64,000 nucleotides of DNA from Hydrogenophilus sp. (GTDB lineage Bacteria > Pseudomonadota > Gammaproteobacteria > Burkholderiales > Thiobacillaceae): contig DYFK01000018.1 in the NCBI GenBank assembly GCA_020725265.1, positions 1 through 64,000 on the forward strand. The letters run 5' to 3'. The position numbers and the translations under genes are program-made. This document shows, piece after piece, positions 1 through 64,000 of the stretch. The notes beneath the pieces were generated by a model that ran no database searches, was not told where the DNA came from, and worked only from the letters and a program-made list of their open reading frames with translations. The stretch's first letter is position 1. Each line of letters begins with the position of its first letter.

Positions 1-275
1 ATTCGGCACCACGCGGGGCACGCTGGCGGGCTCCACCAGTTCCACGGCCTCCAGGTAATCGGCCACCTCCTCGCGGGCGGACTTGCCGATCAAGGCCAAG
101 CGCTTCACCGCGAACGGGCGGGACAACACATCCAGCAACTCCGCCAACAGCGCCGGGCTGCTTAAAAGCCGGGTGCCTTGCCGCTGGCGGATGGCCTGCA
201 AGAGCTGGTGGGCCGTGCCCTGCCAGAGCAGTGCCGACACCGCCACATTGGTATCAAGTCAAGAACGATCCGCAC
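1..275 (-). pseudogene. PIN-domain toxin, frameshifted near its start and cut by the window edge
   Basis: On the minus strand a GTG at 275 begins V-R-I-V-L-D, the usual start of PIN-family toxins whose next residues are T-N-V. Here a 5-bp tandem duplication (TCAAG at 254-258 and again at 259-263 on the plus strand) shifts the frame. The D-T-N-V-A-V-S-A-L-L-W stretch and about 80 further PIN-like residues are read in another frame, which has a TGA just before the Asp. The GTG start would overlap the antitoxin stop, typical of a coupled pair. Removing one repeat copy restores a continuous frame to the window edge. PIN toxins are metal-dependent RNases whose first conserved Asp sits exactly here, so the product is probably inactive. 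The rest of the gene is outside the window. Confidence 0.7.
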
Positions 276-528
276 CCGGCGCCTTGGTTGCCTGCCGCGC
301 ACGGCGTTCCGCGCGAGCCGCATTGATCTCGGTGGCGATCTCTTCTTCCGTGATCGGCTCGGCGCCCGCCGCTTCCAGCGCCGGGGCGATGGCCAGCAGC
401 CGATCCAGGGCCGCGCGCCTCCTGGCCTTGCCAGTCAGGAACTCGATGAAATCCTCCACCTCCGCCACCTGCTGGGGCGAAAGCCCCCGGATCTTCTCGA
501 TCAGATGCTGTTCCACCGTCGCGTTCAT
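259..528 (-). CDS. Antitoxin of a PIN-type toxin-antitoxin pair
   Basis: An 89-residue protein with an N-terminal helix and the motif L-S-P-Q-Q-V-A-E-V-E-D-F-I-E-F-L, seen in small antitoxins (DUF2281-like) encoded directly before PIN toxins. The C-terminal half is charged and helical (E-E-E-I-A-T-E-I-N-A-A-R-A-E-R-R), probably the toxin-wrapping segment. A GGGAG ribosome site lies 6 bases before the ATG. Its stop overlaps the GTG of the broken toxin gene. The role is inferred from family resemblance and context. It is an orphan antitoxin if the toxin is really dead. Confidence 0.65.
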   Translation of the reverse strand: MNATVEQHLIEKIRGLSPQQVAEVEDFIEFLTGKARRRAALDRLLAIAPALEAAGAEPITEEEIATEINAARAERRARQATKAPGADRS

Positions 529-545
529 TGCTGACTCCCTGGCGC

Positions 546-703
546 TCAGCGCGCCAATTCCTGAAGCTGCTTCTTGGTCAGGAAGGCATCGAGCAGCTTC
601 TTGACCACGTCTTGTCCTCGTCGGGCAATTGTTCCACCTCCTGGAACTGCTTGAGCAACTCCCGATCCGCGAACAGGGCGATCAAACGAGCACCCAAGTC
701 CAT
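546..703 (-). pseudogene. C-terminal remnant of a small XRE-like regulator
   Basis: Minus-strand coding reads M-D-L-G-A-R-L-I-A-L-F-A-D then Q-F-Q-E-V-E-Q-L-P-D-E-D-K, and after a one-base slip near 608-613 continues D-V-V-K-K-L-L-D-A-F-L-T-K-K-Q-L-Q-E-L-A-R to a stop. The pattern E-x-L-P-x-E-D-K-x-x-V-K-x-L-L-D-A-F-L is the tail of short XRE-family regulators that accompany toxin-antitoxin loci. No helix-turn-helix half is visible upstream, so the gene is both truncated and frameshifted (AAGGAC reduced to AAGAC). It sits 17 bp from the antitoxin gene, so this end of the window is decaying TA-type sequence. The family assignment is tentative. Confidence 0.4.
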
Positions 704-894
704 CCTCGAGAACCAAGTAGTTGTGTTGACCATGATCCAAAGAGACGAATCCGAAAAGGATTGGAAAAAGTACCACAAAGGGTTCCAATTAAAACCTGCA
801 TTGAGGCTTGACGGGTTTTTACGAGGTTCAAACCCACCAGCCCACGGCGGCATTACCATCCGGGTTCATCCGGAACCCACCGCGAGCCCCGTTC

Positions 895-1809
895 ATGAAT
901 CCCGCCCTCCATCGCGCGCTTGACCAGATCAACGGCGTCCTGCTCGGCAAGGAAACCCAGGTCCGCCTGAGCCTGGCCTGTCTGCTGGCGCGCGGCCACC
1001 TGCTGATCGAGGACACCCCCGGCGTCGGCAAGACCACGCTGGCGCACGCCCTGGCCCAGACCCTGGGCATGGATTTCCACCGCATCCAGTTCACCAGCGA
1101 TCTGCTGCCGGCCGATATTCTCGGCGCCGCCATCTACGATCGTGACAGCGGCGGCTTCACCTTCCATCCCGGGCCGATCTTCGCGCAGGTGATCCTGGCC
1201 GACGAGATCAACCGCGCCAGCCCGAAGGCGCAGAGCGCGTTGCTGGAGGCGATGGAGGAAGGCCAGGTCAGCATCGAGGGCGAGACCCGGCCGCTGCCGA
1301 CGCCGTTCTTCGTGATCGCTACCCAGAATCCCGGCGACCAGGCTGGCGCGTTCCCTCTGCCGGAATCCCAGCTCGACCGTTTTCTGTTCCGCGTCCGCCT
1401 GGGCTACCCCGATCCCGCCGCCGAACGCGCGCTGCTCAAGGGCGAGGATCGCCGCGAGCTGCTGGCCGGCCTGCGCGGCGTGCTGACGCCGGTGGAATTC
1501 ATGGCCGCGCAGCGGGCGGCGCGCGAGGTCCACGTCGCCGATGCCCTGCTCGATTACCTGCAAGCCCTGATCGGCGCCAGCCGTTCCGATCCCCGGTTCG
1601 CGACCGGCCTGTCGCCGCGCGCCGGCCTCGGACTCCTGCGCGCCGCGCAGGCCTGGGCCTATCTGGCCGGACGCGATTACGCGCAGCCGGAAGACCTGCG
1701 CGCGGTGCTGCCGGCCGTGGTCCGCCACCGCCTGTTCCCGGCCGTCGGCCTGGCTCAGGCCGACGATGACTGGGCCGCGCGGATTCTGCTCGACATCGCC
1801 ATTCCCTGA
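895..1809 (+). CDS. MoxR-family AAA+ ATPase
   Basis: A 304-residue MoxR-type ATPase. Walker A is [11 protein letters not shown] (residues 40-50), Walker B is [10 protein letters not shown] (about 99-108), and sensor 1 is F-V-I-A-T-Q-N-P. MoxR proteins act as chaperone-like ATPases that help mature or activate von Willebrand-type and other protein complexes. It heads a three-gene operon with a DUF58 protein and a membrane transglutaminase, a widespread association. The start was set at the ATG at 895, since family members begin close to this point; an in-frame start at 808 would add 29 atypical residues. No good Shine-Dalgarno sequence is visible. Confidence 0.9.
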
Positions 1810-1834
1810 GCATTCCGGCCGACGCCGCCCCGCC

Positions 1835-2797
1835 ATGCGCCTTCGTCCGCTCAATCTGCCCTGGCGCGCGCCGCGCATCGAATCCGGGCCGATCCGGCTG
1901 CGCGCTGGTCGGCTGTTCATCGTGCCGACCCGCGCCGGACTGGTGTTCGCCGTGCTGCTGCTGGGCCTGCTGGTCGGCGCCATCAATTACGGTGTCAGTC
2001 TCGCCTACCTGTTCACCTTCTGGTTCGCCGGTCTGGCCATCGTCGGCATGCTGCACACCCAGCGCAACCTGGCCGGGCTGGTCCTGATCGCGCGGGCGCC
2101 AGCGCCGGTGTTCGCCGGCGAGGAAGCCGTGTTCCGACTGCGCGCCGAGCACGATGGCGGCCGCGCGCGCGGCCGCGTCGCGCTACGCCACGGCGAACTC
2201 GAAAGTCCGCCGGTGGACGTGCCGGCCGGCGGCGCCGATCTGGTCCTGGCGCTGCCGCAAGCTCGCCGGGGCTGGCATGCGCCGGGTCGGTTCTCGGTCC
2301 GCTCCGAATGGCCGCTCGGTCTGTTCCGCTGCTGGGCGGTGCTGGCGCCGGACTGGGGCGTGCTGGTCTATCCGGCGCCCGCCGCCGACGCCCGGCCGCT
2401 GCCGACCCACGACGTCGGCGACGACGATGCCGAAGCGACGCGCCGAAGCACGCGTGGCGAAGGCAGCGAGTTCACCGGATTGCGCGCCTACCAGCCCGGC
2501 GATCCGCCCCGCCGGATCGCCTGGAAGGCGGTGGCGCGCGGCGGTCAGGGCCTGCTCACCAAGGATTTCGCCGGTACCGGCGGCGCCCGCCGGCTCTGGC
2601 TGGACTGGGGCCAGACCGCCGAGCGCGACGTCGAGGCGCGGCTGTCGCGACTGACCCGCTGGGTGCTCGATGCCCACGCCGCCGGCCTGGCCTACGGTCT
2701 GCGCCTGCCCGGCCGGACCCTGCCACCGCAAACCGGCGAAACCCACCTGCGTCAGTGCCTGGAAGCCCTGGCCCTGCATGGGTCGTCGAGACCATGA
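1835..2797 (+). CDS. DUF58 domain membrane protein
   Basis: A 320-residue protein with two hydrophobic N-terminal segments (roughly residues 28-75) and the DUF58 core G-E-G-S-E-F-T-G-L-R-A-Y-Q-P-G-D-P-P-R-R, followed by I-A-W-K-A-V-A-R. DUF58 proteins are nearly always paired with MoxR ATPases and may be their clients; the biochemical role is unknown. The start at 1835 lies 25 bp after the moxR stop and directly precedes M-R-L-R-P-L-N-L-P-W. The stop overlaps the next start by 4 bp (ATGA), implying translational coupling. Confidence 0.88.
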   Translation: MRLRPLNLPWRAPRIESGPIRLRAGRLFIVPTRAGLVFAVLLLGLLVGAINYGVSLAYLFTFWFAGLAIVGMLHTQRNLAGLVLIARAPAPVFAGEEAVFRLRAEHDGGRARGRVALRHGELESPPVDVPAGGADLVLALPQARRGWHAPGRFSVRSEWPLGLFRCWAVLAPDWGVLVYPAPAADARPLPTHDVGDDDAEATRRSTRGEGSEFTGLRAYQPGDPPRRIAWKAVARGGQGLLTKDFAGTGGARRLWLDWGQTAERDVEARLSRLTRWVLDAHAAGLAYGLRLPGRTLPPQTGETHLRQCLEALALHGSSRP

Positions 2798-4800
2798 CCG
2801 CCGCCGCGCGCGCTCCCGCCGATCCGGCCACCCTGCTCTGGCTGGCGGTGCCGCTGCTGCTGGTGCTGTTGCCGTACACGACGCACCTGTCGGCCTGGAT
2901 CTCGCTGAGCTGGCTCGGTTTCGCCCTGCTCGGACTAAATGGCGCCAGGCGTCGGCGGCGGCCGCTCGGGCGGGTCACACTGACGCTGGCCACCCTGGCC
3001 GGCGTCGCCGGCGTCATCATCGATTACGGCGGCGTGATCGGCCCGGGCGGCGGCCTCGCGCTGCTGGCTTTCCTGTCCGGCGTCAAGCTGTTGCAGACGG
3101 AAACACCGCGCGATCGGATCGGCACGCTGTTCGTCGGCTGCTTCCTGCTGGTCGGACATTTCCTGGAAACGCAGAGTCTGCCGCATGCCGTGTACATGAT
3201 CCTGGCGGCGCTCGCCCTGACCGCCGGGTTCATCGCCATCCAGACCGACGACTGCGCCGCGCCGGACCGGATCAAGGCGCATTGCATCCTGGCCGGCCGG
3301 CTGTTGCTGCAAGCGCTGCCGCTGGCGTTGCTGCTGTTCCTGCTGTTCCCGCGCCTGCAAGGGCCACTCTGGAATCTGCCGCAGCAAGGCACCGCCCGTA
3401 CCGGCCTGTCCGACAGCATGAGCCCGGGCGACATCAGCCGGTTGCTGGAATCCGACGAGCTCGCGTTCCGCGCCGAATTCGCTGGCGCCCAACCGGACAG
3501 CAGCCAGCTCTACTGGCGCGGGCCGGTGTTCTGGGAATACGACGGCCGCGCCTGGCGCAGCATCGGCCTGCCGCCGCCGGCGCCGGTGCGCGCCGAGACC
3601 TTCGGCCAACCGGTGCGCTACAGCCTGACCATGGAGGCGCACCGCCAGCAGTGGCTGTTCCTGTTCGGCCTGCCGGAGCCACTGCCGCCCAGCCTTCCCG
3701 ACCGGCGCACGTTCATGACTCCGGATCTGCAATGGCTGACGCGCGAGCCGGTCGGCCAGCGCCTGCGCTACGAACTGACCGCCTATCCGGATTACCGGCT
3801 GGACCCGGTGCTGGACGAGGTCTCGCGCCGGCGCGCGCTCGATCTGCCCGAGGCGATCAACCCGCGCGCGCGCGCGCTGGCGGCGCGCTGGCGGGCTGGC
3901 GCGGGCAGCGATGCCGCGATCGTCGAGGAGGCCCTGCGCCTGTTCCGCCAGGAGCGATTTTTCTACACGCTGCGGCCGCCAGCGCTCGGCACCGCCCAGG
4001 TCGACGACTTCCTGTTCGAGACCCGGCGCGGCTTCTGCGAGCACTATGCCGGCAGCTTCGTCTTCCTGATGCGCGCGGCCGGCGTGCCGGCGCGCGTGGT
4101 CACCGGCTATCAGGGCGGCGAGTACAACCAGCTCGGCAACTACTGGATCGTGCGCGGCCGCGATGCCCACGCCTGGACCGAGGTCTGGCTGGACGGACGC
4201 GGCTGGACACGCGTCGACCCGACCGCGGCGGTGGCGCCGTCGCGCGTCGAGCGCGGCGTCGAAGCCGCGCTGCCGGCCGGAGAACGGCCGGGCGGCGTGA
4301 TCGCCCTGGATGGTGCCTGGCTGCGTCCGTTGCGGCTGGGCTGGGATGTCCTCAACAACCAGTGGAACCAGTGGGTGCTCGGCTACAACCAGGAACGTCA
4401 GCGCCGGCTGCTGGCCCGGCTGGCGCCTTGGCTGGCCGACTGGCGGGGCATGGTCTCGACGCTCGGCATCGGCGCCGCCGTGGTCGTGCTGACGCTGGCG
4501 CTGGTGCTGTTCGGCCGCCGGCCGCCCACGGCTTCCGATCCCGCCAGCCGCGCCTACGCGCGCTTCTGCCGCAAGCTGGCGCGCATCGGCATTGTCCGCG
4601 CCCCGGCCGAGGCGCCGGAGGAGTACGCCCGCCGCGCCGCAGGTGCGCGTCCGGATCTGGCCGGCGCCATCGCAGGCATCACCCGCCGTTACCTGGCGCT
4701 GCGCTACGGCCCACCCCGGCCTGGCGCGCCGGCGCTGCTGAAGCGGGCGGTGCGCGATTTCCGGCCATCCCGGCATCCGCCCGCATCGATCCGGCGTTAA
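2794..4800 (+). CDS. TgpA-like membrane transglutaminase (DUF3488/transglutaminase core)
   Basis: A 668-residue protein. About five or six hydrophobic helices fill residues 10-190 (DUF3488 region), followed by a periplasmic transglutaminase-like domain and one further C-terminal membrane helix (about 555-575). The cysteine-protease-type triad is visible: Cys415 in R-R-G-F-C-E-H-Y, His459 in R-D-A-H-A-W-T-E-V-W and Asp475 in T-R-V-D-P-T. Pseudomonas TgpA, the best-known relative, is essential, and its periplasmic domain has transglutaminase activity. The gene is translationally coupled to the DUF58 gene by an ATGA overlap, giving the common moxR-DUF58-tgpA operon. Confidence 0.9.
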   Translation: MTAAARAPADPATLLWLAVPLLLVLLPYTTHLSAWISLSWLGFALLGLNGARRRRRPLGRVTLTLATLAGVAGVIIDYGGVIGPGGGLALLAFLSGVKLLQTETPRDRIGTLFVGCFLLVGHFLETQSLPHAVYMILAALALTAGFIAIQTDDCAAPDRIKAHCILAGRLLLQALPLALLLFLLFPRLQGPLWNLPQQGTARTGLSDSMSPGDISRLLESDELAFRAEFAGAQPDSSQLYWRGPVFWEYDGRAWRSIGLPPPAPVRAETFGQPVRYSLTMEAHRQQWLFLFGLPEPLPPSLPDRRTFMTPDLQWLTREPVGQRLRYELTAYPDYRLDPVLDEVSRRRALDLPEAINPRARALAARWRAGAGSDAAIVEEALRLFRQERFFYTLRPPALGTAQVDDFLFETRRGFCEHYAGSFVFLMRAAGVPARVVTGYQGGEYNQLGNYWIVRGRDAHAWTEVWLDGRGWTRVDPTAAVAPSRVERGVEAALPAGERPGGVIALDGAWLRPLRLGWDVLNNQWNQWVLGYNQERQRRLLARLAPWLADWRGMVSTLGIGAAVVVLTLALVLFGRRPPTASDPASRAYARFCRKLARIGIVRAPAEAPEEYARRAAGARPDLAGAIAGITRRYLALRYGPPRPGAPALLKRAVRDFRPSRHPPASIRR

Positions 4801-4850
4801 ACCCGGACGCCGGCGTTAAACTCCCGCCGACACCACCCGCCCCGGACATC

Positions 4851-5324
4851 ATGGACCGCTTCACCATCTCGCTCGATGAATCCCTGGCCCAGGCCTTCGA
4901 CCGCCTGATCCACGCGCGCGGCTACGCCAACCGCTCGGAAGCCGTCCGCGATCTGATCCGGCGCGATCTGGAAAACCAGCGTCTGGAGAACGCCGAGGCG
5001 CCGCACTGCGTGGCCACCCTGTCCTATGTCTACAACCACCACGAACGGCGTCTGGCCGAACGCCTGACCGAACTGCAACACGACGCCCACGACCTGGTGG
5101 TGTCCTCGATGCACGTCCATCTCGACCACGACAACTGCATGGAAACCCTGTTCCTGCGCGGGCATACCGACGCGGTCCGGAGTTTCGCCGGCAAGCTCTC
5201 GGCCGAGCGCGGCGTCCGCCACGGCAGTCTCAACCTGATTCCGGTCGAACACGGCACCGAAGGTCACGACCACGGCCATGGTCACGGCCAGCACCATCAC
5301 GTCCACAGCCGGCCGACCACCTGA
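4851..5324 (+). CDS. nikR: Nickel-responsive regulator NikR
   Basis: A 157-residue ribbon-helix-helix/ACT regulator. The N-terminal M-D-R-F-T-I-S-L-D-E-S-L and S-E-A-V-R-D-L-I-R-R are the DNA-binding ribbon and helices. The nickel ligands of Escherichia coli NikR (His76, His87, His89, Cys95) are matched by His77, His88, His90 and Cys96. The tail adds H-D-H-G-H-G-H-G-Q-H-H-H-V-H, a likely extra metal-binding segment. It probably represses the nickel uptake operon starting at 8138, about 2.8 kb away. The start lies 50 bp after the transglutaminase stop and may be read with that operon. Confidence 0.93.
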   Translation: MDRFTISLDESLAQAFDRLIHARGYANRSEAVRDLIRRDLENQRLENAEAPHCVATLSYVYNHHERRLAERLTELQHDAHDLVVSSMHVHLDHDNCMETLFLRGHTDAVRSFAGKLSAERGVRHGSLNLIPVEHGTEGHDHGHGHGQHHHVHSRPTT

Positions 5325-5350
5325 GCCGGCGCGCGGCGTTCAGGACGGCA

Positions 5351-6685
5351 TCAATCGAGCACGCCCAGCGCGCTCGTCTCGCGCGCCATGATCAAGGCGT
5401 CGTAGCGCCAGGGGACCCGGGTCGGCAGGTAATGCGGGGCCTCGTCCTGGTACTGGTAGACGACGCCGATGCCGCGCTGACCGAGCGTCTGGTTGAGCGC
5501 CTCGTGCTCGCGCTCGGCCTCGCCGAACAACAGCAGGAAATCGGAACCGCGAGCCCGCGCCAGCAGATCCTCCAGGCTGCCCGGCAACGCCGCCGGCATG
5601 GTCATGACCCGCTCCGGCTCGCCCCATGCCGTGGCCGCGCGCACCTGGCCGCGCCAGGAGCCGAAACCGACGATGTAGGTCCGGTCGGCACCCAGATCCT
5701 GGCGGGCCAGACGGCCGATGTTGTCCATGCCGTACCAGGCCATGCCGGTGTAATGGGCGTCGCCAACGTGGGTGTTGTGCGCCCAGACGATGCCGCGGGT
5801 CGGACCGGGCCGGTCCAGCAGCGCCGCCACCGTCTCCCACATGTGGCCGATCCGGCGGTTCCAGGACGACGCGTCCGGGGCCGTCGACAGCCGGTAGTAC
5901 GCCTCGCCGTTGCGCAACACCCGCAGGTTGCGCTGGACATCGAAGCGCGCCGGCTCGGGCCAGTCGGCGCCGGCCGCCGCGAGCAGCGTTTCGGCTTCCG
6001 CCAGCGATGCCTCGCAGCCCGTGACCTCGCCGGCGGCCAGCGCGCGGGCGTACCCGGAACCGTCGCCGACATGCGCGGCGATGCAGTCCAGATGGACCGC
6101 CAGACGCCCGACCAGATCCGGCGCCAGTGTCGCGACGCGCGCGCGCAACGCCACCAACGCCGTATCCAGGCCATAGACGTCCATGCCATGCAGCCCAACC
6201 CGCGCCGATTCCGGCCGGGCCAGGTTATGGCCGCGCAACCATTCGGCGAACGCCGCGAACTCGGGGTTGCGCCACATCCAGGCCGGCCAGCGCGTGACTC
6301 CACGCAACGCCTCGACAGCCGAGGCCGGCGCGCCCGGCCGGTCGCGCACGTAATCGTCGAGCCGCGCCAGCACCGGCCAATCCCCCTCGACGGCGACGAA
6401 GGTGAAATCCTTTTCCTCGATCAGGCGGCGCGAGATCGCGGCGCGCCAGGTGTAGAACTCGTGGCTGCCGTGAGTCGATTCGCCCAGCAACACCAGGCTC
6501 CGCGAGCCCGCCGCCTCGATCAGCGGCGTCAGATCGGCGGCGCCGGCAAGATCGCGCGCCCGGCTTCCGACCAGTTCCCGCCAGGCCGCCTCGACGGCGT
6601 CGGTTTCCCCGGCGGACGCCGATCCGGCCGACACGGCAAGCAACAACACCAGAGCGGCGACGATTCGCGCGCGGGCATGCGCCAT
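5351..6685 (-). CDS. Erythromycin-esterase family hydrolase, exported
   Basis: A 444-residue member of the erythromycin esterase family. The signature G-E-S-T-H-G-S-H-E-F-Y (about residues 70-80) carries the catalytic Glu/His pair, and W-A-H-N-T-H-V-G-D lies further on. Residues 1-27 form a signal peptide ending A-G-S-A-S-A, so the enzyme is probably periplasmic. The ATG at 6685 was chosen because AGGAGA lies 5 bases upstream; the ATG at 6691 touches that site and one at 6739 lacks it. Many family members are not resistance enzymes, so the substrate is unknown. It is convergent with nikR and nothing ties it to nickel. Confidence 0.8.
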   Translation of the reverse strand: MAHARARIVAALVLLLAVSAGSASAGETDAVEAAWRELVGSRARDLAGAADLTPLIEAAGSRSLVLLGESTHGSHEFYTWRAAISRRLIEEKDFTFVAVEGDWPVLARLDDYVRDRPGAPASAVEALRGVTRWPAWMWRNPEFAAFAEWLRGHNLARPESARVGLHGMDVYGLDTALVALRARVATLAPDLVGRLAVHLDCIAAHVGDGSGYARALAAGEVTGCEASLAEAETLLAAAGADWPEPARFDVQRNLRVLRNGEAYYRLSTAPDASSWNRRIGHMWETVAALLDRPGPTRGIVWAHNTHVGDAHYTGMAWYGMDNIGRLARQDLGADRTYIVGFGSWRGQVRAATAWGEPERVMTMPAALPGSLEDLLARARGSDFLLLFGEAEREHEALNQTLGQRGIGVVYQYQDEAPHYLPTRVPWRYDALIMARETSALGVLD

Positions 6686-6774
6686 ATCCATCTCCTGGAC
6701 GATAATCCGCGACCATCTTATCGGCATCGCGCCCGCCATGCTGATTCCCGAATGTCCCCGTCACGGAGAAGCTC

Positions 6775-7578
6775 ATGTCCAGACTCGCGGGCAGGATCGC
6801 CCTGATCACCGGTGCCGCGCGCGGCATCGGCGCCGCCATCGCGCGCGCCTTCATCGATGAAGGCGCGTTCGTCCATCTGTCCGACATCGACGACGCCGGC
6901 GGCCGCGCGCGCGCCGCCGAACTCGGCGAACGCGCCAGCTTCCGGCATCTGGACGTGCGCGAGGAAAGCCAATGGCGCGAAGTCATCGCCGGCATCCTGA
7001 CGGAACAGGGCCGGCTCGACATCCTGGTCAACAATGCCGGCATCACCGGCTTCGAGAACGGCGATTTCGTCCAGGATCCGGAGCACGCCAGCCTGGAGGC
7101 CTGGCACGCGGTGCACCGGACCAATCTGGATGGCGTCTTTCTCGGCTGCAAGCATGCCATCCGGGCCATGCGTGGTCATGGCAGCGGCGCCATCGTCAAC
7201 ATCTCGTCGCGCTCCGGCCTGGTCGGCATTCCCGGCGCCGCCGCCTACGCATCCTCGAAAGCGGCGGTCCGCAACCACACCAAGACCGTGGCGCTGTACT
7301 GCGCGGAACAGGGGCTCGACATCCGCTGTAATTCAGTGCATCCCGGCGCCATCCTGACACCGATGTGGGAGCCGGTGCTGGGCGACGGCCCCGAACGGCA
7401 GGCGCGCATGCGCGAATTCGTGCGCGACACGCCCATGCGCCGTTTCGGACGGCCCGAGGAAGTGGCCGCCGCCGTGGTCATGCTCGCCTCGGATGAAGCC
7501 GCCTACATGACCGGCGCCGAAATCAACATCGACGGCGGCATCCTGGCCGGCTCGGTGGCCGCGCCGGAACCGGCCTGA
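6775..7578 (+). CDS. Short-chain dehydrogenase/reductase (classical SDR)
   Basis: A 267-residue classical SDR. The cofactor motif is T-G-A-A-R-G-I-G (residues 13-20), with D-I-D-D after beta-2 favouring NAD over NADP. The structural motif is N-N-A-G, the catalytic Ser is in N-I-S-S-R-S-G, and the active site is Y-A-S-S-K. The C-terminal D-G-G-I-L-A-G is typical of cyclopentanol/3-oxoacyl-reductase-like members. A GGAG site precedes the ATG. The substrate cannot be predicted. It is 14 bp from the following small gene and probably co-transcribed with it. Confidence 0.88.
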
Positions 7579-7592
7579 AGGAGCGTCCCGAC

Positions 7593-8024
7593 ATGACTGA
7601 AGCCGACTGGCGGCGCCTGATCGAGCAACTGGGCTATCTGCCCGGCGGCGCGGCCCGGGCGCGCCCGGAGTATTTCGGCGGCCTGCTCGCCGAGGAGGCG
7701 GGTGAGGCGGATGACGCCGTCGACGACCACGAATGCATCGAACGCTGGCCCTTGCGCGTCGGCGGTGCCCTGTGCCTGCGCGCCAACGGCGGTGCGCTGA
7801 CGCTGACACTGACGGGTGGCGACGCGCCAGTCGACATCGCCGATGCCGGCCCGACGCTGCTGGAGACCGCCGGCGCGGCGGGGGTCTCGCCCTTGCTGCT
7901 GCTGCTGCTCGCCATCGCCACCGGCCAGATCGACGACGGCCGCCGTCTCAAGCGTGCCGCGCGCGGCATCGACGGCGCTGCCCGGGATTTGATGCTGATG
8001 AGTGTCTGTCGGCTGTGCGGTTGA
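7593..8024 (+). CDS. Hypothetical acidic protein
   Basis: A 143-residue protein with no family I recognise. A GGAG site lies close upstream of the ATG, and the spacing from the SDR gene (14 bp) suggests an operon. The N-terminal half is acidic (E-E-A-G-E-A-D-D-A-V-D-D). A Leu-rich segment P-L-L-L-L-L-L-A-I-A near residue 105 is too short for a convincing membrane helix. It ends C-R-L-C-G. The function is unknown. Confidence 0.55.
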   Translation: MTEADWRRLIEQLGYLPGGAARARPEYFGGLLAEEAGEADDAVDDHECIERWPLRVGGALCLRANGGALTLTLTGGDAPVDIADAGPTLLETAGAAGVSPLLLLLLAIATGQIDDGRRLKRAARGIDGAARDLMLMSVCRLCG

Positions 8025-8065
8025 AGATTCCGCGCAAGCCATAGTCAGCCGGAGATTCATCATGA

Positions 8066-8108
8066 GAAGTATGAAGAAATATTCATAGGTCATATTTTGA
8101 TCTATAGT
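8066..8108 (+). promoter_or_regulatory. AT-rich operator/promoter of the nickel uptake operon (NikR-type half-sites)
   Basis: This is a short AT-rich stretch in otherwise GC-rich DNA. GTATGA (8069-8074) and TCATAT (8090-8095) are NikR-like half-sites separated by 15 bases; the E. coli consensus is GTATGA-N16-TCATAC. Nested inside is a perfect inverted repeat TATGAA-N6-TTCATA (8070-8087). TATAGT at 8103-8108 could be the -10 box, which would place the operator over the -35 region, as expected for repression. Binding by the NikR encoded at 4851 is inferred. Confidence 0.55.
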
Positions 8109-8137
8109 GGCGGCGTTTCCATCGCCCACCAACCGTC

Positions 8138-8839
8138 ATGTTCCGCCGCCGTCTCCAGATTCTCCTGCTTCCGCTATTGGTGCCGGTCACGGCCACCTGG
8201 GGCCACGATCTCTGGATCGAACGCGCGGCCGACCTGCACACCCTCGCCTACGGTCATGAACGTTCCGGCCACGATGGCGCCGGCAAACTCGAATACAAGG
8301 CGGATTCGGTCAGGGAGGCCCTCTGTTTCGATAGCGCCGGCAAGGAAACGCGCGCCGACCGGACACTGGCCTATCCGGCCACGCTGCGCGGCGATTGCGC
8401 GGCGAGCTGGTTCCTGGTTTCCAGCGGCTACTGGAGCAAGACGCCGCGCGGCACCCGCAATCTGCCCAGGACCGAGGCCGGACCCAGCCTCGATAGCTGG
8501 CTTTCCATCGAATCGGTCAAACGCGTGGACCGCTGGAGCGCGGGCCTGGCGAAACCGTTGAGCCCGGCGCTGGAACTGGCGCCGCAGACCGACCCCGCCA
8601 ACCTCAAGGCCGGCGACAAACTGACCGTGCGCGCGTTCTTCCAGGGCAAGCCCGCCGCCGACGTCACCGTCGCCTATTTCGGCAAGCCACGCGGCGTCAC
8701 CGACGCCGACGGCCGCGTCAACGTGCGCCTGGCCAATCCCGGCTTCCAGTTGCTTCAGGCCAGCCTGACCCTGCCGCTGGCCGACGCCCGCGCCGACAAG
8801 GTCATACACGGCACCAACCTGCAATTCGAGATCCGATGA
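8138..8839 (+). CDS. nikK: Nickel transport component, DUF4198 family (NikK-like)
   Basis: A 233-residue exported protein: the signal peptide ends about T-A-T-W-G, followed by H-D-L-W-I-E-R, the characteristic start of mature DUF4198 proteins. The C-terminal part holds an Ig-like segment (K-P-A-A-D-V-T-V-A-Y-F-G, then T-D-A-D-G-R-V-N-V). DUF4198 proteins occur as the periplasmic NikK component of ECF-type nickel transporters. It is the first gene after the operator and overlaps the next gene by 4 bp. The role is inferred from family and operon. Confidence 0.75.
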   Translation: MFRRRLQILLLPLLVPVTATWGHDLWIERAADLHTLAYGHERSGHDGAGKLEYKADSVREALCFDSAGKETRADRTLAYPATLRGDCAASWFLVSSGYWSKTPRGTRNLPRTEAGPSLDSWLSIESVKRVDRWSAGLAKPLSPALELAPQTDPANLKAGDKLTVRAFFQGKPAADVTVAYFGKPRGVTDADGRVNVRLANPGFQLLQASLTLPLADARADKVIHGTNLQFEIR

Positions 8840-9276
8840 CGCCAGCCCAGCGCGCCCGTGGCGTCATCCTGACGGCTTGCTTCCTGGCCATGCCGGCCAT
8901 GGCCCACGATCTGCGATACGTGATCGGCGCCGGCCAGGCCGTGGTCATTCACCTGCATTACGTCGACGACACGCCGTTCTCGTACGAAAGCTACGAAATC
9001 CTGCGCCCCGGAGAGGATCTGCCGTTCCAGGTCGGCAATACCGACCGGCTGGGCCGCATCGCCTTTCTGCCCGACCGCGCCGGTGTATGGCGGGTCCGGG
9101 CGATGTCCGAGGATGGTCATGGCGTCGATTTCACACTGACCACCGATGACGCCGCCCAGGTCACCGGCGCCGACCGCCCGGCCTTCGAACGCTACGGCCG
9201 GATCGCGGTCGGCGTCGGCATCATTCTCGGCCTGTTCGGTTTTCTCGGTCTTTACGTCAAACGGAAGAAATCATGA
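8836..9276 (+). CDS. nikL: Small membrane-anchored partner of the nickel transporter (NikL-like)
   Basis: A 146-residue protein with a signal peptide ending A-M-A and a mature start H-D-L-R-Y-V-I, echoing the mature start of the preceding protein. A beta-rich domain follows, then one C-terminal transmembrane helix (about residues 118-140) ending K-R-K-K-S. The topology fits NikL, the small protein with N- and C-terminal hydrophobic segments seen in NikKLMQO systems. His residues near the mature N terminus and in H-L-H-Y-V-D could bind metal. The gene overlaps both neighbours by 4 bp, so it is tightly coupled within the operon. Confidence 0.65.
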   Translation: MTPAQRARGVILTACFLAMPAMAHDLRYVIGAGQAVVIHLHYVDDTPFSYESYEILRPGEDLPFQVGNTDRLGRIAFLPDRAGVWRVRAMSEDGHGVDFTLTTDDAAQVTGADRPAFERYGRIAVGVGIILGLFGFLGLYVKRKKS

Positions 9277-10253
9277 AACGTCTCGCGCTCCTGCCGCTGC
9301 TTGCCCTGACCTTGCCCGCCCAGGCCCACCATGGTGTCGCCACGCTCGGCGCGGTCGGCCTGGAAGGCCCCGGCGCGCCGGTCGAAACCTCCAGCTCGGC
9401 GACCCTGCCGGCCGGCTCCTGGCTGGCTTCGCTGAAGGTCGACCACGCCAGGTCCAAGACCTTCGACAGCGATCCGGACAATCCGGAAGGCGATTACAAC
9501 CAGTACTGGATGGCCGGCGTCGGCTACGGCTTCACGCCCTGGCTGTCGGGCTACCTGATCCAGCCCTACAACATCAAGAAGGACGAGCCGGGCGGCCTGA
9601 ACTCGCGCGGCTTCACCGATCTGTCGGTACTCGGCGTGATCGGCTTCAAGCATGACGGCGCGTTCATGCTGGTGCCCGCCAACGAAAGCCTGGACGACCT
9701 GATGGACTGGCATTTCACGGTCTACCTGGGGGGCTCGCTGCCGACCGGCAAGGCCAACCACAAGCTCCGCGACGGCAGCATCGACCCCGGCAAATCGCTT
9801 GGCTTCGGCAAGGCCACGTTGAATTACGGCCTGACCGCGACCAAGCAGTTGAACGACAACGCCACCGCCGTATTCGAACTGGGCCAGATCCGGTTCCGGG
9901 AATATGAATACGACGACGGCCAGACCATGAAATTCGGCGCCGAGACCCGGGTCAACGCGGCCCTGTCCTACCGCCTGATGACCGACGCCGACAGCCGTTT
10001 CCGCCTGGACGGCAACGTCGAGGCCAACTACCTGGTACTCGGCCGCGACGTCGGCCAGGACGGTCCGGAGGACGCCACCGGCGGCAGGATGCTGTACGCG
10101 GTGGTCGGCACGCGTCTGTACAAGGACAACCTGAGCCTGGGCCTGGCCCTGAAGAAGCCGGTCTGGACCCGGCTGAACGAGGCCAGCGAGCAGCAGGGCG
10201 CCGAAGGCAAGGAAAAATACCGGTTCATCGCCAGTTTCTCGGCGATGTTCTGA
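9273..10253 (+). CDS. Outer-membrane beta-barrel protein of the nickel operon
   Basis: A 326-residue protein with a signal peptide (M-K-R-L-A-L-L-P-L-L-A ending A-Q-A). Many alternating amphipathic strands follow (for example Y-W-M-A-G-V-G-Y-G-F and F-T-V-Y-L-G-G-S-L-P), and the last residue is Phe (F-S-A-M-F), a normal outer-membrane insertion signal. It resembles the transporter/porin family annotated near MetA-type pathway proteins. Its place between nikL and nikM, with a 4-bp overlap upstream, suggests a channel that brings nickel across the outer membrane. This is inference; a TonB box is not evident. Confidence 0.7.
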   Translation: MKRLALLPLLALTLPAQAHHGVATLGAVGLEGPGAPVETSSSATLPAGSWLASLKVDHARSKTFDSDPDNPEGDYNQYWMAGVGYGFTPWLSGYLIQPYNIKKDEPGGLNSRGFTDLSVLGVIGFKHDGAFMLVPANESLDDLMDWHFTVYLGGSLPTGKANHKLRDGSIDPGKSLGFGKATLNYGLTATKQLNDNATAVFELGQIRFREYEYDDGQTMKFGAETRVNAALSYRLMTDADSRFRLDGNVEANYLVLGRDVGQDGPEDATGGRMLYAVVGTRLYKDNLSLGLALKKPVWTRLNEASEQQGAEGKEKYRFIASFSAMF

Positions 10254-10275
10254 GCACCCGCGCCCGCTGACTGGC

Positions 10276-10926
10276 ATGCACATTCCCGATGGCTTCATCG
10301 CGCCGCAGATGTATCTGCCACTCTATGGCGCCGCCGCCGGGCTGTGGGCGGTGGGCGCGCGCCGAATCGCCCGCGATCTCGATGAAACCACCCTACCCTG
10401 GCTGGCGGCGCTGACCGCCGCCGCGTTCGCGCTGTCCTTCATCGCCCTGCCGTTGCCCGGCGGCACCAGCGCCCACGTCACCGGCGTCGGCCTGCTGGCC
10501 GCCTGTTTCGGCATCTGGCAGGCGTTCATGGCGCTATCCCTGGTATTCGCCATCCAGGCTTTGTTGTTCGGCGATGGTGGTGTCACCACGCTGCCGCTGA
10601 ACGCGCTGGCGATGGGCTTCGCCGGCGCGCTGGCCGCGCGCGGTGTGTTCTTGTCGACGCGGCGTGTCGGCCAGACCCCGGCGCTGTTCCTGGCCGGCTG
10701 GATCGGCCTGTTCCTGCCGGCGGTGCTGATCGCGCTGGCACTGGGCGCGCAACCGCTGATCGCGGCGAACGAAGCCGGAACGCCACGCTATTTCCCGTTC
10801 GGCTGGTCGGTGACGCTGCCCGCCTTGCTCATCCCGCATGCCCTGCTCGGCCTGGGGGAAGGCGCGCTGACCGTGCTCGGCGGCCGCGCGATCGAACGCC
10901 TGCGCGAACGCTATCGCAACGATTGA
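10276..10926 (+). CDS. nikM: ECF-type nickel/cobalt transporter substrate-binding subunit (NikM/CbiM)
   Basis: A 216-residue integral membrane protein with about six or seven helices. It starts M-H-I-P-D-G-F, the invariant CbiM/NikM N terminus in which the amino group and His2 coordinate the metal. A second conserved His lies in G-G-T-S-A-H-V-T-G-V-G. It is the S component of an energy-coupling-factor transporter, with NikQ as T component and NikO as ATPase. NikR and the DUF4198 partner favour nickel over cobalt, but residues alone do not settle the metal. Confidence 0.9.
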   Translation: MHIPDGFIAPQMYLPLYGAAAGLWAVGARRIARDLDETTLPWLAALTAAAFALSFIALPLPGGTSAHVTGVGLLAACFGIWQAFMALSLVFAIQALLFGDGGVTTLPLNALAMGFAGALAARGVFLSTRRVGQTPALFLAGWIGLFLPAVLIALALGAQPLIAANEAGTPRYFPFGWSVTLPALLIPHALLGLGEGALTVLGGRAIERLRERYRND

Positions 10927-10945
10927 CGCGGTAGCATTCGCGTCC

Positions 10946-11509
10946 ATGCCTTCCGCCGCACTCGAACGCGCGAAATTCCTTGTCTGGCTCGCCGCCATCG
11001 TCGCCGCCTCCTGGCTGAGCGACGCCGCCTGGCTGGCGGCCGGACTCGGTCTGGTCCTGCTCGCCGCCGGCCGCGCCGTGTTCCGCCTGACGCGCCGCGC
11101 GCTGCTTGCCACCCTGGCCTTCACCGGCACCGTCTCGCTGACCTACGCCGCCTGGTTCTGGTGGCAACAGGATGCGCTGCCTTTGGACTGGCTGGTGACG
11201 GTCAACCTGCGTGTCCTGCTGATGGCGCTGCTTACCTTCCTGTTCATCGAGCGAACCAATCTGTTCCTGGCGCTCGGCTTCTCGCGCCGGCTGTCATTCC
11301 TGCTGGTGCTGGCGGTCAGCCAGTCGCTGGCCCTGCGTCGCACGCTCGATGAATTCCGCCAGGGTCTGGACAGTCGCGCGCTGGTCCGCGTCGGCCTGCG
11401 CGACCGCTACCGCGCCGCCGCGCGCGCGGCCGGCTGGCTGTTCGACCGGGCACTCGCCAACGCCCACGAATCGGCGCGCGCCATGCAGTCGCGCGGGATG
11501 TTCCGATGA
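10946..11509 (+). CDS. nikQ: ECF transporter transmembrane subunit (NikQ/CbiQ)
   Basis: A 187-residue membrane protein with four or five helices. A C-terminal cytoplasmic segment ends E-S-A-R-A-M-Q-S-R-G-M, containing the Ala-Arg-Gly-type coupling motif by which CbiQ/EcfT proteins grip the ATPase. It is shorter than typical CbiQ (about 225-260 residues) because the N-terminal region is reduced. The stop overlaps the ATPase start by 4 bp (ATGA), consistent with subunits of one complex. Confidence 0.85.
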   Translation: MPSAALERAKFLVWLAAIVAASWLSDAAWLAAGLGLVLLAAGRAVFRLTRRALLATLAFTGTVSLTYAAWFWWQQDALPLDWLVTVNLRVLLMALLTFLFIERTNLFLALGFSRRLSFLLVLAVSQSLALRRTLDEFRQGLDSRALVRVGLRDRYRAAARAAGWLFDRALANAHESARAMQSRGMFR

Positions 11510-12279
11510 TCGAAGTCGCCGGCCTCCACCACGATTACGGCGGCCAGCCCAGTCTGGTCGACATCGCTTTCACCCTGGCGCCGGGAGAAAAGGTGGTGTT
11601 GCTGGGCAGCAACGGTTGCGGCAAATCGACGCTGCTGAAAATCCTGGATGGTCTGATCGCCGCCAAGTCCGGCCGGGTCGACTACGACGGCCAGGCGGTT
11701 TCGCCATCGACGCTGAAGCAACCGGACTGGCGACGACGTTTCCGCCGCGAGGTGGCGCTGCTGTTCCAGAACCCCGACGTCATGCTGTTCAACCCGAGCG
11801 TGTACGACGAGATCGCCTTCGGCCCGCGCCAGATGGAACTCGATGACGTCGACGCGCGGGTGCGCCATTGGGCCGGGCTGGTCGGCGTCACCGAATTTCT
11901 GGATCGCCCCCCGTTCACGCTGTCCGGCGGCGAGAAGCAGCGCGTGGCGCTGGCCGCGCTGCTGGCGCTGGAACCCAGACTGCTGCTGCTCGACGAGCCG
12001 GCCGCCGCGCTCGACCCGCGCGCCACCGGCTGGTTGGTCGATTTCCTCGCCGATCTGCCGGTCACCCTGCTGGTCACCACCCACAACCTGGGGCTTGCCC
12101 CGGAACTCGGCCAGCGCGCGCTGGTACTGGGCGAGGACCACCGGCTCCTGCACGACGGCGATATCGAACCCTTCCTGGCCGATACCGAGCGCCTGATCGC
12201 CGCCAATCTCGCCCATGTCCACCGTCACCGGCACGGCGGCCTGGAACACCGGCACTGGCACGGCCACGACTGGCAATAG
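11506..12279 (+). CDS. nikO: ECF transporter ATPase (NikO/CbiO)
   Basis: A 257-residue ABC ATPase. Walker A is G-S-N-G-C-G-K-S-T (about residues 35-43), the signature is L-S-G-G-E-K-Q-R-V-A, and Walker B is L-L-L-L-D-E-P-A. It powers the transporter with NikM and NikQ. The last 25 residues are a histidine-rich tail (H-V-H-R-H-R-H-G-G then H-R-H-W-H-G-H) that is not part of the ABC fold and probably binds nickel, for storage, sensing or hand-off. It is the last gene of the operon. Confidence 0.9.
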   Translation: MIEVAGLHHDYGGQPSLVDIAFTLAPGEKVVLLGSNGCGKSTLLKILDGLIAAKSGRVDYDGQAVSPSTLKQPDWRRRFRREVALLFQNPDVMLFNPSVYDEIAFGPRQMELDDVDARVRHWAGLVGVTEFLDRPPFTLSGGEKQRVALAALLALEPRLLLLDEPAAALDPRATGWLVDFLADLPVTLLVTTHNLGLAPELGQRALVLGEDHRLLHDGDIEPFLADTERLIAANLAHVHRHRHGGLEHRHWHGHDWQ

Positions 12280-12312
12280 GCCCGGACAGCGGTACATAAA
12301 TACCAGTGTTCG

Positions 12313-12349
12313 CCGCTAAAAAAACCTTGCCGCGTCTTGGGTTTAGCGG
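12313..12349. repeat. Inverted repeat in the gap after the nickel operon
   Basis: CCGCTAAA (12313-12320) and TTTAGCGG (12342-12349) are perfect complements separated by 21 bases, in a locally AT-rich 192-bp gap between nikO and the HDOD-kinase gene. There is no T-run after the right arm on either strand, so it is a poor intrinsic terminator. It could be an operator for the downstream signalling genes. Nothing identifies a binding protein. Confidence 0.3.
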
Positions 12350-12471
12350 AGGAATCTCAGATTCCGGATTAAAGAATTGGCGTTAATCGCCGAAGTCAAG
12401 CATGATTCAACGCGGCGTCACCGCGCCATGCCCTGTCGGGCGTACTTCGCACGAGGATCGCAGCCCCGCTC

Positions 12472-14577
12472 ATGGAAATCCGGACTCTCGACATCCATCG
12501 GCAATTGACCATGGCACGCCTGCCGGCGTTGCCGCAAGTGCTGCTCGAACTGCTCGCGCTGTGCGATCGCGACGATGTCGGCATCGCCGAGATCGGCGCC
12601 ACGGTGGCGCGTGACACCGCCATCGCCGGGCGCATCGTCTCGGTCGCCAACTCCCCTTACTACCGGCCTGGTCGGCCGCTCGAAAGCATCGATCAATGCC
12701 TGGCCGTGCTCGGCACCGGCACCATCCGGCGACTGGCGCTGAACCAGTGCGTGGTCGATCTGTTCAGCCGTTTCCAGAAGACCCGGGAATACGATCTCCG
12801 TTATTTCTGGTTCCACGGTCTCACGGTCGCGGTCACCGCGCGTGGGCTGGCGGAACGCTTCGGCTACGCCAATCCCGAGGAAGCCTATCTGGCCGGTCTG
12901 CTGCACGACGTCGGCCAGCTCGCGCTACTGTCGGTCGCGGCCGACCGCTACGCGCCGATGTTCCGGGATTTCTCGGGGGAACATCGTCTGATGCGTCAGG
13001 AACAGGAAGCTTTCGGCCTCACTCACGCCGAGGTCGGTGCCTGGCTGGCGCAACGCTGGCATCTGCACGCGCTGTTCGTCGACAGTCTGCTTTATCACCA
13101 CGAACCGGCGGCGCGCCTGCGCGACGCCCATCCACTGGTCCGCATCGTCATGCTCGCGAACCGGCTTAATGCCCTGCCCGAGCCGGAAACCGCCGACCTC
13201 GACGACGATCTGGCGCACTGGCGCCTGGCTGCCGACGACGCCCGCGCCCTGGTCGGGAACGCGCAAGCCGAGGCGCGCGCCATCGCCGCCGAACTGGGCA
13301 TCGAAATTCCGTCGGCACCCGCGCCGGCGGAGGCCGACGCCGATCCGAACGCCACGCTCGAATTGGCGCGCGCCGCCGGCGAGCGCCTGGAAAGCCGGAC
13401 CGCGCTGCCGGAGGCCGGCATCGACGATCTCGACCTGGACAGCGTCCGCGCCGAACTGCGACGCGCCGCCACGCTGCTGTTCGGCGCCCGCGCTTGCGCG
13501 CTGTTCGAACCGGAAGGCCGGAAATTGCGCTGGCGCGGCATGCCCGGCGACGACCCGCGCCTGTCCGAAATCAGCGTGGACGCCGAGGGCGAGACCGCGG
13601 TCGCCCGCGCCGCGCGCGGACACATGGCGGTAGCCGGCAACGGCGGCCAGCCGGCCAATCCGGCCGATGCCCAGATCGCCCGCGTGCTCGGCGCCGAGCG
13701 CCTGCTCTGCCTGCCGCTGGCCCATGCCGGCCAGACCCTGGGCGCGCTGGTGCTGGGCCTGGACGCGGCCCGTCTGGCCGGTCTGGTCGGCCGGCAGGCC
13801 CTGATCGCCACGTTCGCGCGCGAAGCCGGCGGCCGTCTCGGTCTGGCGATCGAGCACGCCGCGCGCGAGCGCGCGCGAGTCGACGCCCTGGGCGAACACC
13901 AGGAACTGGCCGCGCGCAAACTCGCCCACGAGGCCGGCAATCCGCTCGGCGTGATCCGCAATTACCTGAGCATCCTGCGCCGGCAACTGGAAACGCGCGC
14001 GGAGACCGGCCAGGCATTCGATCTGATCGAGGAAGAACTGCGCAGGGTGACGCGGCTGATCCAGGATTTCCGGATGACCCCCGCCGCCGACGCCATGTCC
14101 CCGACCGCTCCGGTCGACATCAACACCATCATCGATGAAGTCGCGCGTTTCTGCCGACTGGGCAAAGCCGCCGAGCGCGGGGTCGAAATCACCCTGCTGC
14201 CGACGCCGAGCCTGCCCCCGATTTCCACCAACGCGGACAAGCTGAAACAAATATTGACTAATCTGATATTCAACGCGGTCGAAGCCCTACCCGGTCCAGG
14301 TCAGGGCCGGGTCACGCTCGCCAGCACGCTATGGCGCGACGGCCGGGGTGGCGATTCGATCGAACTGAGCGTCAGCGACAACGGCCCCGGGATTCCGGAC
14401 GCGGTGCTGGCGAAACTGTACCAACCGGTCACGAGCGACAAGGGGGAAGGCCACGCCGGTCTCGGCCTGGCCATCGTCGCCGGACTGATCGAGGAGTTAG
14501 GAGGCACCATGCAGTGCAGAAGTGATTCCGGCGGCACGCATTTCAAGCTGCTGCTGCCCGTGGCGGGTCGTGCGTGA
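12472..14577 (+). CDS. HDOD-domain sensor histidine kinase
   Basis: A 701-residue soluble signalling protein. Residues 1-270 form an HDOD domain (L-P-A-L-P-Q-V-L-L-E-L-L at 18-29, and G-L-L-H-D-V-G-Q near 142-149). Residues 320-460 resemble a GAF-like sensor, followed by a histidine kinase core with His486 in L-A-H-E-A-G-N-P-L. The ATPase motifs are N-L-I-F-N-A-V-E, D-N-G-P-G-I-P and G-L-G-L-A-I-V. No membrane helix is present. HDOD proteins link to cyclic-di-GMP and stress signalling. The start codon of the next gene, a response regulator with GGDEF-EAL output, overlaps this stop (GTGA), so the two probably form a phosphorelay. Confidence 0.85.
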   Translation: MEIRTLDIHRQLTMARLPALPQVLLELLALCDRDDVGIAEIGATVARDTAIAGRIVSVANSPYYRPGRPLESIDQCLAVLGTGTIRRLALNQCVVDLFSRFQKTREYDLRYFWFHGLTVAVTARGLAERFGYANPEEAYLAGLLHDVGQLALLSVAADRYAPMFRDFSGEHRLMRQEQEAFGLTHAEVGAWLAQRWHLHALFVDSLLYHHEPAARLRDAHPLVRIVMLANRLNALPEPETADLDDDLAHWRLAADDARALVGNAQAEARAIAAELGIEIPSAPAPAEADADPNATLELARAAGERLESRTALPEAGIDDLDLDSVRAELRRAATLLFGARACALFEPEGRKLRWRGMPGDDPRLSEISVDAEGETAVARAARGHMAVAGNGGQPANPADAQIARVLGAERLLCLPLAHAGQTLGALVLGLDAARLAGLVGRQALIATFAREAGGRLGLAIEHAARERARVDALGEHQELAARKLAHEAGNPLGVIRNYLSILRRQLETRAETGQAFDLIEEELRRVTRLIQDFRMTPAADAMSPTAPVDINTIIDEVARFCRLGKAAERGVEITLLPTPSLPPISTNADKLKQILTNLIFNAVEALPGPGQGRVTLASTLWRDGRGGDSIELSVSDNGPGIPDAVLAKLYQPVTSDKGEGHAGLGLAIVAGLIEELGGTMQCRSDSGGTHFKLLLPVAGRA

Positions 14578-16763
14578 TCGACTGGCTGGGAAAAAAGAAA
14601 ACAACCGATAACGAGGAGGGGGAATCCAGACCAGCGGCGCCGGAAAGGTTGCTGTTGGTCGAGGATGACGTGTCTTTCGCCAACAGTTTGCGCCAACTGC
14701 TGGCCGGCGCGGGCTATGTATCCGATCTGGCGCACACCGGCGCCGCCGGCCTGGAAGTGCTCGCCGACGGCCGGCATGGCTTGCTGATCGTTGACCTCAG
14801 CCTGCCGGACATGAGCGGCCACGATCTGATCCGCGCGGTGCGTGAACGCGAACTGGACGTCGCCGTCATCGTCGTCAGTGGCGACCGCGAGATCGACGCC
14901 GCGATCCTGGCCTTGCGTCTGGGCGCGCTCGATTTCGTGCGCAAGCCGGCCGAGCCGGCGATCCTGCTGCACGCCGTCGCCCGCGCTCTCGCGCAACGCC
15001 GCCTGGAACGCGAACACGACCGGTTCCAGACCCGCATCGCGCATTCCGAACGCCTGCACCGCTTTCTGGTCGACCGCTCGCCCGACATCATCTTCATCCT
15101 CAACCGCTCCGGCCGGATTTCCTACATCAACGAGCGTTTGCGCGATCTGCTCGGCTTCGATGAGAAAGCCGTGCTCACCCGGCATTTCTCGCAGCTGGTG
15201 CATGAGCACGATCGCGAGCGCGCGCGTTATGCCTTCAGTGCCCGCAAGCTGACCGAAACCGCGCGTCACAACAGTATCGAACTGCGTCTGCTCAGCCAGA
15301 CCGACGCCACCGGCTTCCGCCATTTCGAGATCGATCTGGCGGCGGTCGGACTACCCGAGGAAGAAAGCGCAACCACCAGCCGCGACGATTATTTCTACGG
15401 TGTCGCCCGCGACATCAGCGCGCGCCGCGAGGTCGAGGAGCTGGCCGCGTTCCAGGCCAACCACGACGCCATGACCGGCCTGCCCAACCGCAACCTGTTC
15501 CGCGACCATCTCGGCCTGGCGTTGATCCAGGCCCGGCGCAACGGCGAACGGCTGGCGGTGCTGTTCCTGAATCTGGATCGCTTCAAGAACGTCAACGACC
15601 TGTTCGGCCACGCCCGCGCCGACGAACTGTTGCGTCAGGTCGGCGAGCGCATCCAGCGCTGCCTGCGCGGCGGCGACACCCTGGCGCGCTTCGTCGGCGA
15701 CGAATTCCTGCTGCTCAACACCGCCATCCAGTCCGAACAGGAAGTGCTCGCCATCGTCCAGCGCATCAACCGGGAGCTGGCGGTGCCGTTCAAGGTCACC
15801 GGCCGCAACGTCCATCTGTCGGTAAGCGCCGGCATCGCCCTGTTCCCGGAGCACGGCGACGACGCCGACGCGCTGATCCGGCACGCCAACATCGCGCTCT
15901 ATCATGGCCGCCTGTCCGGCAGCCACGGCCACACCTTCTTCATGCCGGAAATGGGCGCCACCAAGGACCAGCGCCTGCATCTGCAGAGCGATCTGCAACA
16001 CGCGCTGGAACGGGACGAATTCGAGCTGTACTACCAGCCGCAGGTCGGTCTCGCCGATGGCCGGATCAAGGGCGTCGAGGCATTGATCCGCTGGAACCAC
16101 CCCAGCCGCGGCCTGCTTCCGCCCGGCGAATTCCTGCCGATCGCCGAGGAGGCCGACCTGATCGGCGACCTCGGCGAATGGGTCACGCGCCAAGCCTGCG
16201 CCACCCTCAAACGCTGGAACAGCCTCGGCATCGCGCCACCCCGGGTCGCCATCAACATCTCCCCGCAACATCTCGACGAGCCGGATTTCGTCGACCGTTT
16301 CATCGCCCTGCTCACGGAACACCAGGTATCGCCCCGCCAGATCGAGATCGAACTGACCGAAAACCTGTTCATCCGCGATCCCAACGCGGTCGCGCAGAAG
16401 CTGGAAACCCTCGCCGCCCACGGCATCGCCATCGCCATCGACGATTTCGGCACCCAGTATTCCTCGCTCAGCTACCTCCAGCGCTTCCCGATCCATACCC
16501 TCAAGATCGACAAATCCTTCGTCTGGGAAATCGACCGCGAATACCGCCAGCACGCCATCGTCAAGGCAATCATCTCGATCGCGCACGGTCTCGGCCTGAA
16601 TCTGATCGCGGAAGGCGTGGAAACCGACGAACAACTGCGCTTCCTGGCCAACCACGGCTGCGACGAAATCCAGGGCTACATCGTCAGCAAACCGCTGCCC
16701 GCCAGCGCGCTGGAGGCCTGGATGAACGGCGAACGGGAGAAGCGCGGCGCGGCGCTGGCCTGA
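14574..16763 (+). CDS. Response regulator with PAS, GGDEF and EAL domains
   Basis: A 729-residue protein with a GTG start. Domain order: REC (about residues 25-145, phosphoacceptor Asp74 in I-V-D-L-S-L-P-D), PAS (about 160-280), GGDEF (about 295-465), EAL (475-720). The GGDEF active loop reads R-F-V-G-D-E-F (Val374-Gly-Asp-Glu-Phe378), with the first Gly replaced by Val, so cyclase activity is doubtful. The EAL domain keeps Glu502 in V-E-A-L-I-R-W, the Asn of A-I-N-I-S, I-E-L-T-E-N, I-D-D-F-G, L-K-I-D-K and A-E-G-V-E, so it should hydrolyse cyclic-di-GMP. It is translationally coupled to the HDOD kinase, its likely phosphodonor. Confidence 0.9.
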   Translation: MIDWLGKKKTTDNEEGESRPAAPERLLLVEDDVSFANSLRQLLAGAGYVSDLAHTGAAGLEVLADGRHGLLIVDLSLPDMSGHDLIRAVRERELDVAVIVVSGDREIDAAILALRLGALDFVRKPAEPAILLHAVARALAQRRLEREHDRFQTRIAHSERLHRFLVDRSPDIIFILNRSGRISYINERLRDLLGFDEKAVLTRHFSQLVHEHDRERARYAFSARKLTETARHNSIELRLLSQTDATGFRHFEIDLAAVGLPEEESATTSRDDYFYGVARDISARREVEELAAFQANHDAMTGLPNRNLFRDHLGLALIQARRNGERLAVLFLNLDRFKNVNDLFGHARADELLRQVGERIQRCLRGGDTLARFVGDEFLLLNTAIQSEQEVLAIVQRINRELAVPFKVTGRNVHLSVSAGIALFPEHGDDADALIRHANIALYHGRLSGSHGHTFFMPEMGATKDQRLHLQSDLQHALERDEFELYYQPQVGLADGRIKGVEALIRWNHPSRGLLPPGEFLPIAEEADLIGDLGEWVTRQACATLKRWNSLGIAPPRVAINISPQHLDEPDFVDRFIALLTEHQVSPRQIEIELTENLFIRDPNAVAQKLETLAAHGIAIAIDDFGTQYSSLSYLQRFPIHTLKIDKSFVWEIDREYRQHAIVKAIISIAHGLGLNLIAEGVETDEQLRFLANHGCDEIQGYIVSKPLPASALEAWMNGEREKRGAALA

Positions 16764-16880
16764 AGCCGGAGCGTCAACCCGACCGGTCATCCGGTCGACC
16801 GCTCGGTTGATTCGTCCCAGCTTGCAATCGCCCGCGCCCCGGCCGAGACTGGCCGCGTCCATCGTTTCCCCGGAGTCACC

Positions 16881-17486
16881 ATGCGCGCGCCCTACCCCTT
16901 TCTCGCCCCGCTCGCCGCCATCCCGCGCGGGCTGCCGGTCTTTCTGCTTATCCTGTTCTGCCTGCTCGCGCCCGGCCTGGCCCGCGCGGCCGAACCGGCG
17001 CGCGACACCTACGACCAGGATTCCATCCTGGCCGAGGCCAAGGCTTTCTTCGGCGAAACCACCGAGGGGCTGGCCAAGGTCGTGGAGAAGGCCTTCCGCG
17101 ACCACGGTCAGCCGAACGGCTACATCAAGGGCGAGGAAGTCTCCGCCGCCATCACCGTCGGCGTCAGCTACGGCAAGGGCGATCTGGTCCTGAAGAACGG
17201 TGAACGCGCGCGCGTGTTCTGGCAGGGGCCGTCGGTCGGCTTCGACCTCGGCTTCAACGCCTCCAAGGTGTTCGTACTGGTCTACGACCTGCCGAACAAG
17301 GACGCCATCTACCAGCGTTTTCCCGGCGTCGACGGCAGTCTGTACTTCGTCGCCGGCGTCGGCATGAACTACCAGCAACGCCAGGACATCGTACTTGCGC
17401 CGATCCGTCTGGGCGTCGGCTGGCGCACCGGCGCCAGCATCGGTTACATGCACTACACGCGGGAACGCACCTACAACCCGTTGTGA
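16881..17486 (+). CDS. DUF1134 (EipA-family) exported protein
   Basis: A 201-residue exported protein with a signal sequence ending A-R-A-A. The mature part has the DUF1134 pattern, including G-E-E-V-S-A-A-I-T-V-G-V-S-Y-G-K-G and F-W-Q-G-P-S-V-G-F-D-L-G. Brucella EipA, a member of this family, is a periplasmic beta-barrel-like protein needed for envelope integrity. The start at 16881 places the signal peptide at the N terminus. It is convergent with the DUF1501 gene, with only 21 bp between the stops. Confidence 0.8.
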   Translation: MRAPYPFLAPLAAIPRGLPVFLLILFCLLAPGLARAAEPARDTYDQDSILAEAKAFFGETTEGLAKVVEKAFRDHGQPNGYIKGEEVSAAITVGVSYGKGDLVLKNGERARVFWQGPSVGFDLGFNASKVFVLVYDLPNKDAIYQRFPGVDGSLYFVAGVGMNYQQRQDIVLAPIRLGVGWRTGASIGYMHYTRERTYNPL

Positions 17487-17507
17487 TCCCGCGCGCGCGG
17501 CCGCCGG

Positions 17508-18860
17508 TCAGGCCATGAAACCAAGGTCATCGACCGGGAATTGGCCAAGATTCGGGAAGATCCAGGCCAGCTCCTCCGACGAGGCCCCGAACCAGCGGCC
17601 CAAGGTGGCGCCGAACTGGGCGGTGGCGATGGTGGGAATCCACACCCCCCGACTACCGGCATCATCGGGGCCGCCCAGGGCGAATTCCGGCATCTGGCCA
17701 TGTATGCCGCCCCGCACCGCGCCACCCAGCACCAGTTGATGGTTGCCCCAGCCGTGGTCGGAGCCGCTGCCGCTGGGTTGCAGGGTGCGGCCGAATTCCG
17801 ACTGGGTGAAGGCGGTGACCTGCTGGGCCAGGCCGGCTTCCCGCATGGCCTGGTGGAAGGCCGCCAGGGCCTGGGAAAGCTGGGACAGCAGGTACCCCTG
17901 CTGCCATGCCTGACCGCCATGGGTGTCGAAGCCCCCCAGGGTGCAGAAGAACACCTGCCGGCCCGGGCCCATCTGGGCCCGCAGGCGTACCAGGCGGGCC
18001 ACCTCCCGCAATTGGTTGCCGATGGATGTTCCCGGGAACGGCGTGGCAAGGGGCGGCAGGTTGCCCGCCCCTTGCAGGGTGGCGGCCAGTTGCAGGCCAT
18101 CGGCGAAGGCCTGATTGGCGGCCTGGCGCAGGGGGCTGCCGCCATCCTGGGTCAGGATGGTGTCCACCGCCTGGCGGCGGGCGGTGGCGGCCGACTGGGG
18201 CCACAGACTCATGCCAGACAGGCTCAGGGTGGTGCCCGGGGCAATGACGTTGCCGGCGGTTTCATAGCCTTGCAGGAACAGGGCCGGAGAGGCGACCGAA
18301 ACCGCGCCCAGGCTGTCCGCCGTGCCGAAGCAATCCAGCAGCCGGCCACCCCAGCCGGTACCGTCCGGGGTGGGCACACCGGTCTGGGCCTGGACGGCCT
18401 GGTCCGAGTGGGAAAACAGGTTGGTGGGCCTGCCCAGACCTTGCAGGTATTCCGCCCGGGTCAGGGGCCGGTGCAGCAGGCCGGTATTGAGCACCACGGC
18501 CAGATCCCCGTCGATGTAGAGGGGGTTCAGTTCCGCCAGACCATGATGCAGGGCATGGATCTCGCCCTGGGCATCGGCGATGGGAGCCAGCAGTTCATTG
18601 CCGGCCAGGGCCAGGCCAGCGCGAATGGACTGATAGGCGGTGTAACGCCCCGCCGCCAGCGGCACGATGAGGTTGTTGCCATCGTTGCCGCCCATCAGGA
18701 ACACACAGACCAGGGCCTTGTAGTCAGCCGCCTGGGCCGCCCGGGCCGGATGCATACCGGCCAGGCCCAGGGCGGCCAGACTGGCGCTCAGTTTCAGGAA
18801 ATCGCGACGTGAAGCACGATGGTGAGTGGGATGGGAGGTGGCGTGGAAGTCGGGTTTCAT
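17508..18860 (-). CDS. DUF1501 exported protein with Tat signal
   Basis: A 450-residue protein with a twin-arginine signal (S-R-R-D-F-L-K-L-S-A) and then the DUF1501 core: L-V-C-V-F-L-M-G-G-N-D-G-N-N near the start, L-G-G-F-D-T-H-G-G, T-Q-S-E-F-G-R-T and G-S-D-H-G-W-G-N-H. DUF1501 proteins belong to the alkaline-phosphatase-like fold and are routinely encoded beside DUF1800 proteins, as here (25 bp apart). The activity is unproven. The ATG at 18860 follows an AAGGAA site. Base composition is markedly less CGCG-rich than in neighbouring genes. Confidence 0.88.
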   Translation of the reverse strand: MKPDFHATSHPTHHRASRRDFLKLSASLAALGLAGMHPARAAQAADYKALVCVFLMGGNDGNNLIVPLAAGRYTAYQSIRAGLALAGNELLAPIADAQGEIHALHHGLAELNPLYIDGDLAVVLNTGLLHRPLTRAEYLQGLGRPTNLFSHSDQAVQAQTGVPTPDGTGWGGRLLDCFGTADSLGAVSVASPALFLQGYETAGNVIAPGTTLSLSGMSLWPQSAATARRQAVDTILTQDGGSPLRQAANQAFADGLQLAATLQGAGNLPPLATPFPGTSIGNQLREVARLVRLRAQMGPGRQVFFCTLGGFDTHGGQAWQQGYLLSQLSQALAAFHQAMREAGLAQQVTAFTQSEFGRTLQPSGSGSDHGWGNHQLVLGGAVRGGIHGQMPEFALGGPDDAGSRGVWIPTIATAQFGATLGRWFGASSEELAWIFPNLGQFPVDDLGFMA

Positions 18861-18885
18861 CTCGGTTCCTTTTCGTCGATCCGGT

Positions 18886-20841
18886 TCAGCGCCGCACCGC
18901 GTATTCGCTGGAGATGGCCGCCAGGTAAAGGGCGCCCAGGGCCCGCTGGCTGGCGTCGGAGGTGGCCAGGGTGGCGTCCAGGATGGCCTGGCGCAGGCCA
19001 TCGGACATGCGTCCCTGGAACAGGGTCTGGTTTACCTGTTCCACCAGGGCGACGGGATTGCCCGCCAGGGCCGTGAAGGGTGCCAGGTTGACGCTGAAGG
19101 CCGATCCCAACTGGCCGCTGAGCAGGCTGTGGATCAGGTTGGCCCGCTGCACCGCCAGGGTGGGGGTGTAGATCTGGAACTCCGGCCCGTAGAGGTCGGG
19201 ATGGCCCGGCAAAGCCGCCAGGGGGGAATAGAAGCTGAACACGGTGGGGGGCGTCAGCACCAGTTGCCCCAGGTCGCCGAACAGGTACAGGAAAGTGGCC
19301 GGGTCGCCGATCTGGGCCCCCAGGGCCCGGCCCAGGTTCAGCACGTGCAGCACCGGGTCTTTCAGGTGGCCGTGCTGCACCGCCGGCAGGGCGCTGGCTT
19401 CCGGGTCGGTGAGAATGGCCGTGAGCACCGCTTTCAGGTCGCCCCGCACCCCCTGGCCGTTGTCGATGAAGACGTTGGCCACCCGCTCGATGTAGGCCGG
19501 GCTGGGATTGCTGGTCACCAGGGAACGGATCAGCCGGGTGGCCACGAAGGGGGGCACGTTGGGGTGCTGGAAGACGTTGTCGATGACGGCTTCCAGATCC
19601 TGTTCCGTGGTCTGGCCTGCCGGCAGCACCTGGCCGCCGAGCAGGGTTTTTGCGCCCATGTCGTGGTTGGCGTCCCGGGGTTCCATGGTGCCCACGAAGT
19701 ATTCCCAGTTCTGGCTGCCGGGGGTGGCGCCGGGGCGGGTGGGATAAGTCCAGCCGGTGAGGGCCCGGGCGAATTCCGCCAGACGGGCCTGGTCGTAGGT
19801 GGGCACCGGCTGGCCCTGACCATCCAGCACCGGGCCACCGTCCGGATGCAGTTCCCACAGGCCGATGCTGAACAGTTGCAGCAGTTCCCGGGCGTAGTTC
19901 TCGTTCGGGGCGCTGGAGGCCGTGGCCTTGGTGCTGTTGGCCAGATCCAGGAACTTGCCCATGGTGGGGCTCAGGGTCACTTCCTTGAGCAGGGTGCGGT
20001 AATTGCCGAAGGCATTGCGGGACAGCAGCCGCACCCAGGGAATCAGCTCCTCGCCGCTGGTGTTCTTGTTGGCGGACACCACCAGGGTCTGGCCCAGGGC
20101 GAACATCATGCGCTGACGCAACGAGTCCGGGCCGGTGGCCATGTTCTGGAACAGCCGGGCGCGTACCTGGCTGGCGTTCAAACCATCCGGCAGGGTGCTT
20201 TCCGGCATCAGGAACTGCTGGGCCAGCCAGGCTTCCCGGCCCAGGGTGCGCAGGGCAGTGATATCGGCCGCCGTGGGGCCGAAGGTGGCCTGCTCCAGGA
20301 AACGGGTCGCCTCGATGACCTGGATGTCCGGCGCCGGGGTGGGCGCCGGGTCCGGTGTCGGCGTGGGCTCGGGGCCTGGAACAGGATCGGGTGCGGGATC
20401 GGGGGTGGGATCGGGGGTGGGCTCCGGGTCCGGCGTGGGGTCGGGGCTGGGATCAGGTTCGGGTTCCGGTACCGGCAGGTTTTCCACCAGGTTCACGGTA
20501 TAGCGGCCCACTTCCTGCCAGTTCTGGTAGACCACCACGGCGATGGCGTTCTGGCCGCTGCATACCCAGGCATTGCGGGTGGCGCCGCTGGCGGTGGGGG
20601 TGTTGGCCACGTAGAGCATGTGGGCTGGGTCCAGCAGGGTGGCCGTCACCGGTATGGAGCAGGCCTCGGTGCGGGGAATGGCGTACGCATAGACAGCAGG
20701 GTCGAAGGTGGGGCTCAGGCCGGCCACGGCCAGGCCGCTCAGGGCGGGGGCGGCCTGGGCTGGCACGACCAGGACTAGAAAGCAGGCCAGGCCCAGAGGG
20801 CGTAACGTGGCTTGCAAGGCAAAGGCATGTTTGAACCGCAT
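18886..20841 (-). CDS. DUF1800 exported protein with a Pro-Glu-Pro-Asp linker
   Basis: A 651-residue protein: signal peptide (ending A-Q-A), a beta-rich N-terminal domain to about residue 125, then a repetitive linker of about 45 residues built from P-E-P, D-P-T-P-D-P and P-T-P-D-P-A units, then the DUF1800 domain (R-F-L-E-Q-A-T-F-G-P-T onward; N-E-N-Y-A-R-E-L-L-Q-L-F-S-I-G-L is diagnostic). The ATG at 20841 follows GGAGAGG. DUF1800 function is unknown, and the pair with DUF1501 is conserved in many exported-protein loci. The linker makes the N-terminal domain a movable module, perhaps for surface binding. Confidence 0.88.
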   Translation of the reverse strand: MRFKHAFALQATLRPLGLACFLVLVVPAQAAPALSGLAVAGLSPTFDPAVYAYAIPRTEACSIPVTATLLDPAHMLYVANTPTASGATRNAWVCSGQNAIAVVVYQNWQEVGRYTVNLVENLPVPEPEPDPSPDPTPDPEPTPDPTPDPAPDPVPGPEPTPTPDPAPTPAPDIQVIEATRFLEQATFGPTAADITALRTLGREAWLAQQFLMPESTLPDGLNASQVRARLFQNMATGPDSLRQRMMFALGQTLVVSANKNTSGEELIPWVRLLSRNAFGNYRTLLKEVTLSPTMGKFLDLANSTKATASSAPNENYARELLQLFSIGLWELHPDGGPVLDGQGQPVPTYDQARLAEFARALTGWTYPTRPGATPGSQNWEYFVGTMEPRDANHDMGAKTLLGGQVLPAGQTTEQDLEAVIDNVFQHPNVPPFVATRLIRSLVTSNPSPAYIERVANVFIDNGQGVRGDLKAVLTAILTDPEASALPAVQHGHLKDPVLHVLNLGRALGAQIGDPATFLYLFGDLGQLVLTPPTVFSFYSPLAALPGHPDLYGPEFQIYTPTLAVQRANLIHSLLSGQLGSAFSVNLAPFTALAGNPVALVEQVNQTLFQGRMSDGLRQAILDATLATSDASQRALGALYLAAISSEYAVRR

Positions 20842-20945
20842 GAACCTCTCCAGATCAAGGGGGTGACGGAATGGCTTGCGCCGTGGGCCGTGGTGGAGTC
20901 CTCCGGCATCGCGCCGGATCGACAAGGACCCGGGAACTGGCCTGA

Positions 20946-21749
20946 CTACCGCGCGTTCCATGGCATCCGCAGCAAGTCGTAAATGGTTTTCGGGGCGGGT
21001 CCACCCAGGCCGAACACCAGGTCCGAGTGGGGACGGGCCGATGGATCCAGCGCGGTTCCGAACAGCCGGTCCCAGAATGAGAACACCGAGGCCAGGTTGG
21101 CGCGGGCCTCTTCAGGCCGGTCTGAATGGTGGACGCGATGAATGGTCGGCGTGACCAGCACCCGGCTGATGGCGGCTTCCAGCCGCCCCGGCAACGCTAG
21201 GTTGCCGTGGGCCAGGAAACCCAGCGCGATGGCGGCTGTATCCAGGATAAGCACCCCCACGGGGTCCAGACCGGCCACGATCACCAGCAGGATCATGGCT
21301 CCCCCCGTTGCCAGCGCTTCCAGAGGATGGAAACGCAAGGCCAGGGTGCAGTCATATTCCGTATCGCTGTGATGCACCTGATGCAGACGCCACAGCCAAC
21401 CCACCCTGTGAGCGGCCAGATGCGCAAGGTAACGGGCCAGATCCAGGACCAGCACGCTCAGCGCCATCGCGCCGGCTCCGGTCAGGCCCATGCGGTTCAG
21501 CAAGCCCCAACCCTGATCCCGGGCCAGCAGGGCCGCTCCAACCAAGCCCAACGGCAGCAGAAGCGCGAACAACCCCTGGTTGCAGAAATGCAGGCCCACA
21601 TTCAGCCGCCAGCGAAGTCCGGGACCGGTGTCCGGACGACGCCAGGGCCACCAGGTTTCCGCCAGCGCCACCAGGGTAAAGCCACCGACCAGGGCCGTCA
21701 GGTACCAAGCGCCGGCGTGGGACGGAACGGCTTCCAGCAAGGTTTCCAC
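20946..21749 (-). CDS. Sterol desaturase / fatty acid hydroxylase family membrane protein
   Basis: A 267-residue polytopic membrane protein with the di-iron histidine boxes of the fatty-acid-hydroxylase superfamily: H-L-A-A-H (HX3H), H-Q-V-H-H-S (HX2HH) and H-R-V-H-H-S (HX2HH). About five or six helices surround them. Such enzymes hydroxylate or desaturate lipids using oxygen. It lies 10 bp after the 52-residue PEP-CTERM gene and probably shares its promoter. The substrate is not predictable; hopanoids, sterols and ornithine lipids are all possible. Confidence 0.85.
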   Translation of the reverse strand: METLLEAVPSHAGAWYLTALVGGFTLVALAETWWPWRRPDTGPGLRWRLNVGLHFCNQGLFALLLPLGLVGAALLARDQGWGLLNRMGLTGAGAMALSVLVLDLARYLAHLAAHRVGWLWRLHQVHHSDTEYDCTLALRFHPLEALATGGAMILLVIVAGLDPVGVLILDTAAIALGFLAHGNLALPGRLEAAISRVLVTPTIHRVHHSDRPEEARANLASVFSFWDRLFGTALDPSARPHSDLVFGLGGPAPKTIYDLLRMPWNAR

Positions 21750-21759
21750 GAATGCGCGG

Positions 21760-21918
21760 CTATTTTTCGCGGCGCCGGCGCAGGAGGGCGACGGCCAGCG
21801 CCGCCGCCCCGATGCCCAGCAGGGCCAGCCCCTCGGGCTCGGGAATGGGCGTGGCGATGGTGGCCAGGGCCGGAGAACTGGCCAGCAGACATGTGAGCAG
21901 CGGCAGGATCGTTTTCAT
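21760..21918 (-). CDS. Minimal PEP-CTERM protein (52 residues)
   Basis: The ORF is short but has a GGAG site and a textbook architecture: signal peptide M-K-T-I-L-P-L-L-T-C-L-L-A-S-S-P-A-L-A, then only about six residues, then the sorting tail I-P-E-P-E-G-L-A-L-L-G-I-G, a hydrophobic helix and R-R-R-R-E-K. PEP-CTERM tails direct proteins to exosortase for cleavage and surface release. Here almost nothing lies between the two signals. Either the passenger domain was deleted, or the product is a tiny secreted peptide or membrane decoy. It is preceded by a copy of the shared 65-bp element at 21973-22037. Confidence 0.65.
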   Translation of the reverse strand: MKTILPLLTCLLASSPALATIATPIPEPEGLALLGIGAAALAVALLRRRREK

Positions 21919-21972
21919 GGACGGGGCTCCTTTTCCATTGGATGGGACGCGGGAATCGCGTCTCCGGCGATG

Positions 21973-22037
21973 CCAGTCTGGTCTGAGCATGTATCAATCC
22001 GGCTTCAGGCGGCGGGCTTCTGGGTTTCAATCGTTTC
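21973..22037 (-). promoter_or_regulatory. Shared regulatory element, copy A
   Basis: On the plus strand this reads CCAGT (21973), GTATC 18 bases later (21991), GCTTC at +29, and a direct repeat GTTTC-N4-GTTTC at +51 (22024-22037). Two further copies at 30288 and 30837 have the same blocks at the same spacing to within one base. It lies in the divergent gap between the minimal PEP-CTERM gene (minus) and the hybrid kinase gene (plus), 55 bp from the first and 41 bp from the second start. By orientation relative to the other copies it should serve the minus-strand gene. Confidence 0.6.
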
Positions 22038-22078
22038 AACGCATAGAATCCGGCAACCGCGACAAACCAGGGAGCCCC

Positions 22079-24897
22079 ATGTCCACCATCGCGTCCACCC
22101 TCACCGGCAGAACGCTGATACGCCTGGCTCTGGGCGGCGGTTTCGTCCTGCTGCTGACCAGCGCGGTGAGCACCTGGGTGCTGTATGGGCAGGTGGAAGA
22201 CCATGCCACCGAGCGCCTGGCCTTGCGGACCCTGGAGCGGGCGCGGGTCACCGAGCGGGTGCTGGCCCAGACCGTCGAATCCCATGAAGCGGTGCGCCGG
22301 GCTTTCCTGGAGAAATGGCCGCTCTATCAAGGCACGGAAACGCTGCGCCGTTTCGAGCAATTGTTCATGCGTTACCCCGACGGGGCCATCCGCAACCGGC
22401 CGGAGATCAGCGACGGCCGCAAAGGGGCCACGGGCTGGATACGCAAGAGAGAAGTGGTCAGCGATGACCTGAAACGGCGCTTCGTGCTGTTCTTCGATCT
22501 TTCCCAGCAATACGGCCCCGGCATGGTGGTGCGGGAGGACAACCTCTTTTTCACCAGCCTGCCCGAGCAGGCCAACATGGGTTATGACCCGATCCTGTAT
22601 CCGGACTGGATACTCACCATTCCACCGGATTTCGACCAGAAGAACTACGAATGGGGCCGCGTGGCCTACGCCCCCGCCCAGGCCGGCGAGGGCACCCGCT
22701 GGGCGGGGCCGGAACTGGACGACAGCGGCGGGGATGCCGGCCTGGTGTTTTCCGTTCTGACCCCGCTCGTCTATCAGGGCCGCCATCTGGCCACGATGGC
22801 CTCCAGCAATAGTGTGGAAGGTTTGCTGCGCCGGGTATTGCACCACGGGGCGAACCCGCTGGAACGCCAGGCTGGCAGGCTGGTGTTGCTGCGGCAGGAT
22901 GGGCGGATCATCCACGACACCCAGTCCGTCGACGGCGGTGGCCACCTGGCCTCCGCCCTGCCCTTGCACACCCGCATCCTGGCCGCCACCGCCCAGGCGC
23001 CCCGCTTACCCCTCACCGGCTACGATGCCGAAGAGGACTGCTACTACGCCGTGGCCCGCATCGAAGGGCCAGGCTGGCTGGCGGCAACCGTGCTGCCCGG
23101 CCGGGTGGTACAGGCCGAGGCACTGAGCCAGGCCCAGTGGGCTTTGTGGGCAGGCGCCCTGGCCCTGGTTCTGCTGCTGTCTGTTTTTGCCGCCGTGTTG
23201 CGTCGCCGTATCGCCCAGCCCCTGGGGGAACTGACCCGGGCCGCCGAGCGGGTAGCGGCGGGCGACGAAGGCGTGCGCCTGCCTGCGGGCCGCCCCGACG
23301 AACTGGGCCGCCTGGCCCAGGCCTTCAACGACATGGCCGCCAAGGTGGCCCGGCGGGACGCCGCCCTGCGCCAGGACAAGGCGGACATCGAGGCCGCCCT
23401 GGCGGAAGTGCGCCGCACCGAAGAACGCTGGCGGGCCATGACCGAGAACGCTTCGGACATGATCGTGGTGATGGACCCGGAAGGGGCCATCCGCTATGCC
23501 AGCCCTTCGGTGGAACGCTTTCTGGGACGCCCGGCGGCAAGCCTGCTGGGCCACCCCGCCCTGGATCTGGTGCACCCCGAAGACCAGGCCCGCCTGGCCC
23601 CCCTGATCACCCAGCCCACCGGCCAGGCGGTGGAGTTCCGCGCCCAACGGGCGGATGGCGAATGGCGCAGCCTGGAGTCCGTGGCCAGCGACCTGCGCGG
23701 CCACCCGGCGGTGGGGGGGCAGGTGCTCAACATCCGCGACATCACCGACCAGCTCCAGGCCGAGGCCGAGCTGGCTCGGCAACGGGACGCCCTGCACCAG
23801 AGCGAGAAACTGGCCGCCCTGGGCGGCCTGCTGGCCGGCGTGGCCCATGAGTTGAACAACCCCCTGGCGGTGGTGGTGGGGCGTTCCTGCCAACTGGAAG
23901 CCAGCCTGGCGGATGCGGGCCAGCGGGATACCGCCGGCGCCATCCGGCGGGCGGCGGAGCGCTGCGCCCGCATCGTCAAGACCTTCCTGGCCATGGCCCG
24001 GCAACAGCCCCCCGGCGGGAAGCCACCGACCTCAACGCTGTCATCCTGGGAGCCCTGGAAATGCTGGGCTACAGCCTGCGTTCCGGCGGCGTGGAGGTGC
24101 GGACCCGCTTCCAGCCCGGCCTGCCGCCGGTGCAGGCCGACGGTGACCAGCTGGGCCAGGTGTTCCTCAACCTGTTCACCAATGCCCAACACGCCCTGGC
24201 GGAAGTGGACGGCCTGCGGCAACTGACCGTGGCCTCTTCCTGGGATGCGGAAAACAGCCAGATCCGGGTGCGGGTGAAAGACAGCGGCCCGGGCATACCC
24301 TCGGACCTGCGCTCCCGCATTTTCGAGCCCTTCTTCACCACCAAGGACGTGGGCGAAGGCACGGGGGTGGGCCTGGCGGTGAGCCTGGGCATCGTCCAGT
24401 CCCATGGCGGCAGCCTGGAGTTGGTGCAGACGCTGGCCGGCCAGGGAGCCTGTTTTGAAGTCACTCTGCCGGTGGCGGCGGGGGATGCTGGTACCGCTGA
24501 AGGGCAAACCCCGTTGCAACCCGCGGCCGGCGGCCTGCGCATCCTGGTGGTGGACGACGAAGTGGAAATCGCGGAAATCCTGCGGGACATCCTGGCCCCG
24601 GCGGGCCACGCCGTGAGCCTGGCCCACGACGGCCGCCAGGCCCTGGAACGGCTGGCGCGAAACGATTACGACCTGGTGTTCAGCGATCTGAAGATGCCGG
24701 ACATGGACGGCCCCGCCCTGTACCGGGAAATCGCCGCCCGCCACCCCGGGTTGGCCAGGCGGGTGGTCATCGTCACCGGCGACACCCTGGGGGGCGCCGC
24801 CCGGCGTTTCCTGGACGAAACCGGCCTGCCGGTGGTGGACAAACCCTTCGCGCCGGCGGCTATTCTGGAAGTTGCGGCACGATTCGAGGCGGTTTGA
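22079..24897 (+). pseudogene. Hybrid sensor histidine kinase, frameshifted in a C-run
   Basis: The intact gene would encode about 939 residues: N-terminal membrane helix, large periplasmic sensor domain (to about 360), second helix, HAMP (R-R-I-A-Q-P-L-G-E-L-T), PAS (about 450-560), His590 in [10 protein letters not shown], ATPase, and a C-terminal REC ([15 protein letters not shown]). At 24008-24013 a run of six C where seven are needed shifts the frame near codon 644. Translation then ends at 24226, before the ATPase. The rest (from about 24061) is open in the shifted frame. It is a paralogue of the 949-residue kinase at 30925-33774. It may be a real loss, a slippage switch or a sequencing error. 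Confidence 0.75.
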
Positions 24898-24950
24898 AGC
24901 GGCCGAGCCAGGCCCTGCAAGCCAAGAGGGAAGCACCTTGTCATGTGACT

Positions 24951-25664
24951 TCAGTCAAGAAGCGATGTCGAGCCAAGATTACCCACTCCGTTTCCATAGG
25001 CACGGTTATGGCGTACTTGGGCTATGGTGATTCCCCAGCCCGAGTTGTAGCGAGCGACGCTGTCCATGACGGCGGCCACGAAATACATACCATCCCCACA
25101 GTTATATTCCGCCACGCTGTCTTTCACCCAGACCGCGCTGGATATTCCTCCCCGGCCATTCCCCGATACCCGTAGCGCGTCAATCGTCATATGTTGTGCT
25201 ACCGCGTTTTCGCTTTCGAAGCCAACCACGCCGATTCCGCCAACGCCAGCGATCGTGCCGTTACTGATATGTACCGCGGCGGGCGTATGTCTCGGCAAAT
25301 AGATGGCCACACCCATGCCGGTCGTCCAGCTCGAGCTCATGTCGCTGCATGTCAGGTTAGCGCCGACAAAATCGCCGTTTGTAGTGACCGGCCCCTGGAT
25401 GGCGAAGCCGTTCAGGTCCAGGGTCACCCGGGGGCTGGTGATCTCAACGCCGGTAGTGTTCACGTCATTGATGGTCAGGTTACCCGCCAGCTTGTACTTG
25501 CCTGGCAGGCTGAGGGTGACGGGAAAGCCCGGCGCGTCGCCCGGCGTGACGTTGCCGGCCAGGGCCTTGGCCTGGGTGATGAGGGTTTCGCCATCCACGG
25601 CGTGGGCCGGCAGGGTGGCCGCGCACAGGGCGGCGATGGCGGCGGGCAATACGGTCGATTTCAT
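24951..25664 (-). CDS. Exported parallel beta-helix-like protein
   Basis: A 237-residue protein with a signal peptide ending A-H-A, followed by V-D-G-E-T-L-I-T-Q-A-K-A-L-A-G-N-V-T-P-G-D. It contains V-T-L-D-L-N-G-F-A-I, a hallmark of right-handed beta-helix/pectate-lyase-fold repeats, and later short Gly/Asn-rich turns. It is a paralogue of the protein at 27437-28177. The ATG at 25664 is preceded by GGAG at suitable spacing. No catalytic residues are recognisable, so it is probably a structural or binding surface protein. It is the last gene of the long minus-strand operon. Confidence 0.7.
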   Translation of the reverse strand: MKSTVLPAAIAALCAATLPAHAVDGETLITQAKALAGNVTPGDAPGFPVTLSLPGKYKLAGNLTINDVNTTGVEITSPRVTLDLNGFAIQGPVTTNGDFVGANLTCSDMSSSWTTGMGVAIYLPRHTPAAVHISNGTIAGVGGIGVVGFESENAVAQHMTIDALRVSGNGRGGISSAVWVKDSVAEYNCGDGMYFVAAVMDSVARYNSGWGITIAQVRHNRAYGNGVGNLGSTSLLD

Positions 25665-25741
25665 GAGGTTCTCCATGGATTGAGTGTCGGCAAGCGCCGA
25701 TTTCGCGAAAGTTGTGGAGGGTGATGTCGGCAACACCGCCG

Positions 25742-27403
25742 TCAGCGGGCGCCTCCGCGCCCCCGCGTGGTGGACGCCGGACCCGGCAACACCGGTGCCG
25801 AGGTTGTCGACAGCTTGGGCGGAACGCGATGCGCGGTGGCCTGTTCGTATGCGTGGGCCAGGGCCAGCAACAAGGCCTCGGAGTGCGGCCGGCCGACGAA
25901 CACCAGACTGAACGGCGACGCGCTGTCGGGGTACTGTCCCGCCGGCACCGTGACCGCCGGCAGACCGGCGATGTTGATCGCCGATACCGTGGTTTCCGAG
26001 ATCACTGCGTCGTCGTACAGGCCGGGCAACGCCTCGGTGGCTTGGGGAAACACCAGCGCGTCCAGTGCCTGTCCGTCCATGACCTGCCCGAAGAGGTCGA
26101 GATAGGCCGCCTTGAGCGCGGAAAACTCCGACAGATCCGGGGAAATGGCGGGATCCGCCAGGGAATCCCGCAGCTCGGGCAGCACTTCGGTGTACCAGAA
26201 CAGCGGTTCGCCCTCGTCGAAGGGGGATGCGCCGACCATCTGCTTCAGGGCCGCCAGCGAAGGCACGTCCAGACCCGGTAGATAGCGTTCGAAATCATGG
26301 GCCGCCGATTCGGTGCCGCGAAAATCGTAAGGCTCGTCCGGCAGGGCCAGTTCGGCGAACCCGCTGCCGGCGAAGGGGTCTTCGACCAGTGCCGCGCCCA
26401 GCGCCTGGAGCTCGCCCAGCGCCCGCGCGTACAACGTCGTGGTCGGGGCCGACAGCGGCGTCGGCCGCCAGCCCGGTCCGTACAGGCCGAGACGCTTGCC
26501 TTGCAGCGCGTGCGCGGTCAGTCCGGCGGCATAGCCACCGGCCGGCGCCAACGGACCGGCCAGCACCGACAACAGGATCGCCGCGTCGCGCACGCAGCGG
26601 GCGATCGGCCCGGCGACATCACGGGTGCTGGCCGCCAGTGGCGCGATGCCATCCGTCGGGATCAGGCCGAAGGTCGGCTTGACGCCGACCAGACTCTGCG
26701 CGGCGGCCGGGTTCTGGATCGAACCCCCGGTCTCCTCGCCCAGCGCGATCAACGCCATGCCGGCGGCCACGGCGGTGGCCGAACCGCTGCTGCTGGCGCC
26801 CGGTGCCAGATCGTGGTCGATGGCATTCAGGGTGGGGCCGGCCCAACTGCTGTTGGCGCGCGTGCCGTCATCGCTGAAGGCCGGAATGTTGGTTTTGCCC
26901 AGGATCACGGCGCCGGCATCCAGCAGGCGTTGCACGACACCGGCGTTGGCACGCGGAAACAGGTCGATGCCACCGGCGCGCACGCTGGTGCGATGCCAGC
27001 CAAAGGTCGACGGCGCGCCCAGCCAGTCCATCGATTCCTTGATCGCCACCGGAATGCCGGCGAGGGGTCCGATCGATTGGCCGAGTTCACGCGCCTGATC
27101 GGTGGCGCGGGCTTGCGCCAGCGCCAGCGGGTTCAGGGTCGTGAACGCGTTGTAACGCGGCTGGTACCGATCGATCTGTTTCAGGTAGGCGCGGGTCAGC
27201 ATCACCGAAGTGAAGCGACCCGTATCGAGCCCGTCGATGGCTTCGCGCAAGCTCAGGTTGAGTACGTCGATATCGTCGTCGTCCCGCCCGCCGCCACAAC
27301 CGGCCAGCAGCGCGGCGGCCGCGCCGAGCAGCAGGAAACGCCGGCGCGGCGGATTGAACGGAAATCGAACGGAGACGGGAAAAGTTTCGAGATTCTTGGT
27401 CAT
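25742..27403 (-). CDS. Amidase-signature family lipoprotein
   Basis: A 553-residue amidase-signature enzyme. The Ser-cisSer-Lys triad is visible: Lys122 in V-A-I-K-E-S-M-D, the cis-Ser in G-A-S-S-S-G-S-A (about residues 203-210) and the nucleophile Ser228 in G-G-S-I-Q-N-P-A. The N terminus has R-R-R-F-L-L-L-G then A-A-A-L-L-A-G-C, a lipobox on a signal with an Arg pair, so it is likely an envelope lipoprotein. The substrate is unknown; the family includes peptide amidases. Its CGCG-rich composition matches the chromosomal background, while the beta-helix genes on both sides do not. Confidence 0.85.
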   Translation of the reverse strand: MTKNLETFPVSVRFPFNPPRRRFLLLGAAAALLAGCGGGRDDDDIDVLNLSLREAIDGLDTGRFTSVMLTRAYLKQIDRYQPRYNAFTTLNPLALAQARATDQARELGQSIGPLAGIPVAIKESMDWLGAPSTFGWHRTSVRAGGIDLFPRANAGVVQRLLDAGAVILGKTNIPAFSDDGTRANSSWAGPTLNAIDHDLAPGASSSGSATAVAAGMALIALGEETGGSIQNPAAAQSLVGVKPTFGLIPTDGIAPLAASTRDVAGPIARCVRDAAILLSVLAGPLAPAGGYAAGLTAHALQGKRLGLYGPGWRPTPLSAPTTTLYARALGELQALGAALVEDPFAGSGFAELALPDEPYDFRGTESAAHDFERYLPGLDVPSLAALKQMVGASPFDEGEPLFWYTEVLPELRDSLADPAISPDLSEFSALKAAYLDLFGQVMDGQALDALVFPQATEALPGLYDDAVISETTVSAINIAGLPAVTVPAGQYPDSASPFSLVFVGRPHSEALLLALAHAYEQATAHRVPPKLSTTSAPVLPGPASTTRGRGGAR

Positions 27404-27436
27404 GATGCGATTCCAGATTCAGCCAGGGGTCAGGGC

Positions 27437-28177
27437 TCAGGGGCAGGCGATGCTGCCGCACACGTTGGGCGTGGTGTTCACGGTGCCCATGGTGACGTTG
27501 GCGTTGGCGCCGGCACCGTGGTTGGACTGGAAGAAGTTGCCGCCCCGGGCGCCCATGGCGTTGATGCCGTGGCCGTTGTTGTTGCTGGCCTGGCTTTCCG
27601 TGAGCAGTACGGAATGACCCTGCACGCCGGGGCCGTCGTTGGCCATCACCAGGGTGCGGGAAACCACCGCGCCATTGACCACCATGCCGCCGCGACCGTT
27701 GTTGATCAGGCTCAGGTCGTCCATGCGCATGCCCCAGGTGTCGTCTCCAGCCCGCAGGCCCAGGCCTCCCAGGCCACGGATCTGACCGTTGCGCACGGCA
27801 ATGCCGGCCCAGCCCAGGCCGGGCGCGATGTCGACGCCGATGCCGTCGTCCTCGTGGATGCTCCGGTCGCTGCAGGTAGGCCCGATGCTCAGGCTACAGG
27901 TGACGGGCCCGGCGATGGCGAAGCCGTTCAGATCCAGGGTCACGTTGGGGGCGCTGATGAGCACGGCGGTGGTGTCCGCGTTCGCCACGGTCAGGTTGCT
28001 GCTCAGGCGATAGCTACCGGAACGGCTGATGACCACCGGGAATCCCGGCGTATCGCCAGGAGTGAGGTTGCCGGTCAGGGCCTTGGCCTGGTCGATGAGG
28101 ATCACGCCGTCGACGGCGTGGGCGGAGGCATGCAGGGATGCGAGCAGGACGGCGAGGAGGAGTTTTCGGCTATGCAT
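27437..28177 (-). CDS. Exported parallel beta-helix-like protein (paralogue)
   Basis: A 246-residue protein with a signal peptide M-H-S-R-K-L-L-L-A-V-L-L-A-S-L-H ending A-H-A, then V-D-G-V-I-L-I-D-Q-A-K-A-L-T-G-N, nearly the same mature start as the 24951-25664 protein. It shares T-P-G-D-x-P-G-F-P-V, V-T-L-D-L-N-G-F-A-I and N-G-R-G-G. Repeated N/G turns indicate a beta-helix. Cys residues near the C terminus (C-G-S-I-A-C-P) could form a disulfide cap. It flanks the amidase gene on the other side, so the two copies bracket that enzyme. Confidence 0.7.
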   Translation of the reverse strand: MHSRKLLLAVLLASLHASAHAVDGVILIDQAKALTGNLTPGDTPGFPVVISRSGSYRLSSNLTVANADTTAVLISAPNVTLDLNGFAIAGPVTCSLSIGPTCSDRSIHEDDGIGVDIAPGLGWAGIAVRNGQIRGLGGLGLRAGDDTWGMRMDDLSLINNGRGGMVVNGAVVSRTLVMANDGPGVQGHSVLLTESQASNNNGHGINAMGARGGNFFQSNHGAGANANVTMGTVNTTPNVCGSIACP

Positions 28178-28209
28178 GGTTTGGGTTCCTTGTAATTGCG
28201 TGGTGAGGG

Positions 28210-28881
28210 TCAGGCCTGGATACGCCGCCGCCGACGGGTCAGCAGGGCCGCCAGGCCGATGCCCAGCAGGGCCAGGCCGGCGGGTTCCGGTACCTGGCCG
28301 GTGGATGGCTTGGCGACGCCATAGCTCACGTCGTCGATGATGAAATCGTCGACAAAGGGGCTCACATCGCTCATGGCGTGGATGCGTACACCGGCGAGCG
28401 GGGCGTCGTGGATGAAGCCCAGGAAGGTCCATTGGTCGAAGAAGGCGCGGGTGAAGCTGTCGCGCACGTTGCCGCCGTCATCCAGCAAGTCGAATTCCAG
28501 GAACACCATGCGCGTGGCGGCGCGTACCCAGAGTCCGAAGCTGTCCATTCCGGTGGGCAGCAGGGCGGTGAGGGTGTCCAGCTGATCCGGGCTGCCATCC
28601 ACGTCGGACAGGCCGATGCGACCGCTGTGAGGCATGAAGGTGGTGGCCCGCGGGGTGTCGGCCGCGGACCAGGTGATGCCCTGGCTGGATACCGTGCCGG
28701 CGTAATTGGTGTCGGCCACCCAGGGGGCGGATTCGAAATCGTCCTGGCCCTGGATGTCGACTGCCTGGCCGAAATCGGCGGCATTCGAGTAGAACAGGAT
28801 GTCCGCCTGGCTGGCGGGGGCGGCCAGGAGCAGGGACAGGACCAGGGTGGCCAGGCTCTTGTGCTTGAAGGGAGAGGACAT
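28210..28881 (-). CDS. PEP-CTERM sorting-domain protein
   Basis: A 223-residue protein with a signal peptide ending S-Q-A, a beta-sandwich-like body (D-D-F-E-S-A-P-W-V-A; F-I-I-D-D-V-S-Y-G-V, typical of lectin/laminin-like PEP-CTERM proteins) and the tail V-P-E-P-A-G-L-A-L-L-G-I-G, a hydrophobic stretch and R-R-R-R-R. Exosortase should cleave at the PEP motif and release or attach the protein at the surface. GGAG lies 8-9 bases before the chosen ATG. The gene is within the minus-strand operon, with 25-32 bp gaps to its neighbours. Confidence 0.85.
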   Translation of the reverse strand: MSSPFKHKSLATLVLSLLLAAPASQADILFYSNAADFGQAVDIQGQDDFESAPWVADTNYAGTVSSQGITWSAADTPRATTFMPHSGRIGLSDVDGSPDQLDTLTALLPTGMDSFGLWVRAATRMVFLEFDLLDDGGNVRDSFTRAFFDQWTFLGFIHDAPLAGVRIHAMSDVSPFVDDFIIDDVSYGVAKPSTGQVPEPAGLALLGIGLAALLTRRRRRIQA

Positions 28882-28906
28882 GATGGAGTCTCCTGGGCTG
28901 TGGGCG

Positions 28907-29560
28907 TCAGGCACGACGGACACGGGAGCGGGCCAGGGTCGCCAGACCCAGACCCAACAGGGCCAGGGAGGTGGGTTCGGGTACATGGCCGGGATTGCCG
29001 GAGTTGCCGCCGTCACCGGGGCCACCCGGGTCGTCCGGCACGCAACCATCCAGACAGCTCAGGCTGGTGACCATGCCGCCGAACTCGGCGTCGACGTCGA
29101 ACAGCACGAAGCGGGGCCAGTCGAAGCCGGCCAGCGATGGCACCCCGGAAGGCATGGAGTCGTTGTCGAAGACCGAGGAGGAACTGTCGACCAGAACCAG
29201 GTACGCGCTGACATCGTTCCCGTCGTAGCCGTAAGCCAGGTACTCATCGCCCACACCCGGATAATCATTGAAGATGGCCAGCATCACCGACAGCCCGTAC
29301 AGATCCCAACTGGCGACGCCGCCATCCACGCTGACCTGCATGCCGTAGCCGGAACCGCTGCCCATATAGACGCCCAGGCCGGTGTCTCCGGGGTTCTGGT
29401 CTGTCCAGGTAGTGTCGTAGGTGAACTGGCCGGCGAACGTGCTCCAGCCGGTGCCGTACGGATCGTTGTCCACGGTTCCGGAGAAACTGATGGTGAGGGG
29501 CGCTGCCAGTGACGCGAACGGCAGGCTGGCGAGCAACAGGGTGAGAAGGGTTCTGGTCAT
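28907..29560 (-). CDS. PEP-CTERM sorting-domain protein
   Basis: A 217-residue protein with a signal peptide ending S-L-A-A, then I-S-F-S-G-T-V-D-N-D-P-Y-G-T-G-W and T-F-A-G-Q-F-T-Y-D. A Gly/Pro-rich stretch follows (D-D-P-G-G-P-G-D-G-G), then the tail H-V-P-E-P-T-S-L-A-L-L-G-L-G-L ending R-V-R-R-A. The body is clearly homologous to the next upstream protein (29593-30255), which shares D-x-D-P-x-G-T-G-W and D-W-P-R-F but has a different sorting tail. Asp-rich loops suggest calcium binding. Confidence 0.85.
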   Translation of the reverse strand: MTRTLLTLLLASLPFASLAAPLTISFSGTVDNDPYGTGWSTFAGQFTYDTTWTDQNPGDTGLGVYMGSGSGYGMQVSVDGGVASWDLYGLSVMLAIFNDYPGVGDEYLAYGYDGNDVSAYLVLVDSSSSVFDNDSMPSGVPSLAGFDWPRFVLFDVDAEFGGMVTSLSCLDGCVPDDPGGPGDGGNSGNPGHVPEPTSLALLGLGLATLARSRVRRA

Positions 29561-29592
29561 GGTGGGCTCCGTTGGGATGAAAAGGGTTGCGT

Positions 29593-30255
29593 TCAAGGAT
29601 TTCGGCCCGGGCGGCGGCGGCCACGCGCGCGCGCCATGCCGAACAGGGCCATGCCGGTGCCGAGCAATCCCAGGCCGAACGGCCCCAGCGTGGGCACCGC
29701 CTGGATTGGCGCGGCCAGATCCGCGCAGCCGGCCTGGCAGCCGAGCCAGGTGATCCGGCCACCGAATCCGAACTCCGGATCGAGCAGCAGAAAGCGCGGC
29801 CAATCGAAGCCATCCGCGCCGGGCAGCGTCGACGGCAGGGCATCACCGGTGATTGCCGTCTGGCTGAAATCGGTCAGCGTCACGGTCATGCTGGTCTGGA
29901 CGCCGTCGTCGCCATGCGCGATGTACTCGTCAACGCCGACGAAATCGTCCAGCACCGCGAACATGAACGGCGCCCCATACAGCGACCAGCTGGCGGCACC
30001 GCCATCGACCTCGACGTGGATGCCGTAGTCGACGCCGTTGCCCTGGTAATTGCCGATACCGGCGGAGGCATCCAGATCCAGCCAATCGCTGTCATACGTG
30101 AAGGTGCCGGAGAACGTGGTCCAGCCGGTGCCGTGCGGGTCATCGTCGATGACGCCGGCGAACGCGAAGCGATATGGCGCGGCCTGGGCGACGCCGGCGA
30201 CGCTCAGGGCAAGGCCGCAAGCGAGGACGAAAGACGGGATCGGCGAAATCTTCAT
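29593..30255 (-). CDS. Exported protein with IPTL-CTERM-like tail
   Basis: A 220-residue paralogue of the 28907-29560 protein: signal peptide ending A-Q-A, then F-A-F-A-G-V-I-D-D-D-P-H-G-T-G-W-T-T-F and D-G-F-D-W-P-R-F-L-L-L. Its C terminus is V-P-T-L-G-P-F-G-L-G-L-L-G-T-G, a hydrophobic helix and R-A-R-G-R-R-R. This resembles the IPTLxxWG sorting signal recognised by a distinct exosortase class (XrtH), rather than PEP. The ATG at 30255 gives the proper signal peptide. The shared regulatory element copy B lies 33 bp upstream. Confidence 0.75.
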   Translation of the reverse strand: MKISPIPSFVLACGLALSVAGVAQAAPYRFAFAGVIDDDPHGTGWTTFSGTFTYDSDWLDLDASAGIGNYQGNGVDYGIHVEVDGGAASWSLYGAPFMFAVLDDFVGVDEYIAHGDDGVQTSMTVTLTDFSQTAITGDALPSTLPGADGFDWPRFLLLDPEFGFGGRITWLGCQAGCADLAAPIQAVPTLGPFGLGLLGTGMALFGMARARGRRRPGRNP

Positions 30256-30287
30256 GATGGCGGTGGGCACGGGGTTGTCGGATGCGG

Positions 30288-30351
30288 CCAGTCTGCGTCG
30301 GGCGCGTATCAATTCGGCTTCGCGCCGGGCCGTTCTTGTTTCATTTGTTGA
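30288..30351 (-). promoter_or_regulatory. Shared regulatory element, copy B
   Basis: Plus-strand blocks: CCAGT (30288), GTATC (30306, +18), GCTTC (+29), then GTTTC-N4-GTTGA at 30338-30351 (+50). The stretch from GTATC to GCTTC (16 bases) differs from copy A at a single base. It is upstream of the IPTL-like gene (start 30255) and overlaps the 3' end of the small gene at 30309-30521. It may be an internal promoter or operator of the operon. Confidence 0.55.
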
Positions 30352-30521
30352 TGCGTCGTCCGCCCTTGGCGCGAGACGAACTCAGCGAAACTCAGACTGG
30401 CGGCGCCATCGACACCGCTGGCCAACAACGCGGCATACGCCACGCTCTCCGGCAGGCCGGGAAAGGCATTCGGGCGCGCGGCCGGGGATGGCCGACGGAA
30501 GTAGGCAAGCAAGCGATTCAT
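30309..30521 (-). CDS. Small hypothetical protein
   Basis: A 70-residue ORF preceded by a strong AGGAGA site at good spacing, starting M-N-R-L-L-A-Y-F-R-R. The middle (G-L-P-E-S-V-A-Y-A-A-L-L-A-S-G) is helical and the end is basic and polar. It has no signal peptide or membrane helix, and I recognise no family. Its last third overlaps regulatory element copy B, so either the element evolved inside a gene or the C-terminal part is dispensable. Confidence 0.45.
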   Translation of the reverse strand: MNRLLAYFRRPSPAARPNAFPGLPESVAYAALLASGVDGAASLSFAEFVSRQGRTTHQQMKQERPGAKPN

Positions 30522-30563
30522 TTCGATCTCCTTTCGAGGGGGCGGCGGTACCGGGCACGCGTT

Positions 30564-30809
30564 TCAGCTAGACGGCATCCCGGTCCAGGCCAGCATCAGG
30601 CGTGGGCCGACGGCCAGGGCGACGAGAACGAGCGCCGCCCAGATCGCGGCGACCACGGTGGTTTCGTGCTCGGCCAGCCAGTCCGACCAGCCGCGCCGGG
30701 CCAGACGCGGACGCAGCAAACGCAGGGCTAGACTGGCCGCCATGGCGGCGAACACCAGCACAAGGAATAGCGACAGGGTTCCGGAGGCGAGAGGGAGGGC
30801 GTCGGTCAT
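30564..30809 (-). CDS. Small two-helix membrane protein
   Basis: An 81-residue protein, M-T-D-A-L-P-L-A-S-G-T, with two membrane helices (about residues 11-30 and 53-72) joined by a basic/acidic loop (R-L-L-R-P-R-L-A-R-R-G and L-A-E-H-E-T). The ATG at 30809 was chosen; an upstream in-frame start would run through Arg-rich sequence overlapping the regulatory region. It is the first gene after regulatory element copy C and may head the exported-protein operon. The function is unknown. Confidence 0.5.
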   Translation of the reverse strand: MTDALPLASGTLSLFLVLVFAAMAASLALRLLRPRLARRGWSDWLAEHETTVVAAIWAALVLVALAVGPRLMLAWTGMPSS

Positions 30810-30836
30810 GGCTACGCGCGGTGGTGGGGTGCGTAA

Positions 30837-30900
30837 CCAGTGTGCGCGGCGTCTGTATCGGTACCGCTTCACGCGCCGACGATTTGGTTTCGATTGTTTC
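30837..30900 (-). promoter_or_regulatory. Shared regulatory element, copy C
   Basis: Plus-strand blocks: CCAGT (30837), GTATC (30855, +18), GCTTC (+29) and GTTTC-N4-GTTTC (30887-30900, +50). It is in the 115-bp gap between the kinase stop (30925) and the small membrane protein start (30809), 27 bp upstream of the latter. Relative to the downstream gene it has the same orientation as copies A and B, reading GAAAC-N4-GAAAC, then GATAC, then ACTGG toward the start codon. Confidence 0.6.
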
Positions 30901-30924
30901 CGGCGATGCGCGCGCCGGCGCGCG

Positions 30925-33774
30925 TCAGACCGGTGATTCCGGCATCAGGCGGGCGAGCAGTTCGAGGACGTCGTCGGGGGTGAACGGTTTTTCTAGCCAG
31001 GACAGGCCGGTTTCACGCAGGAACGGCGCCACGCTCGGCGACATGGTGTCGCCGGTGATGAACGCCATGCGGCCGGCCAGTTCGGGATGGCGGTCGCGGA
31101 TGGCCCGCCACAGGGCGGGACCATCGGTATCTGGCATGCGTACATCCGACAGGATGAGGTCGAAGCCCTGACCCGAGGCCAGCCGGTCGAGTGCCTCGCT
31201 GCCGCTCGCCGCCAATGTCGCCTCGAACCCGGCCGAACGCAGGATGTCGCCGAGCAGATCGGCGATCTCGACCTCGTCGTCGACGACCAGCACATGCCCG
31301 GAGCGCGGCGGCGGGGCCAAGCGATCGGCCGCGGCCCCCGCCGCCACGCATCTTGGCGTGTTCGCCACGAGCGGCAACCAGAGTCGGAAGGCGCAACCAT
31401 GATCGACTTCTTCCAACACCAGATCGCCGCCCTGTTCGCGCAGCACCGACCGACTCACCGACAGGCCGACGCCGGTGCCGGCCCCCTCCGCCTTGGTGGT
31501 GAAGAATGGGTCGAAAATCCGTTCGCGGGATGCCGGCGGCACGCCGGGACCGTTGTCGGCCACACGAAGGAACACGCCGCCGTCGGCCAGGCCGGTTTCC
31601 ACCTCGATCACGCGCGGTTCCGGACATTCCGCCAGGGCCTGCTGGGCGTTGACCAGCAGGTTGACGATGGCCTGACCAACCTGTTCGGCGGCCATTTCCA
31701 GAGCCGGCAACTCCGGCATCAACCGGCCGCGCACCTGGATGCCGGAACTGCGCAGACCATAGCCGAGCAGATCCAGGGCGCCACCGGCGAGTTCGTTGAG
31801 CGAGGCACTGCGCCGCGTGGTTGGCCGCTGCCGCGCCATCGCCAGGAAGGTCTGGACAATGCGCCCGCAACGATCGGCGGCGGCATGAATCTTGAGGGCA
31901 TCCGCCTTCAGGACCGGATCGGCGGTCTTGGCCTCCAGCAACGCCGCGCGTCCCATCAGGATCGCCAACGGATTGTTCAGCTCATGGGCGACACCGGCCA
32001 GCAGCGCGCCCATCGCCGACAACTTCTCGCTTTGCCGCAGGGCGTCGCGCTGGCGCGCCAGTTCTTCCTCGGCCCGTTTCCGTTCGCGCAGATCCATGAC
32101 GAAAGCGGTGAAGAAATGGGCCTCGCCCACCCGGTTGGCGGAGACGCTCATCTCCACCGGGATTTCCACGCCATCGGCGGTCAGCGCGGCGAGTTCCAGG
32201 CGACCACCGAGCATGCGCGAGACACCACTGGCCAGATAGCGGGCCAGACCCGCCCGGTGGGCGGCGCGCTGACGTTCAGGGATAATCAGTTCGGCCATGT
32301 CCCGGCCCAGGACGTCCCGGCGCCGATGGCCGAACAGGGCCTCGGCGGCCGGGTTGAATTCCACCACCCTGCCCTCGGCATCCATGGTGATGACCGCCAA
32401 CAAGGCGTTGTCGACGATGGCCGATTTGAAGGCCTCGCTTTCCTCAAGCTGGCGGCCGGCCTCCCGATAGGCGGCGAAGGTGCGGGCGACGACATTGGCC
32501 CAGGTCTGCCAGAGGCGCGGCAGAACCGGCTCCGGAGTGGCCGGATTGCGCGAGACCCGCTGGATGTAGTGCACCAGTTCCAGGGCCGGATTGATGAACT
32601 CCCGCCGGAGCAGGTAAAGGGCCAGGAGAAAGGTGCCGGCCAACAGGGCCAGAATGATGCCGTAGGGCACGAAACGAGGCAGCAGCAGCGCGGTGATCTC
32701 CCGGTCCGGGATGACGTGGACCAGGGTCCAGGGGGCGTGCCGGGCCGTGGCCGCCACCAGCACATGACCCGCCCGCTCCACCGGCGCGCCATCGGCTCGC
32801 AGGATTTCGGCCAGATCATCCGCCGTCACGCCCGTGGGCAGGGCCGAACCGCCGGGCATGACCACGTCGACGCGGGTGCCTCTGGAGTCCGCCAGCAGCA
32901 TGCCCTGGGCATCCACGATCAACGAATGACCCACCCGGATCGGCAGTTGCTTCAATGTATCGGCCAGGGTGGCCAGGCGGATGTCGGTGCCGACCACGCC
33001 GAGGAAGCGGTCGTCCTGGTAGACCGGCGCGCAGTGGGACACCATGGTTCCGGCGCCAGCCGGGTCGATATAAGGCTCGGTCCAGAAGGCCGTCCGGCCG
33101 GGATTCCGCTCCGGCGTGCCGGCCTGATAGAAGTCGTGCTCGAAAAGACCTTGAAGCCCTGGGCCCAGCCGGGTGTGGCCCGAGTTTCGCAACAAGTCGG
33201 CCGTGGCGGACCAGGGAAAGATGTTGGCGAACTCGCGGCTGGCCGGCATGAAATAGGACCACTGGAAGCTGGCGTCGATACCGTGGGTGAGACGCGCCAG
33301 GCTGAAGAATTCCAGGGCCTGGTCCAGCAGATGCAGGGCTCGTCCCGCGTTGGCCGGGTTGTCGCCCCGCCAGAGCAGTTGGCCGATGTAGCGACGCTGG
33401 GCGGGTGGGATGGCATCCAGGGTATAGCCGGCCACCGCGCCTTCCTCCAGATAGGGGCGCAGATGCTGGCGCAGGCCACTCGGGGTGTTGCCGGGATTCA
33501 GCAGGTAGCCGCTGGACCAGGCCTGCATGCGCAACACATGGTCGCGGGCCGATTTGGCGATCCCCTCAAGCGTAAGGATGTGGCTGGCGCTTGCCCGGCC
33601 CATGTCGGCCAGGATCTGCTGGCGCTGGCTACGATACTGGTTGCTGGCCAGCGCCAGCACGACGATGAACAACGGCAAGGTGATGACCAGCAGCAGGCGG
33701 TGGTAGCGCCTCAGCAGGCTGCGATCCTCCTGGCCGCGCCGCTCCGCGCCAGGATCCTCGGTCGCCTCGCTCAC
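30925..33774 (-). CDS. Hybrid sensor histidine kinase (Cache-like sensor, PAS, HisKA, ATPase, REC)
   Basis: A 949-residue protein with a GTG start overlapping the response regulator stop. A membrane helix at about 24-43 and another near 365-388 enclose a large periplasmic domain resembling double-Cache sensors ([10 protein letters not shown] near the second half). A cytoplasmic PAS lies at about 440-560, His597 in [10 protein letters not shown], ATPase motifs are D-N-G-P-G-V-P and G-T-G-V-G-L-S-V, and the C-terminal REC has Asp877 in S-D-V-R-M-P-D. The unit pairs with the OmpR-type regulator at 33771 and is directly followed by the exported-protein operon it may control. The sensor half is less CGCG-rich than the kinase half. 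Confidence 0.88.
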
Positions 33775-34493
33775 GGCGTGTGGGATGGCGTGTCGGGAAC
33801 GAACATGTAGCCCACGCCCCGCACCGTCTTGATGACTTCCGGTTTTTCCGGGTCCGGTTCGATCTTGCGACGCAGGCGCATGACGCGCAGATCGATCGAA
33901 CGGTCGAACACATCCCAGCCGCGGTGGTGGGCCATTTCCATGAGCTGGTCCCGGTTCAGAACCCGGTTGGGGCTCTCGGCGAACACCTTGAGCAGATCGA
34001 ACTCCATGGCGGTGAGCGGCAGTTCGATACCGGTCCGGTCATACAGCTTGCGCGCAGCCAGATCGAGCTCGCAGGCCCCGAACCGGACCCGACCGGGCCG
34101 AACCACCGCCGGCGCGCCTTCACGCAGGCGACGGAGCACACTACGCGCGCGCGCCAGCACCTCGCGCAGCTCGAACGGTTTGGGAATGTAGTCGTCGGCG
34201 CCCAGTTCCAGGCCGACGATGCGGTCGATCACGTCGGCGGCGGTGGTCAGCATGATCACGCCGACGCCCGGGTGATGCTCCCGGATCCAGCGTGCCAGCG
34301 ACAGGCCGTCCTCGCCCGGCATGCGGATATCGAGCAACGCCAGATCCGGGCGCCGGGATTCGAAACGGCGTCGGGCCTCGGCGGCGTCGCCGGCGCCGGT
34401 CACGGCGAAGCCCTGGCCGGAAAAATATTCCACCAGGATTTCGACGAGTTCCGGTTCGTCGTCCACCACCAGCAGGCTGTGGTTCGTTTCCAT
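33771..34493 (-). CDS. OmpR-family response regulator
   Basis: A 240-residue regulator. REC domain: D-D-E at 11-13, phosphoacceptor Asp55 in L-L-D-I-R-M-P-G, and the conserved Lys in Y-I-P-K-P-F-E. The C-terminal winged helix includes E-F-D-L-L-K-V-F, R-V-L-N-R-D-Q-L, R-S-I-D-L-R-V-M-R-L-R-R-K and K-T-V-R-G-V-G-Y-M-F. The ATG at 34493 gives M-E-T-N-H-S-L-L-V-V-D-D; longer starts add Arg-rich sequence without family support. It is coupled to the hybrid kinase by a GTGA overlap. OmpR-type proteins bind direct repeats, and a GTTTC-N4-GTTTC repeat lies 75 bp upstream of this gene as well as in elements A-C. Confidence 0.9.
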   Translation of the reverse strand: METNHSLLVVDDEPELVEILVEYFSGQGFAVTGAGDAAEARRRFESRRPDLALLDIRMPGEDGLSLARWIREHHPGVGVIMLTTAADVIDRIVGLELGADDYIPKPFELREVLARARSVLRRLREGAPAVVRPGRVRFGACELDLAARKLYDRTGIELPLTAMEFDLLKVFAESPNRVLNRDQLMEMAHHRGWDVFDRSIDLRVMRLRRKIEPDPEKPEVIKTVRGVGYMFVPDTPSHTP

Positions 34494-34567
34494 GTTGCCG
34501 ATCCGAGTCCGCCATCTCGCGCGATGGCCGCAAGTATGCCTTCGGGACCGGCGCCGACAAAGACGGT

Positions 34568-34581
34568 GAAACAATTGAAAC
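34568..34581. promoter_or_regulatory. Isolated direct repeat matching the core of the shared element
   Basis: The plus strand reads GAAAC-AATT-GAAAC, one base different from the complement of the copy A core (GAAAC-GATT-GAAAC). The CCAGT/GTATC/GCTTC blocks of the full element are absent on either side. It sits in the divergent gap between the response regulator (start 34493) and the membrane protein gene (34686), so it could mediate autoregulation. The match may be partly chance. Confidence 0.35.
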
Positions 34582-34650
34582 AGGCCCGGCGCCGGCCCGG
34601 AACCTGCTCGCCGTCCAAGCCATCCGGCGCCGGCGCCGGCTCGGGCGCCC

Positions 34651-34656
34651 TATAAT
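34651..34656 (+). promoter_or_regulatory. -10 box for the membrane-channel gene
   Basis: A perfect TATAAT lies 30 bp before the ATG at 34686, in GC-rich surroundings. No recognisable -35 hexamer is present at 16-18 bp. A GGAG ribosome site follows before the start codon. Confidence 0.4.
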
Positions 34657-34685
34657 CGCCGGCGAGAAACCTTCCGGAGCCCCCC

Positions 34686-35366
34686 ATGGAACAGCAATTC
34701 GACATCATCGTCGCCTCCCTGACCTCGTTCTGGGGGCAGCTCGCCAGCTTCGTGCCGCAACTGATCGCCGCCGTCGTGCTGCTGCTGCTCGGCTGGCTGC
34801 TGGCCCGGCTGGCGCGTTCCGGGATCATGCGTCTGCTGACCATGCTCAAGTTCGACCGCGCCACCGAGAAATCCGGCCTGGAGGCGTTCATGAAGCACGC
34901 CGACCTCGACGTTTCCGTGGCCTCGGTGATCGGCAGTCTGGTCTACTGGCTGATCATCCTGGTGATGATCGTGACGGTCGCCAACTCGCTCGGCCTGCAG
35001 ATGGTGGCGGACCTGTTCAACAAGGTCGTGCTCTACATTCCCAACGTCATCGTCGCCATCCTGGTGCTGGTGTTCGGCACCATCCTGGCCCGCTTCATCA
35101 ACCGCCTGGTGTTCGCCTGGCTGAACAACATGGAGTTCGATGGCGCGCTGACGGTCTCCACCTTTTCCGAGTACGCCATGATGGTGTTCGTGTTCTTCAT
35201 GGCCATGGAACAGTTGCAGATCGCCAACGAACTGCTCACCGCCGCCTTCATCATCGGCTTCGGCGCCATCGGCCTGGCCTTCGCCATCGCCTTCGGCCTG
35301 GGCGCGCGCGACTGGGCGGCGAAGGTGGTGGAGCAACTGGTGAACGGCGGCAAGCGCAAGGACTGA
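34686..35366 (+). CDS. Small mechanosensitive-channel-like membrane protein
   Basis: A 226-residue protein with four or five membrane helices and the 'conserved TM helix' repeats (PF05552-like). The last helix, G-F-G-A-I-G-L-A-F-A-I-A-F-G-L-G, is followed by a short basic tail and resembles the pore helix of MscS-type channels. The large cytoplasmic vestibule domain of MscS is absent, so it is a truncated or minimal relative. It is divergently transcribed from the two-component genes; no functional link is evident. Confidence 0.7.
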   Translation: MEQQFDIIVASLTSFWGQLASFVPQLIAAVVLLLLGWLLARLARSGIMRLLTMLKFDRATEKSGLEAFMKHADLDVSVASVIGSLVYWLIILVMIVTVANSLGLQMVADLFNKVVLYIPNVIVAILVLVFGTILARFINRLVFAWLNNMEFDGALTVSTFSEYAMMVFVFFMAMEQLQIANELLTAAFIIGFGAIGLAFAIAFGLGARDWAAKVVEQLVNGGKRKD

Positions 35367-35414
35367 CCCCGCCGATGACGTGATCGCCGCCCTTCCGGCG
35401 CGGCGCAATCTTCC

Positions 35415-36563
35415 ATGCCCGCATCGCAGATCGATTCCACCCAGCTCAGCCTGCTCAAGGCCTGCCTGGCACCCGCCGACGAGATCGAACGGCACTGGCG
35501 CGCCTGGCGCGAGCAGGCCGATCTCGACAGCCTCGACGACGCCTCCAACCGCCTGCTGCCGCTGCTGTACCGGCGCCTGGAGGCGGCCGGCATCGCCGAT
35601 CCGGACATGGCCCGGCTGCGCGGCGTCTATCGTTACCACTGGTGTCGAAACCAGTTGCTGCTGGCCGAATTGCGCCGGCTGTTGCCAGCGCTGCGCGAGC
35701 TCGGCGTCGAGGTGCTGCTGCTCAAGGGCGCGGCGCTGATTCACCGCTATTACCACGACCCCGGCATCCGGCCGATGAGCGACCTCGACATCATGATCCG
35801 GCCGGAAGACATGGAAGCGGTGTTCGCCCTGCTGCGCGAGCGCGGCTGGCAGCCCAAGGTCCAGGCCGATCTGGACCGGATGCGCACGCGCCGGCTGATC
35901 CATGCCGTCGATTTCCGGCGCGACTGGAACGGCCGCGTGCTCGAAATCGACGTGCACTGGACGCCGCTGCATCGCTCCACCTGGCCGGGCGCGGAGAAGG
36001 CGTTCTGGGAGCGCTCCCTGGCGACCAGCGTGGATGGCCAGGCCTGCAGCGTGCTCGACCCGACCGATCAGTTGCTGCATCTGTGTCTGCATGGCGGCGC
36101 CTGGAACGTGATGCCGCCGTTCCGCTGGGTCGCCGACGCCTGCCACGTCCTCCGCGATGACGCCGAGGCCATCGACTGGGAGCGCCTGATCGAGGACGCC
36201 CGCCGACATCACGGCCACGTCATGCTGCGCGCGACCCTGGGCTATCTGCGCGAGGAATTCGCCGCGCCGGTGCCGGAAGCGGTGACGCGCCGGCTGGCGG
36301 CGACCCGGCCGACCCACGCGGAACGCCTGGAACACCGGCTGCTGACGCGCCAGATCGCTGCCGCCCGGCTCGACCAACTGTTGCTGCTGGAATGGTTCAA
36401 CCATTCGCGCGCCTACCCGCGCGGCGGCGTCCTGCGCCGGCTCGTGGCCTTCCCCGACTATCTCAGGCTGAGCTGGAAGCTCGACCACTGGCATCAGATT
36501 CCCGGTTTCATCACCCGTCGGCTGGTCGCCCGGCTGACCGGCAAGAGCCATCACTTCCGTTGA
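35415..36563 (+). CDS. Nucleotidyltransferase-fold family protein (NTP_transf_5-like)
   Basis: A 382-residue protein with the pattern V-L-L-L-K-G-A-A-L then P-M-S-D-L-D-I-M-I-R, the G-[GS]-x9-D-x-D-type active site of the NTP_transf_5 family (Asp pair near residues 123-125), and later L-E-I-D-V-H-W. Such proteins occur with HPr-kinase-like and PqqD-like genes in peptide- and polysaccharide-modification clusters. It opens the plus-strand half of the cluster, with 17 bp to the next gene. The target of nucleotidyl transfer is unknown. Confidence 0.75.
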   Translation: MPASQIDSTQLSLLKACLAPADEIERHWRAWREQADLDSLDDASNRLLPLLYRRLEAAGIADPDMARLRGVYRYHWCRNQLLLAELRRLLPALRELGVEVLLLKGAALIHRYYHDPGIRPMSDLDIMIRPEDMEAVFALLRERGWQPKVQADLDRMRTRRLIHAVDFRRDWNGRVLEIDVHWTPLHRSTWPGAEKAFWERSLATSVDGQACSVLDPTDQLLHLCLHGGAWNVMPPFRWVADACHVLRDDAEAIDWERLIEDARRHHGHVMLRATLGYLREEFAAPVPEAVTRRLAATRPTHAERLEHRLLTRQIAAARLDQLLLLEWFNHSRAYPRGGVLRRLVAFPDYLRLSWKLDHWHQIPGFITRRLVARLTGKSHHFR

Positions 36564-36580
36564 CCACCCGCGCCGCCGCC

Positions 36581-37303
36581 ATGTCCAGTCCCCCCCTCGT
36601 CAGCGTCATCGTCACCTGTTTCAACCGCCAGGCCTATCTCGCCGAGGCGCTCGACAGCATCCTCGAACAGCGCCTCACCGATTACGAGATCGTGCTGGTG
36701 GATGATGGCTCCACCGACGATTCCGCGCGCATCGCCGGCGAGTACGCCGAGCGCCACGGCGACCGTCTGCGCTACCACCATCAGACCAACCGGGGCGCCG
36801 CCGCCGCCAAGAACACCGGCGTGCGGCTGGCGGCCGGCCGCTACATCGCCTTCCTCGATTCCGACGACCGCTGGACGCCGGACAAGCTGGAAACCCAGTT
36901 GCGCCATGTCGAAAGCCACCCGGACATCCGCGTGCGCTTCGCCCACGGCCGCCAGTTCCCCAGCCCGGAACTGGCGCCGGAACAGCGTGCCCGCCTGCAT
37001 TGCCCGGAACAGCCGATGCCGGCGCCGGTCTCCGGCACGCTGTTGATCGAACGAGACGATTTCCTGCGCATCGGCCCGTTCCGCGAAGAACTGCGGGTCG
37101 GCATCGACGTCGAGTGGAACCTGCGCGCGCGCGCCTCCGAGCTGGTCATCGCGACGCTGCCGGAGGTGCTGCTGCTGCGCCGCGTCCATCCCGGCAATTC
37201 CGGTTTCACCGAGCGGGACACCCGCAAACAGCACACCGCCATCCTCAAGGAACACCTCGACCGGATGCGCGCGCGCAGGCCCGCCGGGCCAACTGATTCA
37301 TAG
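36581..37303 (+). CDS. Family 2 glycosyltransferase
   Basis: A 240-residue GT-A enzyme: V-S-V-I-V-T-C-F-N-R at the N terminus, V-L-V-D-D-G-S-T-D-D (nucleotide binding) and F-L-D-S-D-D-R-W (metal-binding DXD-type). The acceptor region includes I-D-V-E-W-N-L, where Glu-Trp is the usual catalytic-base area. The ATG at 36581 was chosen because V-S-V-I-V should lie close to the N terminus. It is the first of three GT2 domains encoded in a row; this one and the second look catalytically intact. Sugar and acceptor are unknown. Confidence 0.85.
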   Translation: MSSPPLVSVIVTCFNRQAYLAEALDSILEQRLTDYEIVLVDDGSTDDSARIAGEYAERHGDRLRYHHQTNRGAAAAKNTGVRLAAGRYIAFLDSDDRWTPDKLETQLRHVESHPDIRVRFAHGRQFPSPELAPEQRARLHCPEQPMPAPVSGTLLIERDDFLRIGPFREELRVGIDVEWNLRARASELVIATLPEVLLLRRVHPGNSGFTERDTRKQHTAILKEHLDRMRARRPAGPTDS

Positions 37304-37310
37304 GCAAGCC

Positions 37311-39083
37311 ATGACCGATTTTTACGACGACGAAAACCTGCAACAAACCTTTGTCGACGCCATGGCGGCGAGCTACGCCGCCGCCGCCGAACGTCACGAG
37401 GAGCGCGTCGGCCTGCTGCTCGCCGGCATCGCCATCGAACTGCGCTTCGCCAGCCCGGCGCTGCGCCATCTGCCGGCCATCCCCGCCGGCCAGACGCCGG
37501 CCCTGACCATCTCGATCTGGGACCGCGCCGGCACCGGCGTCGCCGCGCCGCCACCGCCGTTCGACAAGAAGCGCATCACCGACCGCGGCGACATCTGGGG
37601 CTTCGTCAGTCGGCGTTTCCGGCTGGCCTTCCATTACGGCGAGTTTTCCGTGAACGTGTTCGACCGCAAGCGCGGCCATGGCTATTTCTGGGTCGACGAT
37701 GCCGCCCGCCTGCCCTACTGGACCGCCGCCGCGCCGTTGCGCACGCAACTGCACTGGTGCATGGAAGCCAGCGGCCGCCAGCTCCTGCACGCCGCCGCCG
37801 TCGGTACCGAGGACGGCGGTCTGCTGCTGACCGGCCGGGGCGGCATCGGCAAATCCTCGACCGCGCTGGCCGGATTGCTGCACGGCATGGATTTCGCCGG
37901 CGACGATTACGTGGTGGTGGCGCTGGAGCCGAAACCCCGGGTCCATCCGCTGTACAGCTCGGCCAAGGTCAACCGCGACCAGCTCGATCGCTTCCCGGCG
38001 CTGGCCGGGCATCTGCGCAATCCCGACGGCGGCGCCGACGAGAAGGCCATCTTCGATCTGCTGCCCGCCTACCGGACGCGCATTCCCGACGGCATGCCGA
38101 TCCGCGCCATCCTGGTGCCGGGCGTGGCCGACCAGACCGAATCGGCGATCGACGCCAACATCGGACTGGACGCGGTGCGCCACGCCGCCGCCTTTTCCAC
38201 GGTCGAGCAACTGCCGCATGCCGGCAAGTACACCTATGGCTTCATCGACGAACTGACCCGGCGGGTGCCCGCCTATCGCCTGCGCCTGGGCCGCGACCGC
38301 GCGGCGCTGGCGACGACCCTCAAGGATTTTCTGGCGCGGCCGACGCCGCCGGCCAGCGCGCGCGCGCACGCGCCGGCGGCGGACTGGCCGCTGGTCAGCG
38401 TGGTGGTGCCGGCCTACAACCGGGAACGCATGCTGCCGGAAGTGCTCGCCAACATCCGCGGCCAGGGCTACCCCAACCTGGAGATCATCGTCGTCGACGA
38501 CGGCTCCACCGACCGCACCGCCGAGGTCGCGCGCGCCCAGCCCGACGTCCGTCTGTTCGAACAACCCAACGGCGGCCCGGCGCAGGCGCGCAACCGGGCG
38601 ATCATCAACGCGCGCGGCGAATTCATCGCCTGCCTGGACAGCGACGACCTGTGGCCGGACGGCATGCTCGCGCATCTGGTCGACGCGCTGCGCCGCGATG
38701 CGGACGCCGAGGTCGCCCGGGGCTGGCCGCAACTGGCCCGACTCGGCGCCAACGACGACTTCGAATTCGAGGGCAATCCGCTCGAAGGCTTCCCCAACTA
38801 CATCACCGGCAGCGTGTTCCGCCGCCGGGTGTTCGACCGGGTCGGCCTGTTCGATCCGGAACTGCGTTTCGGCGAGGACAACGACTGGTTCAACCGCGCC
38901 CGCGAGCATGGCGTCGGCGTCCTCCGCCCGGACTGCGTCTCCGTGATCGTGCGCCGTCATGGCGGCAACATGACCTACGGCAAGAACCTGGTGCAGCTCA
39001 ACGTGCTGCGCGTCGCCAAGAAAGTGCTCGACCGCCGCCGCGCCGGCGCCACCGCTCCGGCCGCCCCCACCAATCCGAAATAG
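37311..39083 (+). CDS. HPr-kinase-like / family 2 glycosyltransferase fusion
   Basis: A 590-residue two-domain protein. Residues 1-340 resemble HprK-related kinases: H-A-A-A-V-G just before the Walker A loop G-R-G-G-I-G-K-S-S-T (175-184), then F-A-G-D-D-Y-V. Residues 358-575 are a complete GT2 domain with V-V-D-D-G-S-T (395-401) and C-L-D-S-D-D-L-W (441-448). HprK-related kinases accompany PqqD-like proteins in some exosortase and peptide-modification loci; a single-chain fusion to a glycosyltransferase is unusual in my knowledge. It lies 7 bp after the preceding gene. The kinase target is unknown, since no HPr-like protein is encoded here. Confidence 0.8.
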   Translation: MTDFYDDENLQQTFVDAMAASYAAAAERHEERVGLLLAGIAIELRFASPALRHLPAIPAGQTPALTISIWDRAGTGVAAPPPPFDKKRITDRGDIWGFVSRRFRLAFHYGEFSVNVFDRKRGHGYFWVDDAARLPYWTAAAPLRTQLHWCMEASGRQLLHAAAVGTEDGGLLLTGRGGIGKSSTALAGLLHGMDFAGDDYVVVALEPKPRVHPLYSSAKVNRDQLDRFPALAGHLRNPDGGADEKAIFDLLPAYRTRIPDGMPIRAILVPGVADQTESAIDANIGLDAVRHAAAFSTVEQLPHAGKYTYGFIDELTRRVPAYRLRLGRDRAALATTLKDFLARPTPPASARAHAPAADWPLVSVVVPAYNRERMLPEVLANIRGQGYPNLEIIVVDDGSTDRTAEVARAQPDVRLFEQPNGGPAQARNRAIINARGEFIACLDSDDLWPDGMLAHLVDALRRDADAEVARGWPQLARLGANDDFEFEGNPLEGFPNYITGSVFRRRVFDRVGLFDPELRFGEDNDWFNRAREHGVGVLRPDCVSVIVRRHGGNMTYGKNLVQLNVLRVAKKVLDRRRAGATAPAAPTNPK

Positions 39084-39100
39084 CGACAAGGAAACCGACC

Positions 39101-39550
39101 ATGCTTCCCAGCCTGCTCAAACTGCCGCACGACGACATCGTGTTCGAAAACTACGAGGACGAAATGGTCCTGCTCAACCTGCCCGAGGGCGTCTATTTCA
39201 CGCTCGACCGGGTTGGCGGCGACTGCCTGCTCTGGCTGCTCAGCGCGCCGAACGCGGCGGCCGCGGTCGAGGCGATCCGCGCCCGTCACGCCGGCGACGC
39301 CGGCGAGATCGAGGCCGGCCTGGTCCGACTGGTCGAACAGGTCACCGGCGCCGGTCTGGCGCTCGCGCGCGCCGACGGCGAACCCGGCCTGGACCTGGAG
39401 ATCGGCCCGGTCGAAGCCGGCTCGATCTACGCGCCGCCGCGGCTCGACCGCTACGACGATATCGAGGACATCCTCAAGTTCGATCCGGTGCATGAAGTCG
39501 CCGAGACCGGTTGGCCCAACGTCCGCGCCGATGCCGACGGACCGCGTTGA
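39101..39550 (+). CDS. PqqD-like protein
   Basis: A 149-residue protein. Residues 10-95 match the PqqD winged-helix pattern: L-L-N-L-P-E-G-V-Y-F-T-L-D-R-V-G, then a helix with W-L-L-S-A and a V-E-A-I-R-A-R-H segment. PqqD proteins bind leader peptides and present them to radical SAM enzymes. A non-PqqD tail of about 50 residues follows (Y-A-P-P-R-L-D-R-Y-D-D-I-E-D-I-L). The 3' end overlaps the next gene, which encodes a radical SAM domain, by 20 bp, supporting a physical partnership. Confidence 0.75.
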   Translation: MLPSLLKLPHDDIVFENYEDEMVLLNLPEGVYFTLDRVGGDCLLWLLSAPNAAAAVEAIRARHAGDAGEIEAGLVRLVEQVTGAGLALARADGEPGLDLEIGPVEAGSIYAPPRLDRYDDIEDILKFDPVHEVAETGWPNVRADADGPR

Positions 39551-41402
39551 GCGCGACGCGCGCGCCAGCGCCAGCGTCATCGTCCGCGCCGACCGACGCG
39601 CGGAGCTGACCGCGACGCTGGCCGGACTTCAACGGCAGACCCGGCCGCCGCGCCAGATCCTGATCGTCGGCGCCGGCGGTGACGCGGATCACGCGCGGGG
39701 TTTCGCCGCGCCCGCGCCGGACATCCGGCTGCTCGACGACGCGCCGGCCACGCCGGCCGGCCAGCGCAATCACGCGCTGCGTTTCGCCGACGGGGCGTTC
39801 ATCGCCTTCCTGGAAGCCGGCGCGACACCGCGCCCGGATTGGCTGGCCGCGATCGAAACGGCCTTCGACGCCGATCCGGAACTGATCGCGTTGCAGGGCG
39901 ACCTGGGTGCCTTCGGCGATCCCCCGGCGTCGTCAGCCAGCCACGAGGACGCCGACGCCATCGATACCCGCAACTTCGCCATCCGCGCCCAGGCGATCCG
40001 CCGCTACCGCGAACCGTTCAGCGAGCGCATCGTCGCCTGCGAGCAGGAAGACCTGCGCTGGAAACTGGCGGCCGACGGCATCCGGCCGCGCCGACTGGCC
40101 GGCATCGCGGTCGACCCCGGCGCCGGCCGCGAATCGCTGACCGACCGGTACCGCCACCATTACCGGACCGGCATCGGCCTGCTGCAACTGCGCCGGCTGC
40201 ACGAAGGTTTTCGCGATCCCCGGCTGGCGCCCGCGCGTTCCAAGACCGCCGCGCTGGCCTGGCTGGCGCGCGAACTGGTCACGCCGACCCGGCCGCTCGC
40301 CGACTACCCGGCGCGTGTCGCCAGCCGTGTCGGCCTGCTCGCCGGCCTGACCGCCGGCCGCAAGGCCCGGCCGTCGCCGGCCCGGCCGGGCACGCCCGAC
40401 GATCTGCTGTTCTTCGTCACCAACAAGTGCAACCTGCGTTGCCAGCACTGCTTCTACATCGAGGAACTCGACCGCCCGACCCGCGCGCTCGACGCGGCCA
40501 CGGTGGCGCGCATCGTCGATTCGCTGACCCGCGACCTGCGCTCGGTCTCCTTCACCGGCGGCGAGCCGTTCCTGTGCCCGGACCTGGTCGAGATCTGCGA
40601 GGTGTTCGCCCGCCGCATCCGCGCGCGCGACCTGTCGATCGCCAGCAACGGCTACTACACGGCGCGCACGGTCGAGGCGGTCGAGCGCATCCTGGGCTTC
40701 GCCAACTTCAACCTGTACGTGCGCATTTCCCTGGACGGCCCGCGCGCCACGCATGACGCGCTCCGCGGCAATCCGCGCTCGTTCGACCATGCCCTGGCCA
40801 CCCTTCATGCGCTCAAGGCCTTGGCCGCGCGCCAGCCGCGCCTGCATGTCGAGATCCAGACCTCGGTCGGCGCGCGCAACAGCGCCGAACTGGAGGAACT
40901 GGCCGATTTCGTCGCGCGCGAGCTGGGCGTGTTCCACCTGTTCGAGATCGCCCGCGACGTCGGCATGTTCGCCGGCAACGACTTCCTGCTGCCCGGCTAC
41001 GGCCCGCCCGACAAGAGCGATCTGCTCGGCGCCGAGGCGATGGCCGGCGTGCTCGCGCGCATCCGCGCGATCTACGACCGCCACCTGGAGATGGGCCACG
41101 TCAACGTCTGACAGACCGGCTTCCAGTTGCGCCTGCTCGAAACCGCCGTCGAACAGGTGCGCCAGGGCCGGCCGATCCTGGCCTGCGCGACCGGCGACTC
41201 GATGGCCTGCATCCACCCCAATCTGGATGTGTCGATCTGCGAGATGACCCAGCCGATCGGCAACCTGGCCGACCACGACCACGATCTCGGCCGCCTGCTG
41301 CGCGAGCGTTTCACGCCGGCGCTGCGCGCCCGCCGCGACGCCTGTCATTGCACCAACGCCTGCAACAACAGCTCCACCCTGAAATCGCTCAGCGCGGCCT
41401 GA
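39531..41402 (+). CDS. Degenerate-GT2 / radical SAM-SPASM fusion with an internal in-frame TGA
   Basis: Starting at the ATG at 39531, residues 12-230 resemble a GT2 domain whose motifs are eroded (V-G-A-G-G in place of D-D-G; F-L-E-A-G-A in place of D-S-D-D). Residues 290-520 are a radical SAM core with C-N-L-R-C-Q-H-C (Cys300, 304, 307) and F-T-G-G-E-P. Codon 527 (41109-41111) is TGA. The same frame continues without another stop to 41402 and encodes a credible SPASM end with Cys552, 560, 570 and C-H-C-T-N-A-C. Without it the enzyme lacks its auxiliary-cluster domain. A TGG-to-TGA change is simplest; selenocysteine or readthrough is possible. The C-terminal 14 bp overlap the convergent gene. 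Confidence 0.75.
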
Positions 41403-42459
41403 CCGCCGCCGGCGCCAGCCGTTCGATGCGCGCCAGCATCCCGGCCGGATCGATGTCGCCTTTGAGCTGGCTGGCGCGCCAGTCCGGCCAGCGCGCGCGC
41501 AGCGCGGAACGGCCGGCCGCGTCGGTAACGATGCGGTCGAGCAGGGTGTAGAGGTTGTCGCGGTGGACCCGCATCCGCGCCAGCGTGCCGGCGCGGATGG
41601 TTTCCGCCGGAATCTCCAGCGCCGCCAGTTCGTCGACCGCCGCCGCGATGGCCCGGGCATCATCGGCGACGACGCGGGTCCAGGCCGGATCGAAGAGAAC
41701 GTCGCGACCGCCCAGGCTGGCGGTGGAAACCACCGGCAACCCCGTCAGCAGATACTGCGCGCTGGCGTACATGGCGCCCTCCGCCGCCGACAGGCACAGA
41801 CCCACCCGGCATTCGTTCAGGCAAGCATTGATCTCGGCCATGGAAAAGGACCGGTAGTCGGCGGCCAGCGGGTCGTTGTACCAGTGCGCGCGCGCCAGCA
41901 GTTTCCGGACCGAGGCCGCGTAAGCGGGATCGTGATAATCCATGTTTCGCGCCGTGACCAGCGCCAGGCTGGCAATGCCCGCCGCCAGCGCGTGGCGCTT
42001 GAAGGCGTCGACCCTGGCGTCATAGATGGCATCGAAGCGTTTGTCGACGCCAGCGAGAGGCCGGAAGATGTCCGCATCGACGAAGGCGTTTTGATGGACC
42101 AGGGCGGCGTCCAACCCGGCCCGCTCCAGCGCCAGCCGCTCGGCCTCGGTGTTGGCCAGGAACACGAGCTGGTGATTGGCATGCCGGCGAACGTGTCGAC
42201 GCGACCGGACCAGCAGGCGGGCGATCTGTCCAGGTTGTTCCTGGGTCCAGGAAAAGGCGACCAGCAGATGGACCCGCCGGCGCCGGTAGCGCCGGAAAAC
42301 CGGCAGCAAGGCGCCGTCGTCATGGGCCAGCACCCAGTCGAACACGTACAGGATCAGCGGGTCATCATGCAGGACCAGAGCGTCGCCACCGCGCAAATGT
42401 CGTTCCAGCCAGGCCAGCGGCCAGAATCGATACCAGCGTCGCGCCAGTTCCGGACTCAT
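41389..42459 (-). CDS. Glycosyltransferase-like protein (paralogue 1)
   Basis: A 356-residue protein resembling GT-B glycosyltransferases. The C-terminal half has E-C-R-V-G-L-C-L-S-A-A-E-G, A-S-A-Q-Y-L-L-T-G-L-P-V-V-S-T and G-G-R-D-V-L-F, the usual nucleotide-sugar pocket with an E-x7-E-like arrangement. It is about half identical by eye to the protein encoded immediately upstream (42456-43541), sharing L-R-G-G-D-x-L-V-L-H-D-D-P and H-W-Y-N-D-P-L-A. It overlaps that gene by 4 bp and the convergent radical SAM gene by 14 bp at their 3' ends. Sugar specificity is unknown. Confidence 0.7.
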   Translation of the reverse strand: MSPELARRWYRFWPLAWLERHLRGGDALVLHDDPLILYVFDWVLAHDDGALLPVFRRYRRRRVHLLVAFSWTQEQPGQIARLLVRSRRHVRRHANHQLVFLANTEAERLALERAGLDAALVHQNAFVDADIFRPLAGVDKRFDAIYDARVDAFKRHALAAGIASLALVTARNMDYHDPAYAASVRKLLARAHWYNDPLAADYRSFSMAEINACLNECRVGLCLSAAEGAMYASAQYLLTGLPVVSTASLGGRDVLFDPAWTRVVADDARAIAAAVDELAALEIPAETIRAGTLARMRVHRDNLYTLLDRIVTDAAGRSALRARWPDWRASQLKGDIDPAGMLARIERLAPAAVRPR

Positions 42460-43541
42460 GAATCTCTCCGTCCGGCGTCATCGCTCCATCGTCGTGCCTG
42501 TTCCAGACGCGCGAGCACCGCCGCCGGCGCCACCAGGTCGCCGAGATCCTCGGCGATCCAGGCTTGCCAGCGCGCTTGCCAGTCCACGCGCCGGCCGCCG
42601 CCGGCGGTCAACTGGTCGAGCAGTTCGAACAGGCGCTGTCGGTGCGCTTCCATCTTCAGCAGCGTGCGCGCCCGGATGGTTGCCGCCGGCACCGGGCAAG
42701 CACACAGGGCCCGGACCGCTTCGGCGATGGCCTCGGGCCGGTCCTCGACCACCCGCGTGTAATCGGGATCGAAGAAGACATCGCGGCCTCCCAGGCTCGG
42801 CGTCGAGACCACCGGCAATCCGGCGAGCAGGTACTGGATGCTGGCCTTCATCGCGCCCTCCTCGGCCGACAGGCACAGACCGACCCGGCACTCGTTCAGG
42901 CGGGCGTTGATCTCGCGCCGGTCGAGCAGGCGGTAATCCGGAGCCAGCGGATCGTTGTACCAGTGCGCGTGGCCGAGTTGCTCACGGACCCGGCGGCTGT
43001 GGTCCTCGTCATGCAGGCGGTCGAGCCGGCTGACGATCAAGGCCAGACTGTCGATGCCGGCGGCCAGGTAATGGCGCTTGAACGGCAGCAGGCGGGCGTC
43101 GTAGACGGCGTCGAAACGCTTTTCCACCCCCGGCAGCGGCCGGAAGATGGCCGGGTCGACGAAGGCGTTGTGATTGATGAACGCGGAATCCAGACCGGCG
43201 CGGAGGTAGGCGTCGTGCTGGCTGACGCTGTTCGCCATCATCATCACCCGATGGCGCGGATGACGGCGCAGATGCCGGGCTCGCCAGGCGGCCAGGTTGG
43301 CGACATGCCAGGCGTTTTCCCGGCACCAGGAAAACCCCATCAGCAAATGCACCGGCGCGTCCCGATGGCGACGGAACAATGGCAGCAGCGCGCCCGACTG
43401 GTGCTCCAGCACCCAGTCGCGGACATACAGGATGGGGGGATCGTCGTGCAGCACCAGGCAATCGCCGCCGCGCAGGTGGGGTTCCAACCCGGACCAGGGC
43501 AGCACGCGGTAGATCCGCGCGGCGAGGTCGACTCCGGCCAT
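42456..43541 (-). CDS. Glycosyltransferase-like protein (paralogue 2)
   Basis: A 361-residue paralogue of the 41389-42459 protein, with E-C-R-V-G-L-C-L-S-A-E-E-G-A, Q-Y-L-L-A-G-L-P-V-V-S-T and G-G-R-D-V-F-F-D-P. The ATG at 43541 (M-A-G-V-D-L-A-A-R) lies 5 bp past the radical SAM stop and gives an N terminus that aligns with the paralogue; the frame stays open far upstream but antisense-like. The pair probably arose by tandem duplication and could add two successive or alternative sugars. Confidence 0.7.
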   Translation of the reverse strand: MAGVDLAARIYRVLPWSGLEPHLRGGDCLVLHDDPPILYVRDWVLEHQSGALLPLFRRHRDAPVHLLMGFSWCRENAWHVANLAAWRARHLRRHPRHRVMMMANSVSQHDAYLRAGLDSAFINHNAFVDPAIFRPLPGVEKRFDAVYDARLLPFKRHYLAAGIDSLALIVSRLDRLHDEDHSRRVREQLGHAHWYNDPLAPDYRLLDRREINARLNECRVGLCLSAEEGAMKASIQYLLAGLPVVSTPSLGGRDVFFDPDYTRVVEDRPEAIAEAVRALCACPVPAATIRARTLLKMEAHRQRLFELLDQLTAGGGRRVDWQARWQAWIAEDLGDLVAPAAVLARLEQARRWSDDAGRRDS

Positions 43542-43546
43542 CCGGA

Positions 43547-44860
43547 TCAGCCGCGCCAGCGGTCGAGCGCGCGCCGGAGCGTGGCGCGCGACCACTCGGC
43601 CAGGCCCGGGCGCAGCAAGGGACGCAGCTCCGGCATGGCGGCGGCGACCGATTCGCCGCGCAACGCGTCCAGCCTGGCGCTGACCGATCGGAACGCGCGC
43701 GCCGACGCGCGCTCGCGCGGCAGCTCGAGCAGGCGCGTCACCGCCGCGAACTGGGCATGCTGGTCGGCCAGGTCGGCCGCGGTCAGCCCGCCGTCGGCGG
43801 CCAGCCGGTCCAGCCAGCCGCGATGCCGCTCGATCTCCTGACGGGCGCGTCGGCGCGAAGCGCGGTCGAGCACGGCGACGGAATAATGCGCCGGCGCGAA
43901 CAGCGGATGCAGTTTCAGGGCGTCGGCCGGGATCACGCCCTCCCCGGCCAGCCGTCGATGCAGTTCCGGCAGATGGAGGACGTTGAACACCGAGACGGTG
44001 ACGTCGATGCGCAGGCGGACGCGCGGCGCCTCGCGCCGGATGCGGCCGAGGTTGGCGCGGAACACCGACTCGTCGAGGCCGGCGCGGATCAGTTCGCCAC
44101 GCGCGCCGAGTCCGTCCAGGCTGGCGTTGACGGCGACGTCGTCGAAACGGTTCCAGATCCCGACGACGTCGCGGCCGGCATGATTGAGCCTGCTCAGGTT
44201 GCTGGTGTAGCGCAGGCGGACATCGGTGCGTCCACGCGCCAGCAGGGTGTCGACGATGGTGGCGTGCTCGTCCATGATCAGCGGCTCGCCACCGGCGAAA
44301 TACACCTCCTCCAGCGACTCCAGGTCGGCGGCCAGACGCCCGGCCAGGAAGGCGGCCGGATCGGCGACGGCGCGCGTCACGCTGTCGGTGGCGCGCGTCC
44401 AGCCCAATGCCCGGGCGTCGTCGTGCCAGCGTGAACTGGAACCGTGAAAACACATGCGGCATCGGAAGTTGCACAGATTGGAGAAGCGCAGATCCCAGGA
44501 CAGCGCCGGCCGTTCGGGCAGCTCGCCGCCGGGCCCGGCTTCGGCGACGCGCCGCCAGTGCCGACCGAAATCGTGGTTGAAGTGTTGCCGTTCACTGCGA
44601 AAACCGAACGCCTCCGCGCGCGCGCAGTTCGCGCAGCGGGGATCCGGCCGGTCCGTCAGCATGCCGGCGCGCAGGTCGTTGAGCGCCGGCGAACGGCGCA
44701 GGCCGTCGAGATCGCCGGCATCCAGACCGCCGAAATCGCCGCTGGCCAGGCAGCAGGGCATGGCCGGCCCGAACGCCGGCAGATGCGCGTGCACCCAGGG
44801 CGCCATGCAGAAATGGCGGCCCCGGGTCAGCAGATCATCGATTTCCGCGCGCGTGGGCAA
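43547..44860 (-). CDS. Radical SAM protein with N-terminal Cys-rich (twitch-type) domain
   Basis: A 437-residue protein. The radical SAM cluster motif is C-N-F-R-C-R-M-C (Cys130, 134, 137), followed by Y-F-A-G-G-E-P-L. Before it, C-M-A-P-W-V-H (Cys18), P-C-C (36-37) and C-A-N-C (76-79) form the Cys-rich N-terminal segment seen in 'twitch' radical SAM proteins, which bind one auxiliary iron-sulfur cluster. It is 27 bp from the preceding radical SAM gene and 5 bp from the following glycosyltransferase gene. The substrate is unknown; a peptide or sugar is likely given the company. Confidence 0.8.
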   Translation of the reverse strand: MPTRAEIDDLLTRGRHFCMAPWVHAHLPAFGPAMPCCLASGDFGGLDAGDLDGLRRSPALNDLRAGMLTDRPDPRCANCARAEAFGFRSERQHFNHDFGRHWRRVAEAGPGGELPERPALSWDLRFSNLCNFRCRMCFHGSSSRWHDDARALGWTRATDSVTRAVADPAAFLAGRLAADLESLEEVYFAGGEPLIMDEHATIVDTLLARGRTDVRLRYTSNLSRLNHAGRDVVGIWNRFDDVAVNASLDGLGARGELIRAGLDESVFRANLGRIRREAPRVRLRIDVTVSVFNVLHLPELHRRLAGEGVIPADALKLHPLFAPAHYSVAVLDRASRRRARQEIERHRGWLDRLAADGGLTAADLADQHAQFAAVTRLLELPRERASARAFRSVSARLDALRGESVAAAMPELRPLLRPGLAEWSRATLRRALDRWRG

Positions 44861-44887
44861 GCTTCGATTCCTCTCGACTGCGGCCGC

Positions 44888-45880
44888 TCAGGCGACCGCG
44901 CGGGCTCGCTCGATCCGGTTTTCGGCCACGGTCCGGCCTTGTCCCGGCGACAGATCCTCGCCGGCCTCCAGACGCTCCAACGCCTCGAAATCCACCAGCG
45001 CCTCGGTCGGCGCGTCGTGTTCGGCCAGCCAGTCGGCGCGCGCCACCAGGCGATGCGGCTCGACCCGGCCGACCACGCCCAGACAGTGCCGGCAGGCCCG
45101 CAACGGCTGGCGCGAACGCAAAAAGTCGAGGATGCGGCCGCGCATGTCCGGGCCGCCATCGATCGGCACCGCGTCCAGGCGCGCGCTTTCCGGTGGCGCG
45201 CCGATCACCGTGGGAACGTGGACGCTCTGCACGCATTTGTGGAAATGGCCGTCGTGGATGATATGGCACCCCCAGACCCGGGCCATCTTGCAGGTCAGAT
45301 AGATGCGCCGGATCAGGTTTTCGTCGTCGGTACCCGGCCGCGAGAAGGACACGCGGAAATCGTCGAAGGCGACGAAGCGGATTTCGACGTCCATGGCCGT
45401 GGCCTTGTCGAGCATCCGCGCGATGAAATCCGCGTCGACACCGGTTTCCGGGTACACCGAGACCTCGATCCGGTCGAGCAGCTTCCAGCTCGCGTCCGGC
45501 AGGCGCGGCAGCAACATGCCGTTGGTCAGCAACAGGATACCGTCGGCGATGCCGGTGGCGCGCAGGGCCTCGACCACGCGCGCGAACTCCGGATGCAGCA
45601 ACGGCTCGCCACCGACGATCTTGGCGTAGCGGGCATGGTAGATCGGCGCCATGCGCGAGAAATCCCGCGTCACCGTGGCGGCGTCCGGGTAGCCCTTCCG
45701 GCGGATCGGCGAAGCCTGATTGCAGTGCGAGCAGGAGATGTTGCACTGGTAGGCGGCGATCAGCTCGCAACTCCAGGGCGGCTCGATCCTGCCGTCGCGG
45801 AAACGGACCAGCCCGGGCGGCATGCCGGCGGCCTCCTGGAAGGCGCCACGCATCCGGTCGATCCAGCCTCGCAGGCGCAT
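44888..45880 (-). CDS. Radical SAM protein
   Basis: A 330-residue protein with the motif C-N-I-S-C-S-H-C (Cys46, 50, 53), I-V-G-G-E-P-L-L-H-P and downstream Cys in Y-L-T-C-K, W-G-C-H, H-K-C-V and C-R-H-C that could bind an extra cluster (SPASM-like). The ATG at 45880 gives M-R-L-R-G-W-I-D-R-M-R and lies 11 bp after the rluB stop, so this gene may be transcribed from the rluB promoter. It is the first gene of the minus-strand half of the modification cluster. Confidence 0.8.
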   Translation of the reverse strand: MRLRGWIDRMRGAFQEAAGMPPGLVRFRDGRIEPPWSCELIAAYQCNISCSHCNQASPIRRKGYPDAATVTRDFSRMAPIYHARYAKIVGGEPLLHPEFARVVEALRATGIADGILLLTNGMLLPRLPDASWKLLDRIEVSVYPETGVDADFIARMLDKATAMDVEIRFVAFDDFRVSFSRPGTDDENLIRRIYLTCKMARVWGCHIIHDGHFHKCVQSVHVPTVIGAPPESARLDAVPIDGGPDMRGRILDFLRSRQPLRACRHCLGVVGRVEPHRLVARADWLAEHDAPTEALVDFEALERLEAGEDLSPGQGRTVAENRIERARAVA

Positions 45881-45891
45881 GTCGATGGCGG

Positions 45892-46794
45892 TCAGCGCTC
45901 GCCGCGGTTGAGGTGCCGGCGCCGGTAAGGATGGCCGATCTTGCTGGTGGCGGGTTCGGGCGCGGGCGGCTTTTCGTCGGCGTGGGTCGCCTCGCCGCCC
46001 TTGCCGATGCCGCACCAGTCCAGCAGCGCTTCGACCTCGGCTTCCGGCAATTCCTCGCGCATGCCGCGCTTGAGCCTCGGCGGCATGGCGACCGGACCGA
46101 AACGCACGCGAATCAGCCGGCTCACGGTCAGGCCGACATGTTCCATCAGGCGGCGGACCTCGCGATTGCGGCCCTCGCGGATGATCAGTCGATACCACTG
46201 GTTGACGCCCTCGCCGCCGGCCGGAACGATGCTGTCGATCTGGGCGATGCCGTCGTCGAGCTCGACGCCGTCGAGCAGCATCCGCATCTTGTCGGCGCCC
46301 AACTCGCCCAGCACGCGCACCGCGTATTCGCGCTCGACCTCGTAGCGGGGATGGCTCAGGCGGTTGGCCAGTTCGCCGTCGGTGGTGAAGATCAGCAGAC
46401 CCTCGGTGTTGAAATCGAGCCGGCCGACCGTGATCCAGCGGCCGCCGCGTACCGGTGGCAGGTTGTCGAACACCGAGGGCCGGCCTTCCGGATCATCGCG
46501 CGAGACGATCTCGCCTTCCGGCTTGTGGTAGACCAGCACGCGCGGCAAAACCTTCTTCCAGGTCAGGCGCACCACCCGGCCGTTGACCTTGACCACGTCG
46601 CCCTGCTTGACCCGGTCGCCGACCTGGGCCGGTTGACCGTTGATGCTGACCCGGCCCTGCATGATCAGTTCTTCCATGTCCCGGCGCGAGCCGAGGCCGG
46701 CGCCGGCCAGCACCTTGTGCAGTTTTTCGGATTGCGGTCGCAGCTCGTCGGGACTGACCTTGAGCGGTCGTCCCATGTAGGAATAGCGCGGCAT
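45892..46794 (-). CDS. rluB: 23S rRNA pseudouridine synthase RluB
   Basis: A 300-residue pseudouridine synthase that modifies 23S rRNA near position 2605. The S4 RNA-binding domain covers about residues 22-80 ([15 protein letters not shown]), and the catalytic domain has the Asp of G-R-L-D-F-N-T-E-G. The gene follows scpB after 101 bp, the common arrangement in gammaproteobacteria. The basic tail ([11 protein letters not shown]) is typical. The following radical SAM gene starts only 11 bp downstream. Confidence 0.92.
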
Positions 46795-46824
46795 TTCGTT
46801 CTCTCTATGGTTGCGGTCGTTTGC

Positions 46825-46850
46825 CCGGCGAATTTACCTGAATTCGCCGG
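46825..46850. repeat. Perfect 10-bp stem hairpin between scpB and rluB
   Basis: CCGGCGAATT (46825-46834), a six-base loop, and AATTCGCCGG (46841-46850) form an uninterrupted inverted repeat in the 101-bp gap. No T-run follows on the minus (transcribed) strand, so it is not a standard intrinsic terminator. It could be an RNA processing or pausing site, or a protein-binding site controlling rluB and the radical SAM genes after it. Confidence 0.45.
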
Positions 46851-46895
46851 ATCGGGGCATGCCAGGCCGACAGGCGGAAACCCCGCCCGGACGGC

Positions 46896-47501
46896 TCACT
46901 CGGTCGGCGGCGGCGCTTCTTCCAGGCTGTCGAGGATCAGGTCGCGGGCCAGTTCCGGTAACGGCGGCAGTTCCGACAGCGCGCGCAGGCCAAGATCGGA
47001 CAGGAAATGCCGGGTGGTGCCGAACAGCGCCGGACGGCCGGGCACTTCCTTGTGTCCGACCACCTCGATCCAGCCGCGTTCTTCCAGGGTCTTGACGATC
47101 TGGGTGTTGACCGCGACGCCGCGGATTTCCTCGATGTCGCCGCGCGTGACCGGTTGCCGGTAGGCGATCACGGCCAGGGTTTCCAGGGTGGCGCGCGAGT
47201 AGCGCGGCGGTTTTTCCGGATTCAGGCGGTCCAGATAACGCTGGTATTCCGGCCGGGTCTGGAAGCGCCAGCCGTCGGCCACCAGCGCCAGTTCGACGCC
47301 GCGCCCCTGCCAGTCGGCGCGCAGTTCCTCGAGCGCGCGGCGCAGGAAATCGTTGGACAGTTCCACCTCGAACACGCGCTTGAGCTCGGCCAGCGTCAGC
47401 GCCTCGGCGCTGGCCAGCAGGACGGTTTCCAGGATGCGCTTGATGTCGGGCAGGCCGGCGGCGTCGCCGGCATCGACTGGCGGGGAGAAATCATTCGACA
47501 T
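46896..47501 (-). CDS. scpB: Segregation and condensation protein ScpB
   Basis: A 201-residue winged-helix subunit of the SMC-ScpAB condensin. [20 protein letters not shown] and I-E-E-I-R-G-V are the family signature, followed by [13 protein letters not shown] and G-R-P-A-L-F-G-T-T. The ATG at 47501 gives M-S-N-D-F-S; the start overlaps the end of scpA by 11 bp, consistent with coupled synthesis of the two subunits. No smc gene is in the window. Confidence 0.93.
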
Positions 47502-48333
47502 GGGACGGTTCGGCGGCGGCCAGTTGGGCATGGATGGGCGCGAACGGCTCGTTCTGGACGATGTCGACCAGGCGTTCGCGCACCAGTTCGAGCAGCGCCA
47601 GGAAGGTGACGACCAGACCGGAACGGCCCTCGGCCGGGTCGAACAGATCGGCGAAGGTGACGCGTCCGGATTCGCGCAGGCGGACCAGGATGCGGCTCAT
47701 GCGCTCACGCACCGACAGTTCCTGGCGACCGATGCGGTGATGCCGGTTCATCGACGCGCGCTTGAGGATGGCGCGCCAGGCTTCCATCAGATCCTCGCCG
47801 CAAACCAGCGGCAGGCGCCGGGCCGCCAGGCGCGGAATGTGCGCGCCGACGCCGGCGAAATCGCGGCCGAGCCGGGGTAGATCGTCGAGCGCGCGCGCGC
47901 CCTGCTTGATGCGTTCGTATTCGAGCAGGCGGCGCACCAGTTCCGCGCGCGGATCGTGCTCCTCGCCCTCTTCCTGTCGTTCCGGGCGCGGCAGCAGCAT
48001 GCGCGATTTGATCTCGATCAGCATCGCCGCCATCACCAGATATTCCGCCGCCAGTTCCAGGCGCTTGCGCCGCATCACCTCGACGTACTCCATGTATTGC
48101 CGGGTCAGCGCGGTCATGTTGATGTCGAGCACGTCGAGGTTGTTGCGCCGGATCAGCCAGAGCAGCAGGTCGAGCGGCCCCTCGAACGCTTCCAGGATCA
48201 CCTCCAGCGCGTCCGGCGGGATGTACAGGTCGGTCGGCAGATCGGTCCACAGCTCGCCCTGCACGCGCGCCAGATGGCGGACCTCCTCCTCGGCCAGGTC
48301 GATCGATTCCGCGCTGTCGATGACGTCGTTCAT
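47491..48333 (-). CDS. scpA: Segregation and condensation protein ScpA
   Basis: A 280-residue kleisin. [13 protein letters not shown] is diagnostic (about residues 50-62), followed by [17 protein letters not shown] and the C-terminal winged helix ([10 protein letters not shown]). It bridges the SMC heads and binds ScpB. The ATG at 48333 follows an AGGA site and lies 16 bp after the dnaE stop; an earlier in-frame start would overlap dnaE by 26 bp. The dnaE-scpA-scpB-rluB order suggests one transcript. Confidence 0.93.
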
Positions 48334-48349
48334 GATCCTGGGCGCGGGT

Positions 48350-51817
<3,468 letters not shown>

Positions 51818-51842
51818 GACGAAAACCGGGGAACGGAACGCC

Positions 51843-51871
51843 GATTCTAACCGCCCCCTCCCGCACGGTCA
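51843..51871 (-). promoter_or_regulatory. Likely sigma-70 promoter of dnaE
   Basis: Reading the minus strand, CTGACC (51871-51866) and TAGAAT (51848-51843) are spaced by 17 bp, a good -35/-10 arrangement. They lie about 26-55 bp before the dnaE ATG at 51817. No other candidate is as good in the gap. Confidence 0.5.
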
Positions 51872-52143
51872 GCCCGAGCCGCGCGCCTGGCATCGGGTTA
51901 ATCGGCGGACGATCCAATGGGACGGCAGCCTGCCTCGCTTCGGGGTGGATCAAAGCGACATGGCACTACTGAAACGGTTCTTCCTGGCGCTGCGCGACAT
52001 CCGCCAAAATGGACCATGCTGATCCGGGATTGGAAGCCGACCCTGACCCTCTTTTCCATCCAGTTCGAAGACCGGATGAACAGCTATTAACCCCATCCCC
52101 GTTTAGACAAAATTCCGGAAACCCTCCCTGTGGGCATGGCGGT
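51872..52143. other. Non-coding gap between dnaE and the DUF3368 toxin gene
   Basis: Together with the dnaE promoter this makes a 326-bp stretch without a supportable gene. The 52020-52125 part is AT-richer than average. A short plus-strand frame around 51961-52022 (M-A-L-L-K-R-F-F-L-A-L-R) could be a gene fragment but has no family match and no ribosome site. I see no repeat or RNA gene. Confidence 0.5.
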
Positions 52144-52653
52144 CTACCGGGTTTCGAGCAATGCGGCTTGCTCCAGGGCAAAACGCACGACCACATCGCT
52201 CAACCAGATGCCTTGCTCGCGCATCCTTGCCAAGGCACTCGGTATGTCCACAGCGAAACCCTGCTGGCGTGCCTTGAGCAGGACGCCAATCGAGCCAGTG
52301 ACGTTCAGACCGCTCAGTCTGGCGACGCGCCTGCCCACGGTTTCATCGATGCACACCAAGGCGATGCCGCGCTCCAGGGCGGTCTGAATGACCGCCGCCT
52401 CACCTAGGTCGAGGCTGTTGGCAAGATAGGGCGGCAGAGGCGACAGGGCATCTTCGACTTCCAACCAACCAGCCAGGTTGAAAGCCGCCACCCCCGGCGC
52501 AGCCACGCCGCCCGCCAGCACCTCTCGTCGAACCGCCTCCGGGACAACAACTCGGCCGTATAGGTGCTTCAGCGCGTCCAGGCTGCCGGTGGCCGTGGCG
52601 AGGGCGATGATCGGCGTGGTGTTGACGACGACCACGCCGGGCCGTTCAGGCAT
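52144..52653 (-). CDS. DUF3368 PIN-like toxin
   Basis: A 169-residue protein of the DUF3368 family (PIN-like nucleases). V-V-V-N-T-T-P-I-I-A-L-A at the N terminus replaces the usual D-x-S/T-P strand, then V-V-V-P-E-A-V-R-R-E-V, L-D-L-G-E-A-A-V-I-Q-T-A and L-V-C-I-D-E-T-V-G-R-R-V-A follow. The first acidic residue of the metal site appears as Asn (N-T-T-P), normal for many DUF3368 proteins. It overlaps the UPF0175 antitoxin gene by 8 bp, a standard pair. It is probably a growth-inhibiting RNase neutralised by its neighbour. Confidence 0.82.
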   Translation of the reverse strand: MPERPGVVVVNTTPIIALATATGSLDALKHLYGRVVVPEAVRREVLAGGVAAPGVAAFNLAGWLEVEDALSPLPPYLANSLDLGEAAVIQTALERGIALVCIDETVGRRVARLSGLNVTGSIGVLLKARQQGFAVDIPSALARMREQGIWLSDVVVRFALEQAALLETR

Positions 52654-52894
52654 GCGCCAAGTCCGCTTCGAGTTCGCCTTGATCTAGGTCGATGACCGGT
52701 ACGCCGAAGCGGTGCAGTTCCAGCAGGAAGGCAACCCGATCCAGCCCGGCCAGTTGCGCCGCCATGCCCGACGAAAGACGCTTCATCTCATAGAGCTTCG
52801 CCGCCATGGCCAAGCGGGCTTCCTGGGCGAATTGCTCCGGACTGCGTTGCAGGGCATCGGGAAAATGCGCGGGGATGTCGACGACGATTTGCAT
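52646..52894 (-). CDS. UPF0175 family antitoxin
   Basis: An 82-residue protein starting M-Q-I-V-V-D-I-P and containing F-A-Q-E-A-R-L-A-M-A-A-K-L-Y-E-M-K-R-L-S-S-G, then A-A-Q-L-A-G-L-D-R-V-A-F-L-L-E-L. This is the UPF0175 pattern, a helical domain with a helix-turn-helix-like segment that is the usual partner of DUF3368 toxins. The ATG at 52894 gives the family N terminus; an earlier start would add seven residues. The pair is probably autoregulated. Confidence 0.8.
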   Translation of the reverse strand: MQIVVDIPAHFPDALQRSPEQFAQEARLAMAAKLYEMKRLSSGMAAQLAGLDRVAFLLELHRFGVPVIDLDQGELEADLAHA

Positions 52895-52966
52895 GCGGAC
52901 CGGCCTTTGAATCACGTTTTGTATCAGTCTACGCCACCAGTCCCGCTTCGGCCACGCATCCCGACT

Positions 52967-53173
52967 TCAGGCATCCGCCCAACAGACGGCCGATCCCCAC
53001 TCCAGTGGTTCGATGGTCTTCGGTGGTTGTCTCGATTGACATAGGTTCCAGTCCTCCATCAGTTCTGGACGGTGTTGGGCCGACCATTCCAGCACATGGA
53101 CTTGATGTCCAGAGTTCCATTCGTGCTCGGCAAAAATGAAAATGGGCACCGCAACCGTGGTGCCCACATTCAT
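52967..53173 (-). pseudogene. DUF4160-like fragment
   Basis: A minus-strand frame of 68 codons ends in a recognisable DUF4160-type C terminus, V-L-E-W-S-A-Q-H-R-P-E-L-M-E-D-W-N-L-C-Q. The N-terminal part (V-P-I-F-I-F-A-E-H-E-W-N-S-G-H) retains only a piece of the usual F-x-I-x-I-x-x-x-x-x-E-H-x-P-P-H-F-H region, and the centre appears deleted. It lies between the TA pair and the tRNA gene, suggesting a patch of decaying accessory genes. Confidence 0.4.
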
Positions 53174-53180
53174 GCCGGAT

Positions 53181-53256
53181 TGGCGCCCCCGACACGAATC
53201 GAACGTGTGACCCTCCCCTTAGGAGGGGGATGCTCTATCCACTGAGCTACGGGGGC
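53181..53256 (-). tRNA. tRNA-Arg (anticodon CCT)
   Basis: The minus strand folds as a complete 76-nt tRNA with encoded CCA. The acceptor stem GCCCCCG pairs with CGGGGGC, followed by discriminator G and CCA. The D arm begins GCTC, the anticodon stem TCCCC/GGGGA encloses loop CTCCTAA (anticodon CCT, reading AGG), and the T arm is ACACG-TTCGATT-CGTGT. A TAGAAT box at 53274-53269 on the same strand could be its -10. Confidence 0.95.
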
Positions 53257-53316
53257 GAAAGGCTGGCGATTCTAGCGCATGCCGATGGTTTGCCGCGATG
53301 CCGGCGCGCGGCGCGC

Positions 53317-53345
53317 TTGTGGCGGAGGCGGTCGGCGCCAATAAT
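53317..53345 (+). promoter_or_regulatory. Possible promoter of the DksA-like gene
   Basis: TTGTGG (53317-53322), a 17-bp spacer and AATAAT (53340-53345) form a plausible -35/-10 pair ending 38 bp before the ATG at 53384. The intervening DNA is GC-rich. Confidence 0.4.
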
Positions 53346-53383
53346 GAAAGCACGCACCCCCGCGACACCTTCGAAAGTTCGTC

Positions 53384-53782
53384 ATGAAACATCTCAGTTC
53401 GCAAGACATGGCCGCGATCCGCGCGGCGCTCGAAACCCAACGCGCCGACCTGGTCGGCAAGCTCCGGCTCGCGGCCGAGGAAAGCGGTCTGACCCAGTTC
53501 GCCGAGGTGCTCGGCCGTTCGTCCGGCGACAGCGCCGATGAAGCCTTGGCGGTGTCGCTGGGCGATCTGTCGGCGGCGCGCATGGACCACGAAATGCGTG
53601 CCCTGCGCGCGCTCGACGCCGCGCGCGCGCGGCTCGACACGGAAGATTTCGGCGTGTGCGAGGATTGCGGCGCGGAAATTCCGGCCGCCCGTCTGCTCAT
53701 CAATCCGGCGGCGACGCGTTGCGTGCGCTGCCAGGAACTGCGCGAACACACGCACGCCGGCACGACCCATCCCTCGCTCTGA
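53384..53782 (+). CDS. DksA/TraR-family zinc-finger protein
   Basis: A 132-residue protein with a helical coiled-coil N-terminal region and a C4 zinc finger, C-E-D-C (two Cys spaced by two) then 17 residues to C-V-R-C. DksA relatives enter the RNA polymerase secondary channel and modulate ppGpp responses. This one is shorter than E. coli DksA (151 residues). The coiled-coil tip (about S-G-D-S-A-D-E-A) keeps the D-x-A-D-E-A-like pattern needed for activity. It has its own promoter and a strong terminator, so it is probably monocistronic. Confidence 0.85.
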   Translation: MKHLSSQDMAAIRAALETQRADLVGKLRLAAEESGLTQFAEVLGRSSGDSADEALAVSLGDLSAARMDHEMRALRALDAARARLDTEDFGVCEDCGAEIPAARLLINPAATRCVRCQELREHTHAGTTHPSL

Positions 53783-53799
53783 GGTCGGGCACCGGGCCA

Positions 53800-53823
53800 G
53801 GGGCCGCGCGCGGCCCCTTTTTT
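53800..53823 (+). terminator. Strong intrinsic terminator after the DksA-like gene
   Basis: GGGGCC (53800-53805) and GGCCCC (53812-53817) sit in a perfect palindrome with a GC-only centre, followed directly by TTTTTT (53818-53823). It ends 18-41 bp after the stop codon of the DksA-like gene and isolates it from uup. Confidence 0.9.
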
Positions 53824-53854
53824 CGTCACTCCTCCAGCAGCCTCACGCCATCGC

Positions 53855-55762
<1,908 letters not shown>

Positions 55763-55780
55763 AACAGGCTTGACGCCGCC

Positions 55781-56986
55781 TCAGGTACCGGCGCGCGGGC
55801 GCAACCGGACCCCATCGGCGACCCGATCATCCGGATGCGCGACCACCCGCTCGCCGGCGCGCAGGCCGCCCAGCACCCGCGCCGACAGGCCGGTGCGCTC
55901 GCCGATCTCCAGCGGCCGCAGGCGTGCCCGGCCATCGACCGCGACGAACGCGGCCCAGCCATCGCCATGCCGGAACAGCGCGCTGGTGGGAATCAGCAGC
56001 AGATCGTCGCCTTCCCACAGCACGAAGCGCGCCTCGACCCGGTAACCATCGCCCAGCCGGCTCCATTCCTCGCGCGGCGTGACGAAATCGACGATCACGC
56101 GCACACGCTGTTCCTCGACGCCGAGCGCGGAAATCTTGGTGAAGCCGGCCGGTTCCACCACGCGCACGCGCCCCTCCAGCGTCGCCGCGCCACCCCAGCG
56201 CTCGAACAACGCGCGGGTGCCGGGGGCGAGGCGCACGGCGGCGGTGGACAGCACTTCCACCACCACTTCCAGGCTGTCGGGGTTGCCGATCTCCAGCAGC
56301 GCCTGGCCGGGCTGCACGGCGCCCTCGCTCTCGCGCGGCACCGCCAGCACGTCGCCGGCCACCGGCGCGTTGACGCGCAACGGCGCGCTTCCGCCGGCGC
56401 CGGCGTCGGTGGCGCGGGTCAGCGCGGCGCGCGCGACTTCGACCTCATGCCGCGCCACCTGCTCGGAATACTCCGCCGCGCGCTGCCCGGCTTCGGCCGC
56501 GCGCGCGCGCGCGCCAGCCTGGTCCAGCGCCGCGCGCGAGACGAAGTTCTCGGTCACCAGGGTTTCCACGCGCGCCAGTTCCTGTCGCGCCAGGGTCGCC
56601 TCGGCGACGGCGGCGGCGACCTGTTCGCGCGCCGCCGCCAACGCCGCGCGCGTGGCGTCGATGCGGGCGACGGCCTGGGCGCGGCCGCGCGCGTCGAGAT
56701 CGGCGGCGCGCGCCGGTTCGATCACCGCCACGGTCTGTCCGGCCTCGACGCGGTCGCCCACCTTCAACGCGATGCGCCGCGCATGCCCGGCCACTGGCGC
56801 CGCCACCACGTAGCGCTCGCGCACGCGCGTGCGGCCTTCCTCCTCCACGGTCACCGCCAGCGAACCGGTCACCGCCTCGACCAGCTCCGCCGGCACCGGC
56901 TTCGGCATGAAGCCGTAGGCGATCCCGCCGGCCACCACCACGGCGAGAAGCAGGTAACCGATGCGCGCGCGCCATTTCATGTTCAT
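55781..56986 (-). CDS. HlyD-family periplasmic adaptor of an ABC exporter
   Basis: A 401-residue membrane-fusion protein. An N-terminal membrane anchor (R-I-G-Y-L-L-L-A-V-V-V-A-G-G) precedes a lipoyl half-motif (A-A-P-V-A-G-H-A-R-R-I), a long Ala-rich coiled-coil hairpin (about 95-215), the second lipoyl half (V-N-A-P-V-A-G-D-V-L) and beta-barrel domains. It links the inner-membrane exporter to an outer-membrane channel not encoded here. The ATG at 56986 overlaps the permease stop by 4 bp. Confidence 0.85.
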   Translation of the reverse strand: MNMKWRARIGYLLLAVVVAGGIAYGFMPKPVPAELVEAVTGSLAVTVEEEGRTRVRERYVVAAPVAGHARRIALKVGDRVEAGQTVAVIEPARAADLDARGRAQAVARIDATRAALAAAREQVAAAVAEATLARQELARVETLVTENFVSRAALDQAGARARAAEAGQRAAEYSEQVARHEVEVARAALTRATDAGAGGSAPLRVNAPVAGDVLAVPRESEGAVQPGQALLEIGNPDSLEVVVEVLSTAAVRLAPGTRALFERWGGAATLEGRVRVVEPAGFTKISALGVEEQRVRVIVDFVTPREEWSRLGDGYRVEARFVLWEGDDLLLIPTSALFRHGDGWAAFVAVDGRARLRPLEIGERTGLSARVLGGLRAGERVVAHPDDRVADGVRLRPRAGT

Positions 56987-59345
56987 TCCCTCGTCTTCAA
57001 CACGCCGACCAGATCCAGCCGCCCGAGCCGGCGCCACACCAGCGCGCCGGAGATCACGGCGGAGACCACCACCACGCTCGCCGCCAGCGCGTAGTTGCCG
57101 GGTTCCAGCACCAGCGGCAGCCGGTACAGGTCGGATTCGAACACCACCACCAGGATGCCGCACAGGCCGGTGCCGATCAAAAACCCCAGCGGAATCGCCG
57201 CCAGGGTCAGCACGGCCAGTTCGCCGAGCAGGATATAGGCGATCTCGCCGCGCGTGAAACCCAGCACGCGCAGGCTGGCGAGTTCACGGCCGCGCTCGGA
57301 CAGGGCGATGCGCGCGCTGTTGTAGACCACGCCAAAAGCAATCGTCCCGGCCAGCAGGGTCGCCACCATGTTGAAGAACAGCACGAACTCGCCCAGCGTG
57401 TCGTAGAAGCTGCGAATCGCCGAGGCGTGCGCGACCATGCCCAACACGCGCGGCCGTTCATGCAGGCGGGCGTAGAGCTCGCGTTCGATGCCGCGGTCGT
57501 GCGCGAGATAAGCGCCGGATACCACGTCGTCCTCGCGCAGCAGCGTGTTCAGCGCGTCCCGCCGCATGTAGGCGGAGACGCCGAGGTACTGCTTGGTCAC
57601 GCCCAGCACCGGCACTTGAAGCACCCGCCGGCTGCCTTCCAGCACTTCCACGGTGAGCAGATCGCCGGGCTTCACGCGCAGGATGTTGTCGGCGAGGTGG
57701 TCGGTCAGCACGATGCCATCGGGCGGAATGCGCACCGGCCGCAAGTTCTGGTCGAGCGAACGGTGCAGCACGCCTTCCGGCTCGATGCCGTACACCGCCG
57801 CGCGGTAGTGGCGATGGCCGAAGCGCAGGTTGGCGGCCACGTCGCGGAAGCCCTCGACATGGCGCACGCCGGGCAATTGCGCCAGCTCGTGCAGGGCGCG
57901 GCCGCTGGTCGGTTCGATGAAGCCGAGCTGGAGATCCTCGCGCGCGGCCTGGCGGAACTGCACGTCGACCATGAAATCGATGGCGCCGCGCTGATAGTTG
58001 CCGACCATCATCAGACCGCCGGCGCAGGCGATGCCCAGCACCGTCAACAGCGATTTGACCGGCCGCCGCTCGATGTGGCGCAGGATCATGCGCGACGGCT
58101 GGCCGAACCAGCGTTGCAGGCCCAGCCGCTCCAGCACGGTGGCGCGGTACACCACCGGCGTTTCCGCGCGCATGCCTTCCGCCGGCGGCAGGCGCATGGC
58201 GCGGCCGACCGCCAGCAACGTGCCGCTCACGCCGGCGCAGATGGTCACCGCCAAGGCGATGGCGATCACCTCCGGACGCAGCACGTAGTCCAGATCGGGG
58301 AAGCGGTAGAAATCCATGTAGACGTTGGCCAGACCGCGCCCGAACCAGGCGCCGAGCGCGACGCCGCCGGCCACGCCCAACAGCGTCACCACCAGCACCA
58401 GCTTGAGGTAGTGCCCGCCGATGGCGACGCGGGTGTAGCCGAACGCCTTGAGGATAGCGATCTGCTCGCGCTGGGTGGCGATCAGCCGGGTAACCACGAC
58501 GTTGAGCAGGAAAGCGGCCACACCCAGGAAGATCGCCGGGAACACCGTCGCCGTGGTGCGCAACTGCTTCAGCTCCTCGTTGAGGAAGCGGTTGGAGAAC
58601 TGATCCTTGCGCGCGAACGCGCCGATGCCGCCATAGGCCGCCAGACGGTCGTCGAGGCGGTCGATCACCGCTTGCTCGTTGGCCCCCGGCGTCAGTGTCA
58701 GGGTGACGCTGTTGAAGGCGCCATCCATGCCGTAGGCGATGGCCAGCGCGTGGCGTCCCATCCACAGCACGCCGTAGCGCTTGAAGTCCGGGAACATCGC
58801 ACCGGGCGCGATCTGGTAGACGTACTCCGGCGACAGCGCCACGCCGGCCAAGGTCAGCGCCTTGCGCTTGCCGTTGATGATGGCGTGAATGCGGTCGCCG
58901 GGATGCAGACCGTGGGCGTCGGCGAAAGTATCGCTGGCCACCACCTCGTCGCCGCTGTAGGGCGCCGGCCAGCGCCCGCGCTTGAGATGCAGGGTGTTGA
59001 GCAGCGGCTCGGCGTTGTCCGGCAGCGACGACAGCACACCGGTGATGGGGTCGTCGAAGCCTTCCACCTCCAGCTTGACCACCGCGTTGACGCGCGTTTC
59101 CAGACGCTCGACCCCGGGAATCTCGGCGAGTCGAGCGGACAGGCTCTCGGGCGCGCGCTTCAGGCGCGTGAACACCTCGGCGAAGCGGTACTCGCGATAG
59201 AAGCGGTCGCGCGTTTCCACCAGCGAATCGTAGGTGGACAGTGCCATCACCAGGGTCGCCACGCCGCCGGCGATCACCGCCGCGATCGCCAGCACCTGGC
59301 CACGCATCAGCCACAAGTCTCGCCACAGCTTGAGATCGAGCGCTT

Positions 59346-59349
<4 letters not shown>
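56983..59349 (-). CDS. ABC exporter permease with two FtsX domains
   Basis: A 788-residue membrane protein: one N-terminal helix (about residues 17-38), a periplasmic MacB-like domain, an FtsX-type three-helix unit (about 270-395), another periplasmic domain and a second FtsX unit (about 660-780, with [14 protein letters not shown]). The duplicated layout resembles YbbP/LolE-like permeases that extract or export lipids or hydrophobic molecules. It is coupled to the ATPase gene upstream (4-bp overlap) and the adaptor downstream (4-bp overlap), so the three form one transporter. The substrate is unknown. Confidence 0.88.
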
Positions 59350-60077
<728 letters not shown>

Positions 60078-60310
60078 GCCTTCAGCATAGGGCAAGCGGC
60101 CAGCGCGGGAAGATCGCGCGCGCCGACAATGGCGGCGCGCAGGATGGGCACGCGCAGGCGCCGATCAGCCGGCGCGGGTTAAACGGACAACGTCCCGGCG
60201 CGCGATCCACATCCGAGGTTCCGCATGAACCATGCGCTTTCCAACCGCGTAAACATCCGCGAATAACACCCGCGAATTCATCCGCCGCTGCGGCGGACAT
60301 GACACTGAAA

Positions 60311-60342
60311 GTCAAAAGCTTGATCCGGCCCTTCAGCCGGAT
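60311..60342 (-). terminator. Possible terminator at the end of the exoprotein/immunity operon
   Basis: On the minus strand ATCCGGC (60342-60336), a six-base loop containing the TGA stop, and GCCGGAT (60329-60323) form a perfect 7-bp stem. A CTTTTG stretch follows. The T-run is short, so termination may be partial. The remaining gap (60078-60310) shows no gene. Confidence 0.4.
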
Positions 60343-61220
60343 GCGGGCGTCCGCCCGGAGACCTCCGGGCTGTCCGGATCGATGCCGATGGCGCTTTCGT
60401 CTCCGTTGCGCGCGACACCGTCGGGCGCCGTTGCCGGCTTCGCCGCCATCGCTTCCATCGCCGCCAATTCCTCCGGGTGGTATTTGATGCCGGGGTAGGT
60501 TTGCAGCTCGAATGCCGGCGCGCGGTATTGGCTACCGTCGATGTCTTTCGGGTGGTTGAACATTTCCGCCGGGTCGCAGAAAACGCCCGGCAATTGCGCA
60601 CGCACCGAGGCCGCGCGCGCTTCCATCTCGTCCATCCGCGTCAACAGGTCGCGGGGGTCTTCGCTCAGTTGCAGTACCCAGCCCGGCCCCAGCGCTTCGC
60701 TGCGACCGCCTTCGATCTTCACCCGGCGCAGTTCGTCGCCTAGAAGCTTCATGTACGGCGGGCCCAGCCAGAGGAACCAGCGAACCAGGGGGATGCATTT
60801 AATCAAACGGCTTGTTCCTGCTTTAGGATCAGCCTCAGTATGGAGGTCCACATAGTCCACCTTCATCGGGAGCAGACAGGCGTCAATAAAATGCCTGATG
60901 GATGGCCAGTCCATATTGTTGTGCTTCACATATAGATAGAACGTACTATGAGACTTAAGGTAACCACCCGGTTTCAAAAAACCACCTAAGGTCCGCCGGC
61001 CCTTCTGCTGGAAGCCCCCTTCTCCATAGACCAGATTCGGCGGTGGGTTTGCCGGATCGAAGGGAGTTCGGTACGGCTCCGGGAAGCCCCAGGTGTCCGG
61101 CGTGTATCGCGGCAGGTGTTCCAGGAACAGGCGAACCCAACGTTGGCCGTCTTCCAGGTCGTGCATGGAAAGACGGCTCTTCATGGTTAATTCAAACGGC
61201 GGAATCCTCATTCGTGTCAC
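60333..61220 (-). CDS. Candidate immunity protein for the nuclease exoprotein
   Basis: A 295-residue soluble protein I cannot place firmly. It is rich in aromatic residues (R-F-F/W patches such as L-V-R-W-F-L-W-L-G-P-P-Y and F-Y-L-Y-V-K-H-N-N-M-D-W), and the C-terminal 40 residues are low-complexity. Its start overlaps the stop of the haemagglutinin-type gene by 4 bp. In contact-dependent inhibition and polymorphic-toxin loci that position is held by the cognate immunity gene, so it is the obvious candidate. It is long for an immunity protein. Local base composition is lower in GC around 60790-60960, as expected for exchanged toxin/immunity modules. Confidence 0.5.
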   Translation of the reverse strand: MTRMRIPPFELTMKSRLSMHDLEDGQRWVRLFLEHLPRYTPDTWGFPEPYRTPFDPANPPPNLVYGEGGFQQKGRRTLGGFLKPGGYLKSHSTFYLYVKHNNMDWPSIRHFIDACLLPMKVDYVDLHTEADPKAGTSRLIKCIPLVRWFLWLGPPYMKLLGDELRRVKIEGGRSEALGPGWVLQLSEDPRDLLTRMDEMEARAASVRAQLPGVFCDPAEMFNHPKDIDGSQYRAPAFELQTYPGIKYHPEELAAMEAMAAKPATAPDGVARNGDESAIGIDPDSPEVSGRTPASG

Positions 61221-64000
61221 CGAGGCCCCACTGGGCGGCTAGTCACTGTAGTAAATCTTCCCGTTGATGGGTCAAAAACTCTCACAGCACCCACCCCATC
61301 TTCTGTCACCATCCTCCACAATGGTCCGGAGATATAGTTATTCCTCGGGCTGATCACCAGTTCGAAAGGTTTGCCGGTGTCTTTCGCCATCTGCACAAGT
61401 CCCCGGAGTTGGTTGCTGTTGCTCAGGTTGATGATGACATCCTTGACCTCGATGATGATCTTGTCGCCAACCAGGTCCGGGCGCACCGTCACCCGGGTGC
61501 CATTATCCAGGATGGTGCTGTAGTTTTTGCCATCTTCCACCGCCGCGCGGGCATCCTTGACGCACTCCTGGAAGGCGCACCCGCGTTCCCGGTTGATGCG
61601 CGCCCGCCGCGCGGCTTCGCTTTCCTCCGGCGGCGGTTCGTCCGCGCCACCTGGCGGGGTACCCATGGTGTCGGCCGGTAGGTTCGTGGACGGGCCGGCG
61701 CCATTCTCCAGTCCCGCCATTTCCGTCACCGCCGCCACGGCCCAAAGCCCCGCCATGCGCATGGTGTTCATGCAGGCGGGTGACGCGTAGCAAGTACGGG
61801 CCGCCACAACACCACCTTCCAGCACCATGGTCGCCAGGTAGGGCGCGGCAAGCAGCCCGTTCTGGCTGGCTTCGTTGACCGCTCCGGTGCCGCCATGCAC
61901 ACCGCCCACCGCGCCACCACCTCCAATCACGATCATCTGCGTAATGGCCTGCGCGGCTTCTTCCGGGACGCCGTTTTCGATCAGATAACCCTGCACGTGT
62001 GGGGCCGTGACGCTGGACAGCCCGGCCCCGACCGCGCCGCCCGCGCCTCCGGACAGCCCGCCAATCAGCAGGTGTCCGGCCATCCGACAGGCGCCATCCG
62101 GTGCCCAGCATGCCGCCGATTCTTCGTCGACGCGCGCCACCGCCTCGGCGAGTCGCTCGTTGGCGTAGTCGCCCCAGGCCTTGCTCCCTTCCCGCAGGAA
62201 CTCCCGGGTGATCGTCACCTGCGCCTGGACGTCGCCTTCCACCCGGGTGGCGTCGAAGATCGGTGCGAAGCCGGTGTCTCCTGCGTCGGCGCGTACCCCG
62301 GCGTCTCCCGCCAGGCCGCTGATGCCGGAACGGGTCTGACTGGTCCGCAGGCCTTCCGCTTCACCCGCTCCGGCGCCGCTCTGCCTCAGTTGACTGCCCG
62401 CGCCTATCGTCAGCCCCCAGCCGTCCGCTTGGTATTCGGCCCGATTGCTCAGGTCGTCCAGCTTCAGCTCGCCTCCCGTGGCAAACCGGTTCCGTTCTTC
62501 TTCCACCGCCTGCTCGCCACTGGCAATGACCGCGCCCATCAGGTGGGTATCGCCCGCCACCTCCACCTGGAATCCTCCGTCGCCCGCGTACAGGCCGCTG
62601 CGTTCCCGCGCGCTGGCATAGTCGCTTTCCGTCCGGGCACGGCCCGCGCTCACGCTGGCGCCAGGGCTGGGGCCAAGGGTGACGCTGGCGCCCCAGCTCC
62701 GTTGCCGGCTTCGGTAGTCGGCGGTGTCTTGCGGGCTTTCCATATGCAGGTCGCCGCCAATCCGGGCGATCACCGTTTCGCCGCCAGCCTTGGCTCCATG
62801 CAGTCGGGTGTCGCCACCGACGTCCAGCGTGAGCGTGCCGCCGGACTGGACGTGGCTGTGCGTCCAGGTGTGTTCTTCGCCTTCCGTTCGGCCTTCGGCG
62901 CCGTGGGCGCTGACGGTGACGCCGCTGTCGCGCCCCAGGCTGATGCCCACGCTGGCGCCGCTGCTCCGGTGCCGGGTGCTTTGGCTGGCGTGGTTCGTCG
63001 CGGCTTCCAGGCGTAGATCGCCGGCGCTTCGAAGCGTGACGTCGCCTTGCCCGATCACGTCGCTTCCCCGGATCAGCAGGCCGCCAACGTCACCTTCTCC
63101 GTCGGCGGTGAGCCGGATGGCTCCGCCGGCTCGCAGGCTGGAGCCGGCGGCTCGATCGCCGTCCCGGGTTTGTTGGCTTGCGCTCTTGGCCGTGCCCAGA
63201 CTCAGGCTCAGGTTCAGGGCGTTTTGCGGTTGGCCGCTTGCGAGCGCATCGGCGGCCCGGCTCAGTTCTTTGGCGTTGTTGTGGACGTTGAGCGCCAGGC
63301 TGCCGCCGGCCAGCGCGCGCAGGCGTCCACTTTCGGCGCGACCTCCGGCGTCGATCAGCCTGTGCGCGGTTTGTCCGGTTTCGATCAGCGCGCCGCCCAC
63401 GCCAATGCTCAGGCCGCTTTGCTTGAACCGGTGCTCGATCCGTTCGTGCTCCGTCTCGCGCGCTTCGGTGATTTCAATGCGTCGGGCCGTGACGTCCAGG
63501 TCGCCGGCGGCGGTCAGGTGGCTGCCCTCCTGCCGGTAGTCTCCGCCGGCGTGGATCGTGACGTCGCCTTCCAGGCTGCCGATCCGGCTGGCTTCGGCAT
63601 GGGTGCCGTCGCGCCAGCGGTCATTGGTGTGCTGTTGCTTGCCGACCGTGAGCGTGAGGCCGCTGGCGAACAAGCCGCTTCGGGTCACTTGCCGGTGGCT
63701 TTGGCCGCCCATGGTGGTTTCCGCCGCGAGGATGCCGAGATCGCGTCCGGCGGTCAGGGTGACGCCGCCGTCGGCCACCACCGCCGTGCCGGTGATCGTG
63801 AGGTCGCGCCCGGCTTCGATCATGACGCCAGTGCCTTCGATGATGCTGCCTTCGGCGACGCTGGCCCAGCCTTCCTCGATCACGTGGGTTTTTTTGCTCG
63901 ACAGGAAGCCGCTCTTCTTGTCCCGGCTTTCCCGGTAGTCGTGGTGTTCGGTGGTCACCGCGCCAATCCACGCGTCCCGTTCGGCGGTAATCCAGGTTTG
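61217..64000 (-). CDS. CdiA/haemagglutinin-type exoprotein, 3' part, with PD-(D/E)XK nuclease tip
   Basis: The frame is open through the right edge, so only the last 928 codons are present. The N-terminal part is haemagglutinin repeat: many G-x-L/V-T-L-x-A-G-R-D/G-D units such as G-V-T-L-T-A-G-R-D-L-G. A Gly/Ala-rich pretoxin helix region follows, then E-S-E-A-A-R-R-A-R-I-N-R-E-R-G-C and a terminal domain with V-R-P-D-L-V-G-D-K-I-I-I-E-V-K-D and N-Q-L-R-G-L-V-Q-M-A. This fits the restriction-endonuclease-fold toxin group (Tox-REase-7-like; Asp, then Glu-x-Lys). It should be secreted by a two-partner TpsB-type transporter outside the window and deliver a nuclease to neighbouring cells. Confidence 0.8.
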   Translation of the reverse strand, partial: QTWITAERDAWIGAVTTEHHDYRESRDKKSGFLSSKKTHVIEEGWASVAEGSIIEGTGVMIEAGRDLTITGTAVVADGGVTLTAGRDLGILAAETTMGGQSHRQVTRSGLFASGLTLTVGKQQHTNDRWRDGTHAEASRIGSLEGDVTIHAGGDYRQEGSHLTAAGDLDVTARRIEITEARETEHERIEHRFKQSGLSIGVGGALIETGQTAHRLIDAGGRAESGRLRALAGGSLALNVHNNAKELSRAADALASGQPQNALNLSLSLGTAKSASQQTRDGDRAAGSSLRAGGAIRLTADGEGDVGGLLIRGSDVIGQGDVTLRSAGDLRLEAATNHASQSTRHRSSGASVGISLGRDSGVTVSAHGAEGRTEGEEHTWTHSHVQSGGTLTLDVGGDTRLHGAKAGGETVIARIGGDLHMESPQDTADYRSRQRSWGASVTLGPSPGASVSAGRARTESDYASARERSGLYAGDGGFQVEVAGDTHLMGAVIASGEQAVEEERNRFATGGELKLDDLSNRAEYQADGWGLTIGAGSQLRQSGAGAGEAEGLRTSQTRSGISGLAGDAGVRADAGDTGFAPIFDATRVEGDVQAQVTITREFLREGSKAWGDYANERLAEAVARVDEESAACWAPDGACRMAGHLLIGGLSGGAGGAVGAGLSSVTAPHVQGYLIENGVPEEAAQAITQMIVIGGGGAVGGVHGGTGAVNEASQNGLLAAPYLATMVLEGGVVAARTCYASPACMNTMRMAGLWAVAAVTEMAGLENGAGPSTNLPADTMGTPPGGADEPPPEESEAARRARINRERGCAFQECVKDARAAVEDGKNYSTILDNGTRVTVRPDLVGDKIIIEVKDVIINLSNSNQLRGLVQMAKDTGKPFELVISPRNNYISGPLWRMVTEDGVGAVRVFDPSTGRFTTVTSRPVGPR

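Follow-up and report, generated by a model that had tools for sequence, protein, structure and literature searches.

Which product is made by a dense cluster of glycosyltransferase, kinase, PqqD-like and radical SAM genes, and do its two converging strands belong to one system? These questions are raised by positions 35415-45880 of the window, i.e. the 64,000 nucleotides of contig DYFK01000018.1 (Hydrogenophilus sp.) that we analysed. An initial annotation had described nine genes in this island, five on the plus and four on the minus strand, meeting tail to tail, and the open reading frames bear this out. The island and its flanks contain the following features.

34686..35366, plus strand: flanking gene for a TM-helix protein, which directly adjoins rluB in relatives
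35415..36563, plus strand: A, NTP_transf_5 nucleotidyltransferase-fold protein of 382 aa (PF14907, E 9.7e-47)
36581..37303, plus strand: B, family 2 glycosyltransferase (GT2; PF00535, E 1e-35)
37311..39083, plus strand: C, HprK-like kinase (about 1-350) fused to a GT2 (about 351-590)
39101..39550, plus strand: D, PqqD/RRE protein of 149 aa with a conserved C-terminal tail (PF05402; RRE fold predicted by AF2)
39431..39547, plus strand: tail of D, residues 111-149, with the leader-like strand PPRLDRYDD followed by DPVHEVAETGWPN
39531..41111, plus strand: E, GT2-like domain fused to a radical SAM core, terminated by an in-frame TGA
41112..41402, plus strand: open frame of E past the TGA, with a Cys-rich, SPASM-like end
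41389..42459, minus strand: F, GT-B-like protein, paralogue of G (weak PF13692)
42456..43541, minus strand: G, GT-B-like protein (weak PF13692)
43547..44860, minus strand: H, N-terminal-twitch radical SAM protein (NF033640)
44888..45880, minus strand: I, SpeY-like twitch radical SAM dehydrogenase (phmmer to 7wzv)
45892..46794, minus strand: flanking gene for an RluB-type pseudouridine synthase, named from sequence alone, at the right edge of the island

In Pfam and NCBIfam searches, the GT2 part of C reached E 8.5e-33, whereas its Hpr_kinase_C match (25.0 bits) stayed under the Pfam cut-off of 33.3. D matched PqqD with 30.0 bits (cut-off 23.4), H matched NF033640 with 287.4 bits (curated cut-off 170) and I matched Radical_SAM with 34.5 bits (cut-off 29.5). 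E combines a GT2 match of 28.8 bits (cut-off 23.3) with a Radical_SAM match of E 7.2e-17, and the translations of E, H and I each contain CX3CX2C. F and G, which are 56% identical, matched Glyco_trans_1_4 below the cut-off. No transporter gene was found in the island. The remaining gaps had been described as short or overlapping, which agrees with a longest gap of 48 bp among A-D, F-I and the two flanks; therefore, there is no space for a separate precursor gene outside the stretch between E and F. The claimed 14-bp overlap of E and F needs correction, as E is not intact. The overlap holds only if the TGA at 41109-41111, which lies inside the frame of E that reaches F at 41389, is read through; otherwise, a gap of 277 bp separates the two genes.

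The genes for the NTP_transf_5 protein, GT2, HprK-like kinase and PqqD protein form a recurring cassette, which is present in at least eight phyla and complete in most of 67 loci that were seeded on HprK. Near HprK, we found a GT2 in 66, an NTP_transf_5 gene in 61 and a PqqD match in 62 of these loci (the latter two by tblastn), and the conserved tail of D in 66. In the four loci with a tail and no PqqD match by tblastn (L092, L094, L136 and L144), Pfam places the ORF that encodes the tail in PqqD as its best or sole family; the score passes the cut-off in L092 and falls short of it in the other three. A second route, in which a PqqD pair was searched against 398 genomes, gave full-length matches in six, the own genome included; the 67 loci already cover the organisms of at least four of the six, so that the two routes are not independent samples. 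The HprK::GT2 fusion seen in C also occurs in L082, L083 and L090, and an NTP_transf_5::HprK fusion in L137. A search of the PMC literature found no description of the cassette.

The second question concerns the two strands. The initial annotation had taken their separation in related genomes as the sign of an accidental grouping and, because A-D are the conserved unit, the strands do separate in most relatives. Beside the cassette, a SpeY-like radical SAM gene was detected in 2 of the 67 loci, a twitch radical SAM gene in one, a GT-B gene in three and the radical SAM gene of E in none. The radical SAM enzymes are optional and do not belong to the core. This pattern, in which E, F, G, H and I are missing from most cassette loci, would suit a chance tail-to-tail encounter of two unrelated clusters, as would the single relative of I among 368 other genomes of the class, which has only a generic GT2 of the cassette genes within 10 kb. 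G had no match outside its own genome at E 1e-8 among 369 class genomes. We nevertheless consider such a chance neighbourhood very unlikely. In L082, the closest relative (HprK 50% identical), an A-type nucleotidyltransferase and an I-type radical SAM protein are fused in one ORF, and relatives of H and G likewise adjoin a cassette elsewhere (H in Cohaesibacter L116; G, with 38-40% identity, in Aminobacter L105, L126 and L127). Furthermore, both strands lie within one 10.5-kb block that is absent from all eight relatives that show both flanks. In 8 of the 22 rluB loci from the same genus, the two flanking genes are about 40-540 bp apart (measured between match ends), and thus the block was gained or lost as a whole. 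The earlier proposal of one modification system is therefore upheld by the wide recurrence of the core and by the fusion and the single-block site, which tie the strands together; the grouping is not accidental.

The initial annotation had related the HprK-like kinase to lasso-type loci, and C indeed carries the lasso-kinase motif. Residues H160, G175, G178, G180, K181, S182, D198 and D199 were kept in all five aligned sequences, and their spacing is identical to that of BsfK (H148-G163-G166-G168-K169-S170-D186-D187). C belongs to the same kinase superfamily as the HprK-related kinases A and B (TIGR04352 and TIGR04355), although it stayed below both cut-offs (23.6 and 29.4 bits versus 200). 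The RRE of D is of the B1 type, with a profile match to TbiB1 of E 5.7e-19 and TbiB1 or TfuB1 as all of the top six Foldseek hits; its lasso_PqqD score in NCBIfam is under the cut-off (35.5 versus 70 bits). The psm, paeninodin and bsf lasso clusters hence share the B1-type RRE and the kinase motif spacing with the island. In psm, PsmK and PsmN are reported to bring about phosphorylation and then the addition of one or two hexoses to the phosphoserine, and PsmN is possibly active only after glycosylation by the host (PMC9266682). psm also has an annotated nucleotidyltransferase gene, a possible counterpart of A. In contrast to these clusters, the island has GT2s, a C-terminal tail on the RRE protein and an HprK::GT2 fusion (in the window and three loci), and no B2 protease, Asn-synthetase-like cyclase or separate precursor was found. 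PqqD, kinase and nucleotidyltransferase are all known lasso tailoring parts, yet a lasso peptide gene cluster is extremely improbable and was rejected, since the two defining genes, B2 and cyclase, are missing. Transglut_core3 (B2) had no match in the own genome and matched in 5 of 20 cassette genomes, never in the cassette stretch (judged by contig number and position; L089, the one place where position alone gave no answer, was checked directly and lacks the domain). No Asn_synthase relative was detected in 69 loci or the window by tblastn with four regions of the own genome as queries; the six matches in that genome lie on other contigs.

Mycofactocin and PQQ systems are also RRE-guided and widely spread, each with one conserved peptide, and the mycofactocin system has a GT2. 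B and C gave MftF matches below the cut-off. The island differs from both systems in its kinase/nucleotidyltransferase core, in its optional radical SAM enzymes and in its candidate peptide, which is the RRE protein's own C-terminus.

This C-terminus was overlooked when it was stated that no precursor is visible. Its consensus, DxxDLLxxDP[IV]H[ED]V...GWP, occurs in one copy per locus wherever the tail was found. Among 21 dereplicated sequences, D128, P129, H131, G137, W138 and P139 were kept in all, and the mean information of the tail is 3.07 bits, above both the RRE body (2.07) and the linker (1.51). A tail profile gave strong scores only in the six cassette genomes out of 398. In the AF2 model of D, residues 111-120 have a mean pLDDT of 91 and contain a strand (115-118), and the values fall to 50-56 beyond. 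The stretch ahead of the tail resembles the YxxPxL motif of lasso leaders: [YF]xxPx[LIVF] is present in 8 of 25 tails (8 of all 69), always at -18 from DPxH, and none of 2000 shuffles reached 8, with a motif that was picked after viewing the sequences and a shuffle that ignores kinship. In the bsf work, a triple Ala change of YxxPxL did not abolish phosphorylation (PMC10368454). The "missing" peptide may be the conserved tail of the carrier protein D itself, and we regard the tail either as a substrate built into D or as a handle for docking.

If the tail is a substrate, D would be RiPP-like and combine recognition domain, leader and substrate in one protein. Its own leader strand would lie in the groove, and the near-invariant DP[IV]H[ED]V...GWP would be phosphorylated or glycosylated in place. 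Such a system would extend over at least eight phyla and lack lasso enzymes, and in this island SpeY-like and other radical SAM proteins would add further decoration. We put this forward as a rather doubtful option. If it is true, the strong conservation of the tail would fit a product with a structural or cofactor-like role better than an antibiotic, which would vary. The fixed tail would also turn the question of where the precursor is toward the mass of one small protein, and with one tail per cassette it provides a simple marker for further members.

It is possible, on the other hand, that the tail is a docking handle only, which recruits the kinase, nucleotidyltransferase or GT2 while D binds a peptide or protein encoded elsewhere. 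Ser or Thr is missing after DPxH in several tails (L126, L141, L090, L116 and L089), and a Ser/Thr kinase would therefore find no universal acceptor there. Moreover, the tail reads as a short acidic-hydrophobic linear motif that is predicted to begin as a helix, and RRE proteins are reported to stimulate kinases, as BsfB1 strongly does for BsfK (PMC10368454). A separate peptide is harder to reconcile with the search for it. The conserved short ORF that was to be sought alongside the cluster did not emerge, as no convincing ORF of 18-130 aa within 6 kb was shared across genera, and only the E-F stretch of the island has room for one; a docked peptide is still conceivable, since precursors diverge quickly and may be unlinked. 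The search gave eight cross-genus clusters outside the cassette, each restricted to two groups (Mesorhizobium with L133, or L135 with L138), which are probably shadows of other genes. For 43 loci of the Mesorhizobium/Aminobacter type, the 1.3 kb ahead of PqqD contained small ORFs common to up to 30 of the 43; these differ in length and are mostly Arg-rich.

With a rough probability of 0.45, we favour the reading that the island is one unit, a non-lasso, PqqD-guided phospho-glycosylation system in which D would present a peptide and a glycan would be built on it through a phosphate anchor. We infer its chemical steps, the tail as enzyme target or dock, the place of residues 111-120 in the leader groove and a sugar as the substrate of I. 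The leader-like strand of D (about 111-120) would occupy the RRE domain of the same protein in cis, and D would present the conserved tail to the other enzymes. C would phosphorylate the presented peptide, and A may link a hexose, or a hexose-phosphate, to the new phosphate group, by analogy with the proposal for PsmN. The GT2 domains of B, C and perhaps E, together with the GT-B proteins F and G, would lengthen the sugar, of which I would oxidise a hydroxyl. H and E could supply further radical chemistry, with E possibly no longer functional. In the PMC literature consulted, it is lasso peptides for which RRE-assisted tailoring by a kinase and a nucleotidyltransferase has been described. Since the trio occurs without lasso enzymes and with glycosyltransferases in at least eight phyla, phosphate-linked glycosylation of peptides may be far more general.

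Alternatively, kinase and nucleotidyltransferase could act on sugars in a surface polysaccharide or glycolipid pathway, with D as regulator or scaffold and without a peptide product. Two or three GT2s per locus are frequent, a Poly_export/SLBB gene adjoins the cassette in L134 and a GT-1 gene in L086, and GT-B relatives occur in plasmid glycan loci. ABC transporters were detected near the cassette, by Pfam or tblastn, in at least 7 of 69 loci (L082, L083, L085 and L144-L147). We consider this pathway unlikely, as an RRE protein accompanies nearly every cassette, the solved structures closest to it are leader-bound lasso B1 proteins, and C carries the peptide-kinase motif.

SpeY, an enzyme of spectinomycin biosynthesis, oxidises a sugar hydroxyl. 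I is 38-40% identical to SpeY over nearly the full length, and phmmer aligned its residues 22-300 to 7wzv with E 1.4e-63. Both share CX3CX2C as well as C195, C214, C261 and C264 (PDB 7wzv, 7wzx and 7x0b). The top four Foldseek hits of I are also SpeY; they derive from a low-confidence model (mean pLDDT 58) and are in line with the sequence search, on which the assignment is based. Unlike SpeY, I sits with an RRE/kinase cassette and has a relative fused to NTP_transf_5. Judged by this similarity, I probably oxidises a sugar. The PqqD-guided radical chemistry on a peptide that had been proposed is hence not what I, the best-placed radical SAM protein, points to.

E matched in at least 98 of 117 family genomes, to its radical SAM or its GT2 part, and none of the matches listed spanned both. 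The piece past the TGA had no Pfam or NCBIfam match. Recoding of this TGA as selenocysteine was rejected, as no tRNA-Sec emerged from an RF01852 search of the genome: the match over the cut-off is tRNA-Ser(cga), and seven others are Ser, Gly, Lys and Leu tRNAs (the eight stronger of 11 matches were examined as loci). Radical SAM relatives in L006, L009, L015, L019 and L022 cross the position of the TGA without a stop, and the stop in E may have arisen by mutation, reflect an error in sequencing or mark a true split of the gene. As a separate observation, the ORF that follows the fused gene in L082 (4498-5748) gave weak SPASM and radical SAM matches and a BLASTP match to H of only E 0.002, and we do not count it as H-like.

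The island at 35415-45880 is filled by nine genes, in a window with a G+C content of 68% from a source genome of 3.3 Mb in 36 contigs.

A, within 35415-45880, plus strand, NTP_transf_5
B, within 35415-45880, plus strand, glycosyltransferase GT2
C, within 35415-45880, plus strand, HprK-like::GT2 fusion
D, within 35415-45880, plus strand, PqqD
E, within 35415-45880, plus strand, GT2::radical SAM fusion
F and G, within 35415-45880, minus strand, GT-B-like paralogues, 56% identical
H, within 35415-45880, minus strand, twitch radical SAM
I, within 35415-45880, minus strand, radical SAM

The nine genes lie on two strands as drawn in the initial annotation, except that the frame of E is interrupted by an in-frame TGA (41109-41111) between its radical SAM core and a Cys-rich SPASM-like end, which is encoded by the frame that stays open past the TGA to 41402. 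Five radical SAM relatives (L006, L009, L015, L019, L022) have no stop at this place, in a stretch that is variable, and a tRNA-Sec was not found among the 8 of 11 RF01852 matches examined in the window's genome, all of which are ordinary tRNAs. E is therefore a broken or a split gene, or its sequence contains an error; the tail-to-tail overlap of 14 bp proposed earlier exists only with read-through of the TGA.

Three lines of evidence, namely recurrence, gene fusions and the insertion site, indicate that the grouping of island genes is real. Loci in other genomes were sampled by a contig scan seeded with the HprK domain alone (alignment A5), which yielded 67 loci; these are a sample and not a census, as a single peptide pattern was used and the set is rich in Mesorhizobium. 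Within 6 kb of HprK, GT2 was present in 66/67 loci, and tblastn detected NTP_transf_5 in 61/67 and PqqD in 62/67. For four loci with the conserved PqqD tail and no PqqD tblastn match (L092, L094, L136, L144), PqqD was the best Pfam family of the tail ORF; one of the four scores exceeded the cut-off and three did not reach it. Among the six loci without an NTP_transf_5 tblastn match, the contig ends within about 1.3 kb of HprK in L087, L135 and L146, and the gene is apparently absent from L095 and L133. The sixth, L137 from an alphaproteobacterial MAG, encodes NTP_transf_5::HprK in a single 712-aa ORF (8492-10630, Pfam); it is the only one of the 67 without tail and GT2 and perhaps represents a different branch. 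Based on record titles, the cassettes occur in Thermodesulfobacteriota, Gemmatimonadota, Cyanobacteriota, Actinomycetota, Planctomycetota, Bacteroidota, Pseudomonadota and Bacillota; PqqD, NTP_transf_5 and HprK are consecutive on a Crinalium plasmid. Four rumen MAGs titled Solobacterium, Lachnospiraceae and Eubacterium (L145 to L148) carry near-alike cassettes with an identical PqqD tail and, in three, an ABC protein at 98%, which reflects either recent transfer or a binning error.

In a second search, 398 genomes of the phylum were queried with a PqqD pair. Matches occurred in 33 of them and were full-length, including the tail, in six (own genome counted). HprK and GT2 adjoin PqqD in all of the other five, and NTP_transf_5 lies within the examined stretch in four. 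Since four of these five organisms (G585, G591, G528, G524) are already among the 67 (L087, L097, L115, L143), this is a cross-check and not a new sample.

The HprK::GT2 fusion of the window recurs in L082, L083 and L090. L082, the closest relative of the window cassette (HprK 50%), also encodes NTP_transf_5 and an I-type radical SAM domain in a single 694-aa ORF, uniting counterparts of the window's first plus-strand gene (A) and last minus-strand gene (I). Furthermore, 22 rluB loci were recovered from 21 of 22 same-genus relatives. In 8/22, the left-hand flanking gene of the island, which encodes a TM-helix protein, directly adjoins rluB (gap about 40-540 bp by tblastn match ends), whereas 10.5 kb separate the two in the window; thus, both strands of the island were gained or lost as one block. 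In the remaining 14 the TM-helix gene was not found in the stretch examined, in some owing to a contig end.

The most conserved part of D is its C-terminal tail. The motif DP[IVL]H[ED]...GWP, followed by a stop within 16 residues, occurs exactly once in 66/67 loci, and 64/64 PqqD ORFs chosen by BLAST contain the motif. In the loci covered by a six-frame search, every occurrence terminated a PqqD-type ORF; four of these ORFs (L092, L094, L136, L144) were assigned by Pfam and not by BLAST. Mean information over 21 dereplicated sequences is 3.07 bits in the tail, 2.07 in the RRE body and 1.51 in the linker. D128, P129, H131, G137, W138 and P139 are invariant in these 21 and, together with G30 and Y32, are the sole invariant columns of 51 sequences. 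A tail-only profile recovered the same six of the 398 genomes as the full-length search, with one copy each (E <=4.2e-10); three further short matches in 968-1298-aa frames (E 1e-3 to 8e-3) look like chance.

An AlphaFold2 model of D (49 sequences, mean pLDDT 84) is confident in the RRE and in residues 111-120 (mean 91), with a predicted strand at 115-118 and then a short helix; pLDDT falls to 50-56 in blocks of 121-149. By sequence, residues 111-120 resemble YxxPxL, the motif of lasso leaders (PMC10368454). The strict form [YF]xxPx[LIVF] occurs in 8/25 dereplicated tails, two of them cyanobacterial, always 18 residues upstream of DPxH; shuffled tails gave a mean of 0.63 and reached 8 in 0/2000 runs, a control that ignores kinship and uses a motif picked post hoc. 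It is missing from rhizobial, Bacillota and several other tails, and its count over all 69 sequences is likewise 8. The top six Foldseek hits of D, two at E <0.001, are structures of lasso B1 proteins with a leader present, but no solved PqqD relative extends over the tail. The bold case would be that RRE, leader and substrate are fused in one protein. The tails of L089, L090, L116, L126 and L141 contain no Ser/Thr after DPxH, so that a tail serving as substrate would need an acceptor other than a simple conserved hydroxyl. This brings the tentative alternative that the tail is only a docking handle, recruiting enzymes to a separate substrate, close in odds to the built-in-substrate reading.

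No convincing short ORF for a separate precursor, shared across genera, was found within 6 kb: ORFs of 18-130 aa formed only eight small clusters across genera, each of two groups and all outside the cassette. In 43 loci of the Mesorhizobium/Aminobacter type, small ORFs of differing length, most of them rich in Arg, recur within 1.3 kb upstream of PqqD in up to 30. The island has no room for a precursor gene, except between the stop of E and F, where space is left. A precursor may yet exist that evolves fast or is unlinked to the cassette.

Kinase C retains H160, G175, G178, G180, K181, S182, D198 and D199 in 5/5 aligned sequences. The spacing of these residues is identical to that in the peptide kinase BsfK (H148-G163-G166-G168-K169-S170-D186-D187), on which the RRE partner BsfB1 has a strong stimulating effect (PMC10368454). 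In pseudomycoidin biosynthesis, phosphorylation by PsmK is followed by the attachment of one or two hexoses to the phosphoserine by PsmN, annotated as a nucleotidyltransferase; according to the review, PsmN may instead nucleotidylate, with the sugar coming from a host enzyme (PMC9266682). Kinase, nucleotidyltransferase and RRE are common to both systems, but in the cassette they stand with GT2s and lasso enzymes were not found, which suggests phosphate-anchored glycosylation. Transglut_core3 had no match in the window's genome; matches in 5/20 other cassette genomes lie outside the cassette stretch by contig number and position, and L089, checked directly, has no such domain. No Asn_synthase relative was found in 69 loci or the window. 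Among the matches listed, C and D reached no curated NCBIfam cut-off. The parts are known, and no description of the free-standing combination or of the tail was found in the available portions of the PMC literature on lasso peptides and RRE, including PMC12710340.

The single two-strand gene set of the initial annotation breaks up in most relatives. Beside the cassette, relatives of I occur in 2/67 loci (fused in L082, and L134), of H in 1/67 (L116), of F/G in 3/67, all Aminobacter and probably a single event, and of the E radical SAM in 0/67. E and the minus-strand genes are outside the conserved core, and in our reading the core is fixed whereas the tailoring genes around it can be exchanged.

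SpeY acts on the sugar part of spectinomycin. As residues 22-300 of I match PDB 7wzv, titled as the twitch radical SAM dehydrogenase SpeY (phmmer E 1.4e-63), I would be expected to perform sugar oxidation and not peptide radical chemistry. In the class relative G150, a SpeY-like radical SAM gene (L181:9772-10734) has ParA/MinD-like and GT2 genes nearby, and HprK, PqqD and NTP_transf_5 gave no match in the 19.9 kb examined. A Poly_export/SLBB (Wza-like) gene (L134:13536-14594) lies just 3' of the L134 cassette with its I-type radical SAM, a link to polysaccharide export. Downstream of the L082 cassette, two adjoining genes (8532-9593 and 9571-10662) each encode a radical SAM protein whose C-terminal domain is of the CofH/MqnC type. 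A GT-B relative of G (36%; L042:14965-16044) on an Agrobacterium salinitolerans plasmid shares its region with genes for condensation-domain, AMP-binding, acyl carrier and formyltransferase proteins.
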